A stretch of DNA of 64,000 nucleotides from a bacterium (GTDB lineage: Bacteria > Patescibacteriota > Saccharimonadia > Saccharimonadales > Saccharimonadaceae): NCBI GenBank assembly GCA_030530825.1, contig JAUMUF010000001.1:1-64000 (forward strand). The letters run 5' to 3'. Made by a program: the position numbers and the translations under genes. This document shows positions 1 to 64,000 of the stretch, piece by piece. The notes under the pieces are model-generated. The model searched no databases, was not told where the DNA came from, and was given only the letters and a program-made list of their open reading frames with translations. Positions within the stretch are counted from its first letter, which is position 1; the number at the start of each line of letters is the position of its first letter.

Positions 1-8
1 GCCTCGAC

Positions 9-845
9 ATGGTAGAAGCAGTTGAAGAACAAGGCTTTTCAGCCTATATTCAAGCTGTTGAAGCTGACCTTCGAAGCTTGAACTTCAGAAACAGCCACTT
101 CAACTGCCTAAAATTACTTGACGCCACCCACCAGCTCCTCAAAGAATCCAGAAATCTCAATCAAGTGATTTACGCAGGGCTTCTTCAATCTTATACCAAA
201 CACTACACCGCCAGACCCTACCTCTTTTTGGCGGAGTGCTTTTACTATGCATTGGAATCTTGGCATAATAAAAAAGCCGACTATGTCAGCTTTGAGGTCA
301 ATTTTGAACAATCCCAACTGGTGGGTTTGGAGGCTTGGGGTGGTCTGCTTGATGAGGCTATGCTTGAAGAAGCCCTCTCTCCGCAATTTTTGGTAACCGT
401 TCAAAAGATGAGCAAGAAAGAAGTGGGTATCTTCAAACGCTTGGCAGAGCTGGTCATTTACGATGAAGATGAGGAGTATTACCTTTACGCCCCCGTTTCT
501 GACGCCGAAATCCAGCTCTACAAAGATTTTGGGATTGGCAACGCCGAGTTTTTACTTATGGAAGAATTTGGGCTAATCAATATGGGGTCACGAATTTTGA
601 ACTTGGTGGAGGTCAATAGCGAGCCAGCAGGCTTTCAAAACGACAACTTAGTCTTTTATTTCACTACCGACCAAGAGCCTTTTGATATTCAGTATCGAAG
701 TTATAGCTTTACGAGCGTTGGGCTGAAGCTCTTGGATATTCTGGCGATTGAGACCAGTGACCAGTTTTTCTTGGAGTTGACGGAAATCTTCCAGCAACAG
801 CATGAGAGGTTGGGGATTGCGTTTGGGGTGGAGGGAATTAAATAA
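9..845 (+). CDS. DUF2806-like protein, possibly 5' truncated
   Basis: The frame is open to the window edge, so ATG 9 may be internal and the gene may begin outside. Visible residues about 105-200 resemble the DUF2806 pattern: a W-x-x-L-L segment, then a conserved stretch around SKKEVGIFKRLAELV, then a helix ending LLMEEFGLINMGS. The C-terminal 80 residues look like a beta-rich domain. There is no signal peptide or membrane segment. The family has no established biochemical role but is often seen in accessory or defence-rich regions, which fits the neighbours here. The family call is from pattern memory only. Confidence 0.55.
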   Translation: MVEAVEEQGFSAYIQAVEADLRSLNFRNSHFNCLKLLDATHQLLKESRNLNQVIYAGLLQSYTKHYTARPYLFLAECFYYALESWHNKKADYVSFEVNFEQSQLVGLEAWGGLLDEAMLEEALSPQFLVTVQKMSKKEVGIFKRLAELVIYDEDEEYYLYAPVSDAEIQLYKDFGIGNAEFLLMEEFGLINMGSRILNLVEVNSEPAGFQNDNLVFYFTTDQEPFDIQYRSYSFTSVGLKLLDILAIETSDQFFLELTEIFQQQHERLGIAFGVEGIK

Positions 846-878
846 TCTCAGTTTATTTTTGTTCTTTACTCTTTTGTA

Positions 879-907
879 TTGACAAACGCTTTCATTCGTG
901 GTATTAT
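879..907 (+). promoter_or_regulatory. Sigma70 promoter for the 1261 gene leader
   Basis: TTGACA at 879-884, a 17-nt spacer and TATTAT at 902-907 make a near-consensus housekeeping promoter. Predicted start is near 914, leaving a leader of about 345 nt before the ATG at 1261. Confidence 0.8.
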
Positions 908-913
908 TTAATT

Positions 914-1260
914 AAAAGTAGTGGGTTGCGCTGCCTTACCACAACAACTCCACTTTATATCTTGTAGTTATAACCGCTACACAACTAACATTCATCAAAT
1001 CCAAGTGGATTGGGCGTATTATCCATATACGCAAAAGACATCTGAATCTTGACTGAACGCTAGTTCGTGTAGTGGTTATTTAGGTCTTGTAGGGAGGAGG
1101 TAAAGAGACCTGTCGTCATATTGAGTGTTAAGCATTCAATCACACATTAAAGATTAACTTACAAATTTAGAAGGGATGTGCATTTTGTTGGCTCTATCAA
1201 CTGCATCAACTTTAACTCGGAGGCTTAGACCTCCCTCGAATATTCATGGAGGAATAAATC
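914..1260 (+). promoter_or_regulatory. Long structured 5' leader, candidate cis-regulatory RNA
   Basis: This 347-nt stretch has no gene but many helices. AACCGCTACAC (972-982) can pair with GTGTAGTGGTT (1067-1077), enclosing a perfect 6-bp hairpin at 1014-1032. Further helices are 1082-1087 with 1106-1111, and 1120-1127 with 1133-1140. CCTCC at 1230-1234 can pair with GGAGG at 1219-1223 or with the Shine-Dalgarno GGAGG at 1248-1252, so the two pairings exclude each other. GGGAGGAGG at 1092-1100 is a further possible partner. No known riboswitch class is recognised. Confidence 0.55.
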
Positions 1261-1638
1261 ATGAAAAAAACTATTTTGGAGCAAATTGCTGAATTTTTTA
1301 GCAAAAAATCTGATTATTCACATTTAACCCCACCAATAATAGTAAACTTACTTGCATTGGTGAACAATAGCTTTCGTTGGCGATTCGTTAGCAAAAGTAA
1401 AAAAGATAATAAAAACGAACAAATGTCAGACGGCGAAGAGTTTAGGCTCTCTTTGGATACAGATACAGTAAGAACATCCGTTGAGGTCAAAGGAGAAAAG
1501 ATGTTGAAGTCTGTGAAGCCGTTTCTATCTGAGTTAACTAAGGTGTTGCCAGATATGGTAAGACCAAGAAAGGAAAAAAGTGAAGGTAAAGAAGAAGCTC
1601 CTCCAGAAAAGGAAGAGCAAGATAACCTTGATATATAA
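1261..1638 (+). CDS. Hypothetical charged protein (125 aa)
   Basis: No family is recognised. The N-terminal half has amphipathic helical segments (residues 3-16 and 24-36). The last 25 residues are a Lys/Glu/Pro-rich tail. It has no Cys, signal peptide or membrane helix. The start is fixed by a strong GGAGGA site at 1248-1253, 7 nt before ATG. It stands alone between its own promoter and terminator, so the long leader is probably its regulator. Confidence 0.6.
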   Translation: MKKTILEQIAEFFSKKSDYSHLTPPIIVNLLALVNNSFRWRFVSKSKKDNKNEQMSDGEEFRLSLDTDTVRTSVEVKGEKMLKSVKPFLSELTKVLPDMVRPRKEKSEGKEEAPPEKEEQDNLDI

Positions 1639-1657
1639 GGTTATAACCAAAATATAG

Positions 1658-1700
1658 AAACAGTTCCTGAACCTGAGAAATTTAGTGAACTGTTTTTATT
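1658..1700 (+). terminator. Rho-independent terminator of the 1261 gene
   Basis: A 9-bp stem (AAACAGTTC 1658-1666 with GAACTGTTT 1687-1695) is followed by a T-rich tail. Confidence 0.7.
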
Positions 1701-1773
1701 TTGCGGTCACATCAGGAGTTTTTTCATCTGTAACCGTCTTCATTGTATCACTATCTGAATATTCTGTCAAGAG

Positions 1774-1802
1774 ATATAAAAAATCCCACGGACTTCGTGG
1801 GA
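1774..1802 (-). terminator. Rho-independent terminator of the Rpn gene
   Basis: On the minus strand TCCCACG pairs with CGTGGGA around a 5-nt loop (1784-1802), followed by a T6 run. Confidence 0.75.
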
Positions 1803-1863
1803 CTTCAAGGTGCTTTGAGTGTTAGGGTGGATGGATTTAGACCCTAAATGTCAACAATTTTGG

Positions 1864-2754
1864 CTATACGCCAGAAGAGGTGAGAGATTCCTCAATTTCA
1901 AGAGCTTCTTCCAAAGTTATGCCAGTATTTTCTGCAACAACTTCTGGAGCAAGCCCAAGGTTTTTGATAAGGTTTCGAGCAGTTTCAAGAGCCTGTTTCT
2001 TTGCCCCTTGTCTTTCGGCTGTCTTCAACTCTCCAAAATGAGCAGAGACCTGTCTTTGCCAGTTTTCAAACATTTCTTTTTCCTCCTCAGACCATTTTTC
2101 CCTATCCAGTAAATCCTCGGCCTTTTTGATAACATCTGGAAGGTCAGAGCTAAACTCCTCATTCGCAAAAAATTCAAACCAAAAACGTTGTTTTGAAGTT
2201 AATTTTTCACTTTGGAATTTTTTTAGCTCCAAAATTGTCATTCGAAACGGTTCCCTCAGTAACTCTTCTTCGCCAAATGGTAAAATTAAAGTATCTTTGG
2301 TTTCCTCATCAGAAATGACAAACGAATGAATTGGGCGACTATCCACAAAATATTGGCTTTCGACCAGAGCGATGCTATAAATCGGTCGAATCTTGTCATA
2401 CATATCGTGGGTTCGCTCAACTTTTTCTCTAACATTCGGCAAATCTTTGACCAAATGTTGGCAAGAATACGTCCAAAGTCGCTTAATGAAGCCGTCTTGC
2501 TGGGCAACTTGAATCTCAATAATAACTTGCGTGTTGTCATCAAGTTCAGCCAAAACATCAACCATAGTGCTAAAATGCTTACCTCGTTCAGCTCGCTCCT
2601 TGCGGAGGTCGCTCAAGGTGCCGTTAAGTATTTTAACAACTTTAGGTTTTAATCCTAAAAATGCCTCGATAAAATCTTTTGTGATTTCTGAGTCGTTAAA
2701 TAGCTTTTTGGCGACGACATCAGCTGTTGGACTGGTTTGGTTTCTTTGACTCAT
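1864..2754 (-). CDS. Rpn-family PD-(D/E)XK nuclease / putative transposase
   Basis: This 296-aa protein matches the Rpn (recombination-promoting nuclease, PDDEXK_2) family, which was long annotated as putative transposase. Seen: an N-terminal TSPTADVVAKKLF motif, the nuclease core with MVDVLAELDD near residue 65 followed by VIIEIQV (E-x-Q) near residue 78, and a C-terminal tail with a short helix-turn-helix-like stretch (GLAPEVVAENTGITLEEAL). Known members promote RecA-independent recombination and DNA cleavage. Length is normal and the frame is intact. ATG 2754 has GGAG just upstream. It has its own promoter and a 135-nt leader. No flanking inverted repeats were seen. Confidence 0.85.
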   Translation of the reverse strand: MSQRNQTSPTADVVAKKLFNDSEITKDFIEAFLGLKPKVVKILNGTLSDLRKERAERGKHFSTMVDVLAELDDNTQVIIEIQVAQQDGFIKRLWTYSCQHLVKDLPNVREKVERTHDMYDKIRPIYSIALVESQYFVDSRPIHSFVISDEETKDTLILPFGEEELLREPFRMTILELKKFQSEKLTSKQRFWFEFFANEEFSSDLPDVIKKAEDLLDREKWSEEEKEMFENWQRQVSAHFGELKTAERQGAKKQALETARNLIKNLGLAPEVVAENTGITLEEALEIEESLTSSGV

Positions 2755-2890
2755 TGAGGTGAGTTCTCCATTTCTAATTATAAATATAGAAAATTCACCT
2801 TGACCCTAACCAGCCAAGGTGATAAGCACCTTTTAAGCTGGTTAGAGCCTTTTATCTGAGTATTGTTAATCTACTCGGAATAATCCATCT
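2755..2890 (-). promoter_or_regulatory. Structured leader of the Rpn gene
   Basis: The minus-strand leader contains a nested hairpin at 2806-2845: outer arms CTAACCAGC/GCTGGTTAG, inner arms AAGGTG/CACCTT. A second AAGGTG at 2797-2802 (minus) could compete for the same CACCTT nearer the start codon. This permits two alternative folds. Function is inferred only. Confidence 0.45.
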
Positions 2891-2896
2891 GGCTAT

Positions 2897-2925
2897 ATTA
2901 TAGCATAAAGTAAGCGTTTTTTCAA
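2897..2925 (-). promoter_or_regulatory. Sigma70 promoter of the Rpn gene
   Basis: On the minus strand TTGAAA (2925-2920), a 17-nt spacer and a perfect TATAAT (2902-2897). Confidence 0.8.
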
Positions 2926-2949
2926 GAGTAGCGAGTTTTTCGAGACTCA

Positions 2950-2975
2950 AAAAGCCCTATTTCAAGGGCTTTTGG
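2950..2975. terminator. Terminator-like hairpin between divergent units
   Basis: AAAAGCCCT (2950-2958) pairs with AGGGCTTTT (2965-2973). It is symmetrical, with T runs on both strands. It lies between divergently read genes and probably insulates them. Confidence 0.5.
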
Positions 2976-3019
2976 TGGGTTATGTTGGTTTAGTTTATGG
3001 TTGATTGTTATTGGTTTTC

Positions 3020-3048
3020 TGGACTGCTGGAGTGGGGGTATGTTATTG
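3020..3048 (+). promoter_or_regulatory. Possible weak promoter with TGGACTGCTGG
   Basis: TGGACT (3020-3025) lies 17 nt before a poor -10 (TTATTG, 3043-3048). The TGGACTGCTGG string recurs exactly at the promoter before the HIT gene (8925-8935), where it overlaps a good -35. Confidence 0.35.
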
Positions 3049-3061
3049 GATAGTCTAATGA

Positions 3062-3113
3062 CTAACCCGCTACTGGGGAGGTACTTTAACCTATCTAGTA
3101 GCAGATGGGTTAG
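3062..3113 (+). promoter_or_regulatory. Leader stem-loop before the 3136 gene
   Basis: CTAACCC (3062-3068) pairs with GGGTTAG (3107-3113), and GCTACT (3069-3074) with AGTAGC (3097-3102), with a 4-nt bulge on one side. The loop contains GGGGAGGT. The hairpin ends 23 nt before the start codon. Confidence 0.5.
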
Positions 3114-3135
3114 TTTATTGAAGAGAGGGAAACCT

Positions 3136-3453
3136 ATGACTATTCCAATATCAACATACAGGAAGTTGGTAGATTTTATATCTCGCGACCATTTTGATAA
3201 AAAAATGCTTGCTATGAGAATGATAGCCTACTCATATCCTGATTCTGTTATTATAGAATATCTTGGTTCTGAAACGATATATAACACCATTTATATCGAG
3301 CATGAAAAAAAGATAGCCAATCTTACAGAGGAAATTCGGAAACAACTGAGAGATTCAAGAATGTTTACAGAAGAGTACTTTGATGGATATGAAGCTATAG
3401 CACAAGTATACGGTCTCTCTAGAGAGGATATAATTAATCTGGCAGAGGCATAG
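3136..3453 (+). CDS. Hypothetical protein (105 aa)
   Basis: No family is recognised. The frame is open further upstream, but that part overlaps the probable promoter and leader hairpin. ATG 3136 has a GAGAGGGA site 7-10 nt upstream and is preferred. The protein is mixed alpha/beta; its C-terminal half (LTEEIRKQLRD ... YGLSREDIINLAEA) looks helical, with a possible helix-turn-helix at the end. It is a single-gene unit ended by strong terminators. Confidence 0.55.
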   Translation: MTIPISTYRKLVDFISRDHFDKKMLAMRMIAYSYPDSVIIEYLGSETIYNTIYIEHEKKIANLTEEIRKQLRDSRMFTEEYFDGYEAIAQVYGLSREDIINLAEA

Positions 3454-3460
3454 AAGAATT

Positions 3461-3494
3461 ACACTCCTTTAAATATTAAGGGGTGTTTTATTTT
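3461..3494 (+). terminator. Rho-independent terminator
   Basis: ACACTCCTT pairs with AAGGGGTGT (one G-U pair) and is followed by TTTTATTTT. Confidence 0.75.
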
Positions 3495-3513
3495 GGTGTT
3501 ATAAATTAAATAC

Positions 3514-3546
3514 AAAAACCCACCTTGGAAGTAAGGTGGGTTTTTG
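3514..3546 (+). terminator. Second strong hairpin terminator
   Basis: ACCCACCTT (3518-3526) pairs with AAGGTGGGT, followed by T5. It also faces the end of the minus-strand zinc-ribbon operon and may serve both directions. Confidence 0.7.
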
Positions 3547-3559
3547 CATAGAGGGGACT

Positions 3560-3697
3560 TTATCTTTCACTAAAAGAAATAGAATAACCTTTCATTGAAC
3601 AATTAGGATTATTGCAAGCTTTAATAACCTTTCCTCTGGCTTCGTCATATTGCTGAACCATCAGCCAATCACCACATTTTGTACATCTTTCTGCCAT
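3560..3697 (-). CDS. 45-aa zinc-ribbon protein
   Basis: This short gene encodes 45 residues beginning MAERCTKCGDWL. C5-x2-C8 and C28-x4-C33 form a likely zinc-binding pair of knuckles. GAAAGG lies just upstream of the ATG, which is 19 nt after the stop of the CFI-box gene, so it is the last gene of that operon. The spacer (ACATAGAAAGG) resembles the spacer between two other mini-genes in the same operon (ACATAGAGAAAGGG near 5750-5765), which suggests the units spread by local duplication. Function is unknown; the family is general zinc ribbon. Confidence 0.65.
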   Translation of the reverse strand: MAERCTKCGDWLMVQQYDEARGKVIKACNNPNCSMKGYSISFSER

Positions 3698-3716
3698 TTT
3701 TGTAACCTTTCTATGT

Positions 3717-5417
3717 TTATTTTGTATAAGGACTATCTGAATAGCCTTGTTTTTTGAGTAGACCGATAAAAAAATCCAAAATTATTTTTGTAATTTTTTT
3801 AAATATTTTATTTTCTCCAAAACGAGCAACCATTTTAGGACTTATTTTGTAGTAAAGCCCAATAAATAATCTGCCTATAACACTTTTACGCAAGTAATAA
3901 TCCCTAAACCTTCGTAAAGTCCATACAGATGGACAATCATATGAACCATATACAGACGTTGCGATATAACAACCATCTTTATTTTGGGTAGGCTCTATTT
4001 TGGTAGTGTTTATATTTTTGCTAGTGTTGTCAATTGCTACATCGTAGTAATCGAACAAATCTTTATGATAGGTGAATTTAAAGTATAGTTCAAAATTACT
4101 ATATATAGCCAAGAGAGACCAGATGGAAACGATTAGGTCAAATTCTTCTGAGCTATAATCATTTTTCCAGAACGAATCTCCTAGCTCTAGTATTTTTAAC
4201 AACTCTATGTTTAATTTCTCTGTTTTATCCCAATTATCTGAGGATAACTTAGCGTCCCAGAATAATGCTATCAACTGAAAAGTAAGCCCCACTTTCGAGA
4301 TTGAATTATCTATATGGATTTTTTCGCCAAAGAAGAGTATCAAATCACCAAAGAATACCTCTCTTTGTGAACTTTCGCTACCGTATGAAGACACTATTTG
4401 AATAACTTGAGATTCATTAGAAGCTTTAACTATATCTTCGAAAATTTTTAGTTTAATCAGCATATCATTGCTAATTTCTGAAGAATAATAATGAAGATAA
4501 GATGAATATGGTTGCGAATAGTCCGGGAAAACTTCTTGTATTAAAAAACGATAATAATATTCATTAAAATAGTCTAAGTCTAGGCTTCCATAGTGCTCAA
4601 ATACTAAATGAAGAACTGCATCATATTCATTGCGATAATCTTTTAGAAACTCTTTTGCTGCTAAGCCATTTGATGAGGGATTTAAATCTATTCTTTCTTT
4701 TCTGGTTTTTATCCAGGCATCATAAATAGCATCTATTTCCTCATCTGTTTTTTCTATTAATTCTATTGGCTTACCTTCTTTGTATAGTTCTAAGTCCCTA
4801 CTTTCTAGCACTCTATCTCTGTCCGCTTCTCTAAGCGAATCAAACAAAGAACGATTTGTTTTTTTGGAATAATTTTCTTCAAAATCAGAATATACCGCCA
4901 ATGCAGCCCAAATGCTAGGTATGACGTCGTAGTATGCTATTGAACCAACATCATCCGCCCAGTCAAACAACATTGAATATAAAGTTTTGAAATATTTTTC
5001 AGAAGTATTATTATCATGCTTAGGCGATAATACATCATTAATAAAACAGCAATATATTCTTAATGTTTCTGAGTATAGTTTAGGGGTATTATGTTCTTCG
5101 AAAATATGCTGAAGTTCTTCGAAAAATTTTTTTGATGTTGAGCTATCGTTGAGTTCTTTAAACTTGTACGATTTTTGCTCTGAATCTAATTCAATAAACT
5201 GAATCAATTCTTGTAATTTTTTAGTTAGGTCTTTCGAATTATTGAGTTGCTCAAAATGCACTTTATTGGCTCTCAAATATTCTTTGGCAAAAAAGCGAAT
5301 TGATTGATAGGAGAGTAAGAAATTGATAGCCTCTGTCTTATTGCTGCTTATTCCGCCAGGATTCGAAAAACCTATATAATCCGATAAACAATTGACGCCA
5401 TGAGTAACTAAAATCAT
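3717..5417 (-). CDS. Large protein with C-terminal CFI-box domain (566 aa)
   Basis: The C-terminal 65-70 residues match the CFI-box C-terminal domain: CYIATSVYGS, then VWTLRRFRDYYL, then a segment around GRLFIGLYYKISPKMV and a final hydrophobic stretch (about residues 478-550). That domain is found at the end of many otherwise unrelated bacterial proteins and its role is not settled. The first 470 residues are acidic, helical, rich in Asp/Glu/Tyr/Ser, and match nothing I recognise; they contain two loosely similar halves (SIWAALAVYSDFEENY near 170 and SIWSLLAIYSNFELYF near 430), which suggests an internal duplication. The gene lies between mini zinc-ribbon genes in one operon. Confidence 0.7.
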   Translation of the reverse strand: MILVTHGVNCLSDYIGFSNPGGISSNKTEAINFLLSYQSIRFFAKEYLRANKVHFEQLNNSKDLTKKLQELIQFIELDSEQKSYKFKELNDSSTSKKFFEELQHIFEEHNTPKLYSETLRIYCCFINDVLSPKHDNNTSEKYFKTLYSMLFDWADDVGSIAYYDVIPSIWAALAVYSDFEENYSKKTNRSLFDSLREADRDRVLESRDLELYKEGKPIELIEKTDEEIDAIYDAWIKTRKERIDLNPSSNGLAAKEFLKDYRNEYDAVLHLVFEHYGSLDLDYFNEYYYRFLIQEVFPDYSQPYSSYLHYYSSEISNDMLIKLKIFEDIVKASNESQVIQIVSSYGSESSQREVFFGDLILFFGEKIHIDNSISKVGLTFQLIALFWDAKLSSDNWDKTEKLNIELLKILELGDSFWKNDYSSEEFDLIVSIWSLLAIYSNFELYFKFTYHKDLFDYYDVAIDNTSKNINTTKIEPTQNKDGCYIATSVYGSYDCPSVWTLRRFRDYYLRKSVIGRLFIGLYYKISPKMVARFGENKIFKKITKIILDFFIGLLKKQGYSDSPYTK

Positions 5418-5470
5418 TTTTTTGTCCTCGGTATTCTTTATATCGACTTAATAATACTTTAGATTATTAA

Positions 5471-5569
5471 TTAAATCCTATTATGGCAGTTGCAACACTC
5501 TGAAGAACGATCGCTAGTTGGCTGACCGCAAATAGGGCACTCGATAGTTGCTGTAATAATAATTTTCAT
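5471..5569 (-). CDS. 32-aa zinc-ribbon peptide
   Basis: ATG 5569 starts one base after the TAA of the preceding mini-gene (TAA-A-ATG), so translation is probably coupled. The peptide has a CPICG knuckle followed by C-C-x-C-H near the end (C12, C15, C25, C26, C28), typical of a minimal zinc ribbon. The frame is open upstream as far as 5707, but there it overlaps the neighbouring cysteine-rich gene in another frame, so the short form is preferred. Confidence 0.55.
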   Translation of the reverse strand: MKIIITATIECPICGQPTSDRSSECCNCHNRI

Positions 5570-5570
5570 T

Positions 5571-5720
5571 TTACCACCATCCGGATTTCTTTTCACATCT
5601 ACCAAAGGAAGTGCATCCGTGACTAGATAGATTGTAATAAATCGCTTCTTTACATGAATCGCATTTATTGCCACGTAAATCTTTTTCGCAAGCACAAGCC
5701 CATTCATTAAGATTTCCCAT
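5571..5720 (-). CDS. 49-aa six-cysteine mini-protein, paralogue B
   Basis: It begins MGNLNEWACACEKD and ends GRCEKKSGWW. The six cysteines (C9, C11, C20, C23, C36, C42) align with those of the 51-aa gene just upstream, and both share the MG-x-LNEW-x-CACEKD start and the C-x-KKSGW end. The C-x-C and C-x2-C spacing suggests metal binding. GAAGG lies 8 nt before ATG. The 71-nt gap to the upstream copy holds a hairpin (GTTCACT/AGTGAAC). No known family is recognised. Confidence 0.6.
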   Translation of the reverse strand: MGNLNEWACACEKDLRGNKCDSCKEAIYYNLSSHGCTSFGRCEKKSGWW

Positions 5721-5791
5721 AATCAAAACCTTCGTTCACTTGATGTAGTGAACCCTTTCTCTATGTTTGTATTTTTATTTTAGTTGGATTT

Positions 5792-5947
5792 TCACCAACC
5801 ACTTTTCTTTTGACAATCGCCCCAAGAAGTAGGGCACATATGAAACGAAAAATCATTTAAGATACTCGAACGACAGCTCTCGCATTTTTGCCCGTTTCGA
5901 GAACTATCTTTTTCGCAGGCACAAATCCACTCATTAAGGCTTCCCAT
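5792..5947 (-). CDS. 51-aa six-cysteine mini-protein, paralogue A
   Basis: It begins MGSLNEWICACEKD and ends GDCQKKSGW. Conserved cysteines are C9, C11, C22, C25, C38 and C45. A strong AAGGAG site (5956-5951) lies within the 13-nt gap after the upstream gene's TAG at 5961, so it is in the same operon. About half of its residues match paralogue B, so the pair looks like an old tandem duplication under selection. Function is unknown; a small zinc-binding or redox protein is the most that can be inferred. Confidence 0.6.
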   Translation of the reverse strand: MGSLNEWICACEKDSSRNGQKCESCRSSILNDFSFHMCPTSWGDCQKKSGW

Positions 5948-5960
5948 ATTAAACTCCTTC

Positions 5961-6347
5961 CTAGCTTTGAAGCATTTCTATGAGCTGTACTTCTTTATCT
6001 TTGCTTGCTCTTGGATTAGCTAAGCCGTCAACAGGCCAGAAAGATTTATGCCCCATAGTGATAATTAAGATACGGCAAAAATTCCCCATATCTTTTACGT
6101 AAACTTGCAAAGCCCAAACGTCATGTAGGGAATTATGTCTAAAATACCTTAGTCCGCCAAGAATACCTAGCTGACCTTCAATCAGAACCTCAATATCGGC
6201 TCTATCATCAAAAGCGCTCAAAACATCACCTTGAAGATTTTGTATGCTACCCTTATAAGTACTAGCAAACGCCCGTAAAATATCAGTAACTTGCTTTATA
6301 GGCTTAGCTACTTCAATTGAAACTTCTGTATGGACCTCTTTAACCAT
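5961..6347 (-). CDS. Hypothetical protein, first gene of the Cys-rich operon (128 aa)
   Basis: No family is recognised. The sequence predicts alternating beta strands and one N-terminal helix (KQVTDILRAFASTYKG), with a single Cys, no signal peptide and no membrane segment. A strong TAGGAGG site precedes ATG 6347. Five small or large genes follow in the same direction with gaps of 1 to about 70 nt, so it leads the operon. It sits between those genes and the recombinase dyads at 6398-6532. Confidence 0.6.
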   Translation of the reverse strand: MVKEVHTEVSIEVAKPIKQVTDILRAFASTYKGSIQNLQGDVLSAFDDRADIEVLIEGQLGILGGLRYFRHNSLHDVWALQVYVKDMGNFCRILIITMGHKSFWPVDGLANPRASKDKEVQLIEMLQS

Positions 6348-6397
6348 GCAGACCTCCTAATAATATTTTCTCTCAATCCCTGCTACAGGATTAGTGA

Positions 6398-6425
6398 TAT
6401 TCTATCTAACGAACGTTTTTTAGAA
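6398..6425. repeat. 28-bp dyad A, AA centre
   Basis: ATTCTA-N4-ACG-AA-CGT-N4-TAGAA is an imperfect dyad with a two-base centre, the geometry of a serine-recombinase crossover or binding site. It matches dyad B (6505-6532) at 22 of 28 positions in direct alignment, but the centres agree (AA) only when B is inverted. Confidence 0.55.
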
Positions 6426-6426
6426 G

Positions 6427-6500
6427 TCTCAAGATAATATTTTTAGAAGCACTATATCAGTTGATTTTATTCAATTCGATTAGGTGCTTCTTTTTATTTT
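6427..6500 (+). other. Segment between dyads with hairpin and T-rich tail
   Basis: AGAAGCAC (6445-6452) pairs with GTGCTTCT (6484-6491), followed by a T-rich run on the plus strand, which is a terminator shape pointing away from the Cys-rich operon. On the minus strand, TTGAGA (6432-6427) is 17 nt from TTAGAT (6409-6404), a plausible operon promoter whose -10 lies inside dyad A. Confidence 0.4.
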
Positions 6501-6504
6501 TAAG

Positions 6505-6532
6505 TATTCTATTTGACGTTCGTTTCTTAGAA
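6505..6532. repeat. 28-bp dyad B, TT centre
   Basis: ATTCTA-N4-ACG-TT-CGT-N4-TAGAAT is a clean dyad 25 bp downstream of the recombinase stop. It pairs with dyad A at 6398-6425; their centres are 107 bp apart. Confidence 0.55.
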
Positions 6533-6556
6533 TATTTACACTTACATTTTACTCTT

Positions 6557-7194
6557 TTATCTCTTTATTTGCAAGTAATTTTGTGTTTTTTTTGATTTTA
6601 ATGGAATTTTGTTGCGATGAAGCACATTATATACTGTTGCGACAGATATTTCAGTGACTGAAGCAATATTTTTGACTTTTACTTCATTTTGATACAGTAG
6701 AATGACTTCCTGCTCAATCTTACGGGAAATACCAGGATTCCCCAACTTAACGCCACGCTCTCTAGCTTTTCTTAAGCCATCTTTAGTTCGTGATTTTATA
6801 GCTTCAAGTTCCATTTCTGCGACATAACCCAACAATACGACCAGTAGTTTTCCAGTAAGCGACTTTGTGTCTATATTTTCTTGAATGCTTATCAGTTGAA
6901 TATCTTTCTCAGAAAAATCTCTTAGTATATCTACAAGAGTAAACATTCTTCTAGTCAATCTATCTAGTCTATATACCACGATTGAAACTGACTTCCCTTG
7001 CCTCCTTAATCTTTTAGCTAGTCTTATGATTTGAAGTAGCTCCTTGCGGTTATCTTGACCACCAGATTCTTTCTCTGTAAAGAGAATATCACAGTTAGCC
7101 AAAGCCTCTTTTTGAACTTCTAAACCTAATAGCTGGCGATTGTCTGTGGAGCTAACACGGGCATAGCCGCTTTTAGCTTCTTACTTATATTCAA
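6557..7194 (-). pseudogene. Serine recombinase (resolvase/invertase), frameshifted near its start
   Basis: The frame carries the whole small serine recombinase fold: YARVSS with the catalytic Ser, VVYRLDRLTR, the SLTGKLLVVLLGYVAEMELE core, the E-helix KARERGVKLGNPG, and a C-terminal helix-turn-helix (KNIASVTEISVATVYNVL). No ATG, GTG or TTG occurs in frame upstream of YARVSS; a TAA lies at 7183-7181. In another frame AAGGAG (7206-7201) is 6 nt before TTG 7194, and adding a single A within AAGAAGC near 7178 joins that start to the recombinase (reading MNISKKAKSGYARVS). So this looks like a one-base deletion. An internal TTG at 7102 would omit the catalytic Ser. Confidence 0.75.
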
Positions 7195-7271
7195 AACGTT
7201 CTCCTTATTTACTTTGATAGTGTAGCAGGAAAGTGGGAGTAATATAAGTGTAGAATATTTTTGAGAAAGGC

Positions 7272-7299
7272 TGGACTTTTTATCTAAGAGAGTTATTGT
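7272..7299 (+). promoter_or_regulatory. Promoter of the AAGAGAGT family, copy 1
   Basis: TGGACT (7272-7277), a 16-nt spacer ending AAGAGAGT, and TATTGT (7294-7299). The spacer end and -10 match two other promoters at 7888-7916 and 8780-8808. Confidence 0.55.
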
Positions 7300-7333
7300 C
7301 AGAGCAAGTCACTTAACTTGAAAGGAGAAAAAG

Positions 7334-7411
7334 ATGGAAAAACAACCCAAAGTGCCTTTTACAGGGCTTGAATTTAATGAAACTAAAGTGTCAAGGAGTA
7401 AGATTATCTAA
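7334..7411 (+). CDS. 25-aa ORF, truncated relative of the 8385-8744 gene
   Basis: It begins MEKQPKVPFTGLEF, close to the MEKQPKHQFTGLKS start of the minus-strand gene at 8744, then diverges and stops. The upstream region (AAAGGAGAAA site and promoter) is also shared, so this looks like a copy of the leader and first codons attached to unrelated DNA. It is a remnant or a leader peptide rather than a functional gene. The 72 nt after it to 7483 hold nothing recognisable. Confidence 0.4.
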   Translation: MEKQPKVPFTGLEFNETKVSRSKII

Positions 7412-7483
7412 GTGTTTTTTCAAGATGGACGGTGGCTTTAATAGATTATTCGAAATACTCCAGTTAATTTAGCTGGGATATAG

Positions 7484-7852
7484 TTATTCTTTCCATTCTT
7501 TTACGAAATATACTTCAGTTTGTAGGACTTTTAGCAAATTTTGGCAAAATTCCTTTTTGGTTTGACTTTCGATAACCGCTTGGAGCTTCGCCTTAAATTC
7601 CTCAATTGTGGCGTTAATTTCGTAGAGTTCGGTGTGTTTGGTAAATTGGTTAAAACTCGTTACTGCGTAGCCTATAACGCCGTTTTTAACGGTTAAACTG
7701 TCGATAAACGCTGGAAGGCTGATGACTGGTAAATACGCCCCAACTTCGTAAAACTCCCATTTAGGCATTTCTGGTATCAATCCCCAAAAAGTTTGTTGGC
7801 GGATTTCTTGGGCGAGTTTGGCTAAATCTTGTTTTATTTTATAGTCGTTCAT
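7484..7852 (-). CDS. Hypothetical protein (122 aa)
   Basis: The frame extends upstream to 7888, but that part overlaps the -10 box, so ATG 7852 (MNDYKIKQD, with AAGGAAAG upstream) is the likely start. The protein has an N-terminal helix, a central beta-rich part and a C-terminal helix pair (IEEFKAKLQAVIES, EFCQNLLKVLQTEVYFV). No family is recognised. Its promoter belongs to the same family as its two neighbours, so the three units may respond together. Confidence 0.55.
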   Translation of the reverse strand: MNDYKIKQDLAKLAQEIRQQTFWGLIPEMPKWEFYEVGAYLPVISLPAFIDSLTVKNGVIGYAVTSFNQFTKHTELYEINATIEEFKAKLQAVIESQTKKEFCQNLLKVLQTEVYFVKEWKE

Positions 7853-7887
7853 ACTTTCCTTATCTGTTAGGCTATTATTACTGGACA

Positions 7888-7916
7888 ATGATAACTCTCT
7901 TCGCCAAGGAAGTCCA
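7888..7916 (-). promoter_or_regulatory. Promoter of the AAGAGAGT family, copy 2
   Basis: On the minus strand TGGACT (7916-7911), a 17-nt spacer ending AAGAGAGT, and TATCAT (7893-7888). Confidence 0.55.
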
Positions 7917-7983
7917 GTCTATTTTGATGTAATATTTACAATCTGAAAATAGCTTTCAAAATCAGACTTGAGAGAGCATCTCA

Positions 7984-8112
7984 ATGCTAAAAATACGCTA
8001 TACGGGCAGGAAACGGCTTTATCGGGCATGGATTATTGGAGGTGGTATATTTTGCGTGCTTCTTGAAATATTTAAGGTTTTGAGATTTTTTGGGGTAAAT
8101 TTTGGTAGGTGA
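7984..8112 (+). CDS. Possible 42-aa single-pass membrane peptide
   Basis: ATG 7984 opens a 42-codon frame with a basic N-terminus (KIRYTGRKRLYR) and one hydrophobic stretch (AWIIGGGIFCVLLEIF), a plausible small membrane protein. Only a weak GAGAG site lies upstream and no promoter was found. Confidence 0.2.
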   Translation: MLKIRYTGRKRLYRAWIIGGGIFCVLLEIFKVLRFFGVNFGR

Positions 8113-8344
8113 TAATGCTTGTTTTAGCTTTAACTTTGGTGGGGTGAGTGAATGTTGCTACTGAAAGTGTATTGGCTCTTTATCTACTGATGACAAAGCT
8201 CACCTACCCCAAAATCTGGAAAAATCAGCCAATCCTCCCAAAAACACTCAAAGAAAGATAATAAGTCGCCTGACAAAACATCACAGAAACGGCGACACTT
8301 CGCCAACCAAATCTCACTCGAAGCGAATAGCGATGCGAATACAA

Positions 8345-8382
8345 AAAAGCAAGCAAAAACGGCTGATTTTACTCAACCGTTT
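8345..8382 (-). terminator. Terminator of the 8385 gene
   Basis: On the minus strand AAACGGTTGA pairs over 10 bp (one G-U) with TCAGCCGTTT, followed by a T-rich tail. Confidence 0.65.
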
Positions 8383-8384
8383 GA

Positions 8385-8744
8385 TTAGTTATTTTGTTTT
8401 GATATATCTACTGCCATGATTTTAGCAGTTTGCCTCAAGAGTTCTGAGATAATTCGCGACGAATCTTCATCTGTCCGTTTGCTGATTTGATTGAACAAAT
8501 CTCGTGCTTCGGTTGAATTTTCGAGTTGGCAGGTATAACGCAGCATTCCATCTTCTCCAAGATTATGAGTTGCTTCAAAGGTGCCTGAGTTTATCAATTG
8601 GTTCCAATCCATGTCAAAATTTTGAAAATGACTCAACTCTACAATATCTCCAGCTTCAAGTTCGAGGTATGTTTGATGATAAATATCTTTCAGGTTTTCT
8701 AAACTCTTCAGCCCAGTAAATTGATGTTTTGGTTGCTTTTCCAT
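8385..8744 (-). CDS. Hypothetical protein (119 aa)
   Basis: No family is recognised. It is an acidic soluble protein with helical ends and one Cys (position about 92). AAAGGAGAAA lies just upstream of ATG 8744. The first 12 residues and the promoter-leader are duplicated at 7272-7369 on the other strand. It is transcribed alone. Confidence 0.55.
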   Translation of the reverse strand: MEKQPKHQFTGLKSLENLKDIYHQTYLELEAGDIVELSHFQNFDMDWNQLINSGTFEATHNLGEDGMLRYTCQLENSTEARDLFNQISKRTDEDSSRIISELLRQTAKIMAVDISKQNN

Positions 8745-8779
8745 AGATTTCTCCTTTCGAGTTAGGTTGTTGCTCTCAG

Positions 8780-8808
8780 AGGATAACTCTCTTAGGCGAA
8801 AGAGTCAA
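8780..8808 (-). promoter_or_regulatory. Promoter of the AAGAGAGT family, copy 3
   Basis: On the minus strand TTGACT (8808-8803), a 17-nt spacer ending TAAGAGAGT, and TATCCT (8785-8780). Confidence 0.6.
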
Positions 8809-8861
8809 GGAGAAAGTGGGGAATTTTTGGATAAATTTTTGCGTCGGTTAGTTGAAGATAA

Positions 8862-8886
8862 AAAATCACGACGTATCCGTGATTTT
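8862..8886. terminator. Symmetrical terminator-like hairpin
   Basis: AAAATCACG (8862-8870) pairs with CGTGATTTT (8878-8886). It marks the boundary between the accessory region and the housekeeping genes. Confidence 0.5.
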
Positions 8887-8922
8887 AAAGAGGTTATAGG
8901 TGTTGGTTTTGTGGTGTGTGAT

Positions 8923-8951
8923 TTGGACTGCTGGTCGGGTTGTGGTATAAT
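8923..8951 (+). promoter_or_regulatory. Promoter of the HIT gene, leaderless arrangement
   Basis: TTGGAC (8923-8928), a 17-nt spacer and TATAAT (8946-8951). ATG 8958 follows after 6 nt, so transcription should start at or next to the start codon. Confidence 0.8.
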
Positions 8952-8957
8952 AAAACT

Positions 8958-9362
8958 ATGAATGACTCAATTTTCACCCGCATCATTAAAGGCGAAATCC
9001 CTTGCCATAAAGTCTACGAGGACGAAGTAGTCTTTGCGATGCTCGACATCGATCCGCTGGCGGACGGGCATACTTTGCTCTTCCCTAAAAAACAAGTTGA
9101 CTTGCTTTGGGATTTGGATGAAGAAACTTATGCACATTTGTTCGAAGTAGCAAAGAAATTATCCAAAACTCTCCAGCAGACTTTTGAGCCAAAGCGCGTG
9201 GGCTTGGTTGTTGAGGGTTTTGGTGTTCCACATGCACACCTTCACCTTGTTCCGCTTTACGACAACGACGTGCTTCAACTTCATCACGGCTACCCCGTCC
9301 GCAAATCGCCCGAGCAACTCGCCGAGATCGCCCTTTCAATCTCGAAAAATAAAACTATTTAG
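8958..9362 (+). CDS. HIT family nucleotide-binding hydrolase/transferase
   Basis: A 134-aa histidine-triad protein. The HIT signature HAHLHLVP is at about residues 91-98, and the N-terminal pattern IFTRIIKGEIPCHKVYED is typical of the Hint branch. Members hydrolyse or transfer nucleotides from adenosine phosphoramidates and related compounds in the cytoplasm. ATG 8958 is preferred because the -10 box lies at 8946-8951; an upstream in-frame start at 8940 would overlap the promoter. It is a single-gene unit closed by a strong terminator. Confidence 0.9.
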   Translation: MNDSIFTRIIKGEIPCHKVYEDEVVFAMLDIDPLADGHTLLFPKKQVDLLWDLDEETYAHLFEVAKKLSKTLQQTFEPKRVGLVVEGFGVPHAHLHLVPLYDNDVLQLHHGYPVRKSPEQLAEIALSISKNKTI

Positions 9363-9392
9363 CGTAAATTTTAAATACTTTAAAAATGCTTG

Positions 9393-9427
9393 AAATCCCC
9401 GTTCGAATGCGGGGATTTTGTTTTTCG
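9393..9427 (+). terminator. Terminator of the HIT gene
   Basis: AAATCCCC (9393-9400) pairs with GGGGATTT (9411-9418), followed by a T-rich tail. Confidence 0.75.
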
Positions 9428-9436
9428 AAAAAAGAG

Positions 9437-9467
9437 AAAACCCCTCGAAACGAATTTCGAAGGGTTT
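9437..9467 (-). terminator. Terminator of the 9477 gene
   Basis: AAACCCTTCGA pairs with TCGAGGGGTTT on the minus strand and is followed by T-rich sequence. It also works symmetrically. Confidence 0.6.
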
Positions 9468-9476
9468 GGTGTGGGG

Positions 9477-9767
9477 TTAGGAGATTTTTACATTCCTGTG
9501 ACCCCATTTTGCTATAAAAGATTTGACGTAACTTTCACCATAACTAATCACTTCTTTTGTAATTAACCATGAGAGAAAAGTTCCTTCATAATGGATGCTT
9601 TCTGTGTACGATTCAATGTGTTCATTGAAACGATTGCAGAAGCGCTCCAAGGCTTCCCTGGTATTTGCTAATACGCCAGAGATTCGACGCTCCTTACCGC
9701 CATAATTGTAATATACGCCCCAACCAGATTCTGATTGTTTGATGTGGTAGTTGCGAATTTGACTCAT
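9477..9767 (-). CDS. Hypothetical protein, DUF2188-like fold suspected (96 aa)
   Basis: The first 50 residues (RNYHIKQSESGWGVYYNYGG, then a helix around TREALERFCNRFNEH) have the short beta-beta-alpha look of DUF2188-type proteins, but I cannot confirm the family. ATG 9767 is chosen because AGAGGTG lies 8 nt upstream; the GTG within that site is an unlikely start. No membrane segment. Single-gene unit. Confidence 0.5.
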   Translation of the reverse strand: MSQIRNYHIKQSESGWGVYYNYGGKERRISGVLANTREALERFCNRFNEHIESYTESIHYEGTFLSWLITKEVISYGESYVKSFIAKWGHRNVKIS

Positions 9768-9862
9768 ACGATTCACCTCTTTGCTGTGGCTCGATTTTCG
9801 AGTTGCTCCAATCAGCGTGAATATATTTACATTATGACATTATTTTTTAAATAAGTCAACCC

Positions 9863-10342
9863 CTATTCGACAAAACAACCGCGATAAACTTGTTTTTCGT
9901 CAGAGATTACTTCGTAAATTGCTGATTTTTCGTCTTCAGAAAACGCCATTTTGACCGTGTCAATCGACGCGTGGTAGTCGTTTTTCTTGCCAAAATCAAG
10001 CGACATTTGCCATTTGAGTGGTTTTTCTTTGAGCGAATCCGTCCGATTACCCTTGCTTGAATACAAATTTTTAGCCGTAAAAATCACCTCTGTTTTGTCG
10101 GATTTTTCGTCAAAATTGGCAAGCTCGTAAGTTCCCCAAACATCAAACGGAAGAATCATCATCTTAAAAGTTCCGTCCGCGTTGAGCGTAAAAGTCTTCT
10201 CGGTCACGCCGCCCACGCGACAGTTGATAATCCGCCCCAAAATATCGTTTTCCCAGTTGGCTTTCTTCGAATTTAGATAAAAAATCGGCGCACCAACCAG
10301 AAAAATTGCTATCAAAATAACCCCAAAAATTTTCTTCTTCAT
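9863..10342 (-). CDS. Hypothetical exported or membrane-anchored protein (159 aa)
   Basis: Residues 3-24 form a signal or anchor helix (lysines, then FGVILIAIFLVGAPIFYL). There is no lipobox Cys at the expected place. The rest is a beta-rich extracytoplasmic domain with two cysteines (about 41 and 156) that could form a disulfide. A TAAAAT box lies 6 nt before the ATG on the minus strand, so the transcript is probably leaderless. Function is unknown. Confidence 0.6.
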   Translation of the reverse strand: MKKKIFGVILIAIFLVGAPIFYLNSKKANWENDILGRIINCRVGGVTEKTFTLNADGTFKMMILPFDVWGTYELANFDEKSDKTEVIFTAKNLYSSKGNRTDSLKEKPLKWQMSLDFGKKNDYHASIDTVKMAFSEDEKSAIYEVISDEKQVYRGCFVE

Positions 10343-10397
10343 TAAAATATTTTAACATAAACATAAAAATCGGGCAAATTTGTGCTAAAATATTGTT

Positions 10398-10853
10398 ATG
10401 AAACTAACTGTTATATCTGTTGGGAAGAAGCATAATAAGTTGCTTGCGGGCGCGATTGCGGATTTTGAAAAGCGGTTGCGTGCGCCGTTTAATTTTGAGT
10501 GGCGGTTTTTGACGAGTTCGATTTTTGAAGGAGAAAAAGCGCGCATTGAAGAAAGTGAACGGCTAGAAAAACTCCTTTCGAACGATGATTTTGTGATTTT
10601 GCTAGATGAGCGTGGGCGGAATTTTTCAAGTCCAGAGTTGGCTGAAATTTTAACTCATAATTTATCGCAGAAAAATGTTAAGATTGTTATTGGTGGTGCG
10701 TTTGGCGTTTCTGATAACTTTCGAAGCCGTGCCAATCTGGTGTGGAGCCTTTCGAAGTTGGTTTTTCCACATCAAATTGTCCGCCTCGTCCTTGCCGAGC
10801 AAATCTACCGCGCGCAAGAAATTTCCAGAGGCGGAAAATATCACCATGAGTAA
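10398..10853 (+). CDS. rlmH: 23S rRNA (pseudouridine1915-N3)-methyltransferase RlmH
   Basis: RlmH is a small SPOUT methyltransferase that methylates pseudouridine 1915 in helix 69 of 23S rRNA on assembled ribosomes, using SAM. The 151-aa length fits. Seen: the N-terminal LTVISVGKKH strand, DERGRNFSSPELAE, the knot motif IVIGGAFGVSD, and the C-terminal VRLVLAEQIYRAQEISRGGKYHH tail. The usual GGPxG is GGAFG here. TAAAAT at 10386-10391 lies 6 nt before ATG, indicating a leaderless mRNA. Confidence 0.95.
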   Translation: MKLTVISVGKKHNKLLAGAIADFEKRLRAPFNFEWRFLTSSIFEGEKARIEESERLEKLLSNDDFVILLDERGRNFSSPELAEILTHNLSQKNVKIVIGGAFGVSDNFRSRANLVWSLSKLVFPHQIVRLVLAEQIYRAQEISRGGKYHHE

Positions 10854-10875
10854 AATAAAAATCCCAAGAAAAAGC

Positions 10876-10905
10876 TTGACTTTAAATATTTAAGTGTGAT
10901 ATTAT
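10876..10905 (+). promoter_or_regulatory. Promoter of the adhesin-like gene
   Basis: TTGACT (10876-10881), an 18-nt spacer ending TTTAAGTGTGA, and TATTAT (10900-10905). The spacer end resembles those at 30031-30059 and 40481-40509, which drive two other APNTGF-tailed proteins. Predicted leader is about 120 nt. Confidence 0.75.
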
Positions 10906-11034
10906 AGACATAAGCATTGTAAAAGGTGAAATTCGAAACAAGATATAAGTGCAAAAATAACAAATAAATTCGAAACTCCACAAAACCTAAAGCAATCATA
11001 AAAGAAATTATTATTAAAAAAGGAGATGAAAACA

Positions 11035-12576
11035 ATGAAAGTAAAAAATACCAATTTTAAAGTTGCGGTTTTTGCCGTAGCTACTGTTTCTCTTGGGGCG
11101 GCTTCTTCTGTAAATTTTATGCAAAATATTTACCTACAGAGCAATAATCAGGATATCAGCGTCTATGCTGCGGAAGGTCGTAAAATAGCTATCAATAGTG
11201 CTACCGGCACGATTGAAAGTAAAGATATTCAGGTTTCGTCTCATCATGTTGATGCTCTCAATCTCTCGATTAGGCTTGCGGATGCCAATATTCAAGCTGG
11301 TGATTATATTGAGATTAAGTTTAATAATATAAATGCTTCGAGTGAGACTTTCGATAATCGAGAAATTCGAATTAATGACGAAATAATTGGCTCTCTTAAA
11401 TTTGCTGGAGGTCATGCACTTGGTGGGGGTGTGGGTTTTGATGATTTGCCATTAGGCGCTGGTACTCTGAGCTATACATATAATCTGGTTTTCAATGAAA
11501 ATATGGCAAAATATAAGGATAGGAATATAGAGATTTCCTCGGAAAACCTCCTATCTTGGCAGGCTAAAACTACTAAAGATTACGAACTAATACAATCGGT
11601 TGTGGTCGCAGATAATCTGGTTGCAAGTAAGAAGATTCAGATTAAGGCGGTTATCCCAACTCCTCCAAGTTATCCATATGTATCGTTTGATCGGGTGTGG
11701 CTGAGTACTGACGATGGTGAAACGATCAAGACAAACGGTATTGTAGTTAATATTACCCAACAATATAGACATCCGGAAAATAGACTTCGTGCAGGTGATA
11801 TTGTTGAATATAATATTCCTAGTAACTTTGGTGTAGCTTTTGATGAAGAAGTCGGTAGAGAGATTCGCTATTCTGAGCCTATGAACACATATTCTGAGTT
11901 TGATAAAATTAATCCTCAGGGTGTTATTAGTAACAATCAAAAACCTACTATCACTAAAGTCATTGAAGCTTCACCGCATCGGGTTAAGGTTCAGATTATT
12001 GAAATTGAAGGTGATGCTTACGAGGGTCTTTCTACACTTAGATCTAAAATACTTGACACTTCACCTAAAACTATAAATTATAATGAGTCTAAACTTGTTG
12101 AAGCAATGGGCGTCACTCGGGTTATTCGAGAAGGTCAAGAAATCCATAAAGATGAGAGGAATATTTTTGGGCAAATTACTGGCGCTAAAATGAAATCATA
12201 TGGCCAAATTCGAAAACGAGGTTCGGTTATTCGACAGATTATTGACGAGAATGGTAATAAAATAGAAGGGTTGGAGTCTGATAAGCTCATTCTTGAGCGA
12301 GTTCAGGAGGGGACTGCTTATCATGTTGAAGCTCCACAGATTGAAGGTTATGTTTTTAAGCGTCTTGCTGTAGATTCTTCTGAGCAGAAAGGTGTTGTAG
12401 AAGAAGGTGTTAAAAATGTTATTCTTGTCTATGGTAGGCCTAACATTCAAAAAGAAGAAAATAAATCTGAAGAAATCCAAGCTCCAAACACTGGATTTTC
12501 TGGTGGAATTTCTGCCCTTGCCCTTTCAACACTCAGCTTGCTTGGTACTGCCACATTATTAGTTCGCAAGCGATAA
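11035..12576 (+). CDS. Surface adhesin-like protein with MucBP-type repeat and APNTGF tail (513 aa)
   Basis: Order of parts: a signal peptide (about 1-35), a beta-rich region resembling Gram-positive adhesin Ig folds (about 45-370), a single MucBP-like module (about 385-470; RKRGSVIRQIIDENGNKI ... EGYVFKRLAVDS), then a wall-sorting tail: APNTGF, a hydrophobic helix and the basic end LVRKR. This tail has sortase-substrate layout with APNTG in place of LPXTG. ATG 11035 is 9 nt after AGGAG (11021-11025); the ATG at 11026 overlaps that site and is rejected. It likely sits on the cell surface, perhaps for host contact; that role is inferred. Confidence 0.8.
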   Translation: MKVKNTNFKVAVFAVATVSLGAASSVNFMQNIYLQSNNQDISVYAAEGRKIAINSATGTIESKDIQVSSHHVDALNLSIRLADANIQAGDYIEIKFNNINASSETFDNREIRINDEIIGSLKFAGGHALGGGVGFDDLPLGAGTLSYTYNLVFNENMAKYKDRNIEISSENLLSWQAKTTKDYELIQSVVVADNLVASKKIQIKAVIPTPPSYPYVSFDRVWLSTDDGETIKTNGIVVNITQQYRHPENRLRAGDIVEYNIPSNFGVAFDEEVGREIRYSEPMNTYSEFDKINPQGVISNNQKPTITKVIEASPHRVKVQIIEIEGDAYEGLSTLRSKILDTSPKTINYNESKLVEAMGVTRVIREGQEIHKDERNIFGQITGAKMKSYGQIRKRGSVIRQIIDENGNKIEGLESDKLILERVQEGTAYHVEAPQIEGYVFKRLAVDSSEQKGVVEEGVKNVILVYGRPNIQKEENKSEEIQAPNTGFSGGISALALSTLSLLGTATLLVRKR

Positions 12577-12581
12577 AATCA

Positions 12582-12615
12582 AAACCGCGCAATAATCCTC
12601 GCGCGGTTTATTTTA
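12582..12615 (+). terminator. Terminator of the adhesin-like gene
   Basis: AAACCGCGC pairs with GCGCGGTTT (12582-12590 with 12601-12609), followed by ATTTTA. Confidence 0.75.
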
Positions 12616-12617
12616 GT

Positions 12618-12641
12618 AAAAATACCCCGCTTGATGCGGGG
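12618..12641 (-). terminator. Terminator of the 12649 gene
   Basis: On the minus strand CCCCGC pairs with GCGGGG around ATCAA, followed by TATTTTT. Confidence 0.7.
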
Positions 12642-12648
12642 CGTGAGG

Positions 12649-12930
12649 TTATAATTCCCTTAAAATTCCGATGATCTGTATACTTAACGGGCCTATCTTT
12701 AATATAGCAATATCCTCAGTTTCTATATTTCTTTCTAAAATATATTTCTCGGGGAATTTGGCGGTGAATACTTCACCATCGGGTAACTTATAAGTAACAG
12801 TAGCTTTTCCCCAACCAATCTGAATATCCAAGATTTTGGCGGGAAGCTCTACTGGCTTGAAGATCTTTTGCACTAATTTACAAACTATCACGCCAGAGAA
12901 AAACAAGGCAATTTTGCCTAAAGTATCCAT
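12649..12930 (-). CDS. Hypothetical membrane-anchored protein (93 aa)
   Basis: One N-terminal membrane helix (about residues 4-22, GKIALFFSGVIVCKLVQKIF) is followed by a small beta-barrel-like domain. No family is recognised. AGGAGGGC lies 4-10 nt before ATG 12930 and directly follows the stop of the 36-aa gene, so the two are co-transcribed. Confidence 0.6.
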   Translation of the reverse strand: MDTLGKIALFFSGVIVCKLVQKIFKPVELPAKILDIQIGWGKATVTYKLPDGEVFTAKFPEKYILERNIETEDIAILKIGPLSIQIIGILREL

Positions 12931-12941
12931 TTTCGCCCTCC

Positions 12942-13052
12942 TTATTCTGAAATCCTGTGCGCGTACTCTTGCTCTTCTTTGCTTTGAGCGGAGAGTTTGA
13001 TCAGCGCCACAAAAGCGCAGACAATGAGAAAAGTTAAGATGAAGATTATCAT
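12942..13052 (-). CDS. 36-aa single-pass membrane peptide
   Basis: ATG 13052 opens MIIFILTFLIVCAFVALIKL, a clear membrane helix, followed by a charged cytoplasm-like tail (SAQSKEEQEYAHRISE). GAGG lies about 10 nt upstream, and a near-consensus promoter at 13122-13150 leads into it. Its stop is 11 nt before the 93-aa gene, so both are probably one small membrane-protein operon. Function unknown. Confidence 0.6.
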   Translation of the reverse strand: MIIFILTFLIVCAFVALIKLSAQSKEEQEYAHRISE

Positions 13053-13121
13053 AAAAACAAAACCTCTTTTCTAAAAATACAAGTTCGAAATTAAAGATTT
13101 TTTCGAACCAAATCCAAGATT

Positions 13122-13150
13122 ATTTTAGCATATTTTGATTGAAAAGTCAA
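13122..13150 (-). promoter_or_regulatory. Sigma70 promoter of the small membrane operon
   Basis: On the minus strand TTGACT (13150-13145), a 17-nt spacer and TAAAAT (13127-13122). Confidence 0.8.
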
Positions 13151-13166
13151 ATAATTTATCCGTGAA

Positions 13167-13226
13167 AGATTTGATTTTCGAATTTTCCGCAGGGATCTCC
13201 CGAGGACTTTTCGAAAATCAAGATCT
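13167..13226 (+). repeat. Three-copy structured element, copy 1
   Basis: Core GAATTTTCCGCAGGG, a variable ATCT, then CCCGAGGACTTTTC. GATTTTCGAA (13173-13182) pairs perfectly with TTCGAAAATC (13210-13219), and the stem can extend outward through AGAT/ATCT (13167-13170 with 13223-13226). Inside, GGG/CCC and TCC/GGA are separated by a conserved GCA/GA internal loop. It lies 58 nt before the ABC transporter ATG. Copies 2 and 3 are at 22825-22869 and 24671-24720. Confidence 0.75.
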
Positions 13227-13284
13227 AAGCGGATTTTGTCATTTTTATCTTTAATTTCTATCAAAAATCGTGTAAAATAGAATT

Positions 13285-14097
13285 ATGGCGAAGACTGAAA
13301 AAGAAATCTTGAAATTAAGAAATTTGAAAAAGCGATTTGGCGTGGGTGATGCGGAGAATTTTGCGCTAAATGGCGTTGATTTGAGTGTTAAAAAAGGCGA
13401 ATTTATCATTATTATGGGACCGAGTGGTTGTGGAAAGACCACCCTGCTTAACATCATTGGCCTCCTTGATCGCGCAACAACTGGCGACTATATTCTTGAT
13501 GGGCGAAATGTGGCGCGGATGAGCCGTCGGCAGCATTCACAAATTCGAAGCAATAAAATCGGCTTTATTTTTCAGAACTTCAATCTTATTCCGCGTCTAA
13601 CTGTGATTGAAAATGTGGCTTTGCCGCTTGTTTATAAGGGTGTCGGTAAAACAACTCGACTTGAAACCGCCAGCAGAATTTTGAAGAATTTCCATCTCAA
13701 TGAGCGAGAATATTATATGCCTTGGCAACTCAGTGGCGGGCAAACTCAGCGTGTAGCGATTGCGCGAGCGCTGGTTAATGAGCCTTCGATCATTCTCGCC
13801 GATGAGCCAACTGGTAATCTGGACAGTAAATCTTCGCACATTATTATGGAAGAACTTTCAGAGATTCACAAAAAAGGCAACACCATCATTATGGTCACGC
13901 ACAACCCTGAACTGGTGGCTTACGCAACTCGAATTATCACGATGTTTGATGGTAAAATCGACACTGATGAGCAGATTTCTTCTAAGAAGAACTCTAAAAA
14001 ATCTTCGAAAAGTGTTGAAGAAACCGAGCGAACTTTAGAAAAAATTGAAAAAGTCACAGAAAAACTGGACGAAATTAAAGAAGAATTAGGAGTTTAA
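13285..14097 (+). CDS. MacB/LolD-type ABC transporter ATP-binding protein
   Basis: Walker A GPSGCGKTT (about residue 46), Q-loop FIFQNFNLIP, signature LSGGQ (with TQRVAIARAL), Walker B IILADEPTGNLD and an H-loop VTHNPEL are all present. This branch energises FtsX-like permeases that export peptides, lipoproteins or toxins. After the ATPase core (about 235 residues) there is an unusual Lys/Glu/Ser-rich coiled-coil tail (about 235-270). TAAAAT lies 6 nt before ATG, so the transcript is leaderless. The permease gene starts 2 nt after its stop. Confidence 0.93.
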   Translation: MAKTEKEILKLRNLKKRFGVGDAENFALNGVDLSVKKGEFIIIMGPSGCGKTTLLNIIGLLDRATTGDYILDGRNVARMSRRQHSQIRSNKIGFIFQNFNLIPRLTVIENVALPLVYKGVGKTTRLETASRILKNFHLNEREYYMPWQLSGGQTQRVAIARALVNEPSIILADEPTGNLDSKSSHIIMEELSEIHKKGNTIIMVTHNPELVAYATRIITMFDGKIDTDEQISSKKNSKKSSKSVEETERTLEKIEKVTEKLDEIKEELGV

Positions 14098-14099
14098 TT

Positions 14100-15323
14100 A
14101 TGCGAATTTTCAAAACTCACATCGAAAATGCTCTCGAAAGCCTAAACGCCAACCGCATGCGGACATTTTTGACGATGCTTGGCGTAATGATTGGAATTGC
14201 CAGCATTACGGCGATTTTCTCTTTGAGCGGCGGAGTTTCGAGTCTGATTTCGAGCCAAGTTGAGAGCGAAGGGGCGATGGTTGTGGTGCGGCCTAAGGAC
14301 TTGTCAGCAACAAACAAGAATCTGCTTTCCACGCTGACTTCTTCGCAAAATTTTGTGAAAAGTTCTTTGACGGAAAAAGATGTTGAGATTGTATCCAAAA
14401 CTGAAAAAGTGATCTCCAGCGCCCCGCTCGCAGTTTTTACTGCTGAAATCACAGCAGAAGGAAAGTCTCATCGTGCGGATATTTTGGCCACAACGCCAAG
14501 TTTGGAGGAGACGATTTCTCTCAAACTTCGAGATGGGCAATTTATTGCTGAGCCATCCAATACGCAAAATGTGGTGGTTGGTCATCATTTGGCGGTGAAT
14601 ATTTTTGGAACACCAGATGTTATTGGGCAGAATTTAACCATTAAGGGGCAAAAGTTCTTGATTATTGGCGTTCTCGAAAAGCAAAAATCGGCGATAAATT
14701 TCTCCAATGTGGATTTTGATAATGTGGCTGTGGTGAGTTTTTCGCACGGTAAAACTTTGACTTCTAATAATCTTCAGATTCAGCAAATCAACGCCAAGGC
14801 GGAAAGTGCCAATGCGCTTGGTGGTATTTCGAAAAAGATTTCGGCCCAAATTGGTAAGAGTCACGCTGGTGAGCAGGACTTTGAGGTGATGAGCGGCAAA
14901 AATATCTCGCACCCTTCGCACAAGATTTTTGAGACTGGTGCTTCTGTTTTGGCGCTGGTGGCGGGGATCTCTCTAGTGGTCGGTGGAATTGGCATCATGA
15001 ATATTATGCTGGTTAATGTGAGCGAGCGTACTCGAGAAATTGGCATCCGTAAAGCATTGGGCGCTAACAATCGGCATATTTTGTTTCAATTCTTGACTGA
15101 ATCGATGATAATTTCTGTCGGTGGCGGTATTTTTGGCTTTGTAGCGGGCTGGATGTTCTCTCTTGGGCTGAGCGCTGTTTTGCCATTCAAGCCGGCGATC
15201 TCTTTGCCTGTGGCGCTGATGATTGGTGCGATTTCTGTTGGTGTGGGTGTTATCTTTGGCATTTACCCTGCATTCCGCGCCTCTCGAAAAGACCCGATCG
15301 AGTCGCTTCGACATTATAATTAA
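14100..15323 (+). CDS. MacB-type FtsX-like permease
   Basis: The partner of the upstream ATPase. Residues about 20-45 form the first membrane helix (TFLTMLGVMIGIASITAIFSL); an extracytoplasmic MacB_PCD domain follows (about 46-265); the FtsX domain contains three further helices with the typical GGIGIMNIMLVNVSERTREIG-like signature near 295-318 and ends YPAFRASRKDPIESLRHYN. With 407 residues and four helices it fits MacB-like exporters. Substrate unknown; in a monoderm-type cell it may release peptides or extract lipoproteins. Confidence 0.92.
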   Translation: MRIFKTHIENALESLNANRMRTFLTMLGVMIGIASITAIFSLSGGVSSLISSQVESEGAMVVVRPKDLSATNKNLLSTLTSSQNFVKSSLTEKDVEIVSKTEKVISSAPLAVFTAEITAEGKSHRADILATTPSLEETISLKLRDGQFIAEPSNTQNVVVGHHLAVNIFGTPDVIGQNLTIKGQKFLIIGVLEKQKSAINFSNVDFDNVAVVSFSHGKTLTSNNLQIQQINAKAESANALGGISKKISAQIGKSHAGEQDFEVMSGKNISHPSHKIFETGASVLALVAGISLVVGGIGIMNIMLVNVSERTREIGIRKALGANNRHILFQFLTESMIISVGGGIFGFVAGWMFSLGLSAVLPFKPAISLPVALMIGAISVGVGVIFGIYPAFRASRKDPIESLRHYN

Positions 15324-15329
15324 AATCTA

Positions 15330-15358
15330 TTGATTTTGCTTGTGCTTTATGATAAAAT
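15330..15358 (+). promoter_or_regulatory. Promoter of the 15396 gene
   Basis: TTGATT (15330-15335), a 17-nt spacer and TAAAAT (15353-15358). Confidence 0.7.
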
Positions 15359-15395
15359 ATTTTTAGATAATTTATAATTTCAAAAAGGTGGGAAA

Positions 15396-15860
15396 ATGGA
15401 TTTTAATTTAGATTCTATTCAAAAACAGCCAGTTAGCGACGACCCAGAACTCGCAAAGGCTTTGGCTGGACTTAACGGTGAAGAAGGTGGCGAAGAGTCT
15501 CTTCAATTTGAGGGTCTTGAACCAGCGGCTGAGGCTACTCCAGCGGTAGAAACCGAGGCGGCTGCTCCAGTAGTTGCCCCTGTTCAGGATGATGTGGCTC
15601 AGGTGATTGCGACAGATGGATCTTTGGATGAAATCAAAGTTCATGCGCTTCAAGATCTTCGTCCTTTGATGGAGAAATTGGATGTTTCTGCAGAGGAGAA
15701 GTTTAATATTTACTTGTTGCTTCTTCGCTCTTCGGATGATAAAACTTTGATTGAGCCAGCGTATGCGGCTGCTCGAAATATCGAAGATGAGACTAAGCGA
15801 GCCAATGCGCTTCTTGATGTGATTAAAGAAATTGACTACTTGAACGCTAAAACTGCATAA
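15396..15860 (+). CDS. Hypothetical acidic protein with helical C-terminal half (154 aa)
   Basis: The first 70 residues are disordered and rich in Glu, Ala, Pro and Val. The last 80 are a compact helical region (IKVHALQDLRPLMEKLDVSAEEKFNIYLLLLRS ...), apparently a helical-repeat fold. No signal peptide, no Cys, no known family. AAGGTGGG lies 5-12 nt before ATG. Strong promoter and terminator suggest good expression. Confidence 0.6.
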   Translation: MDFNLDSIQKQPVSDDPELAKALAGLNGEEGGEESLQFEGLEPAAEATPAVETEAAAPVVAPVQDDVAQVIATDGSLDEIKVHALQDLRPLMEKLDVSAEEKFNIYLLLLRSSDDKTLIEPAYAAARNIEDETKRANALLDVIKEIDYLNAKTA

Positions 15861-15864
15861 TTAT

Positions 15865-15905
15865 ATCCGCCCCTGTTGTATGACTCTGGGGCGGATTTAT
15901 TTTTT
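15865..15905 (+). terminator. Terminator of the 15396 gene
   Basis: ATCCGCCCC (15865-15873) pairs with GGGGCGGAT (15888-15896), followed by TTATTTTTT. Confidence 0.8.
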
Positions 15906-15917
15906 AAAAATCTGCGG

Positions 15918-15946
15918 TTGAAATTGGGCGGAAAATTTGATAAAAT
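15918..15946 (+). promoter_or_regulatory. Promoter of tRNA-Ser(GCU)
   Basis: TTGAAA (15918-15923), a 17-nt spacer and TAAAAT (15941-15946), ending 9 nt before the mature 5' end. Confidence 0.75.
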
Positions 15947-15955
15947 AGAAACATT

Positions 15956-16048
15956 GGAGGATTACCCAAGTGGCTGAAGGGGACGGTTTGCTAAATCGTT
16001 AGTCTAGGGAGACCTGGAGCGGGAGTTCGAATCTCCCATCCTCCGCCA
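15956..16048 (+). tRNA. tRNA-Ser(GCU)
   Basis: Acceptor GGAGGAT (15956-15962) pairs with ATCCTCC (16038-16044). The anticodon GCT is at 15990-15992, a long variable arm follows, the T-loop GTTCGAATC is clear, and CCA is encoded (16046-16048). The 90-nt body is normal for a class II tRNA. Confidence 0.95.
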
Positions 16049-16050
16049 TA

Positions 16051-16080
16051 AAAATAGACCGATTTTCGGTCTATTTTTAT
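16051..16080. terminator. Bidirectional terminator between tRNA-Ser and the Mur ligase
   Basis: AAAATAGACCGA pairs with TCGGTCTATTTT, with T-rich ends on both strands. Confidence 0.75.
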
Positions 16081-16083
16081 TAT

Positions 16084-17382
16084 TTAAGATTTAATCTCTT
16101 TGGATATTTCCTGTACGACTTGCGTATCGTTCCATTCGACTTTTTCACCGTTGATGACGCGATAAACTTCATGTCCCAGCCCTGTGATAAGTACAATATC
16201 ACCTTTGCCGGCGATTTGAAGCGCTTTTTTGATTGCTTCTCGACGGTTGGCGATTTCTTGGACTTTGGCTGGCAGGTTTTTACCCATTCCCTCTTTAATT
16301 TCTCGCCGAATTTGCTCGGCATCTTCGGTATAATTTTCTTCATCGGTTAGAATGATGCGGTCGGCAAGTCGGACGGATATTTCACCCATAATTGGGCGCT
16401 TCTTGCGGTCACGGTCACCACAGGCACCAAAAACCAAAATCACGCGATTTTTAGAAATAGATTTGGCTGTGTCGAGGACCTTTTCAAGGCCGTCTGGCGT
16501 GTGAGCGTAGTCAACGATCACATCAAAAGGCAAGCCTTCTACCGCCCTTTCGAATCTGCCCGAGATGGCTTCGAGATTGGCCACGCCCTCTTGAATTTCC
16601 TCCGGCTGAATGCCCAAGAGCCACGCAGCAGCAATAGCCGCGGTCATATTATACACATTGAATTTGCCCGGCAAATTGGTCGCCGCTTCAATTTTAACAG
16701 TAGTGTCCAAGGTGATTTCTGCTTCGCTACCCTTTTTGTAAAGTTTAACCTTTTGGATTTTAGCGTCAGCCATATCGCTAGTGCCATAAGTGATTTTGGC
16801 ATCAGCCGCCTCGAATTTATTAAAATAGTCGAAGTATTTGTCATCGGTATTTAGCACAATGAATTTTGGATTGCTTTCAAAAAGTTTTGCTTTGGCGGCG
16901 GCGTAATTATCCATCGTTTTGTGGTAGTCAAGATGGTCCTGTGTGAGATTGGTCATAATCGCCATTTCAAAGTCGACGCCCGTAAATTTATGCTGGTCAA
17001 GCGCGTGAGAAGTTGCCTCCACTAGAGCGAATTCCACATCCGCGTTTACAGCGTCGCGGAAGAATTTCTGTAGCCTACCGACCGTTGCAGTGGTTGAGTT
17101 GGTGTCGTTGACGCGCATTTCTCCTGCGATTTCTATATTTGCGGTCGAAAACATCGCTGTTTTATAGCCCGCCTCTTTCAAAATTTCGTTCAAAAAGTTG
17201 ATCGTGGTCGTCTTGCCATTGGTTCCAGTGGCGGCAATTACCCGCAACTTTTTCGAAGGATTGCCGTTGATGCTCGAAACAACCTTTGCTCTCCCTCGTC
17301 GATATTTTTCTTCCAAGAGATTAACCGTTCCGCCTGGAAGCGATTTTCGAACGGCCTTTGCCAATTTATTCTTAATGCTCAT
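16084..17382 (-). CDS. murE: MurE-type Mur ligase with reduced N-terminal domain
   Basis: Mur ligases add amino acids to UDP-MurNAc-peptide in peptidoglycan synthesis. The ATP loop GTNGKTTT occurs near residue 54, far earlier than in ordinary MurE (near 110), so most of the N-terminal UDP-binding domain is missing. Middle domain motifs EATSHALDQ, NLTQDHLDYH and the C-terminal DYAHTPDGLEKVL and FGACGDRDRKKRP are intact. The usual DNPR amino-acid recognition motif is replaced by DEENYTED, so the added residue cannot be predicted. ATG 17382 is chosen because TATAAT lies 6 nt upstream (17394-17389, minus). It is MurE-like; which peptide residue it adds is unknown. Confidence 0.8.
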   Translation of the reverse strand: MSIKNKLAKAVRKSLPGGTVNLLEEKYRRGRAKVVSSINGNPSKKLRVIAATGTNGKTTTINFLNEILKEAGYKTAMFSTANIEIAGEMRVNDTNSTTATVGRLQKFFRDAVNADVEFALVEATSHALDQHKFTGVDFEMAIMTNLTQDHLDYHKTMDNYAAAKAKLFESNPKFIVLNTDDKYFDYFNKFEAADAKITYGTSDMADAKIQKVKLYKKGSEAEITLDTTVKIEAATNLPGKFNVYNMTAAIAAAWLLGIQPEEIQEGVANLEAISGRFERAVEGLPFDVIVDYAHTPDGLEKVLDTAKSISKNRVILVFGACGDRDRKKRPIMGEISVRLADRIILTDEENYTEDAEQIRREIKEGMGKNLPAKVQEIANRREAIKKALQIAGKGDIVLITGLGHEVYRVINGEKVEWNDTQVVQEISKEIKS

Positions 17383-17462
17383 AGTTAAATTATACTCTCT
17401 TTTGTGCAAAAATTCAATTTTATAAAAAAGAAGTTTCAGAATACGAAAGAAAATTAGTAGCA

Positions 17463-17489
17463 AAACCCACCGTATATATTGGTGGGTTT
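17463..17489 (-). terminator. Terminator of the 17502 gene
   Basis: AAACCCACC pairs with GGTGGGTTT around a T/A-rich loop, followed by TT on the minus strand. Confidence 0.65.
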
Positions 17490-17501
17490 AAGGTTGTTCG
17501 G

Positions 17502-17978
17502 CTAAAGAATTTCGTAAAAATTTTTGAGATTTTTACGAAGTGCCTTAACCTCTGAGTATGTAGAAAGAGTTAAAAATCTCTCTATATTGCCGTTGGAGAT
17601 TTTGTAGCGGTTGAAGCCACACCTTTCAATGTTGAATTTGCGGCGCTTGAGGAATTTTTCTAATGAAATCATAGATTCCCTAGCGGAAGCTCCGTGAGGT
17701 AAAACCAGATAAATCTCTGGGTTTGCCGCGTAGCCGTCTTCTTGTATCCAAAATATCCACTCGAGATAGTTGAATCTGATCGCCTTAGCCACCTGATAGC
17801 TTGTAGCGTAAGGTGGAATCTCATCATCCATAGCCTTAAGAATCAATTGACCCGCCTTATCCGCAGTTTCAACGGAAAAAGCTTTGGGGTCGCGCAGGAA
17901 TTCATCAAAGGATTTTTTGATAGCCTCCTTGACAGAATGTAAGATTTCCCTAATATTGATATTTTCGAAAACTCTCAT
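17502..17978 (-). CDS. Hypothetical protein (158 aa)
   Basis: No family is recognised. A helical N-terminal half (IREILHSVKEAIKKSFDEFLRD) precedes an alpha/beta C-terminal half, with a possible nuclease- or RNA-binding-like basic stretch (KFLKRRKFNIERCGFNRYKI). AGAGGTG lies 8 nt before ATG. It is a single gene with a near-consensus promoter and hairpins in its roughly 60-nt leader. Confidence 0.55.
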   Translation of the reverse strand: MRVFENINIREILHSVKEAIKKSFDEFLRDPKAFSVETADKAGQLILKAMDDEIPPYATSYQVAKAIRFNYLEWIFWIQEDGYAANPEIYLVLPHGASARESMISLEKFLKRRKFNIERCGFNRYKISNGNIERFLTLSTYSEVKALRKNLKNFYEIL

Positions 17979-18046
17979 TAGTTTTCACCTCTTTCTAAAA
18001 TTTTGAGCACAATGCTCAACTTTTCTCGAAACGAGAAACTAACTAT

Positions 18047-18075
18047 ATTTTAGCATAATTATCAAGAAATGTCAA
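18047..18075 (-). promoter_or_regulatory. Sigma70 promoter of the 17502 gene
   Basis: On the minus strand TTGACA (18075-18070), a 17-nt spacer and TAAAAT (18052-18047). The leader holds TCTCG/CGAGA and GAGCA/TGCTC hairpins. Confidence 0.8.
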
Positions 18076-18101
18076 TACTAGGCGGGTATCGGATCCTAGA
18101 A

Positions 18102-18818
18102 TTAAAATTCGCCAAGATCTACTGAAGGATTATCTTTGTCGGCGACAACAGAAGAAATTTGCCCACCGATAAATTCTTCCAATCGAGATTTTAGCGCATC
18201 GATAGCGGTGTGGAAATTTTCTAAATTCTGCCCATTCCAGTTTTCGATAATAAAGACAGCGTCGGTGGTTTGATCTGTGAGCATTGTTCGTACAGCCTCG
18301 CGCCAATTCCAGCAACGACAGACAGCACCCTCTTCATCTTTGTAGATGAGTTCATTTTCGAGAGGTGGCTCGGACTTTTCACTGCCCAAAGTTATAAAGT
18401 TTTCGTCACCATTAGCAAGAGTTAAGCGCATATTGCCGGCAATTTTGGCCAAATCCTCGCCGCCGCAAGGTACAGCAAACTCTAAAGATACAGAATTATA
18501 AACATCTACCAGTGGACTTATCGATCCAACACCACGGCCGTTATCAATTCTTTTGAGAAGTGCTTCAATTGATGAGCGATTTCCCTTTTTACTCTTAAAC
18601 TTTTTGAATGCTTCACGCCAACTCGCGACAACCTGATTTTTTGAAAATTCATCAGCCGTTAGGTGAACTTTAGCACTTTCAGACGATTGTTCTAGTAAAT
18701 TTTCAAAATCAGAATTGTCCGCGACAGGTGTATTTTTAACATTTTTAGCGATGATTACGCCAATTTTAGCCTCTGGAAAAATCTCCAAGAAGTCTTGCTC
18801 TAAGATAAATTGCTTCAT
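18102..18818 (-). CDS. B3/B4 domain protein (PheT-like tRNA-binding fold)
   Basis: The 238-aa sequence fits stand-alone B3/B4 proteins (COG3382), related to the editing domain of the phenylalanyl-tRNA synthetase beta chain. Seen: SWREAFKKFKSKKGNRSSIEALLKR (about 67-91), the PLVDVYNSVSLEFAVPCGGED core (about 100-122) and the closing region CRCWNWREAVRT with a following FIIENW strand. Members are thought to handle mischarged tRNA or amino acids, but this is not firmly shown. TAGGAGG-like GGAGG lies upstream of ATG 18818. Confidence 0.85.
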   Translation of the reverse strand: MKQFILEQDFLEIFPEAKIGVIIAKNVKNTPVADNSDFENLLEQSSESAKVHLTADEFSKNQVVASWREAFKKFKSKKGNRSSIEALLKRIDNGRGVGSISPLVDVYNSVSLEFAVPCGGEDLAKIAGNMRLTLANGDENFITLGSEKSEPPLENELIYKDEEGAVCRCWNWREAVRTMLTDQTTDAVFIIENWNGQNLENFHTAIDALKSRLEEFIGGQISSVVADKDNPSVDLGEF

Positions 18819-18870
18819 TTTAATCCTCCTTTGCTCTATTTTAACAGATTTAGGCTAAATATTAAAGAAA

Positions 18871-18918
18871 ACCCGCCAGCGCAAACTGACGGATTTTCTG
18901 TGGCGGAGAGAACAGGAT
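18871..18918 (-). repeat. Duplicate of the tRNA-Ser(GGA) 3' end and its terminator
   Basis: The 18 bases at 18901-18918 repeat exactly at 19012-19029, the CCA/acceptor/T-arm side of the tRNA. The adjoining hairpin (CCGCCAG... CTGACGG, 18873-18892) resembles the true terminator at 18981-19003. The rest of the tRNA is absent, so this is a truncated copy, either a tRNA remnant or an old attachment-site scar. Confidence 0.6.
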
Positions 18919-18980
18919 AAGTCCGCTTTGTGAACGAACCCGCCTCGCAGGCTCAAATACATTTTCTTCGAAAAGAAGAA

Positions 18981-19003
18981 AGCCGCCGACAAAAAGTCAG
19001 CGG
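18981..19003 (-). terminator. Terminator of tRNA-Ser(GGA)
   Basis: On the minus strand CCGCTGAC pairs with GTCGGCGG around TTTTT, followed by a T/C-rich tail. Confidence 0.65.
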
Positions 19004-19011
19004 TTTTCTCC

Positions 19012-19101
19012 TGGCGGAGAGAACAGGATTCGAACCTGCGAGAGCCTTTCGACCCAACACGCGTTCCAGGCGTGCGCCTTAAACCACTCGGCCATCTCTC
19101 C
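19012..19101 (-). tRNA. tRNA-Ser(GGA)
   Basis: On the minus strand acceptor GGAGAGA (19101-19095) pairs with TCTCTCC (19022-19016). Anticodon GGA is at 19067-19065, the variable arm is long, the T-loop GTTCGAATC is present, and CCA is encoded (19014-19012). Confidence 0.95.
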
Positions 19102-19195
19102 CCGCTTTTTAATTTTAGCAAATTTTAGGCAAAGTTTCAACCGCGGATTTAATTATCTTAATACGGTTTTACCATACATTATCTTGAAAATTTTA

Positions 19196-19759
19196 TCAAT
19201 ACCAGGACGAAACACCGCCGTGCCTTGAACAAGCACCCCTGCCCGTAGCAGAACTCATACTTCCATCGCGACAGAACGCGCCACTTCTAATTGGCGGAGA
19301 ATAAACTCGAGGAGAACTAAATCTTGGACTATAGTTGTATCTAGTCGTAGAGTAGTTATATCCTCGATAACCCCCACCGCCTCCACCGCCGTAGTAATTG
19401 TAAGATTGTGGAGCAGGTACTGGAGTGGGAGGTGGCGGTGGTGCTACGTATTTGTATTTGGTTATTACGATATGCTCGTTTGTTGGCTTGTATTTGGACT
19501 TGCGACTTAGTTCTTTTTTGGTTTTGCTATTACGACAAACCTCATCTTGTCCGTTTGAGCCGGTTATTGTAGTTCTTCTGGATTTTTCTTTTCCACCAAG
19601 TGATTGGTCGTGAGTGTTAAATTCATCTTCAGAAGTTGTCGTCTGAAACTTAACAATCTCATTACTACATACAGTTCTGTTCTCGTAGGCATCTATACCG
19701 AAAGGTAAAGCAATCACCGAGAGCATAATAAATAATAACCAGCCTAAGTTTTTATTCAT
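19196..19759 (-). CDS. Exported G5-like plus DUF3761-like protein (187 aa)
   Basis: A signal or anchor helix (about 6-24) is followed by a G5-like region (about 32-107: EIVKFQTTT ... IVITKYKYV), a proline then glycine/tyrosine-rich linker (seven glycines in a row near 126), and a C-terminal DUF3761-like module (about 165-187) with the pattern C-x-DG-x-S-x3-ATGRGACS-x-HGGV. A paralogue lies at 50485-51009. It probably acts at the cell surface, possibly binding glycan; both domain calls are from motif recognition. AAAGGAT lies 8 nt before ATG. Confidence 0.7.
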   Translation of the reverse strand: MNKNLGWLLFIMLSVIALPFGIDAYENRTVCSNEIVKFQTTTSEDEFNTHDQSLGGKEKSRRTTITGSNGQDEVCRNSKTKKELSRKSKYKPTNEHIVITKYKYVAPPPPPTPVPAPQSYNYYGGGGGGGYRGYNYSTTRYNYSPRFSSPRVYSPPIRSGAFCRDGSMSSATGRGACSRHGGVSSWY

Positions 19760-19809
19760 ATTAAATATCCTTTGCTAATAAAATATTATAATAAGTTAAA
19801 TCTTTATCC

Positions 19810-19839
19810 ATCTTATCAAACAAAACCAACAATTGTCAA
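19810..19839 (-). promoter_or_regulatory. Promoter of the 19196 gene
   Basis: On the minus strand TTGACA (19839-19834), an 18-nt spacer and TAAGAT (19815-19810). Confidence 0.7.
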
Positions 19840-19846
19840 GCAAAAA

Positions 19847-19870
19847 ACACCCCTCTCAGAGTGCTTTTGT
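19847..19870 (-). terminator. Terminator of valS
   Basis: AGCACTCT pairs with GGGGTGTT (G-U pairs included), followed by T6 on the minus strand. Confidence 0.6.
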
Positions 19871-19882
19871 GCTTACCAAGTT

Positions 19883-22447
19883 CTACAAATTTTCAATACC
19901 CTTCTCGATCTTTTCTAACTTGGCTTTTTTGTCCGAAAGCGTGAGGCGGGTTTCTTCAACCAGATGCTCGGGCGCTTTGGCGATGTAATTTTCGTTCGAA
20001 AGGCGCTGAGAAAGGCTAAGGATTTCGCTCTCGATTTGGTTTTTTTGCTTGATTAGATCTTCTCGATACTCCGCCAAAACCTCTTGCGGGACATCGAGCC
20101 ACGCGCCCAAGCCACTAGCCGCAAGGCTAAATCCACGAGGGGTATCCGTCTCCTCCACCGCAGGTACGCGAGTAAGCGCACGAATAGTCTCGGCATTTTC
20201 CGCGATAAGCCCGTCATTAGCAAAGAGAAGCGGATAGCGTTTTTTATTAGGCAACTCTGCGATTACTGCGCGGACTTCGCTGACAAGTTCTTGGATTCGC
20301 TCAAAGCCAATCGCTTGGATCTCGTCAAACTCAATGGAGATCGGCGCGAGAGTTTCTTTGGCCAAAACTCCATTGGTCCAAGGAAGTGTCTGCCAGATTG
20401 TTTCTGTCACGAATGGCGCAAATGGGTGAGCGAGTTTGAGACAAGTTTCAAGCACCCATCGAAGAAGTTCGGGGTTATGCTGAGCCTTGGAGGCCTCAAC
20501 ATACCAGTCGGCAACAGAAGTCCAAATGGTATGATAGACCAACTCGCCCGCCTCGGAGAAGCGATAATTGGCGATATGATCGTCGAGAGTTTTGACTGCT
20601 TGAGAGAGTTCTCGCACCACCCAGTGGTCAGCATTGGATAACGCTTCAGGCTGACGACTGGAAGGCATCTCGCCGACCTTTTCTGTGATGAATCGTGAAA
20701 CATTCCACAATTTGTTACAGAAATTTCTACCTGCGATGACCTTGTTTTTAGCAAAGGCTTGATTCTGCCCTGCCGAGCGACTGGCGATAATTCCAAGACG
20801 AAACGCGTCGGAACCAAATTCTGCGATCACATCCATCGGGTTGATAACATTGCCTTTGGATTTGGACATTTTCTGTCCCTTTTCATCCAAAACCATTCCG
20901 TGTAGATAAACTTCTTTGAACGGAACAGATTGCGTACAGTAAATTCCAAGCATGATCATGCGGCTGACCCAAGGGAAAATCAAGTCGTGGCCTGTTTCCA
21001 TCACGCTGTTTGGGTAGAATTTAGCGAGGTCGCCACCATCGAGATAATCCGTTGTGATAAATGGCCATTGGCCAGATGAAAACCAAGTGTCAAGCGTATC
21101 CTCGTCACGAATGTATGTTTTACCATCTTTTTCAATTTCTGTCAAATGAACTCGCGTATCGAATATCCAGTCGCTGGCGTCGTCCTTATTCTGGAACATC
21201 GGAATTGGAATACCCCAAGGAATTTGGCGTGAAACGTTCCAGTCGCGGATATTTTCAAGATAATTTGACAAAACATTCTTTTTATTGTCTGGCACGAAAC
21301 GAATCTCGTTATTGTTGAGAGCGATAAGTGCTGCTTCTGCCAAAGGTTTGGTCGAAATAAACCACTGTTCTTTGACGAGCGGCTGAATTGGCTCGCCAGA
21401 TTTGTAGTCATAGCCAACCACGTGGGTTAAATCTTCTTCTTTCATCAAAGCGCCCTGCTCTTTCAACTTGGAAAGAATTTTCTTGCGCGCTTCCATAACG
21501 GTCAAGCCCTCGAAATCAGCACCGGCCTCAGTTGTCATTTTGCCATCAAAGCCGATAACCTGAATCTTAGATAGATTATTGCGCTGACCAACTTCAAAGT
21601 CATTTGGGTCGTGGAAAGGTGTAATCTTAACCACACCCGTACCAAAAGCTGGGTCGGCGTATTCGTCCGCGATTATTGGAATTTCTCGTCCAATAAGCGG
21701 AATTTTGACCATTTTACCGATCAATTTTTGATAGCGCTCGTCCTCTGGATTGACCGCCAGTGCCGTGTCGCCGAGCATTGTTTCTGGGCGAGTTGTTGAA
21801 ACGAGCATAAACTGTTCTGGCTCGCCAAATTTACCAATCACTGGATAAGCAATTGTCCAAAGTTTGCCCTTTTCTTCCTTGTAATCAACTTCAATATCGG
21901 CATAAGAAGTCTGATATTTGGTAGAGTAATTAACAATTCGCTCGCCTCTGTAAATAAGGCCGTCGTCCCATAATTTCTTGAAAGTTTTGTAGACGCGATT
22001 GATGACTTTTTCATCCAAAGTAAATGTTGAATTTATCCAATCCGCACCTACGCCAAGCGCACGGAGTTGAAGTTCCATTCCACCCCGCTGTTTAGCAACA
22101 AAATCCCAAACCTGATCATAGAGTTCATCTCTAGAAAAGTCGAACCGGCTCTTGCCCTGCTCATTCAAAACGCGCTCATAAACAACCCAAGTCTCAAAGC
22201 CCGCATGGTCGGCGCCAGCAAGATAAATCGCATCGCGCCCTTTCATCCTGTAATACCGCACCAAAATATCCTCAACCGCAGCCATCAATCCGTGGCCGAT
22301 ATGAAGATTCCCGTTGGCATTTGGTGGTGGCATCACGATCGAATATGGCTCGCCCACCCCTGTTGAAGAAAACGCATCAGAGGCTTCCCAAAGCGCGTAA
22401 ATCTCGGGTTCGTAATTATTTGGCTCGTAAGTTTTAGTAATTTTCAT
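19883..22447 (-). CDS. valS: Valyl-tRNA synthetase
   Basis: A class I aminoacyl-tRNA synthetase charging tRNA-Val with ATP. Seen in order: PPPNANGNLHIGHG (HIGH motif, about 41-54), GADHAGFETWVVYE, the CP1 editing domain with STTRPETMLGD and GTGVVKITPFHDPNDF, DWNVSRQIPWGIPIP, the KMSKSKG loop, an anticodon-binding domain, and a C-terminal coiled coil that binds the tRNA elbow. The 854-aa length is normal. The second Met codon (22447) is chosen; GGGAAA lies 6 nt upstream. A 300-nt leader precedes it. Confidence 0.97.
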   Translation of the reverse strand: MKITKTYEPNNYEPEIYALWEASDAFSSTGVGEPYSIVMPPPNANGNLHIGHGLMAAVEDILVRYYRMKGRDAIYLAGADHAGFETWVVYERVLNEQGKSRFDFSRDELYDQVWDFVAKQRGGMELQLRALGVGADWINSTFTLDEKVINRVYKTFKKLWDDGLIYRGERIVNYSTKYQTSYADIEVDYKEEKGKLWTIAYPVIGKFGEPEQFMLVSTTRPETMLGDTALAVNPEDERYQKLIGKMVKIPLIGREIPIIADEYADPAFGTGVVKITPFHDPNDFEVGQRNNLSKIQVIGFDGKMTTEAGADFEGLTVMEARKKILSKLKEQGALMKEEDLTHVVGYDYKSGEPIQPLVKEQWFISTKPLAEAALIALNNNEIRFVPDNKKNVLSNYLENIRDWNVSRQIPWGIPIPMFQNKDDASDWIFDTRVHLTEIEKDGKTYIRDEDTLDTWFSSGQWPFITTDYLDGGDLAKFYPNSVMETGHDLIFPWVSRMIMLGIYCTQSVPFKEVYLHGMVLDEKGQKMSKSKGNVINPMDVIAEFGSDAFRLGIIASRSAGQNQAFAKNKVIAGRNFCNKLWNVSRFITEKVGEMPSSRQPEALSNADHWVVRELSQAVKTLDDHIANYRFSEAGELVYHTIWTSVADWYVEASKAQHNPELLRWVLETCLKLAHPFAPFVTETIWQTLPWTNGVLAKETLAPISIEFDEIQAIGFERIQELVSEVRAVIAELPNKKRYPLLFANDGLIAENAETIRALTRVPAVEETDTPRGFSLAASGLGAWLDVPQEVLAEYREDLIKQKNQIESEILSLSQRLSNENYIAKAPEHLVEETRLTLSDKKAKLEKIEKGIENL

Positions 22448-22750
22448 CAAATTTCCCTTTTAATCTTAATTTTTCTCGAAGGAAGAAAATTCATTTGCGA
22501 AAACTTCTTCAAAGAATAACGATTCTTGAAGAAATAAAGATTTTCCCCATAACGATGGGCGAAAATACAGAAGTATCATTCGGCTAAATTTTCAAATTCC
22601 GCCCTTCATTTCTCTTCGAATCAGAAACAAAAAGCAAATTTTACGCAAACATTTCACGAGAAATTTCACAGCAAATTAAAACAACATTTCACGCGAAATC
22701 CTCGCCGAAATCCCTCCTCAAATAAACTGTAATTTCTCATTTTTGTTTAC
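22448..22750 (-). promoter_or_regulatory. Long leader of valS with repeated dyads
   Basis: About 300 nt separate the predicted start of transcription from ATG. It contains ATTTC-N4-GAAAT dyads at 22651-22664 and 22686-22699, 35 bp apart, and a stem-loop at 22504-22533 (CTTCAAAGAAT with ATTCTTGAAG). No T-box core is visible. No gene is seen here on either strand. Confidence 0.5.
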
Positions 22751-22756
22751 TTTTTA

Positions 22757-22785
22757 ATTATATCACAACTACTTGACTTTAACAA
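22757..22785 (-). promoter_or_regulatory. Promoter of valS
   Basis: On the minus strand TTGTTA (22785-22780), a 17-nt spacer and TATAAT (22762-22757). Confidence 0.7.
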
Positions 22786-22824
22786 GGCTTATGCTTATTT
22801 TAGTCGGCAAGTTTGAGAATTTTG

Positions 22825-22869
22825 AATTTCGAATTTTCCGCAGGGACAACCCGAGGACTTTTCGAAATT
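22825..22869 (+). repeat. Three-copy structured element, copy 2
   Basis: The core GAATTTTCCGCAGGG, variable ACAA and CCCGAGGACTTTTC are as in copy 1. AATTTCGAA (22825-22833) pairs with TTCGAAATT (22861-22869). It lies 43 nt before the FemX start codon. Confidence 0.75.
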
Positions 22870-22912
22870 AAAAAATCAAGATTTTTCATCCAAAATGTGC
22901 TAAAATAAGATT

Positions 22913-23935
22913 ATGTTAAAGATTTCAGAAGTGAAAAATCAGCAGATTTGGGATGATTTTATCAACAATCACGGCGGACATCCGCTACAACTTTGGGGGT
23001 GGGGCGAGTTAAAGTCTCGCGGAAATTGGCGAGTTTGCAGGATTTTTGTCCACCAGAAAACAGAGAAGGGCGAAGTCTTGGCCGCTGCGCAAATTCTAAC
23101 GCAAAAGATGCCTTGGCCGCTTAAAAATTTCGCTTATATTCCGCGTGGTATCCTAACGATTTCGGGCAAGCCACTCGAGCGAGAAAAAATGCTTCAAGCC
23201 GTGGCCGAATACTGTAAAACAGCAATAAAACCGCGACCCGTGGCCTTAAGCGTGGAGCCAGATTGGGAAGAATTTCCAAATAATTTACTTAAAAAAGGTT
23301 GGATTAAAGCGCGCAACACTGTGCTAATTCCTCGGACACTTATTTTGGATTTAACCAAATCTACAGATGAAATTTTGATGGAAATGCACAAAAACAACCG
23401 CCAACTTGTTAAAAAATCGGCTAAAAATTGTGCAGTTAGAAGGCTCGCCACACCTAAAGAATTCGAGACTGCTTATAAAATCTACCTCGAGACGGCTAAA
23501 AGGGCAGGCTTTTCGATTCATTCTGAAAAATATTATCAAGATCTCCGTGATTTGATGGGTGACAATTCGCCAGTCTGGGGTGCTTTCTCAGAAGATGAAC
23601 TTATAGCCTTTTCTTGGATCGCTAAAACCAAAACTACCGCTTTTGAACTCTACGGTGGAAGCAACGACAAGGGGCGCGATCTTTGGGCTAATTACGCTAT
23701 AAAATGGGCGGTCATTCAAGAGTTGAAGGAGCAGGGCGTAGAGCGATATGACTTCAATGGACTTCTCAATGATAGCATTTCTCTCTTCAAAAAGCGCTTT
23801 GCTCGGCACGAAAATCTGCTCGCAGGCACATTCGACAGACCTCTGTCAAAATGGTATCCTTTGTGGTCGCACGGCCTACCAATAGGTAAAAAAATCGTTC
23901 GAAGTATCCGCAAAATCCTCAAAAAATCGCACTAA
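22913..23935 (+). CDS. FemX/FemAB-type peptidoglycan aminoacyltransferase
   Basis: Fem transferases move amino acids from aminoacyl-tRNA onto the peptidoglycan stem peptide to build cross-bridges. The 340-aa protein has two GNAT-like halves: the first around HPLQLWGWGELKSRGNW and AYIPRGILT, the second around HKNNRQLVKKSAKN, AFSWIAKTKTTAFELYGGS and YDFNGLLNDSISLFKKRF. TAAAAT at 22901-22906 lies 6 nt before ATG, so the mRNA is leaderless. The bridge amino acid cannot be read from sequence. Confidence 0.88.
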   Translation: MLKISEVKNQQIWDDFINNHGGHPLQLWGWGELKSRGNWRVCRIFVHQKTEKGEVLAAAQILTQKMPWPLKNFAYIPRGILTISGKPLEREKMLQAVAEYCKTAIKPRPVALSVEPDWEEFPNNLLKKGWIKARNTVLIPRTLILDLTKSTDEILMEMHKNNRQLVKKSAKNCAVRRLATPKEFETAYKIYLETAKRAGFSIHSEKYYQDLRDLMGDNSPVWGAFSEDELIAFSWIAKTKTTAFELYGGSNDKGRDLWANYAIKWAVIQELKEQGVERYDFNGLLNDSISLFKKRFARHENLLAGTFDRPLSKWYPLWSHGLPIGKKIVRSIRKILKKSH

Positions 23936-23957
23936 ATTCACTTTCGAAAAAAGAAAA

Positions 23958-23978
23958 AAGACCTCTCATGGAGGTCTT
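23958..23978. terminator. Terminator shared by femX and the 23984 gene
   Basis: AAGACCTC pairs with GAGGTCTT around TCATG, with A/T runs on both sides. Confidence 0.7.
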
Positions 23979-23983
23979 AAATT

Positions 23984-24496
23984 TTAGAGCAGGGGAGTCT
24001 GGAGTCGGACGATATCTTCCAGCAACATTTCGTTTATAATATAGAATGTCTGATCTGGAAACTTGGCATCTTCCGCCTCAACAATCCACTCGCGATCGAG
24101 TAAATTGATAAAATGCGGCTCGAAAATTGGCCACATCGCCTCAACTTCTCGGTCGCAATCCTCGCGAGGCTGTTCGCCGTCAAATCTGGCGAACACATTG
24201 AGCGCGTCAGACGTAAACTGACGGAGCAGATATTCCTGCGTTGGCACAATGTTTTTGGCTTCTTCACCTTCTGCGTTATCAAAAGCGATGAACGCCTTCA
24301 GTACAACGCCAAGCAACAGTCTTTCCATAGTGAGTAGGCCATCGATACAAACTTGGATTGGTCCAGAGTCGTCGACAATCATACATACGCCATTTTCAAG
24401 GGCGTCTGATACCCATATGTGGTCGCGCTCAGATTCCAAGGCAAGCAAAAAATCATAGTGCTCGCCATTTTTTCTTTCCATCTCTAAAATAATCAT
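23984..24496 (-). CDS. Hypothetical acidic protein (170 aa)
   Basis: No family is recognised. It is acidic, helical in its C-terminal half, with no signal peptide or membrane segment and three cysteines. TAGGAGGAATC lies just before ATG 24496. It is a single gene with its own promoter and a folded leader of about 120 nt. Confidence 0.55.
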   Translation of the reverse strand: MIILEMERKNGEHYDFLLALESERDHIWVSDALENGVCMIVDDSGPIQVCIDGLLTMERLLLGVVLKAFIAFDNAEGEEAKNIVPTQEYLLRQFTSDALNVFARFDGEQPREDCDREVEAMWPIFEPHFINLLDREWIVEAEDAKFPDQTFYIINEMLLEDIVRLQTPLL

Positions 24497-24618
24497 TTGA
24501 GATTCCTCCTAAATTTTTTATTTTTGAAGGAATCGCAATGTTTCACTCCTTCGAAGAAATTTTTCGAAAAGAAAAAGCACTTCGAAAGAGTGAAATCTCA
24601 TTCTCAAAGTGCAAAACT
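24497..24618 (-). promoter_or_regulatory. Leader with two competing helices
   Basis: GTTTCACTCCTTCGAAG (24538-24554) can pair with CTTCGAAAGAGTGAAAT (24581-24597) over about 15 bp. Alternatively GCACTT (24578-24583) pairs with AAGTGC (24607-24612). The two share bases, so they cannot form together. Confidence 0.45.
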
Positions 24619-24624
24619 AATTTA

Positions 24625-24653
24625 ATTATAGCATATTTTACGCAAAAAGTCAA
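24625..24653 (-). promoter_or_regulatory. Sigma70 promoter of the 23984 gene
   Basis: On the minus strand TTGACT (24653-24648), a 17-nt spacer and TATAAT (24630-24625). Confidence 0.8.
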
Positions 24654-24670
24654 TAGGCGTAGATTTTTGT

Positions 24671-24720
24671 GAAAATTCTGAATTTTCCGCAGGGCTAACC
24701 CGAGGACTTTTCAGATTTTC
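24671..24720 (+). repeat. Three-copy structured element, copy 3 (covarying stem)
   Basis: The core GAATTTTCCGCAGGG, variable CTAA and CCCGAGGACTTTTC is preserved, but the outer stem is TCTGAA/TTCAGA instead of TTCGAA/TTCGAA. The arms changed together and still pair (GAAAA, bulged T, TCTGAA with TTCAGATTTTC). It lies between the end of tsaD and the promoter of the 23984 gene. Confidence 0.75.
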
Positions 24721-24739
24721 CATAAAAAATCGAGGCGTA

Positions 24740-25840
24740 TTAAATTTTCCGCCAAAGATTATTTTCCATAGAAAGGCTGGGTTTTACAGTAGTTTTAAGC
24801 GCGTCGGTGGGCTTATTGAGAGAAAAGTGCGCGGCTCCAAGCGCTGCCACCATCGCCGCATTATCAGTGCAAAAATCCGGCAGGACAAACTTCACGCCAC
24901 CAGATAATTTTTCATCAAGACGGCGAATCAACTCATCCCTGAGTGCCAGATTGGCGGCCACGCCACCAGCCACAACCACTGTTTTTATGGCGAATTTTTC
25001 TGCCGCTTTTTCTAATTTATCAGCCAAAGTTTCAACGGCGGTTTTTTGGAAACTTGCCGCAAAATCTGCTTTTTGTTCTTCATTAAGAAGCCCAGCCAAC
25101 TCAAAAGAAGGGAAATTCATATCCACGCCGACTTCTTTTTGGACTGCTCGAAGCACGGCTGTTTTTAGTCCAGAGAATGAAAAATCAAACTCGCCTGCCA
25201 ATTTTGCTTTTGGCAATTTGTATTTCGAAGCATCGCCGTTCTCGGCCACCTTAGAAATCGCCGGACCACCAGGATAGGGCAAACCAAGAATTTTAGCAAC
25301 TTTGTCGAACGCCTCGCCAACTGCGTCATCTTGAGTTTGACCCAAGATTTCGAAGTCGCCGTGACCTTTCATCAAGACGATTTGCGAATGTCCACCGCTT
25401 ACCACCAGCGCCAAAAAGGGAAATTCGGGTCGGGTTTCTTCATCCAAAAACGCACCATAAATATGTGCTTCAACGTGATGAACAGGGAAGAGTGGCTTGC
25501 CGAGAACGCTTGCGTAAGTGTGCGCGGCAAGATTGCCGACAAGCAAAGAGCCGTTAAGGCCCGGCGCAAAACTAACCGCAATCGCGTCAATTTGATCCCA
25601 GTCGAGATTGGCGCGAGAAAGGGCGCGGGAGACGACAGGATTGATGACTTCGATATGCGAACGCGCTGCCACCTCTGGCACGACACCGCCAAATTCGGCG
25701 TGAATGTCAATTTGCGAGACAACTTCATTGGAGAGAAGCCTCAACTTGGGCGAAGAACTTTCAGAAATTTCGCTCGGCGTAAACTCAACCACCGCAGCGG
25801 CAGTTTCATCGCAAGTTGATTCAATTCCCAAGATTTTCAT
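24740..25840 (-). CDS. tsaD: tRNA N6-adenosine threonylcarbamoyltransferase TsaD
   Basis: TsaD transfers threonylcarbamoyl to A37 of ANN-decoding tRNAs, together with TsaB/E/C. Seen: ILGIESTCDETAAAVVE at the start, VPEVAARSHIE, the metal-binding HHVEAH motif (about 119-124), VSGGHSQIVLM, DAVGEAFDKVAK, GGVAANLALR and a final DNAAMVAALG. The 366-aa length is slightly long. On the minus strand TATAAT (25852-25847) lies 6 nt before ATG, so it is leaderless. Confidence 0.97.
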   Translation of the reverse strand: MKILGIESTCDETAAAVVEFTPSEISESSSPKLRLLSNEVVSQIDIHAEFGGVVPEVAARSHIEVINPVVSRALSRANLDWDQIDAIAVSFAPGLNGSLLVGNLAAHTYASVLGKPLFPVHHVEAHIYGAFLDEETRPEFPFLALVVSGGHSQIVLMKGHGDFEILGQTQDDAVGEAFDKVAKILGLPYPGGPAISKVAENGDASKYKLPKAKLAGEFDFSFSGLKTAVLRAVQKEVGVDMNFPSFELAGLLNEEQKADFAASFQKTAVETLADKLEKAAEKFAIKTVVVAGGVAANLALRDELIRRLDEKLSGGVKFVLPDFCTDNAAMVAALGAAHFSLNKPTDALKTTVKPSLSMENNLWRKI

Positions 25841-25916
25841 TCTTAAATTATACCATTTTCTTGAAGAAAAGGCAAAAATTTAACCAAAGTCAATAAGTTT
25901 CTTGAGTTCTTGGAAT

Positions 25917-25945
25917 TTGACTGAAAAGAATATTTATGATAAAAT
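25917..25945 (+). promoter_or_regulatory. Sigma70 promoter of the 25996/26115 unit
   Basis: TTGACT (25917-25922), a 17-nt spacer and TAAAAT (25940-25945). A short hairpin (ATCTCC/GGAGAT) follows in the leader near 25969-25985. Confidence 0.75.
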
Positions 25946-25995
25946 ATTCCCACGAAATTAGAAAGGTATCTCCCAAGCGGAGATGGTAACTTAAG

Positions 25996-26193
25996 ATGTT
26001 AGAATTAAGAAATTTGACTTTAATTTATAGTGATGAAAACGCCGATGCGCGAATTATGGAGGCCGAGACTACGCGGGTTTTTAAGAAATTTCGCTACTTA
26101 AAGGTTGAGGGAAAATGCTGGAGACCACCAAACAGCAAATTCTGCTCGGCACGATTCTTAAGATGTATATCAGGCGAGATATCGATCAGTTAG
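25996..26193 (+). CDS. Possible upstream ORF (65 aa) overlapping the 26115 gene
   Basis: ATG 25996 opens a 65-codon frame whose last 26 codons overlap the 26115 gene in another frame. The non-overlapping part (MLELRNLTLIYSDENADARIMEAETT) looks protein-like. The nearest purine-rich site (CGGAG) is poorly spaced. It may be a coupled leader ORF or one half of a frameshifted gene. Confidence 0.35.
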   Translation: MLELRNLTLIYSDENADARIMEAETTRVFKKFRYLKVEGKCWRPPNSKFCSARFLRCISGEISIS

Positions 26194-26447
26194 CTCTGGA
26201 CTGGGATACGATTGAGGAGGAATTCGATAAAGCTTGGCTGAGGTTTTTGGCGGTTGAGAATGTTTTTATTAAAAGTAAAGAGAATGAAACCTTCGAGAAT
26301 CTAATGAAACAACTTAAATTTTTTGTTTTTGTAGAGGAAGTCCAAAGGCGAAATTATCGGTATGGAATCACCAAAAACATCACGCATTATCGTCCGACTA
26401 ATTTTTTCTTGAATGATATTATTTCTTTCAAGATTAAAGAATTCTAA
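26115..26447 (+). CDS. Hypothetical protein (110 aa)
   Basis: GAGGGAAA lies directly before ATG 26115. The protein is mostly helical and basic, with no Cys, signal peptide or known family. A frame-3 TGA at 26106-26108 rules out a longer version in the same frame. It follows or overlaps the 65-codon ORF and ends before a strong terminator. Confidence 0.55.
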   Translation: MLETTKQQILLGTILKMYIRRDIDQLALDWDTIEEEFDKAWLRFLAVENVFIKSKENETFENLMKQLKFFVFVEEVQRRNYRYGITKNITHYRPTNFFLNDIISFKIKEF

Positions 26448-26452
26448 TGGTT

Positions 26453-26480
26453 GCTCGCTCTGCGCGAGCTTTTTTATTTT
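26453..26480 (+). terminator. Terminator of the 26115 gene
   Basis: GCTCGC (26453-26458) pairs with GCGAGC (26464-26469), followed by a T-rich run. Confidence 0.75.
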
Positions 26481-26504
26481 TTCGAAAAATGATAAAATAC
26501 TGTC

Positions 26505-26945
26505 ATGGATTCCAAAAAACGCAAACAAATTGCTCAAAAAATCTACCCTGATCCCAAAGATAAAAATGAGCAAAGCGATACTCTAACCGCCGAAGAAGCC
26601 AATACAAAGGCCTATCTTGCCGGCAGGGCGTATCTTAAAGAGCGCGAGAGTAAATTTCCAATCTGGATGTTGGCGCTGGTGTTTTTACTATTTTTCTTGC
26701 CGGTCGGGAATTTTATTCCGATTTCATTTGCTGATATGTTTTGGCGGTTGATATGTGCGGTTCTTATGGCTTATAGTATCAGAAGCGCATGGATTTATGG
26801 TGACGACTTTGAGAGAAATTACGGTGGTCGCTCGATCAATAAATCTGTGGCTAAATTGGTGGCGATCTTATTTTTCTTGGCGTATTTTTCTGGGTTTTTA
26901 TGGCAAGCGGGCGGGATGCTCGATGTTCTTCGATCAAATTATTAA
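26505..26945 (+). CDS. Hypothetical integral membrane protein (146 aa)
   Basis: A charged 50-residue N-terminus is followed by about three membrane helices (about 53-69, 77-96 and 117-136), with a short basic loop (DDFERNYGGRSINKS). No known family. TAAAAT at 26493-26498 lies 6 nt before ATG (leaderless). It is a single gene. Confidence 0.65.
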   Translation: MDSKKRKQIAQKIYPDPKDKNEQSDTLTAEEANTKAYLAGRAYLKERESKFPIWMLALVFLLFFLPVGNFIPISFADMFWRLICAVLMAYSIRSAWIYGDDFERNYGGRSINKSVAKLVAILFFLAYFSGFLWQAGGMLDVLRSNY

Positions 26946-26962
26946 AAAATCGAAACAAAAAT

Positions 26963-26992
26963 AAAACCACCCGATATATCCCGAGTAGTTTT
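26963..26992 (-). terminator. Terminator of rpsT
   Basis: On the minus strand AAAACTACTCG pairs over 11 bp (two G-U) with CGGGTGGTTTT, followed by ATTTTT. Confidence 0.65.
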
Positions 26993-27005
26993 GAGATCGC
27001 TTAGA

Positions 27006-27260
27006 TTAAGCGAGTTTTACGCCGGCTTTTTTAGCGGCAGCAGCGAGTGCTGACTTGCGGCGAGAAGCAGTATTCTTCTTGATGAGGCCTTTTTTAACGG
27101 CTTTGTCAAGTTCGCTCTGTGCTTTTGAAAGGCTCGCAGCAGTTGGTTCCGCTACAAATGCTTTTACAGCAGTCTTGATGTCTTTTTTGATACCGACATT
27201 TCGCTCGCGTCGCTTTGCGGTTTGTCGCATTCGCTTTACAGCAGATTTAATAATTGGCAT
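27006..27260 (-). CDS. rpsT: 30S ribosomal protein bS20
   Basis: An 84-aa basic helical protein with the bS20 start MPIIKSAVKRMRQTAKRRERN and the end KNTASRRKSALAAAAKKAG. It binds 16S rRNA during early 30S assembly. GAGGAAAT lies just upstream of ATG 27260. It is monocistronic. Confidence 0.96.
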   Translation of the reverse strand: MPIIKSAVKRMRQTAKRRERNVGIKKDIKTAVKAFVAEPTAASLSKAQSELDKAVKKGLIKKNTASRRKSALAAAAKKAGVKLA

Positions 27261-27354
27261 TGATTTCCTCTAATTTTAGGTTATTATTTACAATTCAAAA
27301 TCAATTATACACCATTCTTTTCAAAAAGTCAAAAGGAAAATTACAATCTATCTC

Positions 27355-27383
27355 TTGACATTCTATTGTGATTATGTTAAACT
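27355..27383 (+). promoter_or_regulatory. Promoter of the 27424-truB operon
   Basis: TTGACA (27355-27360), a 17-nt spacer and TAAACT (27378-27383). Confidence 0.75.
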
Positions 27384-27423
27384 CGAAGCAGAAATTAAAA
27401 AATAAACAAGGACTAAAGATAAA

Positions 27424-29268
27424 ATGCCAGAAAACAATGCCCGAAAGCAGATTATCGCCCAGATTGAAAAATCTGAGAATATTTTGATTGCGCTCAGTGA
27501 TAATCCATCGGTTGATGAGTTGGCGTCAGCGCTTGCTTTGACGCTGGCTATAAATAAATCAGATAAGCGCGCTACGGCTGTGGCGAGCGGTCAAATGCCA
27601 GACGCGCTGGAGTTTTTGAACCCAGAAAAAACTTTCGAAACGAGCGTTGATTCGCTTCGAGATTTTATTATCGCTTTATCTAAGGACAAGGCCGATCACT
27701 TAAAATATAAACTTGTTGGCGACCATGTCAAAATCTTCATCACTCCATACAAAAGTGTGATTTCTGAGAAGGATTTGGAATTTTCGCAAGGTGATTTTAA
27801 TGTTGATTTTGTACTTGCTCTGGGCGTGCGCGACAAGGATCACTTGGACGCAGCATTGGCGGCTCACGGCAGGATTTTTCACGATGCTAGCGTGGGTGTT
27901 ATCACCGTCGGCGATACGCCTTCAACTTTGAGCGAAATCAACTGGCACGACAACAATGCTTCTGCTCTTAGCGAGTTAGTCCTTGATCTTATTGAGCAAA
28001 AGCCTTTTGACAAAAAAGCCCTCAATCAATCTGTCGCAACAGCCATCTTGACAGGAATTGTGGCAGAAACTGAGCGATTTTCTAATCAAAAAACCACCGC
28101 TAAGGTGATGAACACTGCATCAAAACTTATCTTGGCCGGAGCGGATCAGCAACTTGTGATCTCCAAAATTAAAGAGGCTGAAGAAAAAGCCACTCGCGTC
28201 AATATCAAAAGTCAGAATGAAGAAAAAGCGCCAAAGAAAGAAGTTGTGGCTAAAATCCCTAAGAACGGCGGACTTCGAATTGACCACACTAGTACTTTGG
28301 CTGATCTTGAAAATTCTCTAAAAATCGAGAAAAATGATGAATCGGAGATTGAGAATCTTGAAACATCGGATGCCGAGAAGTCGCTTGAAGATTCTCTCGC
28401 GCAACTTGCGCCTGAGCCACAAGCAAATGCTTTCAAAGATCTCGAGAATTTCCCAAGCGCAGCGGAAATTGCCGCGCAAAGAGTTGAGACAACTGAAACT
28501 GGCGTAGGTCAAAATTCAAGCGATAATTTGAATTTCGAAGAGTCCCCGATTACGCCAACTGAAACACAACCGCAAGCAGAAGTTTCTCCTGAAAATTTCC
28601 AGATTGAAGTTCCTGCCAAGTTTGAGCAAAATCAACTGCCTTCTCCAGAAAGCGCGCCAATTTCAGAGGATTTTTTGACTGAAGCGCCAATCCCAGCGCA
28701 AGATTTTGAGCCTGCGCCAATTGCGCCGATTGAGGCTCCCGCGCAATTAGAAGTTTCTCCTGAAGCAATAACTCAAACTTCTACAAGCCAAACTTTGAAT
28801 CAAATTCCTGAAGCATCCCCAAGCGGACAGGGCAGTAGCAGGACAATTTTGCCTTTGAGTTCGCCTGAAATTTCTGCCAATCAACCACTCAACTTGAATG
28901 ACGAATATTATAATCCAGCGCAGAATCAATTGATTGCGCAGAGTCTAACCGCACAACCCGACACTCTCTCGCACCAAATACCAGCAGGCGACGCGGGGAC
29001 TTTCCCGCCACCACTTCCGCCAATGCCGGATTTTAGCCAGATGATGCCGCCAAGTTTGCCAGAGATTCCTGACTTTGGTCAATTACCAGAACTTCCAGCG
29101 ATGCCACCAGTTGATTTTGGTGTGCCAATGAATTCTTCGCCGTCAGAAATATCAACTATTCCAGCCCCAGACGCCAATCTAGCAATGGGCACTGCAGCCA
29201 CACAAAATCAAGTGATGACTGAAAACCTCTACCCAGACCCTTCGCAATTCAGAATCCCAGGAATGTAA
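27424..29268 (+). CDS. Degenerate DHH-type protein with long proline/glutamine-rich tail (614 aa)
   Basis: The first 270 residues follow the DHH phosphoesterase (NrnA-like) layout, but catalytic motifs are lost: NPSVDELAS stands where H-x3-DGDxxG is expected, and VGDTPS replaces the DHH-containing strand, while the helix after it (NASALSELVLDLIE) and TAILTGIVAETERFSNQ are kept. Residues about 270-614 are low-complexity, rich in Pro, Glu, Gln, Ala and Ser. So it is probably a non-catalytic scaffold or binding protein; this is inference. AAGGAC lies 10 nt before ATG. truB follows after 1 nt. Confidence 0.65.
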   Translation: MPENNARKQIIAQIEKSENILIALSDNPSVDELASALALTLAINKSDKRATAVASGQMPDALEFLNPEKTFETSVDSLRDFIIALSKDKADHLKYKLVGDHVKIFITPYKSVISEKDLEFSQGDFNVDFVLALGVRDKDHLDAALAAHGRIFHDASVGVITVGDTPSTLSEINWHDNNASALSELVLDLIEQKPFDKKALNQSVATAILTGIVAETERFSNQKTTAKVMNTASKLILAGADQQLVISKIKEAEEKATRVNIKSQNEEKAPKKEVVAKIPKNGGLRIDHTSTLADLENSLKIEKNDESEIENLETSDAEKSLEDSLAQLAPEPQANAFKDLENFPSAAEIAAQRVETTETGVGQNSSDNLNFEESPITPTETQPQAEVSPENFQIEVPAKFEQNQLPSPESAPISEDFLTEAPIPAQDFEPAPIAPIEAPAQLEVSPEAITQTSTSQTLNQIPEASPSGQGSSRTILPLSSPEISANQPLNLNDEYYNPAQNQLIAQSLTAQPDTLSHQIPAGDAGTFPPPLPPMPDFSQMMPPSLPEIPDFGQLPELPAMPPVDFGVPMNSSPSEISTIPAPDANLAMGTAATQNQVMTENLYPDPSQFRIPGM

Positions 29269-29269
29269 A

Positions 29270-29959
29270 ATGGACTTCGATTTAAATAATCCAAGTCCGA
29301 GCGGGCGGATTCTCATAGATAAGCCTGCCGAGATGACGAGTTTCGGCGTGGTTGCGCGCGTGCGGCGTGTTTTAGGTCAAAAACTCGGCCAAAAAAAGGT
29401 TAAGGTTGGACATACCGGCACGCTTGATCCTTTTGCCACGGGCCTTCTGGTTTTGCTTTATGGCAAAGAAACCAAGAACGCTATGGCTCTGACCAAACTT
29501 GACAAGGTGTATGAAGCCAAGTTTATTTTGGGCGAAGTTTCCACCACGGGAGATCCAGAAGGGGAGATTTCGAAGGTGGATTTTGATAAAAAACCGAGTT
29601 TCGAAGAGATTTTGAATGCTTCTAAAAAATTAACCGGCAAAATATCACAGACACCGCCCGCTTTTTCCGCGATAAAAATCAACGGTAAGCGCGCTTATGA
29701 CCTGGCTCGAAAGGGCGAAAAACCTGAAATCAAGCCTCGAGAAGTTGAGATTTTCTCTTTTGAGATTTTAGAGTATGATTTTCCGCGGATCCAAATCCGT
29801 GCGCACGTCTCGAGCGGCACGTACATCCGCACATTGGGCGAGGATTTGGGTAAGATTTTAGGGACGGGTGCGTATTGTCGCCATCTTCGTCGCACTAAAA
29901 TCGCAGATTTCGATATCAAGGACGCGATTTCGCTAGAAGATTTAGGCATCAAAGATTAA
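29270..29959 (+). CDS. truB: tRNA pseudouridine55 synthase TruB
   Basis: TruB converts U55 in the tRNA T-loop to pseudouridine. Seen: GRILIDKPAEMTSFGVV, the catalytic-Asp motif GHTGTLDPFATGLLVLL (Asp near residue 49), YEAKFILGEVSTTGDPEGE, QTPPAFSAIKINGKRAYDLARKG and SSGTYIRTLGEDLG. The 229-aa length is short, lacking the C-terminal PUA extension found in many homologues. It is coupled to the upstream gene by a 1-nt gap. Confidence 0.96.
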   Translation: MDFDLNNPSPSGRILIDKPAEMTSFGVVARVRRVLGQKLGQKKVKVGHTGTLDPFATGLLVLLYGKETKNAMALTKLDKVYEAKFILGEVSTTGDPEGEISKVDFDKKPSFEEILNASKKLTGKISQTPPAFSAIKINGKRAYDLARKGEKPEIKPREVEIFSFEILEYDFPRIQIRAHVSSGTYIRTLGEDLGKILGTGAYCRHLRRTKIADFDIKDAISLEDLGIKD

Positions 29960-30030
29960 AAAATATTCCAATAAATAATCAATAGCATTTTTATAAACTC
30001 TAACAGACAAACTTAAGCATAATTATACTA

Positions 30031-30059
30031 TTGACATATCATTAAAAATATGATACTAT
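30031..30059 (+). promoter_or_regulatory. Promoter of the 30090 surface protein
   Basis: TTGACA (30031-30036), a 17-nt spacer starting TATCATTAAAAA, and TACTAT (30054-30059). It closely resembles 40481-40509 and 10876-10905. Confidence 0.75.
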
Positions 30060-30089
30060 TTTGGCGTAATTATAAATTAAAGGAGTTTT

Positions 30090-30896
30090 ATGAAAAAATC
30101 AATTTTTGCCATTGCTGCGGTAGTAGCGACTGGTAATATGGCATTTTTACCCCAAAATACCTTCGCTCAAGAGTATGAGCAGTACTGTCAAAATAGAGTA
30201 GTCGATAGGAATATTCGCACAACAAGAATTAATGAGCTTATTAGTTTGGTAGCAAGACAAACGGATGAAGAAATTAAGAATACCCTAATAGAATATCAAA
30301 ATTTCCAACTTCAAAATCAATGTACAGAAGAAGAAATGACTAAAGTTATCGAAGGCGCACATCGAATCATCAATCAAATTAATGAAAGCCGACGAACTGA
30401 AGATTTTCGAATTATAGTAAAAGTTAATGGAATTGAAGTTCAAAATTCTGAATTTAACGCAATTAGGTACTCAGATTTTTTGAATCACCTTACTGCAGCA
30501 ACTGAGGCTAAATTATCGGAAGGTCTTTACATACAAAAAGAGACTAATTTCGACGGAAATACAGTAACTTTAAACTTCGAGAACATTCCTCCAGTTTCAG
30601 GAGAAGAATTTATAGAGAGTGAATTTACTTCTGGTGAAGAGATTGTAGAAGACAATACGACAATCGACAGCGAATTTGTAGAAACAGATTATACTTCCGG
30701 AAGAGAAATTGTCGAAGAATCAACTGTAATTGAAGAAAATAAATCTCAAACACCAACACCAATCCAAAAAACAACATTAACAATTTCAGCTCCAAATACT
30801 GGATTTGAAAGCAAAGATCTTAATCTCCAAATCACAGGATTGCTCGCCATTCTCGCAAGCGCAACATTTATCTTTATCCGAAAGATCAAGATTTAG
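30090..30896 (+). CDS. Surface protein with APNTGF tail (268 aa)
   Basis: A signal peptide (about 1-26) is followed by a helical domain (about 30-100) that includes QCTEEEMTKVIEGAHRIINQ, matching the SCTEEEVDILLEKAKYLVEH stretch of the gene at 40539, so they are paralogues. Two acidic repeats of about 22 residues follow (EFIESEFTSGEEIVEDNTTI and its variant, about 178-225). It ends with APNTGF, a hydrophobic helix and FIRKIKI, a sortase-like tail. AGGAG lies 7 nt before ATG. Confidence 0.75.
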   Translation: MKKSIFAIAAVVATGNMAFLPQNTFAQEYEQYCQNRVVDRNIRTTRINELISLVARQTDEEIKNTLIEYQNFQLQNQCTEEEMTKVIEGAHRIINQINESRRTEDFRIIVKVNGIEVQNSEFNAIRYSDFLNHLTAATEAKLSEGLYIQKETNFDGNTVTLNFENIPPVSGEEFIESEFTSGEEIVEDNTTIDSEFVETDYTSGREIVEESTVIEENKSQTPTPIQKTTLTISAPNTGFESKDLNLQITGLLAILASATFIFIRKIKI

Positions 30897-30905
30897 TAAT
30901 AAACA

Positions 30906-30934
30906 AATCGCCCTTACAAGAGGGCGATTTTCTT
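30906..30934 (+). terminator. Terminator of the 30090 gene
   Basis: AATCGCCCT pairs with AGGGCGATT, followed by TTCTTCTT. Confidence 0.75.
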
Positions 30935-30949
30935 CTTCGAAAATAAAAT

Positions 30950-30978
30950 TTGACATTTTTCTAAAATTTTGTTAAAAT
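30950..30978 (+). promoter_or_regulatory. Promoter of rpsO
   Basis: TTGACA (30950-30955), a 17-nt spacer and TAAAAT (30973-30978). ATG follows after 7 nt, so the transcript should be leaderless. Confidence 0.8.
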
Positions 30979-30985
30979 CAAAAAG

Positions 30986-31252
30986 ATGATTACTAAAGAG
31001 AATAAAGAGAAGGCAATCGCTTTGACTCAGGTTTCCAAGAATGACGTCGGTAGCCCACAGGCTCAGGTGTCAATCTTGACGGCTCGTATCAAAGAAGTGA
31101 CAGCGCACCTCAAGGAAAACAAGCACGACTTTATGGCTCGTCGCGGTTTGACTCAGATGGTTGGACGCCGTAAAAAACTTCTAAAATATCTTGAACGAAA
31201 AGATTTCGAAGCCTACAAAGATGTTATTGCTAAATTAGGTCTTCGAAAATAA
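30986..31252 (+). CDS. rpsO: 30S ribosomal protein uS15
   Basis: An 88-aa protein with the uS15 pattern: GSPQAQVSILTARIKEVTAHLKENKHD and the basic RRGLTQMVGRRKKLLKYL stretch that binds 16S rRNA helices 20-22. With only 7 nt between -10 and ATG there is no room for the 5' mRNA pseudoknot that autoregulates rpsO in other bacteria. Confidence 0.97.
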   Translation: MITKENKEKAIALTQVSKNDVGSPQAQVSILTARIKEVTAHLKENKHDFMARRGLTQMVGRRKKLLKYLERKDFEAYKDVIAKLGLRK

Positions 31253-31268
31253 TCACTTCGAAACCGCC

Positions 31269-31300
31269 AAAATTGCTCCAAGTCGGGGCGATTTTGATTT
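31269..31300 (+). terminator. Terminator of rpsO
   Basis: AAAATTGCTCC pairs with GGGGCGATTTT (11 bp, two G-U), followed by T-rich sequence. Confidence 0.7.
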
Positions 31301-31349
31301 ATAATTTATCAGATTTGAAATTCTCCCCATAATCTGTTAAAATAATGTC

Positions 31350-33023
31350 ATGGAAAATGTAGAAATAATTATCAAAGACACAGTCAAAGCCAAATTTAAC
31401 CTTGATGTGGAGGTTGCTTTGACCCGGCCACGGCCAGAATTTGGTGATTTTTCTACCAATATTGCAATGCAACTTGCGGGAAGGTTGAAGCGCAATCCGC
31501 GTGAAATTGCGAAGGAAATTGTAGACGCACTCGCTCAAAACCCAGCACTCCAATCTGTTGAAATCGCCGGCACGGGCTTCATAAATATTAAAATGAGCGA
31601 CAAGTTTCTTTGGAGCCTCGCCAATTCTCCCGCCGAGCAGACTCTTGCGGATCAAGATTATGTGCTCGAATATTCTTGCCCCAACGCGTTCAAGGATCTT
31701 CACACAGGACACCTTTATCAGACGATGTATGGCGACGCTTTGGCGCGCGTTTTGGAAGCGGTGGGCGCACGCGTTCATCGCACAAGTTTTGGTGGCGATG
31801 TTGGACTTCACGTGGCCAAGTGCCTTTGGGGAATGAGGTCGGAACTCGGCGGAGAAAACTTCGATCAACTTTCTGAAATTGAAAATAACGCCTTTGAGCG
31901 CGCCAAATGGATTGGTAAAACTTATGTTATCGGCGCCAAGGCTTACGAGGAAAGCGATCAGGCCAAAGAAGAAATCATTCAACTCAACAAAGATATTTAC
32001 GCCTTTCACGAGAACGATGACCATACCTCACCGATGGCCAAGATCTACTGGGAAACTCGCCAGTGGAGTTTTGACTACTTCGACGCTTTTTACAATCTGA
32101 TCGAAGTTGACCAAATGCACTACTATCCAGAATCTTCAACCGCGCCAACTGGTATGGAGGTCGTTTCAAAAGAACTCGAAAAGGGCAATTTGAAGAAGTC
32201 CGATGGCGCAATTATCTTTGAAGGTGATGAAGAAAAACACCTCCACACTCGCGTTTTTGTGACCAGCAACGGCCTACCGACTTACGAGACTAAGGATATT
32301 GGCGTCATCTGGAAAGAGCGTGCGGATTATGACTTCGATCACCGAATTCTCATCACCGGCAACGATCAAAAAGAATATATGCGCGTGGTTTTTGCGGCTG
32401 CCGATACATTCTTGCCGGGCATTGGTGCCAAGATGACCCATCTCACCAATGGAACAGTGCGATTTTCTGACGGCAAAAAAATGTCTTCTCGACTTGGTAA
32501 TGTTTCTCGTGCTGTGGATGTTTTGGACGAAATTAAACTTCGAACGGCTAAATTAACAGATGACACCACTCTCCAAAATCAAATTGCGCTCGGTGCGATT
32601 AAATTTGCCTTTGCGCGTTATCGATTGGGTGGCGATATTGCTTTTGATGTCGAAGAAACCGTCAGCCTTCAAGGAAATTCTGGAACTTACATTCAGTATG
32701 CACACGCGCGTGCTTGCTCGATTCTTGGCAAGTCATCGACCGCGCCTTCGACCGACTTGGAGACTACTGACTCTGAGCGTAAACTTCTCCAAAAATTGAG
32801 CGAATTTGGCGGTGTTATCAACAAAGCCGCCACTGAGCAAATGGTCCACGGCATTTGTCGATATCTCTACGAATTGGCGCAAGAATTCAACCGCTTCTAT
32901 GAAGGAAATCGCGTCATTGGCTCCGATCGCGAGGCGCTTCGACTGGCGCTGGTTGCGCGCTACCGCGACACTTTGGCGCAAGGCCTAAATCTTCTTGGCA
33001 TCCACGCGCCAGAAAAAATGTAA
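31350..33023 (+). CDS. argS: Arginyl-tRNA synthetase
   Basis: A class I synthetase charging tRNA-Arg. Seen: an N-terminal Add-1 domain, EYSCPNAFKDLHTGHL (the HIGH motif appears as HTGH, about residues 110-125), FGGDVGLHVAK, TKDIGVIWKE, DGKKMSSRLGNV (KMSKS equivalent) and the DALR-type anticodon-binding domain (QYAHARACSIL ... HGICRYLYELAQEFNRFYE). The 557-aa length is normal. TAAAAT at 31338-31343 lies 6 nt before ATG. Confidence 0.96.
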   Translation: MENVEIIIKDTVKAKFNLDVEVALTRPRPEFGDFSTNIAMQLAGRLKRNPREIAKEIVDALAQNPALQSVEIAGTGFINIKMSDKFLWSLANSPAEQTLADQDYVLEYSCPNAFKDLHTGHLYQTMYGDALARVLEAVGARVHRTSFGGDVGLHVAKCLWGMRSELGGENFDQLSEIENNAFERAKWIGKTYVIGAKAYEESDQAKEEIIQLNKDIYAFHENDDHTSPMAKIYWETRQWSFDYFDAFYNLIEVDQMHYYPESSTAPTGMEVVSKELEKGNLKKSDGAIIFEGDEEKHLHTRVFVTSNGLPTYETKDIGVIWKERADYDFDHRILITGNDQKEYMRVVFAAADTFLPGIGAKMTHLTNGTVRFSDGKKMSSRLGNVSRAVDVLDEIKLRTAKLTDDTTLQNQIALGAIKFAFARYRLGGDIAFDVEETVSLQGNSGTYIQYAHARACSILGKSSTAPSTDLETTDSERKLLQKLSEFGGVINKAATEQMVHGICRYLYELAQEFNRFYEGNRVIGSDREALRLALVARYRDTLAQGLNLLGIHAPEKM

Positions 33024-33030
33024 TTTCAAT

Positions 33031-33060
33031 AATCCGCTCGTAAAAGGGCGGATTTTATTG
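33031..33060 (+). terminator. Terminator of argS
   Basis: AATCCGCTC pairs with GGGCGGATT, followed by TTATTG. Its tail overlaps the -35 of the next promoter. Confidence 0.7.
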
Positions 33061-33086
33061 ACTTTTTATGATAAATATGGTATTAT
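33058..33086 (+). promoter_or_regulatory. Sigma70 promoter of the 33138 gene
   Basis: TTGACT (33058-33063), a 17-nt spacer and TATTAT (33081-33086). Confidence 0.8.
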
Positions 33087-33137
33087 AGAGCTATCCTATT
33101 TGCTCAGGGATAAAATAAAACTAGGAGGTATAAACCT

Positions 33138-33584
33138 ATGAGCAAAGAACATACACAAAATCAAATCCTATCACCAGAAGAACAGAAGAAGCGTGTCTCT
33201 ATTGGGTTAGCTATGGATTTCATCTTGGCTAATCTATATATTCACAAAAATCTGTCAGCCGGATCATGGTCGGAACTGAACCATCGATACTGCAACTCCC
33301 AAGTTATAGTTGAGATTTCAAATTCCGCCTTCATTAAGGCAGTGAAGCAATTGAAATACGCCGGCCTTATCCGCGATGTTTCAAGTAAGAAGGCATACGG
33401 AATTGGTGAAGTTGAAACAACCAAAGCCGTAAAACTTCTGCCGGCAGGCGAAGCTATCGCGAAGGATCGGTACTACTGGTACTACCGTCGCGATTACTAT
33501 GAAGTGGCATGTCGCTCTAATTTTCTAAATCAAGAAGATAAGGGCATTCTTCTCAACTCCAACCCAGTGTGCCCATATAGCTAG
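33138..33584 (+). CDS. Hypothetical protein, winged-helix-like (148 aa)
   Basis: No family is assigned. The central part (AFIKAVKQLKYAGLIRDVSSKKAYGIGEVETTKAVKL, split about 60-100) has the helix-helix-wing rhythm of a winged helix domain, so a transcription factor is possible. A Tyr/Arg-rich stretch (RYYWYYRRDYYE) follows. AGGAGG lies 11 nt before ATG. The leader has a TATCC/GGATA hairpin. Confidence 0.5.
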   Translation: MSKEHTQNQILSPEEQKKRVSIGLAMDFILANLYIHKNLSAGSWSELNHRYCNSQVIVEISNSAFIKAVKQLKYAGLIRDVSSKKAYGIGEVETTKAVKLLPAGEAIAKDRYYWYYRRDYYEVACRSNFLNQEDKGILLNSNPVCPYS

Positions 33585-33598
33585 ACGCACAACACAGA

Positions 33599-33630
33599 CC
33601 TCACAGCATTTGCCGTGGGGTGTTTTTTAT
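33599..33630 (+). terminator. Terminator of the 33138 gene
   Basis: CCTCACAGC pairs with GCCGTGGGG (one mismatch, one G-U), followed by TGTTTTTTATTT. Confidence 0.7.
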
Positions 33631-33645
33631 TTCGAAATTATAAAA

Positions 33646-34245
33646 CTAAAATCCAATTTCGCGCAAGACTTTGTCGATCTTCATTTTGAGGCGCAACATC
33701 CCACTTTGGTTAGTGAGAAAATAATCAGCAATGGCGATCGGACCACCCTTTTCGAGAAGTTCAATCTCATTATGATCGCGATCATTAACCTCTGCCAAAG
33801 TCATTCCGCGATTGGGGCGGGAGGCAATTCGCTTATGGCGAAGTGATTTGGGAGGCACCAGCGCTACCAACTTCAACTCCTTCGGAAAATGTTTTTTCAG
33901 GATTTTATACTCCGTCCAGGTATAGAGACCGTCCGCGATGATGCGCTTTTGTCCTGCGTCGATCAGGTGCTGGATTTGCTCGACAATGCGATTAACGATG
34001 ACATCTTTGCCGTACTTTTCTCGAAGTTCAAGACGCATTTTTTTCTCGTTTTCCGTGGTGATTTCGAGGCCGGCGTCTTTAAGCGCCTTAAGCACCACAC
34101 CGCCAAAATGCACACTTGGGTAGCCTTTTTCTTTAAGATAGGCGGCGGCTGTGGATTTACCGCTTCCTGCCAGTCCAACAAAGGCAAGGATTTTGACGCT
34201 AGAATTGGCTTTTTTATTTTTTGAGCGAAGGATTTTGCTATTCAT
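33646..34245 (-). CDS. P-loop kinase-like ATPase (UPF0200/dephospho-CoA-kinase-like)
   Basis: Walker A GLAGSGKSTAA near residue 25 is followed by HFGGVVLKALKDAGLEITTENEKKMRLELREKYG (in pieces, about 47-80), a strand IIADGLYTWTEY and a lid-like RIASRPNRGMTLAEV. This resembles archaeal UPF0200 and dephospho-CoA kinase folds, which phosphorylate nucleotide-like substrates, but the substrate is unknown. On the minus strand TATAAT lies 7 nt before ATG 34245, so it is leaderless. Confidence 0.75.
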   Translation of the reverse strand: MNSKILRSKNKKANSSVKILAFVGLAGSGKSTAAAYLKEKGYPSVHFGGVVLKALKDAGLEITTENEKKMRLELREKYGKDVIVNRIVEQIQHLIDAGQKRIIADGLYTWTEYKILKKHFPKELKLVALVPPKSLRHKRIASRPNRGMTLAEVNDRDHNEIELLEKGGPIAIADYFLTNQSGMLRLKMKIDKVLREIGF

Positions 34246-34280
34246 AAGCCTTATTATAGCATTTTTTGAAGAAGAAAAAA

Positions 34281-34300
34281 ACCCGCCAAAAGGGCAGGTT
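34281..34300 (-). terminator. Terminator of the 34302 gene
   Basis: ACCTGCC pairs with GGCGGGT on the minus strand, followed by a T7 run. Confidence 0.7.
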
Positions 34301-34301
34301 G

Positions 34302-34790
34302 TTATGTGAGAACGGAATCAACTTCGGCGGCGATATTTTCTTCGCGCGCTGCGTCGAGATTGCCGACCGCGACCAAAACTCCGTGAAATGCTGGAACTTT
34401 TTTGCCGTTGATGATTTCGTCAAATTCTAGCGAGAAGCAAAATTCGATTGAATCTTTTTCGTTCACTAGAAGAGTGAAGTGATGTTCGGGGTTAATTCCG
34501 AATTTTCGCCCAATGATTTTTTCCAGATTTTCATCATTGCCGTAAAACGGATTTGTGAAATTTTCACTAAATTGCGAAAACGAAAAATAAGTCGGCACGC
34601 GAGAAAAGTCTGCGGCGTTTTCGTCTGAGTAACTCATCACCGTTCCTTGACCATCAACAAAAGCAGGACAAATCTCGCGCAATTTGCGATAATAAGTCGC
34701 CGAAACGACGGGCAGGCCTTGCCTTTTGAGGAATTCTTTAGATTCATCTGTTAGGCGGGGCTTTTTGAACTTTGGTTTTTTAATTGTCAT
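34302..34790 (-). CDS. Hypothetical protein (162 aa)
   Basis: No family is recognised. A basic N-terminus (TIKKPKFKKPRL) precedes a mixed alpha/beta body. ATG 34790 is chosen because AGAGGTGG lies just upstream; the GTG at 34799 is part of that site. It has its own promoter, divergent from polA. Confidence 0.55.
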   Translation of the reverse strand: MTIKKPKFKKPRLTDESKEFLKRQGLPVVSATYYRKLREICPAFVDGQGTVMSYSDENAADFSRVPTYFSFSQFSENFTNPFYGNDENLEKIIGRKFGINPEHHFTLLVNEKDSIEFCFSLEFDEIINGKKVPAFHGVLVAVGNLDAAREENIAAEVDSVLT

Positions 34791-34838
34791 AATTTCCACC
34801 TCTTGAAATATTGCTTCGAAATAATTTCGATAAAATAT

Positions 34839-34867
34839 ATTTTACCACTAAAATCATTAAAAGTCAA
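34839..34867 (-). promoter_or_regulatory. Promoter of the 34302 gene, divergent from polA
   Basis: On the minus strand TTGACT (34867-34862), a 17-nt spacer and TAAAAT (34844-34839). The polA -10 (34875-34880) is only 8 bp away, so the two promoters overlap and may interfere. Confidence 0.75.
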
Positions 34868-34886
34868 CCTGTGATATAATATAAGA

Positions 34887-37394
34887 ATGAAAAGACTTGT
34901 GATTATTGATGGAAAAAGCGTTTTTTATCGCGGATATTATGCGATGGCGGGGTTGTCTACGAGCGACGGAACGCCGACGGGCGGAGTTTATGGCTTTGCC
35001 AGTCTCGCGTTTGAAGTGATAAGAAAATTAAAGCCAGATTATGTAGTGGTGGCTTGGGATAAGAAGGGGACTTCGATTTCTCGCAGGCTGGAGATTTTTC
35101 CTGAGTATAAGGCGGGGCGAAAAAAATCCCCCGACGATTTTTACGAGCAAATTCCCGTGCTTCACGATTTTCTCGCCACGCTCGGCTGGCCGCTCTTGGA
35201 GTGTGACGGATACGAGGCGGACGACATTCTTGGCACGCTCTCGCAAAAAGCCAACCAGCAAGGCATAGAATCTTGCCTAATCACAAGCGATCTTGATATG
35301 CTTCAATTGATTGACCACGACACCAAAGTTTTTGCGATGAAGCGCGGATTTTCACAGATTGAAGAGTTTGATTTAGAGTATTTCGAACAAAAATACGGCT
35401 TGAAACAGGCGCAATTCTTGGATCTTAAGGCACTTCAAGGTGATTCCAGCGACAATATCCCTGGCGTTCCTGGCATTGGCCCCAAAACTGCCACGGCATT
35501 GTTGCGTGAATTTTTCACTCTTGAAGGCATTTACGAAAATTTGGACAAAATTAAACCTGCTTGGAGAGCCAAACTTGAAGCGGGTCGCGACTCGGCGTTT
35601 ATGAGTAAAAAATTGGCGGAAATCTGGCTCGACGCTCCAGTAGAACTTGACCTGGAAGCGGCAGACATCCGCAACTTCAATTATCCGCTCGTTCTTGAAA
35701 CGCTTAAAAAATTGGAAATGCCCAGCCTTATTCTCAAAATTCCTGCTGAGATGAAGAAGGGCGGCGAAAATCCAAATCAAGCATCGCTTTTTGATGGAGC
35801 AATTGGGGCAATTGATAAGCAGCCTTTGCCAGAATTTTCTGAAAGCGATTTGCGCGAGTTCTTTGACTTTGAAGATTTTTCGAAATCGGGTCGAGATTTA
35901 GCGGAAATTTCAAAATCTCGCACGATTTTTTGGAGCGCCAAGGATGATTTTCACGCGCTGGCAAACGCCAATTTCGAGCCGGATTTTGACCAAATTTACG
36001 ACATCCAACAGATGGAATTTTTGCTCAATCCGCTGATTCGCGACAAAAGTTTGAGCGGAATTTTGAGCGCGCACGGCGATTTTGACTTCGACGAAAAAAA
36101 TCCACAGCAACGCCTAAAAGCGATGAAAATTATTTTCGAAAGTCAGCAAAAACGGCTCCAAAATTTGCCAGAAATTCGCCAAATCGCTGAAGATCTTGAC
36201 TTTCCGCTCGCCAAAATTCTCTTCAAAATGGAGCGCGCGGGCGTAAAAATTGACCCTGATTTTTTCCAAAAAGCGAGCCAAGAATTTGGTAAAAAAGTAG
36301 CAGAAACAGAGGCGGAAATCTTTGAATTGGCGGGGCAAGAATTTAATCCAGCCAGCCCACTTCAACTTTCAAAAATTCTCTTCGAAACGCTGGAACTTCC
36401 GACCAAAGGTATCAAAAAATCGCGGACTGGGTTTTCGACAGGCCAAAAAGAGTTGGATAAATTGCGCGGGCTTCATCCGATTATCGAGAAAATCGAGGAA
36501 TTTCGTGAATTTTCAAAACTCAAAAGCACTTATATCGACGCTTTACCCAAACTGGCGGACGCGGGCGGGCGGATTCACTCAACTTTTCATCAGGACGTGA
36601 CCAGCACGGGGCGGCTGAGTTCGACCAATCCTAATCTTCAGAATATTCCGATTCGCACCGAGTTGGGCAGAAGGATCAGGCGCGGATTTGTGGCTGAAAA
36701 GGGTAAAATTTTGGTGGCGGCTGACTATTCGCAATTCGAACTTCGACTTGCTGCTGTTTTGGCTGGCGACCAGAATTTGATTGAAGATTTTCGCGCTGAT
36801 CTGGACATTCACGCCAAAACTGCCGCTGAAATGTTCAAAATTCCGCTTGAAGAGGTCTCCGCTGACCAGCGTCGTGCCGCCAAAACGATCAACTTTGGTG
36901 TGCTTTATGGTATGAGCGCTCATCGGCTGGCGGGGGAACTCGGCACGACTTTTTTCGAGGCTAAGCATTTCATTGAGAATTACTTCGAAGTCAGAAAGCC
37001 CATCGCGGATTATATCGCGCACACGATTGAGCAGGCTGAAGCGGATGGTTTTGTCCAGACTTTATTTGGTCGCCGTCGCCCAACGCCAGATGTTAAATCT
37101 TCCAACTTTATGGTGCGAGAAGCCGCCAAGCGCGCCGCTGCCAATATGCCGATTCAGGGTACGGAAGCGGATCTGATGAAGCGGGCGATGATTGCCGTGG
37201 ATCGTGAGATTGTAGAAAAGGGTTTGGGGCAGCAAATTCTTCAAATTCACGACTCAATTTTGGTCGAAACAACGCCCGAAAATGCCGAAATTGTTTCGAA
37301 AATTCTCAAAACCGAGATGGAAAAAGTTTCGCCCGAGCTTGACATTCCGCTTAAGGTTGACGTAAAATGGGGTCAAAACTGGGAGGAAATTTAA
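34887..37394 (+). CDS. polA: DNA polymerase I, proofreading domain degenerate
   Basis: PolA fills gaps and removes RNA primers. The N-terminal 5'-3' exonuclease is intact (LVIIDGKSVFYRGYYAM, YEADDILGTL, LITSDLDMLQL, LQGDSSDNIPGVPGIGPKTA, to about residue 290). The middle region (about 300-420) lacks the DxE motif of the 3'-5' proofreading site and is shortened. The polymerase domain is complete: TGRLSSTNPNLQNIP, DYSQFELRLAAVLAGD, RRAAKTINFGVLYGMSAHRLA and QIHDSILVE. TATAAT at 34875-34880 lies 6 nt before ATG. Its TAA overlaps the next ATG by one base. Confidence 0.96.
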   Translation: MKRLVIIDGKSVFYRGYYAMAGLSTSDGTPTGGVYGFASLAFEVIRKLKPDYVVVAWDKKGTSISRRLEIFPEYKAGRKKSPDDFYEQIPVLHDFLATLGWPLLECDGYEADDILGTLSQKANQQGIESCLITSDLDMLQLIDHDTKVFAMKRGFSQIEEFDLEYFEQKYGLKQAQFLDLKALQGDSSDNIPGVPGIGPKTATALLREFFTLEGIYENLDKIKPAWRAKLEAGRDSAFMSKKLAEIWLDAPVELDLEAADIRNFNYPLVLETLKKLEMPSLILKIPAEMKKGGENPNQASLFDGAIGAIDKQPLPEFSESDLREFFDFEDFSKSGRDLAEISKSRTIFWSAKDDFHALANANFEPDFDQIYDIQQMEFLLNPLIRDKSLSGILSAHGDFDFDEKNPQQRLKAMKIIFESQQKRLQNLPEIRQIAEDLDFPLAKILFKMERAGVKIDPDFFQKASQEFGKKVAETEAEIFELAGQEFNPASPLQLSKILFETLELPTKGIKKSRTGFSTGQKELDKLRGLHPIIEKIEEFREFSKLKSTYIDALPKLADAGGRIHSTFHQDVTSTGRLSSTNPNLQNIPIRTELGRRIRRGFVAEKGKILVAADYSQFELRLAAVLAGDQNLIEDFRADLDIHAKTAAEMFKIPLEEVSADQRRAAKTINFGVLYGMSAHRLAGELGTTFFEAKHFIENYFEVRKPIADYIAHTIEQAEADGFVQTLFGRRRPTPDVKSSNFMVREAAKRAAANMPIQGTEADLMKRAMIAVDREIVEKGLGQQILQIHDSILVETTPENAEIVSKILKTEMEKVSPELDIPLKVDVKWGQNWEEI

Positions 37395-38578
37395 TGGAAA
37401 GATTTAAGTCAGTCAGTTATGAAACTGAAAAGTCGTTAGAATTGAGCAACCTTGGAAGTGGCAAAAAATCGCTAGAACTAAGCCTAGGTGGACAAAAAAT
37501 AGCTTTTTACGGTCGAGCAAACTTTGATCCTCAGACGATTAAAGGAGAGGCTAGGAAAATCTCCGAGTGGGAAAAGTTCAAACACTCTCCGGCAAATTTA
37601 AAAGACGATCTCGAATACCGAAGCGAAGAAGACGCTCGAATAAACAAAGATAGGAATTCGGAAACATATTTAAAATCCATAGAGAATCTAAATCCAAGAG
37701 AGTATATTAATTTCCTGAACGATTTCTTAAATAGCGATCTGGGCGAAGGAATCTTAGAAAGATCAGAAATTGACAGCTGGGAAGATATACGAGAATTATC
37801 TCCTCGCCAAGCCATGCTTTTATGTAGCAACACTGTCATTAAACTTCGAAATTACGACTGCAGCGAAATAACCCAAAGACACAGAAAAGCCGACAGTCTC
37901 ACGGCTTTAGATATATTTAATCATTTATCTAAAAATCGAGATCAACCTTTGGGCGTTTGTCGCAATTACACCGACATGACGAAGATTCTTTTTTTATCCA
38001 TAAAAAAGTTCCAAGTACCCGAAACTTCTCGCCTCAACAACACATTCTGTGAAGCAACCAGCGGTTACACACCTTTTGACATGACAGAGGAGTATAAAAC
38101 AAGAGGTCATAAGTGGAATAGATTTATGACATTTACCGATGAAGGTGTTGCCGAATGCTTTATAGACACAACCACCCAAGGAATCGATAAACCCACTACT
38201 CCTGAGGAAGGGCTTTTTATAGGATTTCAACTAAAAGAATCTACTATAGACTCTATAAGCGAGGCTATATTTAAAGAAAACCTAGAAACTTCCCATAATT
38301 TATCCGAAGAATCAATAAAAAATATCGAAAACCTCTATAAATATTACAAAGGAGCTTCATCAGCAATCTACAAGATTGTTCAAAAAGATCCAAAATATAA
38401 AGAAAAGCAGAGAATGAAAGATATTTTTATGCATGTATTGGTCAAAAATAATATATATTCAAAAATTCTTCATCAAAATGGACGGATGGCTGAAGAGGAT
38501 TTCGCCAAAGTGAAGAGGGTCTGCAAACGGGCTATCACATCCGGAAGAATGCGCGAAAATCTAAGGAATCATCTATAA
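37394..38578 (+). CDS. Transglutaminase-like cysteine-protease-fold protein (394 aa)
   Basis: A Cys-His-Asp set typical of the transglutaminase/papain-like superfamily is visible: PLGVCRNYTDM (Cys about 189), RGHKWNRFMTF (His about 239) and ECFIDTTT (Asp about 258). The flanks are charged and mostly helical, with no signal peptide, so it seems cytoplasmic or released by another route. ATG 37394 overlaps the polA stop (TAATG), with GGGAGG 7 nt upstream, and its stop abuts dut, so the three are co-translated. Substrate unknown; the fold call is from motif spacing. Confidence 0.65.
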   Translation: MERFKSVSYETEKSLELSNLGSGKKSLELSLGGQKIAFYGRANFDPQTIKGEARKISEWEKFKHSPANLKDDLEYRSEEDARINKDRNSETYLKSIENLNPREYINFLNDFLNSDLGEGILERSEIDSWEDIRELSPRQAMLLCSNTVIKLRNYDCSEITQRHRKADSLTALDIFNHLSKNRDQPLGVCRNYTDMTKILFLSIKKFQVPETSRLNNTFCEATSGYTPFDMTEEYKTRGHKWNRFMTFTDEGVAECFIDTTTQGIDKPTTPEEGLFIGFQLKESTIDSISEAIFKENLETSHNLSEESIKNIENLYKYYKGASSAIYKIVQKDPKYKEKQRMKDIFMHVLVKNNIYSKILHQNGRMAEEDFAKVKRVCKRAITSGRMRENLRNHL

Positions 38579-39013
38579 ATGAAAATCAAATTCAAAATCC
38601 TAAAATCCGGCGCACAAATCCCAGAATTCAAGACTGCCGAAGCAGCAGGCGCCGATCTTTGCGCCTGCTTGGATGCGCCAGTAACTTTGGAGCCGATGGA
38701 GAGAATGATGATTCCGCTTGGCTTTGCGATGGAAATTCCAGAAGGATTCGAGGCGCAAATCCGTGCCCGGTCAGGTCTCGCCATCAAACACGGCATCACG
38801 CTCATCAACGGCATCGGCACAATTGACGCAGATTATCGAGGTGAAGTCGGTGTGCTTTTGGTTAATCTCGGCACGGAGCCGTTCGAAATCACCCCCAAAA
38901 TGCGCATCGCTCAGATGGTCTTTGCTCGTTTCGAAACACCAAAAATCGAAATCACCGAAACTCTCACCCAATCCGCCCGTGGCGAGGGCGGCTTTGGCTC
39001 GACTGGACTTTAG
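38579..39013 (+). CDS. dut: dUTP diphosphatase
   Basis: A trimeric dUTPase that hydrolyses dUTP to dUMP, keeping uracil out of DNA. Five motifs appear: EAAGADLCACLD, RARSGLAIKHG, NGIGTIDADYRGEVGV, RIAQMVFARFE and the C-terminal RGEGGFGSTG. The 144-aa length is normal. Its ATG immediately follows the stop of the transglutaminase-like gene, and its link with polA fits DNA repair. Confidence 0.97.
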   Translation: MKIKFKILKSGAQIPEFKTAEAAGADLCACLDAPVTLEPMERMMIPLGFAMEIPEGFEAQIRARSGLAIKHGITLINGIGTIDADYRGEVGVLLVNLGTEPFEITPKMRIAQMVFARFETPKIEITETLTQSARGEGGFGSTGL

Positions 39014-39032
39014 ATAGTTTATTTTCGAAATA

Positions 39033-39061
39033 TTGACATTTTCTGCGCAAGATGTTATAAT
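39033..39061 (+). promoter_or_regulatory. Sigma70 promoter of the 39098 gene
   Basis: TTGACA (39033-39038), a 17-nt spacer and TATAAT (39056-39061). Confidence 0.8.
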
Positions 39062-39097
39062 CGCTCTATCTTTTTAAGAGGGGTGAGTAAATTAAAA

Positions 39098-39400
39098 ATG
39101 AATGTCTTTAAAAAACCTTTGCCGTCAACTTCACTCAATAAAATCGTAAATGCGATTTATGAAATGAAGTTCGAAGTTATCATCTTGTATAGTTTTCAGG
39201 ATTTTTTCAGCAAAACTGGTGAGATTAATGTCTATTTCGAGAAAGAGGTACCTCTGTCCTTTTACGATGATTTGTTCGAAAAGATGGACAAATTAGGATT
39301 TAATTGCTACGAAGGCAATCTTGATGAGTTCAAAATCGTAAATAGAATGAATGAAGAGAATAATTTTATGATCTTCATTAAATTCCGTAAGGACATTTGA
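39098..39400 (+). CDS. Hypothetical protein (100 aa)
   Basis: No family is recognised. It is a small alpha/beta protein with strands EVIILYSF and GEINVYFE. AAGAGGGG (39076-39083) lies 14 nt before ATG 39098; GTG 39083 is too close to that site, but spacing to the ATG is long, so the start is uncertain. Confidence 0.5.
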   Translation: MNVFKKPLPSTSLNKIVNAIYEMKFEVIILYSFQDFFSKTGEINVYFEKEVPLSFYDDLFEKMDKLGFNCYEGNLDEFKIVNRMNEENNFMIFIKFRKDI

Positions 39401-39462
39401 ATATTTTTCCGCTCCAAGAGGGCAGATTTTGTTTTTTCACAGAAAAGGGTTATAATTAAAAT

Positions 39463-40011
39463 ATGAATAACGCAAAAATCTTATGGATTGACCTGGAAAT
39501 GACCGGACTTCATCCCGAGGAGGATCGAATTTTGGAGGTGGCGGCGATTGCTACAGATTGGGATTTTAATGAAGTTGCCACTTTTGAGTCTGCCGTAAAA
39601 GTACCGAGCGATATTGTTGAAAGCCGTATGGTCGGTGAGTTTTGGGATAGTTTCTCTGAGGTGAGAGACGCTTTGAAGAAACAGAATCTTAATGCCGAGT
39701 TGGATTCTCAGCAAGTTGAAGAAAATCTGATTGAATTTATTAAAACCAACTTTACTGCCGCATTGGAAAATGGAGAAAAGATAATCTTGGGCGGAAATTC
39801 TATTCATCAAGATCGGCGCTTTATCAGGAATGAGTGGAAAAACCTCAATAAAATGCTCCATTATCGAATGCTTGATGTGTCGAGTTGGAAGTTGGTTTTT
39901 AGTGAAAAATTCGGGCGAGTTTTCGCCAAGCCTGAGGCTCATCGTGCGCTCGATGATATCAGGGGAAGCATTGAAGAATTAAAATTTTATCTAAAGAAAG
40001 TGAAAAAATGA
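39463..40011 (+). CDS. orn: Oligoribonuclease
   Basis: A DEDDh 3'-5' exonuclease that degrades 2-5 nt RNA to mononucleotides. Seen: LWIDLEMTGLHPEEDRILEVA (D-x-E), IILGGNSIHQDRRFIRNEWK (third Asp), YRMLDVSSWKLV and EAHRALDDIRGSIEEL with the His and last Asp. The 182-aa length fits Orn. TATAAT (39451-39456) lies 6 nt before ATG. Orn is scattered outside Proteobacteria and Actinobacteria. The next gene starts inside its stop (ATGA). Confidence 0.94.
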   Translation: MNNAKILWIDLEMTGLHPEEDRILEVAAIATDWDFNEVATFESAVKVPSDIVESRMVGEFWDSFSEVRDALKKQNLNAELDSQQVEENLIEFIKTNFTAALENGEKIILGGNSIHQDRRFIRNEWKNLNKMLHYRMLDVSSWKLVFSEKFGRVFAKPEAHRALDDIRGSIEELKFYLKKVKK

Positions 40012-40448
40012 AACGAGAAGAGTTGAAGAATTGGATTTTAAGCGAGTTTGAGGCAGTTGAGTGCGAGTTGCTGGAAGAGCAGAGAGCGGAAGTTTTCCGC
40101 GTGGATTTGGCCGTTCTGGCGGAGATTGCTCGTGTGAGATTGGCGGATCCAGCAGGTGATTTGGGCGATTTCGAAGCGGAAACTTTGAATAAAAGACTTA
40201 ATAAATTCGAAAATTCCGATGAAGGCAAGCCGATCTTTGCCGTGCTTGACTTGAGCGAGTATCCAGTAAGTATTGAGGTTAAAACAGGCGTGGCTCTTGC
40301 CAAAATACTCCGTGAGAAAGAAAGTGTCGTGCCATCAAAACTTCTGGCCGAGAGCGAGTGGAGCAGGATTATCGGCTTTGGGCAAGTTTCTGAAACAGAA
40401 GTCGATGATCTCTTGAGGCTTTCTTACAGATTGACTACAGAAGAATAA
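40008..40448 (+). CDS. Hypothetical protein coupled to orn (146 aa)
   Basis: It starts 4 bases before the end of orn, so translation is coupled. It is acidic, with helical ends and a middle strand region (FAVLDLSEYPVSIEV). It has one Cys and no membrane segment. No family is recognised. Confidence 0.55.
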   Translation: MKREELKNWILSEFEAVECELLEEQRAEVFRVDLAVLAEIARVRLADPAGDLGDFEAETLNKRLNKFENSDEGKPIFAVLDLSEYPVSIEVKTGVALAKILREKESVVPSKLLAESEWSRIIGFGQVSETEVDDLLRLSYRLTTEE

Positions 40449-40449
40449 T

Positions 40450-40478
40450 TTGACAAAATAATACATAAGCGTTATAAT
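40450..40478 (+). promoter_or_regulatory. Upstream promoter of a tandem pair
   Basis: TTGACA (40450-40455), a 17-nt spacer and perfect TATAAT (40473-40478). It begins right after the stop of the 40008 gene. Its start point falls inside the -35 of the next promoter. Confidence 0.75.
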
Positions 40479-40480
40479 AC

Positions 40481-40509
40481 TTGACATATTTGTTAAAGTG
40501 TGATATATT
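40481..40509 (+). promoter_or_regulatory. Downstream promoter of a tandem pair
   Basis: TTGACA (40481-40486), the spacer TATTTGTTAAAGTGTGA, and TATATT (40504-40509). The spacer end matches the promoter at 10876-10905. Confidence 0.75.
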
Positions 40510-40538
40510 TTATTTGAACTAAAAATTATAGGAGTTTT

Positions 40539-41254
40539 ATGAAAAAATATATCACAGCAGCAATTATGGTTGCCAGTTTTGCTTTGGCCGTAAATTCATT
40601 TACGCCAATCAAAGCGTCTGCAACTGAAGTAATCGCAGAATCTAATATTTGTAAAGGTGGTCGAGGAGAAGATCATCCGAAAATCGCTGAATTTATCTTG
40701 TTTATAGAGCAGAATTCGAGCGACGAGGAGATTCTTGAAAAGCTTACAGAGTTATTTCAGCTCAATTATTACCACAGTTGTACTGAAGAGGAAGTAGATA
40801 TTCTTCTTGAAAAGGCTAAATATCTTGTTGAACACATCAAAAAGAGCCGTGAAGATAAAAAGGCCGAAGAAGACAAGGCTATCGAAGATATGAAAAAAGA
40901 TCTCGAAGAAGAGCAGAAGAAAATCGAAGAAGAAGAAAAGGCTCGAGAAAAGGCTCTAGAAGAGCAGGCAAATCAAAACAATAAAGATGAGAACAAATCT
41001 GAGGAGAAGCCTGAAGAAAAACCTGAATAAAAGCCTGAGGAAACTCAACCCGCTCCACAAAGCGATGAGCCTAAGCAGGAATTCCAGCCCCAATTCCTCA
41101 AGAAGATACAGCGGATCGTCCTGTAATCTCTGCGCCTCAGACAGCAATAATTGCGCCAAACACAGGCTTCGAAGTTAAAAATCCTATTTTGGAAATTATC
41201 AGTGCTTCTACGGTTTTGTCGCTGGCAACATTCTTCTTGATTAAAAGAAAATAA
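40539..41254 (+). pseudogene. APNTGF-family surface protein, disrupted before its sorting tail
   Basis: A 163-aa frame starts at 40539 (AGGAG 7 nt upstream) with a signal peptide (about 1-29), a helical domain paralogous to the 30090 protein (SCTEEEVDILLEKAKYLVEH) and a Lys/Glu-rich coiled coil ending in EEKPEEKPE, then TAA (41028-41030). Past this stop the same frame continues KPEETQPAPQSDEPK; a second lesion, a frameshift near 41080-41100, leads to the frame with ADRPVISAPQTAIIAPNTGF and a hydrophobic end KRK at 41254. So a GAA-to-TAA change plus an indel cut off the tail. A truncated secreted protein may still be made. Confidence 0.7.
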
Positions 41255-41267
41255 TTACAAACAGCAT

Positions 41268-41302
41268 AATCAGTCCGAGAAATGATCGGGCTGATTTTAT
41301 TT
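41268..41302 (+). terminator. Terminator of the 40539 unit
   Basis: AATCAGTCCGA pairs with TCGGGCTGATT (one G-U), followed by TTATTT. Confidence 0.7.
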
Positions 41303-41339
41303 GTAAAAAAATGCCAAAAATGATATAATGATAAGCAAT

Positions 41340-42311
41340 ATGAATCCACAAGATTATCAAAATCAGCCACAAAATCCTTATCCTACTGAACAAAATCCGC
41401 TTTCTCCTGTTCAGCCTGCTCCGCAGCAATTTTACGGCGCGCAACCACAAGGAGCCCAGCAGGTTCCGCAAGGTTTCACACAAGTTCAAAATCCGTATGT
41501 TCAACCGATGGCCCAAAATCCACAGTATCAACCTATTTATCAGGATTATAGCAAGCCGGCGGGTGGCTTTGAGCAGATTTCTAATATCCAAAATCAGCCG
41601 CAGGCACAACCTTACGCTCAGCCAATAAGCCCTCAAGAAACTAAACTGCCAGAGGTTGTTCCTGAGCAATATCGCGCAACCGTAAGTCAAAATATCGAGA
41701 CTCAAAATCCATACACAGTCGACTATCTCGAGCGGATTGCTCCCAAGCAAGAAACACCATTCTGGACCAAGTGTAAAATGGCTTTGGCTGGCTTTCTTGG
41801 CGTGGCGCTTATTTTGGCGCTTGGAATTATGATTTTTGGCAGTCGTGGAGATGACGACAAGACGGCTACGCTTCGAATTTATTATAATCTAGAAGAAGCA
41901 AAATTGATCGCTAAAAAATATCAGCAAAAGATCAAGAATAGTGACCTCTCTGCTGATAATGCTGGAATTTCTTCGTCATTGACATCAGATCAGGAAGCAA
42001 TTGAAAAATATATGGTAGACAAAAAAATGGCTGTGCCTAAGGCGAGCGAAAAGAAAAAGAGTCAGGTTGCCCAACAGGTCGCACAAGAATACTTGGAACT
42101 CGACAAAAAAATCGAAGATGCCCATTTGGCGGGCAGAATGGATGAGAATTACTCGCGAGAATTCGGTTATCAATTGGTCTTGATTAAAGATTTGATTTCA
42201 AAAAACGCTAAATCGGTTGGCAAAAAAAGTCGCGAAAAACTCGAGCCAATCATTAAAAACCTCGATGTAGCGATAACTAAATTTGATAATTTCTTAAAAA
42301 ATTCGAAGTAA
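41340..42311 (+). CDS. Hypothetical single-pass membrane protein with Gln/Pro-rich N-terminus (323 aa)
   Basis: Residues 1-110 are low complexity (Gln, Pro, Asn, Tyr). One membrane helix (about 145-165, ALAGFLGVALILALGIMIF) precedes an extracytoplasmic-like, Lys-rich helical domain of about 150 residues. Such proteins usually keep the Pro/Gln part inside. ATG 41340 is chosen, because TATAAT at 41324-41329 overlaps the earlier ATG at 41328. Function unknown. Confidence 0.6.
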   Translation: MNPQDYQNQPQNPYPTEQNPLSPVQPAPQQFYGAQPQGAQQVPQGFTQVQNPYVQPMAQNPQYQPIYQDYSKPAGGFEQISNIQNQPQAQPYAQPISPQETKLPEVVPEQYRATVSQNIETQNPYTVDYLERIAPKQETPFWTKCKMALAGFLGVALILALGIMIFGSRGDDDKTATLRIYYNLEEAKLIAKKYQQKIKNSDLSADNAGISSSLTSDQEAIEKYMVDKKMAVPKASEKKKSQVAQQVAQEYLELDKKIEDAHLAGRMDENYSREFGYQLVLIKDLISKNAKSVGKKSREKLEPIIKNLDVAITKFDNFLKNSK

Positions 42312-42391
42312 TAAGAGTTTCCCTTGAAATTTCCAAATTAAAATTGGATCAGTGTTTTGATTTTTCTCTAAAAATTTGATAAAATGAGATT

Positions 42392-44134
42392 ATGAATAAC
42401 GCCGCAATGGATGAAATCCGCGCTCGCCTCAATATCGAGGATTTGGCGGCGGAATATCTTGAACTGCGCCGAGCGGGGCGGAATTTTAAGGCGCTTTCTC
42501 CTTGGACTAATGAGCGGACGCCTAGTTTTGTGGTCAGTCCGGAGAAGCAGATTTGGCACGATTTTTCCAGTGGGAAGGGTGGTGATATTTTTGGTTTCGT
42601 GATGGAATTTGAAGGGATGAATTTTCGTGAAGCGCTAGAATTTTTAGCCCGAAAAACAGGTGTGGAATTGCCAAGTTATGATGCGCAAAAAGCCAAACTT
42701 TTAGCAGAAAAAAAGCAAAGGCTCTACGAAATACTCAATATTGCTGCCAATTTTTATCAGCATTTTTTGGCGCGAACGCCAGAGGCTATGAAATATGTTT
42801 TCGAAAAGCGTAAGATGTCGCGCGAGATTGTTCGTGGTTTTAAGATTGGATATGCTCCAGAGAATGGGCGTGTTTTGACTGATTTTTTGCTTAAAAAAGG
42901 ATTTTCGAAAAAGGAGATTGACGAGGCGGGGCTACTCAACCGCTTTGGTGGCGATATTTTTAGGGGTAGAATGGTGATTTCACTTCAAGATTTGAGCGGG
43001 GCACCGGTTGGATTTACTGGGCGGATTTTGAAAGATGAGCCTAACTCTCCTAAATATCTCAACACGCCACAGACGCTACTTTATGATAAATCTTCTAATG
43101 TTTTTGCGATTTCTCATGCTAAAAATGCTATCAGAAAGGCCGGCTTTGCAGTGGTGGTTGAGGGTAATATGGATGCGATTGCTTCACATCAGGCTGGCGT
43201 AGAGAATGTGGTCGCGACTGCTGGGACGGCGATGACAGTCCGGCATCTCAAGACGATTGCGCGGTTTTCAAGTGATATTCGCCTTTGCTTTGACGCGGAT
43301 GATGCGGGTATTAAGGCTACTGAGCGCGCGATTACTTTAGCGCAGGAGGCTGGTGTTGAACTCTCTATTATCACTCTGGCAGATGCTGGGACTGACGCTA
43401 AAGATCCGGATGAATTGATCCAGAGAGATGCTGAAAAATGGAAAAATCTTCTTTCGAAGAGTAAGCCGGCTGTGGACTGGGTTTTTGATCAGTATGAAAA
43501 GAGGCTCGACATTTCAACCGCCTCCGGTAAGCGGCAGTTTTCCACAATTGCGCTTAAACTTGTGGAAAACTTGGGTGATCCTGTGGAAAAAGAGCATTAT
43601 TTGAATGAAATCTCTCGCCGAAGCGGTATTTCTCGAGAAGCACTTTTGGCAAAAAATGATGTTTCAAAGCCCAAACCTGAGCCTAAAAAGCGCCCCGTTA
43701 AGATTTCAAAAATTGAAAACCCGATCAAAGATGAATTCTTGTATGAAGACGACCTACTCGCGCTGGCGATTTCTCTGCCGGAACTCCGACCTAAATTAGC
43801 AGAAATCCCAGATGAATCGCTTCATTCTGAAGAAAAAAATCAGATTCTTCAAATATTAAAGCAAAATTCGCAAGATGATTTGAAAAATTTCGATAATTAT
43901 GTTAAAATTTTACTATTGAAAGCAGATGAACGGCTCGGCGGCATTAAAGAAAGTGCAGCCTCGGAAATGGAGCGTTTGGTGGACAAAGTTAAAACTCAAA
44001 ATTTACAAAAACGCAAAGAATCGCTTGATGCTCAACTCGAAGAAGCCGAAATTCAAGGAGATGATGCGGCGAAGATGGCGATTTTGGCAGAAATTATCAA
44101 ATTAAACAAGGAGTTAAAGAGTGGCAAAAAATGA
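42392..44134 (+). CDS. dnaG: DNA primase DnaG without zinc ligands
   Basis: DnaG makes RNA primers for replication. The N-terminal domain keeps its outline ([20 protein letters not shown], then [15 protein letters not shown]), but the zinc ligands of the usual CPFH ... CFGC layout are Ser, Thr, Asp and Ser, so zinc cannot bind there. The TOPRIM core is intact ([31 protein letters not shown]). A C-terminal helicase-binding region follows (about 440-580). TAAAAT lies 6 nt before ATG. The sigma factor gene overlaps its last 14 bases. Confidence 0.94.
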
Positions 44135-45122
44135 TTTACCGGAAGAAGTGTTGAATGATGCGGGCGTAGTTGACGCGACTGTTGGAATTGATGACCTAGA
44201 AGAGCCGGATATTGTTGATCTCGAAAATGAAGAAGATGATCTGACTGATGAAGATTTGTTAAGTGGAAATTACACTGACGATATTTCTGACGACTCTGTG
44301 CGGATGTATTTGCGCGAAATTGGTAAAATCCCACTTCTTGATCAGGATGAAGAAGAAAAGTTGGCACTCAAAGCGATGGAAGGTGACCAAAAGGCTAAAA
44401 ATAAAATGGCGGAAGCCAACATGCGCCTTGTTGTGTCGATTGCCAAGCGCTACTCAGGTAGAGGTATGGAATTGCTCGATTTGATCCAAGAGGGAAATAC
44501 TGGACTTCTTCGTGCGGTGGATAAATTTGACCCAAGCAAGGGCTTCAAGTTTTCAACTTATGCGACTTGGTGGATTCGTCAAGCCATCACTCGTGCGATC
44601 GCGGATCAGGCAAGAACAATCAGGATCCCTGTTCATATGGTTGAAACCATCAATAAGTTGATGCGCGCGCAAAGGCGTTTGACTCAAGAGCTCAATCGCG
44701 AGCCGACAGCTGAGGAGTTGGCTAAAGAAATGGATATGGAGCCAGAAAAAATCGAGCATATATTCAAGATTAAGCAAGATATAACTTCTCTCGATGCTGG
44801 TATTGGCAAAGATGGAGAAGAGGGTGAAGATTCGACTCTGGGTGATTTTATCGAAGATGAAGACACCGCTACTCCAGAAGAATCCGCCACAATGCAACTT
44901 CTCAAAGATCAAGTTAAAGAGATCTTGTCTAGCCTCAGCGATCGCGAGCAAAAGATCATTAAAATGCGCTTTGGTCTTGATGGCACTAAGGCTCACACTT
45001 TAGAAGAAGTTGGTCTGGAGTTTGCGGTTACTCGTGAGCGTATCCGTCAGATCGAGGCCAAGGCTCTGCTCAAACTTCGCAAGCATAAAGATTCGAAGAA
45101 ATTACACGAATATTTGGATTAA
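44121..45122 (+). CDS. rpoD: Primary sigma factor (sigma70/RpoD type)
   Basis: It directs RNA polymerase to the -35/-10 promoters seen here. Region 1.2 ([16 protein letters not shown]), 2 ([22 protein letters not shown] ... [20 protein letters not shown], in parts), 3 and 4 ([35 protein letters not shown]) are present. Region 1.1 is replaced by a short acidic leader, so the 333-aa protein is compact. GTG 44121 has AAGGAG upstream, inside dnaG. The dnaG-rpoD order preserves part of the macromolecular synthesis operon. Confidence 0.96.
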
Positions 45123-45146
45123 TAAAGGGTTGGGAGAAGGAATTTT

Positions 45147-45794
45147 ATGAAAGAAAAAATTATCAGACTTGCGCCAATTTTGTTGATTATTGCGATTGCG
45201 ATTTTCTCGATTGCGTTGATTGTTAGCCTTGGTCGAATGATGTTTGGCGGCGATGGCGAGCAGACTCAGCAAGAAACTTCGACCGAAGTTAAGGATGAGA
45301 GTGTCGAGCAACTTCTTAAAAATGAAGAAGGAAGAAGTGTTAAAATGACCGTTCGTGGTCCAATCACTGCACGAGAAGACTCAAAATATTATACAGTTGA
45401 TGTCAGCAATTCCGCTCGAAGTCTCAAAACTTACAAAGGCTATCAATTTACTGATGTTATTGATAAACTTGACCTTCCTAATGATGCCAAGGCTTATGAT
45501 GAGTTTATCTTTGCGCTTAATAAAGCCAATATGATGAAGGGCAAGCAATTTGTGGGCGAGGCTGATGATCTGCGTGGTGTTTGCGCAACGGGCCATGTTT
45601 ATGATTTTGCTATTTTGAAGGATGGCGAAGTTAAAAAACATCTCTGGACTTCAACTTGTGAAGGTGCTAAAGGATCGCTTGCGGCCAATAAAGACCAACT
45701 TCAAAATCTATTTATTTCGCAAATCCCTAATAACGCTCAAATTGTCAAAGATCTCGGTGTCGAGAAAAAGCGCGGCGGAGTTTTTGGCCTTTAA
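45147..45794 (+). CDS. Hypothetical membrane-anchored protein (215 aa)
   Basis: An N-terminal membrane helix (about 9-31) is followed by a linker and an extracytoplasmic domain of about 150 residues with two Cys (about 143 and 169) that could form a disulfide. No family is recognised. GAGAAGGA lies 7 nt before ATG. It sits between the sigma factor and HAD genes, 24 nt after rpoD. Confidence 0.6.
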   Translation: MKEKIIRLAPILLIIAIAIFSIALIVSLGRMMFGGDGEQTQQETSTEVKDESVEQLLKNEEGRSVKMTVRGPITAREDSKYYTVDVSNSARSLKTYKGYQFTDVIDKLDLPNDAKAYDEFIFALNKANMMKGKQFVGEADDLRGVCATGHVYDFAILKDGEVKKHLWTSTCEGAKGSLAANKDQLQNLFISQIPNNAQIVKDLGVEKKRGGVFGL

Positions 45795-45809
45795 TCTAAG
45801 GGAGATGCT

Positions 45810-46316
45810 TTGAAGGGTGTTGATAATTTCGAAAATATTGGCGAGTTCACTTCGAGCGCGCCAAATTTTCTTGTGGATATTTATGGTGTGCTTTTAATAC
45901 CTAAAAGAGAAGTTGCGGACACTGCTGAAATCTTTCAAAATCCGCTCGAAATCAATCATCATTTGCTTGAATTTTTGAAACAAAAAAGGCATAATGGCTC
46001 CAAAATTGCAATAATTTCAAATGTCGCACAATATCAATTCGAGAAAGAATTTTGGAGCAGATTAACAGATTTGGAGCAGGGAATATTCGATCAGATTATT
46101 TTAAGTGGAAATGAGGGAGTTTCCAAGCCGAACCCAAAAATCTTCCAAATCGCCCTTGAAAGATTGAGTGAAATTCCAGAAAATTGTGTCCTTGTCGACG
46201 ATTCGCCAACCAATGTCGAAGTTGCGCGCAGGCTCGGAATGGGTGGAATCATTTATCAAAATTTTAACCAATTTGAACAAGAAATGGAGGAATTATGCCA
46301 GAATTGCCAGAGGTAG
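45810..46316 (+). CDS. HAD-superfamily hydrolase-like protein (168 aa)
   Basis: A HAD fold is indicated by FLVDIYGVLL (first motif; the nucleophile D is present but the second D is Tyr), AIISNVAQ (motif II), GVSKPNPKIFQIAL (motif III Lys) and CVLVDDSPTNVEVARRLG (motif IV). The Tyr in motif I may weaken phosphatase activity. TTG 45810 is the start, with GGGAG upstream. mutM overlaps its end by 22 bases. Confidence 0.78.
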   Translation: MKGVDNFENIGEFTSSAPNFLVDIYGVLLIPKREVADTAEIFQNPLEINHHLLEFLKQKRHNGSKIAIISNVAQYQFEKEFWSRLTDLEQGIFDQIILSGNEGVSKPNPKIFQIALERLSEIPENCVLVDDSPTNVEVARRLGMGGIIYQNFNQFEQEMEELCQNCQR

Positions 46317-47173
46317 AAACAGTTGTTCGCGGTTTGAATCGCTTAATTTTGAAGAAAAAAGTTGCTCGCGTGAGTCACGACTGGGCGAAGAGTTTTCCAA
46401 ATTCCGCCCGCGAGGTTGAAGAATTTTTGATTGGCGCGCGGATTTTGAGTGTTCGCCGCCGAGCAAAAGTGATTGTGATTGATCTTGACAGCAATTATTC
46501 GCTCGTCGGCCACCTTAAAATGACCGGTCAAATGGTTTATCGTGGCGAAGAAAACTGGGGCGCGGGTCATCCGAATGATGATTTTCTGGCGGAACTACCC
46601 AACAAATCTACGCGTGTCGAAATTATTTTTGAAGACGGCTCGAAATTATTCTTCAACGATCAGCGCAAATTTGGCTGGCTCAAACTCGTGCCAACCCCAG
46701 AGGTCGAAGAAATTCCGTTTTTCCAAACCGTTGGCCCTGAGCCGCTCGAAGACGATTTTACCTTCGAGGATTTTTTGCCAAGATTTGCGCGCCGTCAAAA
46801 TGCCAAAATCAAGCCGACAATTCTTGATCAAAAAGTCATCGCCGGCGTCGGAAATATTTACGCCGACGAGAGTTTGTGGCGGGCAAAAATTCATCCCGAA
46901 ACGCGAGTTGGCGATTTGACGCGCGAGGATTTTGAAAATCTTTACGAAGCGATTCGATTTGTGATGAAATTATCGATCGAAAAGGGCGGTTCGACCGATA
47001 AAAATTATGTCAAAGCCGACGGCTCGCGCGGAAATTACCTCGACTGCGCAGCGGTGTTTCGAAAAGAAAAAACGCCGTGCCAGCGATGCGGTGAAATAAT
47101 CGTCAAAACCAAAGTCGGCGGCCGCGGCACGCATTTTTGCCCGAGTTGTCAGATTATAAGAGGTAAAAAATAA
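46295..47173 (+). CDS. mutM: Formamidopyrimidine-DNA glycosylase MutM/Fpg
   Basis: It removes 8-oxoguanine and related lesions. The N-terminal catalytic PELPEVETVVRGL, the H2TH region (LDQKVIAGVGNIYADESLWRA) and the C-terminal zinc finger CQRCGEI ... CPSCQ are all intact. The 292-aa length is normal. Retained zinc ligands here contrast with DnaG. Stop and holA start overlap (TAATG). Confidence 0.96.
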   Translation: MPELPEVETVVRGLNRLILKKKVARVSHDWAKSFPNSAREVEEFLIGARILSVRRRAKVIVIDLDSNYSLVGHLKMTGQMVYRGEENWGAGHPNDDFLAELPNKSTRVEIIFEDGSKLFFNDQRKFGWLKLVPTPEVEEIPFFQTVGPEPLEDDFTFEDFLPRFARRQNAKIKPTILDQKVIAGVGNIYADESLWRAKIHPETRVGDLTREDFENLYEAIRFVMKLSIEKGGSTDKNYVKADGSRGNYLDCAAVFRKEKTPCQRCGEIIVKTKVGGRGTHFCPSCQIIRGKK

Positions 47174-48129
47174 TGCTTGGCGGAAAAATCACCGTTCTTT
47201 ATGGTGAGAACTCTTTTGAAAGAAGCGCAAAATTAGCGGAGATGCGTATACGAGCCGTTGAGGCTGGCTTCGAGACTGAAAAAGTTGACCCTGATGATTT
47301 AGCGCCATCTGATTTTGTCTCAAGGATTGCGAGCGTGAGTTTGTTTAGTGAAAAACGATTGATTATTGTGCGGGGACTTAGTGATAACGTTGCTATTTGG
47401 AACGCGCTGGATAAGATTTTGCCACAAATTTCGAGCGATGTTCACCTCTGTTTGGTTGAGGAAAAAATCGACAAGCGGAGTAGTTTTTATAAGAATTTTA
47501 GCAAAACTGTAGATTTTTTGGAGTTTAAAAAATTGGATAAAAAATCTGCTGGTGATTTGGCAGAATTTGCTCGGAAATTGGCAAAGAACCTTGATGGAAA
47601 TTTGGCTCTTTCTGATGCTAAATTCTTGATAGAATGGGTTGGCGCAGATGAGTGGGCTATCAAGGTGGCGGTTGAGCGGTTGGCGATTTTGGGCGATTTT
47701 TCTCGCTCGGCAATTGAAAAATACATACCGCAAAATCTTGAGGCTAATACTTTTGCTATTTTTGAGATGAGTCTAAAGGGCCAGAATGAGCAAGTTTTGG
47801 CGGAAATCACCAAGATGAAGATTGCTGGCGGAACAGATGCTGGGTATCAATTTTTAGCACTTTTGACTTCGCAATTATTTAATTTAACGGCGCTAAAATT
47901 GGGTAGAAGTTCTGGCGTAACCACTGCGCAAATTGCTAAAGAAATCGGTGCTAACGCTTGGGCTTTAGGTAAAATGGAACAACTCGCCAGCCAATTTAAC
48001 AGAGAAGATCTTGCTAAAATCGCAGAGATTCTGGCTGAAGCAGACCAACTTTCCAAATCTTCTGGCGCAGATATTTGGGACTTGATTGAGGGGGCTTTAT
48101 TGGAGATTGGTTCCAAAAATCAGACTTAA
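47173..48129 (+). CDS. holA: DNA polymerase III delta subunit
   Basis: Delta opens the beta clamp within the clamp loader. The 318-aa protein shows the HolA layout: a YGENSFERSAKL start, the SLFSEKRLIIVRGL strand, a helical middle (FLIEWVGADEWAIKVAVERLA) and a C-terminal collar domain (YQFLALLTSQLFNLTALKLG). No Walker A, as expected. It is translated by coupling with mutM. Confidence 0.88.
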   Translation: MLGGKITVLYGENSFERSAKLAEMRIRAVEAGFETEKVDPDDLAPSDFVSRIASVSLFSEKRLIIVRGLSDNVAIWNALDKILPQISSDVHLCLVEEKIDKRSSFYKNFSKTVDFLEFKKLDKKSAGDLAEFARKLAKNLDGNLALSDAKFLIEWVGADEWAIKVAVERLAILGDFSRSAIEKYIPQNLEANTFAIFEMSLKGQNEQVLAEITKMKIAGGTDAGYQFLALLTSQLFNLTALKLGRSSGVTTAQIAKEIGANAWALGKMEQLASQFNREDLAKIAEILAEADQLSKSSGADIWDLIEGALLEIGSKNQT

Positions 48130-48171
48130 GACTTTCAAGATACGGCAAAATATGATATAATAAAACCACTT

Positions 48172-50397
48172 ATGGCTAAAAAATCTACCAAAAAATCAAC
48201 TAAATCTAAGTCTGCTCCAGCGCGCGCACCGATGTTGCCTGCTGGGTTTTGGGAGCAAGTTTTTGCTGTGTTCTTGGGGATTTTTAGCCTGTTTCTGGTA
48301 ATGGCGTGGTTTGGCATTGGCGGTCAAGCGATGGCGGTGATACATAGCGGCATCCAGACTTTTATGGGATGGGCGGTTTTCTTTTTGCCGTTTGTGCTGA
48401 TTTTTTTGAGCGTGGAGATTTTTCGAGATGAGAAAAATAAGTTGCCGTATGGCAAGGCAGTTGCGTTCTTCTTTGCGCTGATATTTATCGCGTCTTTCTT
48501 TGGTCTTTTTAAGGGGAGAAGTGGAGTGGCTTTTGGTGGAATGCTTGGCTCGTTCACTAATAATTTTGCTCTCCAGATCGTCAATCCGTTTGTTGCGGGG
48601 ATTGTTTATCTGTTTGCGGCAACTACAATTATTTTTGCAATTTTTGGTATTATGCCGATTGATGCTATTAAAAAAATTGGCGAAATGCTAAAAACGGCTG
48701 ATTTTGAAAAGTCAGAAAAGGGCAATAAAAAAGTTCTGGAAGCGCTTAAAATTGATAAAAACCAAGATATGGTTGATGAAATCTCTGATGAAGGTCAGAA
48801 GATTAAGTTAAATGCGGGCGTGGAGATTTTGGGTGAGCCCGAAAAACCGCTTTCGAGAAGAGAAAAGCGTGCCTTGATTGTGCGAAAGCAAAAAGAAGAT
48901 ATTGGAGAAAAGGAATCGGACGCAGAGAGAGCGCCTTCGAATATAGATGATTCTAACTGGAAACTGCCAGAGATTGGTTTGCTAAGTCGAGATCAAAGTC
49001 CGGCCGACGCTGGTGATATTGATGGAAATGCGCGCAAAATCCGCGAGACTTTTGCTGAATTTGATATCAGTGTCGAGATGGAAGCCGCCAATGTTGGTCC
49101 GCGTATCACGCAATATACTTTACGACCTCCACGCGGGGTCAAATTGAGCCGCTTTAATGGCTTCGAAGATAATCTTCGCTCGGCTTTGGCTGTTGAAACT
49201 GTGCGTGTTGAAGCGCCAGTTCCGGGTAAGAGCGTTGTTGGTATTGAGGTTCCCAATAAAAGGGCTGCAACTGTGCGCCTTGCTAATATCTTAGAAAGTA
49301 AGGAGTGGAAAAAGTCTCACGGACCGCTAACTTTTGCTGTTGGAAAAGATATTTCGGGCGAAACTATCGTTGGCGACCTCGCTAAAATGCCGCATCTTTT
49401 GATTGCTGGAACGACCGGTTCTGGTAAGTCTGTGATGATGAATACTCTTTTAACGTCGCTTCTTTATCGCAATAGTCCTGCGCAACTTCGGTTAATTCTT
49501 GTTGACCCAAAGCAGGTCGAAATGGCGCCGTATGAAGACATTCCTCATCTTTTGACCCCCGTTATTCAGGATCCGACCAAGACAGTTTCTGCTTTAAAAT
49601 GGGCGGTCAATGAAATGGAGCGTCGATATTCTATTTTGGCGGAAAAGAAAATTCGAAATATCGAAAGTTACAATAAAACCGTTAAGGCTATTTCGGAAGA
49701 AGAGCGAGAAGAGTCTGGCGAAGAATCAATGCCATACATCGTGATCGTGATCGATGAGTTGGCGGATTTGATGATGGTGGCAAGTAAGGACGCCGAGGCT
49801 TTGATTGTGCGAATTGCCCAAAAGGCGCGGGCGGTTGGCATCCACTTGGTGCTTGCAACACAGAAGCCAGTTGTTTCTGTTGTGACTGGATTGATTAAAG
49901 GAAACGTGCCGAGCCGAATTTCTTTCAAATTGCCATCGAACTCCGATTCCCGAACAATTCTTGATCGCGGTGGTGCGGAAAAATTGCTCGGTCAGGGTGA
50001 TATGCTTTATTTCCCTAACGGTGCGCCAGATCCTAAGCGTGCGCAAGGAGTATTTTTACAAGATGAAGAAGTTAATGCTGTGATGAATTATCTCAGGCTT
50101 CAATCTCCTCCACGCTATAACGACGACATTATTAGTCAGCCTGTTAATATAAATAACGGCGGAGTAGTGATGGGTGAAGGTTCTTCTTCCATGGATGAAA
50201 CTTTCCGTCAGGCTGTTGAGATTGCTATTCGGCAGGGTAATATCTCGACAAGCCTTCTTCAACGCAAAATGCGAATTGGCTACGGCCGTGCTGCAACCAT
50301 TGTTGACCAAATGGAAGAGCGTGGAATTGTCGGTCCAAGCCCAGGCGGTTCAAAACCACGAGAAGTTTTGATTTCGAGTTTAGAGGAAATAGAATAA
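48172..50397 (+). CDS. ftsK: DNA translocase FtsK
   Basis: FtsK pumps chromosome ends to the division septum. Four N-terminal membrane helices (about 30-150) lead to a short linker, the alpha/beta motor with Walker A AGTTGSGKSVMMN and Walker B YIVIVIDELADLM, KAVGIHLVLATQKP-like sensor region, and a C-terminal winged-helix gamma domain (QGNISTSLLQRKMRIGYGRAATIVDQ). The 741-aa length lacks the long linker of E. coli FtsK. TATAAT lies 10 nt before ATG. Confidence 0.96.
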   Translation: MAKKSTKKSTKSKSAPARAPMLPAGFWEQVFAVFLGIFSLFLVMAWFGIGGQAMAVIHSGIQTFMGWAVFFLPFVLIFLSVEIFRDEKNKLPYGKAVAFFFALIFIASFFGLFKGRSGVAFGGMLGSFTNNFALQIVNPFVAGIVYLFAATTIIFAIFGIMPIDAIKKIGEMLKTADFEKSEKGNKKVLEALKIDKNQDMVDEISDEGQKIKLNAGVEILGEPEKPLSRREKRALIVRKQKEDIGEKESDAERAPSNIDDSNWKLPEIGLLSRDQSPADAGDIDGNARKIRETFAEFDISVEMEAANVGPRITQYTLRPPRGVKLSRFNGFEDNLRSALAVETVRVEAPVPGKSVVGIEVPNKRAATVRLANILESKEWKKSHGPLTFAVGKDISGETIVGDLAKMPHLLIAGTTGSGKSVMMNTLLTSLLYRNSPAQLRLILVDPKQVEMAPYEDIPHLLTPVIQDPTKTVSALKWAVNEMERRYSILAEKKIRNIESYNKTVKAISEEEREESGEESMPYIVIVIDELADLMMVASKDAEALIVRIAQKARAVGIHLVLATQKPVVSVVTGLIKGNVPSRISFKLPSNSDSRTILDRGGAEKLLGQGDMLYFPNGAPDPKRAQGVFLQDEEVNAVMNYLRLQSPPRYNDDIISQPVNINNGGVVMGEGSSSMDETFRQAVEIAIRQGNISTSLLQRKMRIGYGRAATIVDQMEERGIVGPSPGGSKPREVLISSLEEIE

Positions 50398-50425
50398 AAG
50401 TCAGATTATGGCTTTTATTTTTTGA
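50396..50425 (+). terminator. Weak terminator of ftsK
   Basis: AAAAGTC and GGCTTTT can pair, followed by ATTTTTTG. Confidence 0.45.
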
Positions 50426-50443
50426 TGAAATGTTGTTTATCTA

Positions 50444-50478
50444 TTGACTTGACCGTTTTTTTTTTTTTTTGATATAAT
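50444..50478 (+). promoter_or_regulatory. Promoter with T15 spacer tract and double -35
   Basis: Two overlapping -35 boxes (TTGACT 50444-50449, TTGACC 50449-50454) are followed by a spacer made almost wholly of 15 T residues (50456-50470), then TATAAT (50473-50478). Spacing from TTGACC is 18 nt. Tract length changes would shift promoter spacing. Confidence 0.75.
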
Positions 50479-50484
50479 TTCGAT

Positions 50485-51009
50485 ATGAAAAAAGTCAAGG
50501 ATATTTTACTGAATATATTTATCGGCGCTATTTACTCAATTCCTATCGTTATTTTATTTTTGGGAGTTGCTTCTGTTGTCGTAGCTGTAATTTCTGGAGG
50601 CTCTGGGAAACTTGATAGTGATACGGCTACGAATAGAGTTACTAACAATAGCTTTAACTGCTATAAAGAAATAATACACTTCAAGACAGAAGAGACCGAT
50701 GATTATGATAGCGAAGAAACCTATGATGAATCTCTTGATGGCGAGGAGCATTCTCGAGAAATCGTTCAAGAAGGAGAAGATGGCGAAAAAGAGATATGTA
50801 AAGGCGATGACGGAAGGGTTGAAGAGCATATCGTACAAGAGCCAGTCAATCAAATTGTTGAAATCAAAAAATATGAATATGTTGAGCCCGATTACTACGA
50901 AGAAGAAAGTAGGGTTGGTGCTATATGTATGGACGGATGGCATAGCTATGCTACAGGAAGAGGCGCTTGCTCTTGGCATGGAGGAGTTAATTATTGGCTT
51001 TACGAGTAG
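50485..51009 (+). CDS. Membrane-anchored G5-like plus DUF3761-like surface protein (174 aa)
   Basis: One N-terminal anchor helix (about 12-36) leads to a G5-like domain (about 60-130: EIIHFKTEETDDYDSEETYD ... EPVNQIVEIKKYEYV) and a C-terminal DUF3761-like module (C-x-DGWHSYATGRGACSWHGGV). The paralogue at 19196-19759 has the same order. TATAAT lies 6 nt before ATG, so it is leaderless. The T15 promoter tract suggests on/off variation. G5 domains are known to bind N-acetylglucosamine; that role is inferred here. Confidence 0.75.
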   Translation: MKKVKDILLNIFIGAIYSIPIVILFLGVASVVVAVISGGSGKLDSDTATNRVTNNSFNCYKEIIHFKTEETDDYDSEETYDESLDGEEHSREIVQEGEDGEKEICKGDDGRVEEHIVQEPVNQIVEIKKYEYVEPDYYEEESRVGAICMDGWHSYATGRGACSWHGGVNYWLYE

Positions 51010-51114
51010 GTGATTTTGCAAATTTAAAAAGTGAAGGGATTATTTATGAAAAGGCTATAAAAAAGTACAGCAAGACTGAAAATAATTTTTAATATATTAA
51101 GAAGGAGTGTTTGA

Positions 51115-51498
51115 ATGGCTATAAAATTTAAAGCGGTTTCTCTACCAAATCCAACAAATAAAGAGGTGGGAAATAAATTTTATCCGCGGGCGATAAGTTC
51201 TGGAATGGTTGGCTTGAAGGAGATTGCTGGGAGGATTTCGAGCAAGTCTACCACAGTTTCGGATATTGATACGTATGCGGTTTTGATGGCTTTAACTAAG
51301 GAGTTGGGCAAGGCGATCCACGATGGTGAAACTGTTCATCTTGGTGATTTGGGGTATTTTCATATAACTCTCAAAGGTACGGGCGAAATTGATGAAAAGA
51401 AAGTTTCAGCTTCAAATATCGAAAAGGCAAATTTGCGGTTTGTTGCAGGGCGAGATATTGAAGCAAGTTTAAAGACAGCAAAGTTTGAAAAGATTTAG
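51115..51498 (+). CDS. HU family DNA-binding protein, HU-HIG type
   Basis: A 127-aa protein resembling the HU-related family common in Bacteroidetes: AIKFKAVSLPNPTNKEVGNKFYPRAI at the start, a helical dimer core (TVSDIDTYAVLMALTKELGKAI), a strand pair GETVHLGDLGYFHITLKG and a C-terminal FVAGRDIEASLKTAKFEK. It lacks the ordinary HU arm sequence. AGAAGGAG lies 8 nt before ATG. Possible transfer from a Bacteroidetes member of the community. Confidence 0.85.
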   Translation: MAIKFKAVSLPNPTNKEVGNKFYPRAISSGMVGLKEIAGRISSKSTTVSDIDTYAVLMALTKELGKAIHDGETVHLGDLGYFHITLKGTGEIDEKKVSASNIEKANLRFVAGRDIEASLKTAKFEKI

Positions 51499-51516
51499 TT
51501 ATTGGACCCGAGAATC

Positions 51517-51545
51517 TTGCTTTTTTCTTCGAAATTTGCTATAAT
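51517..51545 (+). promoter_or_regulatory. Promoter of rpsF-ssb-rpsR
   Basis: TTGCTT (51517-51522), a 17-nt spacer and TATAAT (51540-51545). The leader of about 50 nt has the hairpin AGCCT/AGGCT (51565-51585), a possible place for bS6-bS18 feedback. Confidence 0.7.
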
Positions 51546-51602
51546 TGAAAATGAATATTAACTCAGCCTGTTGAAAAAATAGGCTTTAACCAAAGGAGTA
51601 AA

Positions 51603-51917
51603 ATGAAGAATTACGAACTTACAGTTCTCATTCACCCTGACCTCGAGAGCGATCTTGAAAAGGCGCTTGATAAGGTTCGAAATTTGATCTCTTCTAACGG
51701 CGGTGAGATTTCGAAAGAAGATAACTGGGGCAAGAAAAAACTTGCTTACAAAATCAAGGGTGAAGATTTTGCTGTGTACGTAGCAATGGAAGTTGCGCTT
51801 CCTGCTCAAGCACCACAAAAAATCAGCAACACCTTGAACATTACTGACGAAGTTTTGCGATACTTGTTGGTCAAGGCAGAAGACCGACCAGAAGTTGAGA
51901 CAGCAGAAGAGAAATAA
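51603..51917 (+). CDS. rpsF: 30S ribosomal protein bS6
   Basis: A 104-aa protein with the bS6 fold: KNYELTVLIHPDLES, the NWGKKKLAYKIKGEDFAVYV strands and LNITDEVLRYLLVK. It binds bS18 on the 30S platform. AAGGAG lies 6 nt before ATG. It is first in the classical rpsF-ssb-rpsR operon. Confidence 0.96.
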   Translation: MKNYELTVLIHPDLESDLEKALDKVRNLISSNGGEISKEDNWGKKKLAYKIKGEDFAVYVAMEVALPAQAPQKISNTLNITDEVLRYLLVKAEDRPEVETAEEK

Positions 51918-51944
51918 TAATTTAGGAACGGATAGGGAGATAAT

Positions 51945-52373
51945 ATGGCATTCAATAAAGTAATTTTGATGGGAAATTTGACTCGCGACCCTGAACTTCG
52001 AGCAACTTCGAGCGGTTCAAGCGTGGCAAGTTTCTCTCTAGCAGTTACTCGAAACTGGAATAATGCTCAAGGTGAGCGCCAAGAAGAAACCAGTTTCATT
52101 GATTGTGAAGCGTGGGGAAGGGCTGGTGAGAATATCGCTAAATATGTCCAAAAAGGTCGCCAACTTCTTGTGAGCGGACGCCTTCGACAAGATACTTGGC
52201 AGGACAAAGACACCGGCAAAAATCGAAGCACCCTTCGAGTTGTTGTTGAAGAATTCTCATTCGTATCTGATGGTAATCGTGGCGGCGGATCTGCTCCGCA
52301 AACCGGCGGAAACGAGCCAACTGTAGAGCCTATCAGCGACGATCCAATTGATCTATCCGATATCCCATTCTAA
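51945..52373 (+). CDS. ssb: Single-stranded DNA-binding protein
   Basis: A 142-aa SSB with an OB fold (FNKVILMGNLTRDPELRAT, SFIDCEAWGRAGENIAKYV, KGRQLLVSGRLRQDTW), a glycine-rich linker and the acidic tip DPIDLSDIPF that recruits partner proteins. It lies between the two ribosomal genes, as in many bacteria. Confidence 0.97.
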   Translation: MAFNKVILMGNLTRDPELRATSSGSSVASFSLAVTRNWNNAQGERQEETSFIDCEAWGRAGENIAKYVQKGRQLLVSGRLRQDTWQDKDTGKNRSTLRVVVEEFSFVSDGNRGGGSAPQTGGNEPTVEPISDDPIDLSDIPF

Positions 52374-52385
52374 TAAGGAGTAAAA

Positions 52386-52586
52386 ATGGCTAAACGATTC
52401 AAAAAAGAAGTTCCAGCGTTTTTCGACTACCGAGATGTTAAAACTCTTCAAAAATTTGTTAACATCTACGGCCAGATCGAGCCTGCAACAAAAACAGGTC
52501 TTAGCGCTAAGCAGCAACGACAATTGACTGTTGCTATCAAGCGCGCAAGGCATTTGGCGCTACTTGCTTTTGTGGCTAACGCTTAA
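52386..52586 (+). CDS. rpsR: 30S ribosomal protein bS18
   Basis: A 66-aa basic protein with [18 protein letters not shown] and the [23 protein letters not shown] core typical of bS18. It has no cysteines, so it is the zinc-free form. AAGGAG lies upstream. It ends the operon. Confidence 0.96.
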
Positions 52587-52597
52587 TAAATTCGAAG

Positions 52598-52630
52598 TTC
52601 CTCGCTTGGCTTGTTCTGGCGAGGAATTTT
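52598..52630 (+). terminator. Terminator of rpsF-ssb-rpsR
   Basis: TTCCTCGC pairs with GCGAGGAA, followed by TTTTAT. Confidence 0.75.
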
Positions 52631-52666
52631 ATAAAATGAATAAAATTATTTTCAAAAAGGAGAAAA

Positions 52667-53227
52667 ATGTATAGTCCAACAGATTTGAAAAAGGGCGTGG
52701 TTTTCCAGATGGATGGCGCGCCTTACAAGGTGGTTGAGTATAACCAAAAAGTTGTCGGCCGCGGCGGAAGTATCGTCAGCCTTAAAGTTAAAAACTTGAT
52801 TACGGGTGCACTTTTACCAAAGACTTTTAAGGGCCAAGATAAGGTTGAACCTGCGGATGTTTCGCATAAAAAAGTTCAATATCTTTACAATGATGGCGAA
52901 TCTTTCTATTTTATGGATCCGGAAACATTCGAGCAGTTTGAACTTTCTAAAGATATTATTGATGAGGCGGCTGGATTTTTGAAAGAAGGTGAGGATTTGA
53001 ATCTTCAATTCTTTGATGGAAAGGTTATCAATATTGAACTTCCAAAGAATGTATGGCTCACCGTGACTTATACCGAGAATGTGGTTAAGGGTGACACCAC
53101 GTCGAGCGTTCTTAAAGATGCTGAACTCGAAACTGGTATCACTGTTAAGGTGCCTGCTTTTATTAAAGAAGGTGACGTGATCTCTGTCGATACTGCTACC
53201 GGTGAATACCGCGAGCGCCAAAAGTAG
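52667..53227 (+). CDS. efp: Translation elongation factor P
   Basis: EF-P relieves ribosome stalling at polyproline. The three-domain 186-aa layout is clear (FQMDGAPYKVVEYNQKV, FYFMDPETFEQFELSKD, VWLTVTYTENVVKGDTTSS, GITVKVPAFIKEGDVISVDT). The tip loop reads VGRGGS, so the residue normally modified (Lys) is Arg. Arg tips are rhamnosylated by EarP in some bacteria, but no EarP gene is in the window. AAAGGAG lies 7 nt before ATG. Useful here given the proline-rich proteins at 27424 and 41340. Confidence 0.97.
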   Translation: MYSPTDLKKGVVFQMDGAPYKVVEYNQKVVGRGGSIVSLKVKNLITGALLPKTFKGQDKVEPADVSHKKVQYLYNDGESFYFMDPETFEQFELSKDIIDEAAGFLKEGEDLNLQFFDGKVINIELPKNVWLTVTYTENVVKGDTTSSVLKDAELETGITVKVPAFIKEGDVISVDTATGEYRERQK

Positions 53228-53235
53228 TCTACAGT

Positions 53236-53259
53236 ATCGCCTCGAAAGGGGCGATTTTT
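53236..53259 (+). terminator. Terminator of efp
   Basis: ATCGCC pairs with GGGCGAT around TCGAAAG, followed by TTTTTG. Confidence 0.7.
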
Positions 53260-53296
53260 GTTGGACTTTTATTGTGCAAAATGTTATAATGTGCTT

Positions 53297-55018
53297 ATGG
53301 TTGAAGGCAAACTCTCGCGACGAGAAAAAGTTTTACGCTTTAAGAGAAAATTGAGAAGAAAACACCTTGTTTGGATCGTTCCAGTTGTTGGTGTTTTTAT
53401 TTTGGTGCTTGTTCAAATTTTTTATCCAGCCAATTTAGCCCGCCCATTGATTAAATTCAATGAACAAAACATCGGTTTTATTTCTCGAGCAGAAATTTCT
53501 GATAAGATACAAAAAGTTTCGCAAGATGCTAAATTTATTTTTGAGTTGGATGGTCAGAGTGAAGAAATCGATTTATATCAGATCGGTGGAAGGATTGATG
53601 AAGGTAGTGTTGTAAAAAATATTTTTGACTATAAATTTATAGATAGGCTCGTTCCGTTTTCGATAGTTCACTCTAAGAACATCGACCAACTCGCTCTTAA
53701 ATTTGATGAAAAAGAGTTGAACAAATTTATTGAACAATACTCCAATAAACATAAAATCGAAGTAAAAAATGCTTCAATTTCTATAGCAAGTAGCGGTGAT
53801 ATAGTTGCGTCTCAGGGTGTTGATGGAAGAGAGATTAAAAAACAAGAACTTAAAAAAGTGATTGCTTCACAGAATAAAAAACTTCGAACAAAAAATTTAC
53901 TCAATGTTCCATTTGAAAATAAAAAATCTACAGGCGGAGAAGATGTTTTATCTATTAAAAAAATAATAGAGAGTAAAATTTTGCGAGGACTTAGAGTTTC
54001 TTATAATCAAAATTATTATTTTATACAAAGGAATAAATTAGCGACTTTTATACTAATCTCCAATAATGATAACCAGATCAAATTGTCGGTTAATGAAGAA
54101 AATGCTAAAAATTATATAAATGAATTGAATAAAAATTTTGAAATACCCGCACAAGATACTACTGTGAATATTGTTGATGGTAGGGAAGTTTCTAGAGAGG
54201 GTGGCAAAGACGGTAAAAGAGTTTCTTATGTTAATTTTAAGGCTGATTTAGAAAAATTTCTTCAAAATCAAGATGCTGAAAACTACATCTTGCTTAATTC
54301 CGAAAACGTAAGTCCAAGCGAAAATAAGAAATTTTCATACACCAACACCCAAGAAGGTTTAAGGGCAAAAGTTAATGATATAGGCAAGAGATATGATGTT
54401 AGAATTGCCGTAAGACAGTTAAATGGTTCGGGTTGGAGTGCCGGCTATCGAGAGAATGAATCCACCCCGTCTGCATCAACGTATAAACTTTACGTTGCTC
54501 TTAAACTCTTTGATGAGATGAAAAGGTCTGGTGCTAATTGGGATAGCCAAATTTTAGGCACGAGTTATCGAGATTGCTTCAATCAAATGATCGTTATATC
54601 TACCAACGCTTGCGCTGAAGAGTGGATACGTCAATTTGGAAGGAGCAACATTAATAACTATATCTACAGTCTCGGAATCAGTAATCAGACTACATTTACC
54701 TCTTATGATGCCACAAGAACAACGGCAGGAGACTTGGTCCGGGTTGTCTCTGGCGTTTACGAAGGGAGGATGGCCAGTGGAGAATATCGTGATTTTTTGC
54801 TTCGGCATATGGCAAGGCAGATTCATAGAAAGGGCATCCCATCTGGAGCGGTTGGTCGTGTTTATGATAAGGTTGGTTTCTTGTGGGATTATGTTCATGA
54901 TACTGGCGTAATTGAGCATCCACGCGGAACTTATGCTTTAGCCGTGATGACAAAAGGCTCTAATTACGCAACAATTGCGCAAATAACGCGTGAATTAGAA
55001 GAATTCATGTATCCGTGA
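53297..55018 (+). CDS. Membrane-anchored beta-lactamase-fold serine hydrolase (573 aa)
   Basis: A basic cytoplasmic tail and one membrane helix (about 25-45) precede a long extracytoplasmic region (about 46-370) and a class-A beta-lactamase/PBP-like domain (about 375-573): SASTYKLYVALKLF carries the S-x-x-K nucleophile pair, STNAC matches the S-x-N motif, and DKVGF sits where K-T/S-G is expected. It may trim or cross-link peptidoglycan or resist beta-lactams. TATAAT (53285-53290) lies 6 nt before ATG 53297, so upstream in-frame starts are rejected. Confidence 0.8.
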   Translation: MVEGKLSRREKVLRFKRKLRRKHLVWIVPVVGVFILVLVQIFYPANLARPLIKFNEQNIGFISRAEISDKIQKVSQDAKFIFELDGQSEEIDLYQIGGRIDEGSVVKNIFDYKFIDRLVPFSIVHSKNIDQLALKFDEKELNKFIEQYSNKHKIEVKNASISIASSGDIVASQGVDGREIKKQELKKVIASQNKKLRTKNLLNVPFENKKSTGGEDVLSIKKIIESKILRGLRVSYNQNYYFIQRNKLATFILISNNDNQIKLSVNEENAKNYINELNKNFEIPAQDTTVNIVDGREVSREGGKDGKRVSYVNFKADLEKFLQNQDAENYILLNSENVSPSENKKFSYTNTQEGLRAKVNDIGKRYDVRIAVRQLNGSGWSAGYRENESTPSASTYKLYVALKLFDEMKRSGANWDSQILGTSYRDCFNQMIVISTNACAEEWIRQFGRSNINNYIYSLGISNQTTFTSYDATRTTAGDLVRVVSGVYEGRMASGEYRDFLLRHMARQIHRKGIPSGAVGRVYDKVGFLWDYVHDTGVIEHPRGTYALAVMTKGSNYATIAQITRELEEFMYP

Positions 55019-55031
55019 TATAATATTATTT

Positions 55032-55754
55032 ATGAAAATTCGCTTAGATAATATGTTGGTTGAGAAAAACTTGGTTGAGACTAGATCTCAGGCGGAGAAT
55101 TATATTAGACTCGGGAAAGTTGCAGTTAATGGCAAGACGCAGAATAAGCCGGGGTTTTTTGTATCTCCAGAAGTAGAATTAAAGATAGAACAAGAGAATA
55201 GGTATGTTTCTCGAGCGGGGATGAAGTTGGAGAGTGTTTCGAAAATCTTGAAGTTGAATTTTAGGGGTAAAATTGTTTTGGATGTAGGCTCTTCTACTGG
55301 AGGATTCACAGATTTTGCGCTTCAAAATGGAGCAGAAAAAGTCATTGCTGTTGATGTTGGAACTGATCAAATGCATCCAAAATTGCGCTTGAATAAAAAA
55401 GTTGAACTTCACGAAAAAACAGATATAAGAAATTTCTTCACTGAACAAAAAATTGATACAGTATTAATAGACGTGAGTTTCATATCGCTTAAAGAGATTC
55501 TTCCAAGTGTGCTAAAAATTGCGCCAAAGTCACAAATTGTTGCGATGGTTAAACCGCAATTCGAAGCAGGGAAAAATGGCACAATTAATGGTATTGTTAA
55601 AAATAACGCCTTTCGGAGAAAGATTCTGCAAGACTTTGAATTTTGGTGTCGAACAAATAATTTGTTCATAATTGCCAAACGCGACAGTGAGATTAAAGGT
55701 GCTAAAGGTAATACGGAAAAATTCTATTTACTAAAAAATAAAAATTTGCTATAA
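55032..55754 (+). CDS. tlyA: TlyA-family rRNA 2'-O-methyltransferase
   Basis: TlyA methylates 16S and 23S rRNA riboses and affects capreomycin sensitivity in mycobacteria. An S4 domain (MKIRLDNMLVEKNLVETRSQ, about 1-60) precedes a Rossmann domain with YVSRAGMKLE, VLDVGSSTGGFTDFAL (SAM-binding), VIAVDVGTDQMH and MVKPQFEAGK. The 240-aa length is slightly short. The TATAAT at 55019-55024 sits directly after the stop of the previous gene, 7 nt before ATG. Confidence 0.92.
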   Translation: MKIRLDNMLVEKNLVETRSQAENYIRLGKVAVNGKTQNKPGFFVSPEVELKIEQENRYVSRAGMKLESVSKILKLNFRGKIVLDVGSSTGGFTDFALQNGAEKVIAVDVGTDQMHPKLRLNKKVELHEKTDIRNFFTEQKIDTVLIDVSFISLKEILPSVLKIAPKSQIVAMVKPQFEAGKNGTINGIVKNNAFRRKILQDFEFWCRTNNLFIIAKRDSEIKGAKGNTEKFYLLKNKNLL

Positions 55755-55793
55755 TACAGTTGTATATCAAATAGTAATTTAAAAAGGAGTTTT

Positions 55794-56711
55794 ATGATAT
55801 CATTAATAATGATGATCATTACGATTATTGGAACATCTTTCTTATTCTCGTTTTTGGATCAAGTGCTAAATACAAGTGTAAAAGGATTTTCTATTTTTAT
55901 TATTGTTCCTATTGGGGCTATGCTTTTTGGATTCTTGGCAGTTTCGGGTATGGCTATTGGTAGAAGAATATCTAAGGCTAGAATAAGGAAATTTTATATA
56001 TTAACTGCTATGATTGCTGGATTCTTAGCTTTCTTTGTATCTATGGGGGTTGATTATTGGAAGTTTCGTCAAGAGACGCAAAGTAAATTCTATGCACAGA
56101 TTAAAGAAAATGTTGGTGAATTGAGTGAAGAAGATAAGAATAATGCAGAAAAATTATTTAATGAAAAAATTAATTTTTCGACATATTTTAAAGATATTTA
56201 TGAGAATACAACAGTCAGTATATCGTCTCGCAGAGGCAGGAAATCCACGGAGATTAATGATCCTATAATGAGTATATTCTCTTTCTGGTCTACAGTCATA
56301 GGTTCTGCTATAGGTGGAATGATCTTAGCTAAAGTTGATATTGGAGAGAGAACAAAAAATGCCAAAACTAAACGATATCAAGATCTTAAATTTAAGAAAA
56401 ACTTTGATTTTAGTGAATTTCAGAATGCTAAATCCATAATTGAAGGCAAAGATCCTGTAGGTCAGTTTATCGAGTATGTATCTTCTAGAAATTCAGAAGA
56501 ATCTAAGAATGAAAATAAGTCTCATATTGTTTTAAGAGTTCTTTCTGATAGGATTGAGGGGATTGGTGAGATAGTTGTTGAGAAGGTTGAGGTTATTTCA
56601 TCGAACGATTCAAAAACTAATCGCGAAAAATTATCAGTAGATGTTTCTAGCGAAGGTATCTCAAAAATAGTACAGTCTTTGAAGGATATCGGGTTAAAAG
56701 AAAAATTTTAA
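55794..56711 (+). CDS. Hypothetical multi-pass membrane protein (305 aa)
   Basis: Three N-terminal membrane helices (about 3-22, 28-50 and 62-84) and one more near 160-180 flank an extracytoplasmic or cytoplasmic helical loop (QTQSKFYAQIKENVGELSEED). The C-terminal 120 residues are soluble. No family is recognised. AAGGAG lies 7 nt before ATG. Confidence 0.6.
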   Translation: MISLIMMIITIIGTSFLFSFLDQVLNTSVKGFSIFIIVPIGAMLFGFLAVSGMAIGRRISKARIRKFYILTAMIAGFLAFFVSMGVDYWKFRQETQSKFYAQIKENVGELSEEDKNNAEKLFNEKINFSTYFKDIYENTTVSISSRRGRKSTEINDPIMSIFSFWSTVIGSAIGGMILAKVDIGERTKNAKTKRYQDLKFKKNFDFSEFQNAKSIIEGKDPVGQFIEYVSSRNSEESKNENKSHIVLRVLSDRIEGIGEIVVEKVEVISSNDSKTNREKLSVDVSSEGISKIVQSLKDIGLKEKF

Positions 56712-56716
56712 TATGT

Positions 56717-56748
56717 AAAAACCACCTAATTTTAGGTGGTTTTTAATG
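56717..56748. terminator. Bidirectional terminator between the 55794 gene and ychF
   Basis: AAAACCACCTA pairs with TAGGTGGTTTT, with T/A runs on both sides. Confidence 0.8.
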
Positions 56749-56758
56749 TATAAAAATT

Positions 56759-57838
56759 TTATACATTAAAGCGGAACTCTGCAACATCGTCTGGCGACAT
56801 TACATAGTCTTTGCCTTCTGTGCGGATTTTGCCTGCTGCCTTTGCTGCTTGCTCGCTGCCGAATTCTACTAAGTCATTGTAGTTAATGATCTGGGCAGCA
56901 ATAAAGCCTCTCTCGAAGTCTGTATGAATGACTCCCGCGGCCTGTGGTGCCGTCCAGCCTTTTTTGATTGTCCAAGCGTGAACCTCTTTTGGTCCTGCCG
57001 TCATATAACTCTGTAGTCCTAGAGTGTTGTATGCCGCATGAATCATCTGATCGAGGCCAGTTTCTTTAACTCCGTAACTTTCAAGAAGTTCTTGGGCATC
57101 AGACTGATCCAATCTTTTAATCTCTTCCTCTAGTTTGGCGCACACAAAAATTGATTTAGACGGCAAAACCATTTGTGAGAGTTCTGCTTTTTTCTCTTCG
57201 TTAGAGAGAGTGTCTTCATCAACATTGAAGGCGTAAATTACCGGCTTTGCAGTAAGAAGATGCAGATCTGCGATTGCCTCGAGATCGAGGTCTTCGATTT
57301 CAAAAAGAGGTTTGCCCGATTGAAGTTGAGTAAATAATTTGTTCAAATACTCAAGACTGTCGCGGACTTTGGGGTTGGCTTTGGCTTCTTTTTGAAGTCG
57401 TGGGAGTCGGTTTTCTATGGTCTGTATGTCTGCTAGTATTAACTCTGTATTGATAATCTCGATGTCGTTTTTTGGGTTAACGGCGCCACCGTCGTGACGC
57501 AATATTTCTGAGTTTTCAAAAGCACGGACAATATGCACTATCGCATCACACTGGCGAATATTAGCCAAGAATTTATTTCCTAAGCCTTCTCCTTTCGAAG
57601 CGCCAGCTACAAGTCCTGCGATATCTACAAAGGTCACAGTTGCTGGGATTATTTTTTGCGAACTATAAATTTCTGCCAATTTATTAAGCCTAGGATCTGG
57701 CACTGGCACAATTCCGGTGTTTGGCTCGATGGTGGCAAAAGGGTAATTAGCCGCCAAAATATCAGCGTTGGTCAAAGCATTGAACAGGGTGGACTTACCT
57801 ACATTGGGTAGTCCGACAATTCCGATAGATAAACTCAT
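56759..57838 (-). CDS. ychF: YchF/Obg-family ATPase
   Basis: A conserved P-loop protein that hydrolyses ATP rather than GTP and associates with ribosomes. Seen: [15 protein letters not shown] (Walker A), [17 protein letters not shown] (switch II), YAFNVDED in the NKxD position (the non-guanine form), then a helical coiled coil and a C-terminal TGS-like domain ending in [26 protein letters not shown] lies 5 nt before ATG. Confidence 0.96.
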
Positions 57839-57931
57839 ATTTCTCCTTTATAAATTCTTTTAATATTTTAACATATTTTTTCAAAAATAAAACACTTGAA
57901 AAATACATCACGTTTATGTTAAAATAGTGCT

Positions 57932-58975
57932 ATGATTAGTATTAAAGGTGTGGGCGATTTCTTTTCGTTGGATATCGGCACTAATTCAGTTCGTGCGGTC
58001 CAACTTTCTCAATCCAAAGATGGGACTTGGGGGCTTGTTGGTCTTGGCTATGTGAATGTTGAGCCACAACTTATCTTGAGCGAATCGGAAGAAAGCCGTA
58101 AAAAACTCGGTTCAATTATTTCTACAATGATTGGACAAAGTGATATTAAAACTAAAAATGTGGCGATTGGGCTATCTTCGCAAAAGACATTCACTACTAT
58201 TGTTGACATGCCTAATCAGGACCCTAAAGAATTGGAGAGAACTGTCAAATATCAGATTGATCAGTTTATTCCAATGTCTGTTGATGATGCTAAATTCGAC
58301 TGGGCAATCTTGGGGCAATCGCCTAAAGATGAAAGTCTTCAGGAGGTATTAATTGCCTCAACTGCTAAAAGTTATAGCGAAGAGCGACTTGAATTTATTG
58401 AAAATCTTGGTTTCAACGTTATTGCGGCTGAGCCAGACTCTTTGTCTATGTCACGCGCTTTGGCTCTACCTGACGCCGTTCCTCAGTTGATTGTTGATTT
58501 TGGAGAAAATTCGACCGATATTTCTATTGTTGCTGGAGGAAACCCACGCCTCGTCCGTACAATTCCGGTTGGACTTCATGCGCTTGTTAAATCTGCTACG
58601 CAAAACCTTAATATTAAAGAAGATCAGGCTGAGCAGTTTATTTTGAAATTTGGCCTCGCTAAAGATAAGCTTGAAGGTCAGGTATTTCGTGCGATTGAGA
58701 CTACTTTAGAAAACTTTGCTCAAGAAATCACTAAATCTGCTAAATTCTTTTCAAACAAATATCCAGGATCTCAGATTGGTGTGATTGTTCTGTCCGGATT
58801 TGCTGGTTCGATACCTCAATTTGGTGAATATATTGCTTCTAAAGTTGGCGTCCAGACCGTCTCTGGCAATCCGTTCCAGAATGTAAAGATACCTGCTAAA
58901 TTCAATCAATTAGTTCAAGACCATGGCAGTGAATTTGCTGTTGCAATGGGTCTTGCTAAAAGGAGCGTGAAATAA
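57932..58975 (+). CDS. pilM: PilM, type IV pilus inner-membrane platform (actin-like)
   Basis: PilM is an actin-fold ATPase that links the pilus motor to PilN on the cytoplasmic side. Seen: FSLDIGTNSVRAVQL, the middle TTIVDMPNQDPKELERTVKYQ, QLIVDFGENSTDISIV and VLSGFAGSIPQFGEYI. The 347-aa length is typical. TAAAAT lies 6 nt before ATG (leaderless). The stop overlaps the pilN start (TAATG). It heads an operon that continues past the window. Confidence 0.95.
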   Translation: MISIKGVGDFFSLDIGTNSVRAVQLSQSKDGTWGLVGLGYVNVEPQLILSESEESRKKLGSIISTMIGQSDIKTKNVAIGLSSQKTFTTIVDMPNQDPKELERTVKYQIDQFIPMSVDDAKFDWAILGQSPKDESLQEVLIASTAKSYSEERLEFIENLGFNVIAAEPDSLSMSRALALPDAVPQLIVDFGENSTDISIVAGGNPRLVRTIPVGLHALVKSATQNLNIKEDQAEQFILKFGLAKDKLEGQVFRAIETTLENFAQEITKSAKFFSNKYPGSQIGVIVLSGFAGSIPQFGEYIASKVGVQTVSGNPFQNVKIPAKFNQLVQDHGSEFAVAMGLAKRSVK

Positions 58976-59760
58976 TGATACAGATAAATTTGATTCCAGA
59001 TGTAAAAAGAGAATTATTACGCGCGCAAGCTTGGCGTAGCTTTATTGTTTTTGTTTCTCTAGCTATTAGCGCTGGGGCTGTCGGTCTTGTTGTTTTAGTT
59101 CTTGGAATAATGGGCGGTCAGTCTTTGATCATTATGAATAATGATAATTCTATAAAAACTGAATTTCAAAAAATTCAGAATATCGAAGACGTCGACAAAA
59201 CAACTACTCTTCAGAACCAATTAAGCGAAATAGAAGCTTTACGCAAAGCCTCTCCTAATGTTTCGAGAATACTTAATCAAATAATCGTTGCGATCTCTCC
59301 TTCTGGTGAAGGGAATGAGGTTGAGTTTTCATCTGTCAACTATGATCCAGAAACTCGATTGATGTCTGTCGAAGGCCAGACTCTTAATGGCGCTAAGGCT
59401 GTTGAAGCTCTCCAAAAAACTATCAGAGGAACAGTAATTCTATACAATAATAAAGCTGAAGAAAAAACTTGTTCAGAGGCGGATGCTGAAAATCCTGAAA
59501 CAGGATGCTATAAAGAAAGTTTGATAGCAGATGGAACTGACGCAGACCTAATTGAGCTTTCTTCCGGAGAAAATGACGAGGGTAAGACGGTTGCTCGGTA
59601 TAAGATCACCATGACGCTCAACCCTAAAGTTTTGCGATTCTCGACAAAAAACTTAGGAATCAAATCGCCATCGAACGGTGATGTAACCGACTCAAGGACG
59701 CAGATTCCTGATAATATTTTTAAAGCCAAAGATGAAGAGGGGGCAAAAAATGGACAGTAA
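58975..59760 (+). CDS. pilN: PilN-like type IV pilus protein
   Basis: Starts with IQINLIPDVKRELLRAQAW, a typical PilN N-terminus that binds PilM, then one membrane helix (about 20-45) and a periplasm-like domain (about 46-261) with a ferredoxin-like beta-alpha pattern and two Cys (about 164 and 173). Translation is coupled to pilM by a 1-base overlap and to pilO by an 11-base overlap. Confidence 0.88.
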   Translation: MIQINLIPDVKRELLRAQAWRSFIVFVSLAISAGAVGLVVLVLGIMGGQSLIIMNNDNSIKTEFQKIQNIEDVDKTTTLQNQLSEIEALRKASPNVSRILNQIIVAISPSGEGNEVEFSSVNYDPETRLMSVEGQTLNGAKAVEALQKTIRGTVILYNNKAEEKTCSEADAENPETGCYKESLIADGTDADLIELSSGENDEGKTVARYKITMTLNPKVLRFSTKNLGIKSPSNGDVTDSRTQIPDNIFKAKDEEGAKNGQ

Positions 59761-60601
59761 TCAAGTAGCAGTCTCCAAATATTCTGCTATCGCAAAAGCT
59801 AAGCAGACCGTTTTTATTGCGGTTGCTGTCGCGGCTTTTATTGCGGCGGTAGCTGGGGTTTCTATATATTTCATCATGCAGAACGTAATTTTTAACGGTA
59901 AAGTTATATCTGAACAGGGCAAGAGTATTGATGGTATTAAAAATAGCTATAATAATATCACTAAGAAAGATGGTGTTGAAGAGAAGGCTCGTTCTCTAAA
60001 AGCAAAAATGGAATCAAACACGGATATGCTCAATCTTATTGCTGGTAAAGAGGGTAGTGTTTTGCGCCTAATCATAGATTCTTTGCCATCGGAGCCAAAT
60101 CCTGCGGCTGTTCAATCTGGTATCGAAAAGCATATATTTGAGGGTGTTGATGTTAAAGTTGAGAATATCAAAGTTGATCCAGTTGTGGCGAGTACCGAGC
60201 CTCAGGCGGAACCCACACCTCTAACAGATGCCCAAAAGCGAGAACTTGAGAATGATCCTAATAAGGAGGATAAAGTTTCGCAAAGAGTTAAGCCTATCAA
60301 TTTTTCTTTCACGGTTTCCGTAAAGAAAAATAAAGAGAAGAATGAAAAGGGCGAAGAGGTTGAAAAAAGTAACCTCGACAAGCTCACGGAAATCCTGCAA
60401 CGTATGGAGCGATCTATTAAGGCTTTTCGAGTTAACTCTTACAAGATGGAATATGGAAAGGAAAGCTCAACCTTGTCTGTGAGCGGTCAAACTTATTATT
60501 TGCCTGCATACGATCTTAAATTGAATAAAAAGACTATTAAATCTGATGACGGTAAGCCTGCTAAAAACAATCAAAATTCAACTACGGGAGTAAAAAAATA
60601 A
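59750..60601 (+). CDS. pilO: PilO-like type IV pilus protein
   Basis: ATG 59750 (MDSNQVAVSKYSAIAKAKQ) is preferred over ATG 59732 because AGAGGGGG lies 6-13 nt upstream. One membrane helix (about 20-44) is followed by a coiled coil and a C-terminal domain with a long charged insert (PLTDAQKRELENDPNKEDKV). PilO forms heterodimers with PilN in the alignment subcomplex. Sequence conservation is low, so the call relies on order and topology. Confidence 0.8.
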   Translation: MDSNQVAVSKYSAIAKAKQTVFIAVAVAAFIAAVAGVSIYFIMQNVIFNGKVISEQGKSIDGIKNSYNNITKKDGVEEKARSLKAKMESNTDMLNLIAGKEGSVLRLIIDSLPSEPNPAAVQSGIEKHIFEGVDVKVENIKVDPVVASTEPQAEPTPLTDAQKRELENDPNKEDKVSQRVKPINFSFTVSVKKNKEKNEKGEEVEKSNLDKLTEILQRMERSIKAFRVNSYKMEYGKESSTLSVSGQTYYLPAYDLKLNKKTIKSDDGKPAKNNQNSTTGVKK

Positions 60602-60852
60602 TGAAAAGTAGTGAGATAGCAACAATTATCCTTATTGTATTTATTAGTGGAGTGGCTTCATTCTTTTTGGTGAACACTCTTTGGGGTAATCCATCTGAAA
60701 AAACCAAAGATATACAGGTGATGGAAGAGATTTCTGATAATTTTGCAGAGCCGAGCTCGGAAATCTTTAATAAAAACTCAATCAATCCTACTGTCCAGGT
60801 TGTTATTGGCGAAGGCGAAGGTAAAATAACCTACGGTAACGAGAAAAAATAG
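60601..60852 (+). CDS. Small membrane protein in the pilus operon (83 aa)
   Basis: Starts inside the pilO stop (TAATG). One membrane helix (about 7-27) and an acidic tail. It occupies the position of pilP but is too short and lacks a lipobox, so it is not called PilP. Probably a pilus accessory factor; no family is recognised. Confidence 0.65.
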   Translation: MKSSEIATIILIVFISGVASFFLVNTLWGNPSEKTKDIQVMEEISDNFAEPSSEIFNKNSINPTVQVVIGEGEGKITYGNEKK

Positions 60853-60875
60853 AATAAATTAATCTAAAGAGTATT

Positions 60876-62645
60876 ATGACTTTAATTACTAACGATATAC
60901 AGGAAAGATTATCTAAGCTCCTTGTTGAAGAGGGGCTGCTTCGCGCTGAGGTTGTAACTGAATCGTTGGAAAAGTCGCGCCAACTAGAAAAAACTTTTAT
61001 AGCTTATCTTCTTGAAAATAAAATTCTTGACAATGAGGTTATTGTTCATGCAATTTCTTATGTTTCTGGAATTCCTTATGTTAATCTCGAAAATACGACT
61101 ATCCCACAAGATATTTTAGATTTGGTGACTTTGGAGGTCGCTGAGCGAAATATGGCAGTGCCGATCGCTGAAGTTCAAGGGCGTCTTGCGGTGGCGATGC
61201 TTGATGCTACCAATATTCAGGCTGTTGATTATTTGACTACGCTTGTTGGCAGGTCGCTGAAAGTCTTTATGGCGAGTGAAAATTCTATTCGTCATATTTT
61301 AGGGCAATACAAAACAGACCTCTCTGGTGTTGACCAGATTGCGGATAAGATTGATCAGCAGGAATCTGTAGCGGAGCAGGCTAAAAGAAGCGTTCAGACA
61401 ATTGTTGAAGATAGCCCGATTTCCAAGGCTCTTAACACTATTTTGGAATATGCAGTTCGCGCAAAGGCTTCCGATATTCATATCGAACCATTAGAGAAAT
61501 CGCTCAAAATTCGTTGTCGTATTGATGGCGTCCTTCGAGAAATTATGAATTTGCCTAAGTCTATCGAGCCGGCTCTTGTCTCTCGAATCAAGATTTTGTC
61601 CAATCTCAAAATTGACGAACACCGCGTGCCTCAAGATGGTCAATTTGCTGTTGCGGTTTCGAATAAAGAAGTCGACCTTCGTATTGCGATTTCTCCAGTA
61701 GTCTGGGGTGAGCAAGTGGTGATTCGTCTTTTGGACAAGACTGGTAACTCTTTTGACTTAGAGGAGATGGGCTATGCAGGTCGCGCGCTTCGCTCTATTA
61801 GAAAGGGCATTGCTGCGCCTAACGGAATGGTTTTGACATCTGGTCCAACAGGTAGCGGTAAGTCGACTTCGCTTTATGCTTTGATTAAAGAGATTAAGGA
61901 CGATAGCATCAATATTATTACGCTTGAAGATCCAGTTGAGTATAAGATGGATGGTGTTAATCAGATTCAGGTTAATGCAGAAGTTGGGCTAACTTTTTCT
62001 GCTGGGCTCCGCTCGATCTTGCGTCTTGACCCAGATGTGGTGATGGTCGGAGAAATTCGTGACGGCGAAACCGCCAATCTTGGCGTTCAGGCCGCACTTA
62101 CCGGTCACCTTGTGTTCTCGACGCTTCACACCAACTCGGCGGCGGGAATTTTGCCTCGCCTCATTGATATGGGGATTGAGCCGTTTTTGATTGCTTCAAC
62201 CGTTAACACTATCATCGGTCAGCGTCTTGTGAGAAGGGTGGCGCCACAGCGCAACACCTATCAGTCGAGTCCAATGGAAACGCAAAGTATTATGGAAACA
62301 GTTGGTCATCTTCTACCTAAAACTCCAGAAGAAGTGGAAAAAGTTTCCGCAGACCTTGGGTATAAAAATCTGCCTCTCGCAGGTCAGGAGTCTTACACTT
62401 TGGTCAAAGGTAGAGATACGCCTCAAACACCAAATGGCTATCTGGGGCGCGCTGGAATATATGAAGTCATGGATGTGAGTGAAAATATCAAGAACTTAAT
62501 CATTAAACGCGCACCAGCTCATGAAGTTCAGAAGGTTGCTATGGCGGAAGGCATGATCACGATGCGCCAAGATGGTTATCTCAAAGCGCTAACTGGAATT
62601 ACGACAATTGAAGAAGTTAATCGCGTCGCCTCGGACGTCGCATAA
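60876..62645 (+). CDS. pilB: PilB, pilus extension ATPase
   Basis: A hexameric GspE/PilB ATPase that drives pilin assembly. N-terminal T2SSE_N domains (about 1-150) precede the motor with GPTGSGKSTSLYAL (Walker A), the Asp box, Walker B LRLDPDVVMVGEIRD and the His box TGHLVFSTLHTNSA. The tetra-cysteine zinc knuckle found in many homologues after QRLVRR is missing (APQRNTYQSS). The 589-aa length is normal. pilT and pilC follow. Confidence 0.96.
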   Translation: MTLITNDIQERLSKLLVEEGLLRAEVVTESLEKSRQLEKTFIAYLLENKILDNEVIVHAISYVSGIPYVNLENTTIPQDILDLVTLEVAERNMAVPIAEVQGRLAVAMLDATNIQAVDYLTTLVGRSLKVFMASENSIRHILGQYKTDLSGVDQIADKIDQQESVAEQAKRSVQTIVEDSPISKALNTILEYAVRAKASDIHIEPLEKSLKIRCRIDGVLREIMNLPKSIEPALVSRIKILSNLKIDEHRVPQDGQFAVAVSNKEVDLRIAISPVVWGEQVVIRLLDKTGNSFDLEEMGYAGRALRSIRKGIAAPNGMVLTSGPTGSGKSTSLYALIKEIKDDSINIITLEDPVEYKMDGVNQIQVNAEVGLTFSAGLRSILRLDPDVVMVGEIRDGETANLGVQAALTGHLVFSTLHTNSAAGILPRLIDMGIEPFLIASTVNTIIGQRLVRRVAPQRNTYQSSPMETQSIMETVGHLLPKTPEEVEKVSADLGYKNLPLAGQESYTLVKGRDTPQTPNGYLGRAGIYEVMDVSENIKNLIIKRAPAHEVQKVAMAEGMITMRQDGYLKALTGITTIEEVNRVASDVA

Positions 62646-62659
62646 TAAAAGGGAGAAAT

Positions 62660-63727
62660 ATGAATCAAGAACTCAGAATCGAAATTTTGCTCGAAGAAAT
62701 CGTTCGCAAGAATGCTAGCGATCTTCATCTTCAAGTGGGGCTGCCACCAATGATGCGCCTTGATGGTGCCTTGGTGCCGTTTTCTAACTATCCACCGCTT
62801 AATCCGCAGGCGGTCGAAAAATTGGTTTTTGCGATTTTAGATGAAGACCAAAAGAAAATTTTGCTTAAAGATAAAGAGTTTGACTTCTCGTTTGCGTTTG
62901 GTGATCTTGGTCGTTTCCGCGTTAACGCGTTTCATGAGCGGGGAAATATGGCCGCTTCTCTTCGACTAATCCCTAATAATATTAAATCTATTCACGAACT
63001 CGGAATGCCGCCAGTGGTTTCTTCCTTTGCTGAATTTCCGCGCGGTCTTGTTCTTGTAACTGGCCCAACGGGTAGCGGTAAGTCTACAACCCTTGCGGCT
63101 TTAGTTGATAAAATCAATAGCGAGAAGGCCAAACATATAATCACTATTGAAGATCCGATTGAATTTACGCACAAATCCAAGCGCTCGGCCATTGTCCAGC
63201 GTGAGGTTCATTATGATACCTATTCTTTTTCTGCGGCGCTAAGAAGTTCTCTTCGTCAAGATCCGGATGTGGTTTTAATTGGTGAGATGCGTGACCTTGA
63301 GACGATTTCTGCAGCGATTACAATCGCAGAAACTGGCCACTTGGTTTTCGGAACACTTCACACCAACTCGGCGGCACAATCTATTGATCGTATTATTGAC
63401 GTCTTTCCACCGCATCAGCAGCCTCAAGTTCGCTCACAGTTGGCTAATATCATCCAAGGAATTTGCGCCCAAAGGCTCGTCCCAGCAATTGGCGGTGGTC
63501 GAGTTGTGGCTGCGGAAGTTTTGGTCGCCAACCCGGCTGTTCGAAATATTATTCGAGAGGGTAAAACTCATCAGTTGGATGCGGTTATTCAGACTGGAGC
63601 AGATCAGGGTATGCAGACGATGGATAGGACTTTGGTGAAACTTGTTCAATCTGGTGTAATTACATACGATGATGCGCGAGAATATGCAGTTGATCTAATA
63701 GAATTTGAAAGATTAATGAGAGGTTAA
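62660..63727 (+). CDS. pilT: PilT, pilus retraction ATPase
   Basis: PilT disassembles pilin during retraction, powering twitching and DNA uptake. Seen: DLHLQVGLPPMMRLDGAL, LVTGPTGSGKSTTLAALVD (Walker A), SLRQDPDVVLIGEMRDLET (Walker B), TGHLVFGTLHTNSAAQSIDR and the final ARE YAVDL region. The 355-aa length is typical. GGGAGAAA lies 6 nt before ATG. Confidence 0.97.
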   Translation: MNQELRIEILLEEIVRKNASDLHLQVGLPPMMRLDGALVPFSNYPPLNPQAVEKLVFAILDEDQKKILLKDKEFDFSFAFGDLGRFRVNAFHERGNMAASLRLIPNNIKSIHELGMPPVVSSFAEFPRGLVLVTGPTGSGKSTTLAALVDKINSEKAKHIITIEDPIEFTHKSKRSAIVQREVHYDTYSFSAALRSSLRQDPDVVLIGEMRDLETISAAITIAETGHLVFGTLHTNSAAQSIDRIIDVFPPHQQPQVRSQLANIIQGICAQRLVPAIGGGRVVAAEVLVANPAVRNIIREGKTHQLDAVIQTGADQGMQTMDRTLVKLVQSGVITYDDAREYAVDLIEFERLMRG

Positions 63728-63728
63728 A

Positions 63729-64000
63729 ATGAAGAAATTTTCTTACGAAGCCAGAGATAAGGCTACTGGAAAAATCGAAAAGGCTGAGATCCAAGCAGAA
63801 ACAGAGATGGCGGCAGGACGATTGCTCCTTGAGCGCGGTCTTGTGCCTATTAAGGACCTGAAAGAAGCAGGTCAAGGCTCGACCTTAGAGAGACTTACCA
63901 CTCGAATTACTTCCAAAGACAAAATTGTCTTCACTCGTCAGTTTGCGACATTGATTGGTGCAGGTTTGCCTTTGGCTCAAGCGCTCCGAACTGTTGCAGA
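63729..64000 (+). CDS. pilC: PilC, pilus platform protein (5' part, cut by window end)
   Basis: ATG 63729 starts one base after the pilT stop. The visible 90 residues (KKFSYEARDKATGKIEKAEI ... ASKDKIVFTRQFATLIGAGLPLAQAL type pattern, with ITSKDKIVFTRQFATLIGAG seen) match the N-terminal T2SF domain of PilC/GspF inner-membrane proteins. It is truncated only by the window edge. Confidence 0.93.
   Translation, partial: MKKFSYEARDKATGKIEKAEIQAETEMAAGRLLLERGLVPIKDLKEAGQGSTLERLTTRITSKDKIVFTRQFATLIGAGLPLAQALRTVA

Follow-up and report, generated by a model that had tools for sequence, protein, structure and literature searches.

A foreign-looking operon of cysteine-rich mini-proteins around a CFI-box protein in a Saccharimonadaceae genome, probably a reduced module for stress or conflict

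The window, i.e., the whole stretch of DNA that was analyzed, comprises 64,000 nucleotides of a very small genome from the Saccharimonadaceae. On its minus strand six ORFs run head to tail, at the coordinates given by a first-pass annotation. In the direction of transcription, these encode u128, a 128-aa protein of an unnamed family (5961..6347); two six-Cys mini-proteins of 51 aa (5792..5947) and 49 aa (5571..5720); a 32-aa zinc-ribbon-like peptide (5471..5569); a 566-aa acidic protein, helical throughout, which has an internally duplicated region and ends in a CFI-box (3717..5417); and a 45-aa zinc-ribbon-like peptide (3560..3697). The intergenic gaps, taken from the coordinates in the same order, are 13, 71, 1, 53, and 19 nt. 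An SD-like motif is present at five of the six starts, the exception being that of the 32-aa gene; the background is 153 of the 1559 ATGs in the window. A strong terminator-like hairpin of 17 pairs (3510..3549, minus strand) marks where the operon ends, just past the 45-aa gene.

The earlier proposal that these genes form one transcription unit is supported. A conserved link between u128 and CFI-box genes (discussed later) is supported too, but the six-gene set is conserved nowhere among the collections searched. A "repeated spacer motif" turns out to be one 55-nt repeat with 82% identity between its minus-strand copies, which lie in the start regions of the 49-aa gene (5679..5733) and the 51-aa gene (5906..5960). 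It consists mostly of the 5' coding ends of these mini-genes rather than of spacer, and is explained by their tandem duplication. None of the six proteins has a signal or membrane segment, so that the surface role once suggested for them is unlikely. No enzymatic effector is recognized among the six genes.

The CFI-box-CTERM domain spans residues 483-550 of the 566-aa protein (3768..3971, minus strand) and is identified by NCBIfam NF041770 with an E-value of 2.5e-21 and 75.2 bits, compared with a curated cut-off of 40. It is a named yet uncharacterised C-terminal domain; neither "CFI-box" nor "CFI-box-CTERM" occurs in any paper of the library searched. Proteins of the NF041770 family carry the same CYIAT..GSYDCP..W.LRRFRD..GRLFI..YY..SP box at the extreme C-terminus. 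The 566-aa protein differs from them in its helical part, which is almost unique, and in having no fused zinc ribbon: it contains no CxxC..CxxC, and the ribbon-like peptides are separate ORFs. The best match to the helical part is a Vagococcus protein, with 30% identity over 318 aligned columns. In structure prediction the helical part is modelled poorly, while the pLDDT is mostly >90 in the CFI-box region (residues 481-556). A fold search with this model returned generic helical solenoids alone, in rows that did not cover residues 481-556. The results of a profile search of PDB sequences were dominated by TPR and designed repeat proteins, owing to the TPR parts in other rows of the alignment. 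No homologues of the 566-aa protein were found in viral contigs.

The two six-Cys mini-proteins are tandem paralogues with 63% identity, and all six Cys are common to both. (A TTG two codons upstream of the 49-aa gene would extend its product to 51 aa as well.) The dN/dS between them is 0.39/2.21 by NG86 and 0.37/0.94 by LWL85, with an overall range of 0.18-0.40, not near the value of 1 expected for genes lacking purifying selection. They keep 30 of 48 residues, whereas 2000 simulations kept 15.8 on average and never reached 30. Thus, the two are diverged paralogues under purifying selection and therefore genuine genes. In codon usage the mini-genes score like spurious ORFs, but this test is uninformative for them because even the CFI gene, which is a gene beyond doubt, has a low score. 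The 49-aa protein matches Laminin-EGF (PF00053) with 20.7 bits, just below the Pfam gathering score of 21, and it has no signal peptide. This match and another to RALF were rejected as chance Cys spacing since both are below cut-off and absent from the 63% identical paralogue.

Homologues of the six-Cys proteins are absent outside the host genome in the collections searched, and the idea that they would be conserved beside CFI-box genes elsewhere is not borne out. None were found in plasmids or viral contigs, nor in genome contigs scanned with two short exact-match patterns, which reach only close relatives. Among 379 genomes of the phylum there is a single weak place, with an in-frame stop. 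In 60 relatives, five further weak places turned up (E 0.006-0.08), four with internal stops, and these were discarded.

The 32- and 45-aa peptides are the least secure of the mini-genes, having no paralogue. The 32-aa gene, with no SD-like motif, is coupled to the 49-aa gene by the 1-nt gap. The first-pass annotation named both products zinc ribbons. The Cys spacing, CxxC-x10-CxxC in the 32-aa peptide and CxxC-x19-CxxxxC in the 45-aa peptide, agrees with this; the Pfam matches are below cut-off. For the 32-aa peptide, the score is 16.6 bits against PF13248 and similar ribbons, whose Cys spacing it fits (gathering score 27), and for the 45-aa peptide it is 10.2 bits, E 0.7, against Zn_ribbon_bTOP1 (PF21372; gathering score 27). 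A literature search for small zinc-ribbon proteins in Saccharibacteria found nothing.

The u128 protein is predicted to form an alpha/beta roll resembling KA1 domains. A model with pLDDT 72, built from 3 sequences, aligns with the KA1 domain of a SAD kinase over 91 residues (VIA-align Z 11.3, rmsd 2.6 Å), while Foldseek TM-scores of the same model are <0.5 for the query. Some KA1 domains bind acidic lipids. In two operons of gut Clostridia, L063 and L086, a u128 homologue (pairwise E 3e-12 and 9e-12) immediately follows a CFI-box gene. The family is rare. Of 50 CFI-box genomes, 3 gave a match, but the one in genome G465 is weak, falls inside an ORF that by eye is glycosyltransferase-like, and is attributed to chance. 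Among genomes of the family to which the L086 genome belongs, 1 of 299 has it. In genome G806, a u128-like stretch (E 1.9e-4) gives an alignment that looks plausible; its 15.5-kb contig has no CFI-box gene and therefore neither helps nor harms the link. A 61-aa Cys neighbor there was considered as a relative of the 45-aa peptide, but this is not clear (E 0.026). Viral contigs, plasmids, and phages yielded no u128 homologues, and a PHROGs search gave nothing convincing.

The cluster looks horizontally acquired, because 391 of the order's 392 genomes lack a CFI-box gene, the G+C of the cluster is lower, and the neighborhood differs in three same-genus genomes. (A weak CFI-box match in genome G211 is due to chance; it lies inside another ORF, phosphoglycerate-mutase-like by eye.) The codon usage of the cluster, CFI gene included, is also atypical. 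Upstream of the operon and on the same strand is a serine recombinase of the Resolvase family (6557..7190), whose frame has no usable start codon at its 5' end and which has probably decayed.

Related CFI-box proteins are found in Clostridia, and there the proposed link between zinc ribbons and CFI-boxes is supported. An N-terminal CxxC..CxxC zinc ribbon is present in the same chain in 46 of 87 complete related ORFs, and the CFI-box lies 74-92 residues from the C-terminus in all 89 related ORFs with CYIAT-type residues. The proteins of L028 and L039 and that of a Clostridioides phage (pCD1602_4), which joins zinc ribbon, helices, and CFI-box, resemble the window locus in pairing zinc ribbon with CFI-box, but they do so in one fused chain, with TPR or helical parts, whereas the window has separate mini-genes. 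In L097/L100, several zinc-ribbon-headed proteins are encoded one after another immediately behind a CFI-box ORF that itself has no ribbon. Cys-rich mini-ORFs within 1.5 kb on the CFI strand number 8, in 6 of 85 loci, compared with 2 on the opposite strand, and 516 kb of distal sequence has 9 when both strands are counted; this stricter filter was picked after L044 and L050 had been seen, and L044 supplies 3 of the 8. A looser search found no enrichment, with 14 on the same strand versus 18 on the opposite one.

The operons L063 and L086 share the gene order DnaK, GrpE, J-protein, J-CFI, u128. As in the window, a member of the u128 family is next to a CFI-box gene. Unlike them, the window locus has a different gene order and six-Cys minis, and no Hsp70, GrpE, or J gene was found among the window proteins scanned. 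The DnaK proteins of the two operons are 66% identical; the operons are therefore related and come close to one observation.

Together, these features suggest that the locus is probably a reduced module for stress or conflict. More specifically, and at somewhat short of even confidence, it may be a compact form of the clostridial CFI-box modules that was obtained by horizontal transfer and acts in stress or conflict through a link to chaperones. A chaperone link is preferred because the only clear relatives of u128 sit beside a CFI-box in Hsp70-GrpE-J-protein operons. The 566-aa protein would be a helical-repeat scaffold capped by the CFI-box, with u128 as the dedicated partner of the CFI-box protein. 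The scaffold lacks the N-terminal ribbon that about half of the related clostridial proteins carry; between one and four putative zinc-binding mini-proteins, encoded on its transcript, may instead dock on it in trans as interchangeable recognition adaptors. Contact with Hsp70 would depend on the recipient's own machinery, if it is used at all. Several results count against this reading: an Hsp70 gene is nearby in only 3 of 98 CFI-box loci, the two u128 operons are related to each other, the window proteins scanned include no Hsp70, GrpE, or J-protein, the looser search for Cys-rich ORFs showed no enrichment, the helical part is modelled poorly, and the mini-proteins have no homologues outside the host genome in the collections searched.

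A possible but doubtful alternative is a strict anti-phage or interbacterial conflict system, moved by the adjacent recombinase, in which the CFI-box protein and its adaptors would detect an invasion and set off a response, either lethal or blocking. The patchy, foreign-looking island with its recombinase remnant is consistent with this, as are serine recombinases in the vicinity of the CFI-box genes of L024, L028, and L106 and not far from the L063 operon, JAB-like peptidases beside CFI-box genes in L044, L050, and L082, and a kinase-like gene in L068. In addition, the passages of PMC7159879 on GTPase-centered conflict systems describe Hsp70/GrpE/J modules in Firmicutes as one theme. The Hsp70, GrpE, and J/TPR theme of the GAP1-N2 systems described there is common to L063 and L086. 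However, the GTPase, GAP1, and FNIII protein of those passages were not recognized in the genes scanned, nor was a GTPase or GAP1 among the L119/L120 genes scanned; no GTPase, GAP1, Hsp70, or GrpE is present in the six genes or the scanned window neighbors, and assignment of the window locus to this class was rejected. PADLOC at E 0.01 gave 0 matches for five window proteins (the 49- and 32-aa peptides left out). Thus, the toxin or defense role raised in the first-pass annotation has gained no direct evidence, and the lack of an enzymatic effector also speaks against a strict conflict system.

It is unlikely that the locus is a housekeeping module for stress or membrane homeostasis, in the style of SPFH/zinc-ribbon neighborhoods, holding zinc-ribbon adaptors close to the membrane. 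Among recurrent CFI-box neighbors, the most frequent are SPFH/Band-7 proteins (10 of 98 loci), of which some end in a zinc ribbon, and the resemblance of the u128 model to KA1 would fit. In the window protein, the final helix of the CFI-box has a basic and strongly amphipathic character, with a moment of 0.59 reached by 0.5% of shuffles, but the family median is 0.38, reached by a median of 21% of shuffles. Since an amphipathic last helix is not a family trait, membrane anchoring through the CFI-box was dropped as the main reading. Moreover, the operon has no SPFH gene, and absence from nearly all genomes of the order fits housekeeping poorly.

Recently acquired mobile-element cargo, decaying and with no current function in the host, is a still less probable explanation. 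The lost 5' end of the recombinase, the atypical codon usage and G+C, and the restriction of the cluster to the host genome are what such cargo would show, but each of the six frames is intact and has a start site, in five cases with an SD-like motif, and the paralogues have kept 30 of 48 residues and six Cys, although that selection could predate transfer, in the donor. That the mini-ORFs are chance open frames is very improbable: they are very short, lack homologues, and have the codon usage of spurious ORFs, but the paralogue dN/dS, the simulations, the SD motifs, and the 1-nt coupling argue otherwise.

If the chaperone-linked reading is extended, the CFI-box and u128 could be the core of an unrecognized chaperone-coupled machine, a proposition that is at present improbable. 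Its full form, in Clostridia, would include an FtsK-like ATPase, small helical proteins, Hsp70, GrpE, J-proteins, the CFI-box, and u128. In the minimal form proposed for the window locus, the recognition zinc ribbons would be split off as swappable mini-proteins acting in trans on a shared CFI-box scaffold. For the CFI-box, the association with zinc ribbons, fused or separate, and with the u128 family near Hsp70/GrpE/J genes supplies concrete partners. For small-genome bacteria, it means that mini-proteins of 32-51 aa, which are often skipped by gene callers, can be core parts of a module.

The six minus-strand ORFs that the first-pass annotation had placed head to tail (3560-6347) are all confirmed. 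They encode, in order, u128 (an unnamed 128-residue protein, 5961-6347), two six-cysteine mini-proteins of 51 and 49 residues, a 32-residue peptide, a 566-residue protein ending in a CFI-box, and a 45-residue peptide. The 3' end of the operon is a terminator-like hairpin of 17 pairs. A Shine-Dalgarno (SD)-like motif accompanies five of the six ORFs, compared with roughly one ATG in ten across the window (153/1559, about 10%); the exception, the 32-aa ORF, starts one nucleotide past the stop of the 49-aa gene. Across the terminator region, a plus-strand ORF of about 104 residues (3139-3453), which has no convincing family, faces the operon. At the other end, an imperfect 36-nt inverted repeat (72%; 6397-6535), possibly an operator or recombination site, separates the operon from a serine recombinase frame (6557-7190) that lacks a start codon.

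The 51- and 49-aa proteins are tandem paralogues (63% identity) that share all six cysteines and one histidine, and their genes share a DNA repeat of 55 nt (82% identity). Their dN/dS, 0.18 (NG86) or 0.40 (LWL85), indicates purifying selection in this pair. The same residue is present at 30 of 48 aligned codons, a value never reached in 2000 simulations with the number of changes set equal to that observed (mean 15.8). Given this paralogy, low dN/dS, and residue retention above simulation, both are taken as genuine genes. For the 32- and 45-aa peptides, support comes only from cysteine spacing and position, to which the 45-aa peptide adds an SD-like motif; their Pfam zinc-ribbon matches all fall under the cut-off. 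Codon usage did not discriminate the mini-ORFs as genes.

The CFI-box (NCBIfam NF041770) matches residues 483-550 of the 566-aa protein and is predicted to form four helices (pLDDT mostly >90). The remainder, helical and poorly modelled, is internally duplicated over about 150 residues, as seen when the sequence was compared with itself (E 4e-9, no composition correction applied). In none of the six proteins does any segment reach the hydrophobicity expected of a membrane helix; the highest Kyte-Doolittle mean over 19 residues is 1.44.

CFI-box relatives were taken from the best 80 of 207 genome_contigs loci, mostly Clostridia, and from 10 viral_contigs loci; three of these 90 ORFs, cut by a contig end, were left out. 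An N-terminal zinc ribbon heads 46 of the 87 complete ORFs. Because the two are commonly found in a single polypeptide (a Rosetta-stone argument), we infer a functional link between ribbon and CFI-box. The ribbon is often fused in the relatives, whereas the operon encodes its ribbon-like peptides separately; L097 and L100 offer a partial parallel, a ribbonless CFI-box ORF with a series of genes for zinc-ribbon-headed proteins after it. Near clostridial CFI-box genes, 8 Cys-rich mini-ORFs occur at 6 of 85 loci (five near-duplicates dropped), an association held lightly since a looser search for Cys-rich ORFs near CFI-box genes found no strand bias. At three loci (L044:4364-6333, L050:4717-7035, L082:4197-6261), a JAB/MPN-like gene adjoins the CFI-box gene, and a Cys-rich mini-ORF lies between the two or next to them; the L044 match is below the Pfam cut-off, and L044 also has a 58-aa, DnaJ-type CXXCXGXG-like ORF. 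An Aneurinibacillus plasmid carries an unannotated 106-aa CFI-box ORF between type I-B cas3 and CBS-domain genes (L020:4908-5228). In another genome of the host's phylum (L010:322-1806), the box ends a protein whose N-terminus is signal-like and whose C-terminus is hydrophobic, so it occurs also on proteins that are probably secreted.

No named family in Pfam, NCBIfam, or PHROG matches u128, whose predicted alpha/beta roll (pLDDT 72) is closest to KA1 domains (Z 11.3), but with Foldseek TM-scores of <0.5. Among CFI-box loci, good tblastn matches are confined to two clostridial operons, L063 and L086 (pairwise E 3e-12 and 9e-12), each directly downstream of the CFI-box gene in the order DnaK, GrpE, J-protein, J-domain-TPR-CFI-box protein, u128; the J-domain matches are under the Pfam cut-off. 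The family is rare: matches occur in 3 of 50 CFI-box genomes (50 of the 80), one of them by chance, in 1 of 299 genomes from the family of the L086 genome, and in 2 of 294 from the window's order, host included. Three small helical-looking ORFs, an FtsK/SpoIIIE ATPase, and a serine recombinase lie 5' of the L063 operon. With L119 (G427:C10:44000-63000), L063 outlines a clostridial island of serine recombinase, FtsK/SpoIIIE ATPase, small ORFs (86, 109, and 91 aa), DnaK, GrpE, several J-domain/TPR proteins, J-CFI-box protein, u128, and an RCC1-repeat protein, which looks like an undescribed multi-gene machine. In L130 (G806), a u128-like stretch lies inside a 316-aa ORF with a 61-aa CxxC..CxxxxC peptide about 700 bp upstream (the pair covers 7053-7238 and 7937-8887); that contig has no CFI-box gene.

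Hsp70 genes lie near 3 of 98 CFI-box loci and SPFH genes near 10 of 98; thus, CFI-box proteins act in several contexts, the link to Hsp70 being particular to the u128 branch. SPFH/Band-7 is the commonest recurrent neighbour (L046, L079, L035, L057, L090, L106, L049, L073, L047, L091), and in at least L046 and L079 its proteins have C-terminal WTCPxCG-type zinc ribbons.

The host genome is 687 kb in three contigs, the window being the start of one; sampled relatives from its order and family have 0.5-1.6 Mb. The host is presumably a Patescibacteria-like (CPR) bacterium. A CFI-box gene above cut-off is found in 1 of 392 genomes of the order, the host itself, and in 5 of 379 sampled phylum genomes, host included. 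G+C is 32-35% over 3-7 kb and mostly 35-49% in the rest of the window, where two further minima of 32-33% lie at around 30 and 55 kb. Three of four same-genus genomes retain both a HIT-domain gene and that at 10398-10853; in the compared stretches of those three, none of the window genes to the left of this pair was found, and the pair instead borders on a different gene, PNPase-like or other (named by eye). The fourth genome gave no match. The genus-variable region also holds a 278-aa protein (9-845), weakly DUF2806-like (E 0.00027, below cut-off). At 11026-12576 lies a 516-aa MucBP-domain protein with a PNTGF...KR C-terminus, which is likely a sortase-type surface protein.

The most economical and most likely reading of the operon is a scaffold-and-adaptor module, in which the helical CFI-box protein would serve as scaffold, the putatively zinc-binding mini-proteins as adaptors acting in trans, and u128 as a dedicated partner of the scaffold. 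The module may have been acquired from, or be shared with, Clostridia, and a tie to Hsp70 chemistry is possible. By analogy, a stress or conflict role is plausible, since Firmicutes systems uniting Hsp70, GrpE, and J/TPR proteins are predicted conflict systems (PMC7159879); the GTPase, GAP1, and Hsp70 that define those systems were, however, absent from the six genes and the scanned neighbours in the window. The first-pass annotation's observation of the operon stands, and its interpretation as a co-evolving unit that could be an unrecognised surface, toxin, or defence system is supported in part.

Follow-up and report, generated by a model that had tools for sequence, protein, structure and literature searches.

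A T15 homopolymer in a promoter spacer as a likely phase-variation switch ahead of a putative surface-protein gene in a member of the Saccharimonadaceae

The locus and its promoter

The window analysed here is a 64-kb stretch of a 687-kb genome of the family Saccharimonadaceae (G000, the genome under study). Between ftsK and the gene of an HU-HIG DNA-binding protein it carries a gene for a 174-residue protein, preceded by a promoter whose spacer contains an uninterrupted run of 15 T's (T15). The features of the locus are as follows:

48172..50397, plus strand: ftsK, upstream neighbour
50392..50420, plus strand: hairpin with T-rich tail at the ftsK end, likely terminator (fold, -11 kcal/mol)
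50444..50449, plus strand: TTGACT, upstream -35-like hexamer; 23-bp spacer to TATAAT, 17-bp register only at T9
50449..50454, plus strand: TTGACC, likely -35 element; 18-bp spacer at T15, 17 bp at T14
50456..50470, plus strand: T15 homopolymer, proposed slipped-strand switch in the promoter spacer (sequence, run counts)
50473..50478, plus strand: -10 element TATAAT, 6 nt ahead of the start codon; predicted leaderless mRNA
50485..51009, plus strand: gene putatively controlled by T15, encoding a 174-aa membrane-anchored protein (sequence, profiles, predicted model)
51115..51498, plus strand: HU-HIG DNA-binding protein, downstream neighbour

Read directly from the window, the promoter string at 50444-50487 is TTGACTTGACC-G-T15-GA-TATAAT-TTCGAT-ATG, in which the tract is flanked by G at 50455 and GA at 50471-50472, the starts of TTGACT and TTGACC are separated by 5 bp, and the ATG at 50485 directly follows TTCGAT. 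An earlier note, made from sequence alone, had described a spacer of G, 15 T and GA with TTGACT and TTGACC 5 bp apart ahead of it, as well as a paralogue at 19196 without such a tract, and all of these observations held. Because TATAAT ends only 6 nt before the ATG, the mRNA of this gene should be leaderless, while the hairpin at the end of ftsK probably shields the promoter from read-through; both points are inferred. Across 258 kb sampled from the genome (the window and 10 stretches), -10 hexamers ahead of the first ATG of long open reading frames peak at 6 and 7 nt, with 26 and 16 cases, and number no more than 7 at any other distance. Approximately one fifth of the long reading frames in the sampled stretches appear leaderless, with a -10 hexamer 6-7 nt before the ATG.

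The gene product and its paralogues

The 174-residue product combines an N-terminal membrane segment, a G5-like domain at approximately residues 56-132 and a C-terminal DUF3761-like motif (CxDG...GRGACSxHGGV), which recurs in two paralogues of the same genome. Both family assignments remain below the Pfam gathering scores, with G5 (PF07501) reaching 14.9 bits against a cut-off of 23 (E 0.03) and DUF3761 (PF12587) 18.7 bits against 29 (E 0.0026); the DUF3761 score of the paralogue at 19196-19759, 26.3 bits, is likewise under 29. Compared with the PDB, the predicted model of the product (pLDDT ~90 in the G5-like region) matches the G5 domains of the staphylococcal adhesins SasG and Aap, with a best E of 1.3e-4. 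This predicted fold match supports likeness only, not membership of the G5 family. The predicted G5 fold and the N-terminal anchor together suggest a surface-exposed protein.

19196..19759, minus strand: paralogue with a DUF3761-like C-terminus, without homopolymer, with AAAGGA upstream of its start and no leaderless -10 element

A protein scan of genome contigs found no relatives of the 174-residue product, and its relatives at family level are few and weak. The HU-HIG neighbour, which is not conserved in the genus, failed as a synteny anchor. No ortholog with a variable tract was found, and tract variability at this gene therefore rests on analogy.

Rarity and placement of long runs

The longest run in the window after T15 is 8, T15 being the sole run above that length. 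In the whole genome, T/A runs of at least 11 number three (T15, T16 and T24), and extrapolation from run lengths leads to an expectation of ~0.05 runs of at least 15 per genome. T24, at C1:421581, was dismissed as a switch since it forms the tail of an intrinsic terminator, and T16, at C1:269029, was put aside as a spacer switch as its run covers the -35 position. The latter (C1:269029-269044, or L008:5030-5045; minus strand) lies 12 nt upstream of TAAAAT-GGAGTT-ATG at an ABC-transporter ATPase gene, and changes in its length would be expected, from sequence alone, to affect the region upstream and not the spacer.

G/C runs of at least 8 number four in this genome, and all four are located between TTGAC and a -10 element:

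C1:112163: G14 spacer, ahead of an MKDFN/MKNFN protein
C1:123895: G10 spacer, ahead of an MKDFN/MKNFN protein related to the product of the G14 site
C1:166126: G9 spacer, ahead of a secreted protein; adjoins rpmA and an MKIAILGRQ gene
C2:22430-22437 (L163), minus strand: TTGACA-G8, ahead of a 32-residue Gly/Cys-rich peptide

A G9 spacer also stands at the position corresponding to this G9 in the sister genome G004, there with a different secreted protein downstream. The 32-residue peptide behind G8, MTKFDVIVFSNDNECPESGDIGGGGCPQCEDW, is encoded directly after a methyltransferase-like gene and could be a small secreted or modified peptide. Members of the MKDFN/MKNFN family (L160 and L161 in the genome under study, L121 in G004) lie behind G9-G14 spacers and have no signal peptide, the two members of the genome under study having a conserved 5' leader in common; their export via another route is conceivable.

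Spacer register

Ordinary promoters, taken as TTGAC...TANNMT pairs in the 258-kb sample, define a clear baseline: 29 of 41 have a 17-bp spacer, and lengths of 15, 16, 18 and 19 bp account for 2-5 each (12 together). A 17-bp spacer likewise predominates in other genera, at 14 of 21 ordinary promoters against 7 at neighbouring lengths. Among tract promoters with spacers of 15-19 bp, by contrast, only 7 of 101 measure exactly 17 bp and the remaining 94 measure 15, 16, 18 or 19 bp (Fisher 2e-14 for the 17-bp share against ordinary promoters of the genome under study). This value was counted over related sequences and with a small ordinary baseline; kinship among the sites reduces the weight of the p-value, while the contrast itself is little affected. 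The possibility that the 17-bp gap is an artefact of the G8 search pattern was rejected, as the gap persisted when the pattern was relaxed to G6. None of the five tract promoters in the genome under study has a 17-bp spacer: T15 gives 18, G14 23, G10 19, G9 18 and G8 16.

The simplest reading of the missing 17-bp spacers, and a likely one, is that the assemblies record most tract loci in a weak or OFF configuration, expression itself being inferred; mostly-OFF loci are usual in large phase-variable repertoires. An 18-bp spacer may nevertheless remain active. Since T15 gives 18 bp and the optimum is 17, the loss of one T brings the optimum back, and a change of 1-2 nt in the tract shifts the spacer across the organism's optimum. 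The proposal in the earlier note that tract length selects between the two -35 boxes is unlikely, because TTGACT would need T9 and TTGACC only T14, and because other tract promoters use a single -35 element.

Sister species and pilin promoters

In this genus, the genes under tract promoters are chiefly those of type IV pilins. Dispersed pilin genes number ~34 in G001, which we take to be Candidatus Saccharibacteria bin JAGOOS01 (Go_SlPrim_bin_30), ~20 in G002, taken to be RZZT01 (INTA.CYC.001), 7 in G003, and 2 each in G004 and the genome under study. In G001, runs of T8-T14 occupy the spacer region of 10 of 24 distinct pilin promoters, and all runs of T13 or longer lie inside pilin promoters; spacers in G002 contain T9-T12 and G8-G12, and those in G003 G9 and A11. 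The occurrence of different bases at the same promoter place favours a length switch over a sequence-specific site.

Evidence for variation in tract length is indirect as regards variation within a species. A pilin locus common to G001 (C42) and G002 (C22) differs over ~550 bp only by a single coding SNP and in the tract, which reads GCG-T12 in the former and GCA-TTTTC-T11 in the latter. Additionally, G001 pilin paralogues with the same downstream (3') flank carry T7, T8 and T13. MutS (PF00488) was not found in any of the five genus genomes, with the control found in 11 of 14 reference genomes.

In G001 and G002, roughly twelve pilin reading frames (e.g., L077, L089, L115 and L119) have no in-frame ATG, and LTPELNHH...RWNSSSQ, a lengthy conserved leader, is common to several of these. 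The frames may represent silent cassettes or contain an inserted repeat element.

Two alternative explanations bear on these observations. Under the first, the tract is a fixed spacer element, either a rigid run of T's or a run of G's bound by a protein, which tunes promoter strength without its length being varied functionally. Promoter strength can respond to T-rich spacers, and G tracts cluster at 9-10, both of which speak for this explanation. However, T, G and A tracts interchange in the promoters of one pilin family, which a base-specific site excludes; tract lengths range from 8 to 17; spacers avoid the 17-bp optimum, which fixed tuning does not predict; and runs so long slip in any known replication system. 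A fixed element is therefore considered unlikely.

The second alternative, that assembly or sequencing error conceals a shorter or stable tract, draws on the error-prone nature of homopolymer calling and on some G001 contigs that end at tract borders: two contig pairs break exactly there, with a 127-nt overlap. Such breaks are expected if reads carry several lengths, but repeats could also cause them. Against an artefact, genomes that were assembled independently have tracts at one and the same place in the promoter, with intact flanks, and real length heterogeneity would equally yield such contig breaks, leaving this explanation very unlikely. The data nonetheless consist of assemblies only, without reads, RNA or a second strain, and assembled homopolymer lengths may err by at least 1.

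Spread across the family and phylum

The tract phenomenon is much wider than the T15 site, constituting a family-wide set at the same promoter place. With the reversed pattern as control, spacers with G8 or longer were recovered at ~125 sites, compared with 2 matches for the control, in 31 of 198 family genomes and in 21 of 61 genera; the other 167 genomes had none. Relaxing G8 to G6 adds few sites: lengths of G9 and G10 are the most frequent, and G6-G8 make up only 16 of 134. Spacers with T10 or longer are confined to 3 of 198 family genomes, all in the genus of the genome under study (6 matches against 0 in the control). Elsewhere in the phylum, G8+ spacers are sporadic (14 of 379 other genomes, with 3 control matches), and none were found in other sampled families of the order or class.

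A strict leaderless poly-T promoter pattern matches 20 places in 85,000 species, including four in Saccharibacteria, all of which open pilin genes. Six of the 20 lie in Elusimicrobia (L051, L052, L053, L055, L059 and L063), with L052 opening a pilin-like gene; these may constitute an independent case.

Genes downstream of tract promoters

Of 84 genes downstream of G tracts, 49 appear to encode exported, membrane-anchored, pilin-like or collagen-leader proteins, against a background of 54 of 223 genes of the genome under study (p 4e-8). Pfam searches of 83 G-tract downstream proteins returned collagen repeats (10), N-methyl pilin motifs (6) and TIG domains (5). In one genus group (e.g., G023, G091 and G010), many of the downstream proteins are cytosolic-looking and unknown, and surface genes are therefore not the whole story. 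A recurrent family, M[TP]RLP.PG...WG.ILNDYLS, lies behind G-tract promoters in several genera, most members having collagen repeats (L164, L172, L178, L182, L197, L198, L200, L201, L213, L217 and L225).

These distributions also bear on the possibility of chance or mutational bias, whereby neutral long runs in mismatch-repair-poor genomes would happen to land in intergenic promoters. The failure to find MutS in the five genus genomes, as well as the location of T24 and T16 outside clean spacers, are compatible with this explanation. It is, however, very unlikely in view of the reversed controls (2 against ~125 for G8+, 0 against 6 for T10+), the placement of all four G/C runs of at least 8 in spacers, the 167 of 198 family genomes with none, and the surface bias of the downstream genes.

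The proposed switch

T15 is likely a slipped-strand phase-variation switch in a sigma-70-type promoter, with the slippage rate and the transcriptional effect inferred. Replication slippage would add or remove T's and thus shift the spacing of TTGACC and TATAAT about the 17-bp optimum, such that T14 would be strong, T15 (as assembled) weaker, and T16 or more weaker still. Each cell line would thereby transcribe the leaderless surface-protein gene at a high or a low level, as determined by chance. The promoter anatomy, the 17-bp optimum, the recurrence of G, T and A tracts at this promoter place in at least 31 genomes, the surface bias, the failure to find MutS and the two-locus difference in tract length are established. 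The purpose, like the rate and effect, is inferred, and may be to vary the episymbiont surface in the face of host range, phage or immune pressure.

Anatomy and comparison thus give good support to the earlier claim that a surface protein is under a slipped-strand promoter switch, namely through the 17-bp optimum, related G, A and T tracts, the surface bias, the failure to find MutS and the differing tracts at the common locus, while switching itself remains an inference. A bolder reading, more likely than not, is that many Saccharibacteria, apparently without MutS, possess promoters throughout the genome that switch at random by means of G, T or A runs in the spacer. With most loci OFF at any time, such promoters would continually change the pilins, collagen-like proteins and other surface proteins on display in each episymbiont cell.

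Relation to known systems

The closest parallel is found in Neisseria meningitidis, where porA, fetA and opc carry homopolymers between the -10 and -35 elements (PMC2791445), the opc tract being poly-C (PMC3960869). As at porA, opc and fetA, a homopolymer between -35 and -10 precedes a putative surface-protein gene, its length setting the spacing (PMC2791445). In contrast to Neisseria, the present case lies in a different phylum, uses T and A tracts besides G, involves leaderless or near-leaderless starts at the T15 gene and the pilins, and extends in sister species to many pilin loci per genome; moreover, switching is proven in Neisseria, whereas in Saccharibacteria it is inferred. In Helicobacter pylori, the adhesin gene sabA phase-varies through slippage of a repetitive tract in its promoter region (PMC2715451). 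The sabA tract is a T-tract positioned outside the -35/-10 spacer, and it is resembled more by T16 at the ABC-transporter gene than by T15.

Within the Patescibacteria (CPR), a hypervariable repeat gene of the slippage type has been described in the genome of Gracilibacterium BD1-5 (PMC6851277); it differs in consisting of coding 9-mer repeats in one gene, and the paper mentions neither promoter nor homopolymer. In Nanosynbacter lyticus TM7x, which has 12 pilin genes, type IV pili drive host binding and motility (PMC12206443). Type IV pilins are similarly prominent in the genus studied here, where they stand under tract promoters; the TM7x paper contains no mention of homopolymers, and its relevant passages use 'phase' only for phase contrast or phase plate. 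No prior report of phase variation in Saccharibacteria, Patescibacteria or CPR was found in the open-access literature searched, subscription papers and preprints being outside that search. Promoter-spacer phase variation thus appears to be undescribed in Patescibacteria and, if true, this would be its first case.

Significance

Patescibacteria are streamlined episymbionts whose host recognition remains poorly understood. If the proposed switch is real, its random action on pilins and other proteins of the surface would account for differences in host range and attachment between strains and between cells. The idea could be tested directly in deep metagenomes that are already available and in those Saccharibacteria that can be cultured and genetically manipulated. 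A clonal culture would then be a mixture, with consequences for the interpretation of knock-out and host-range experiments in these organisms.
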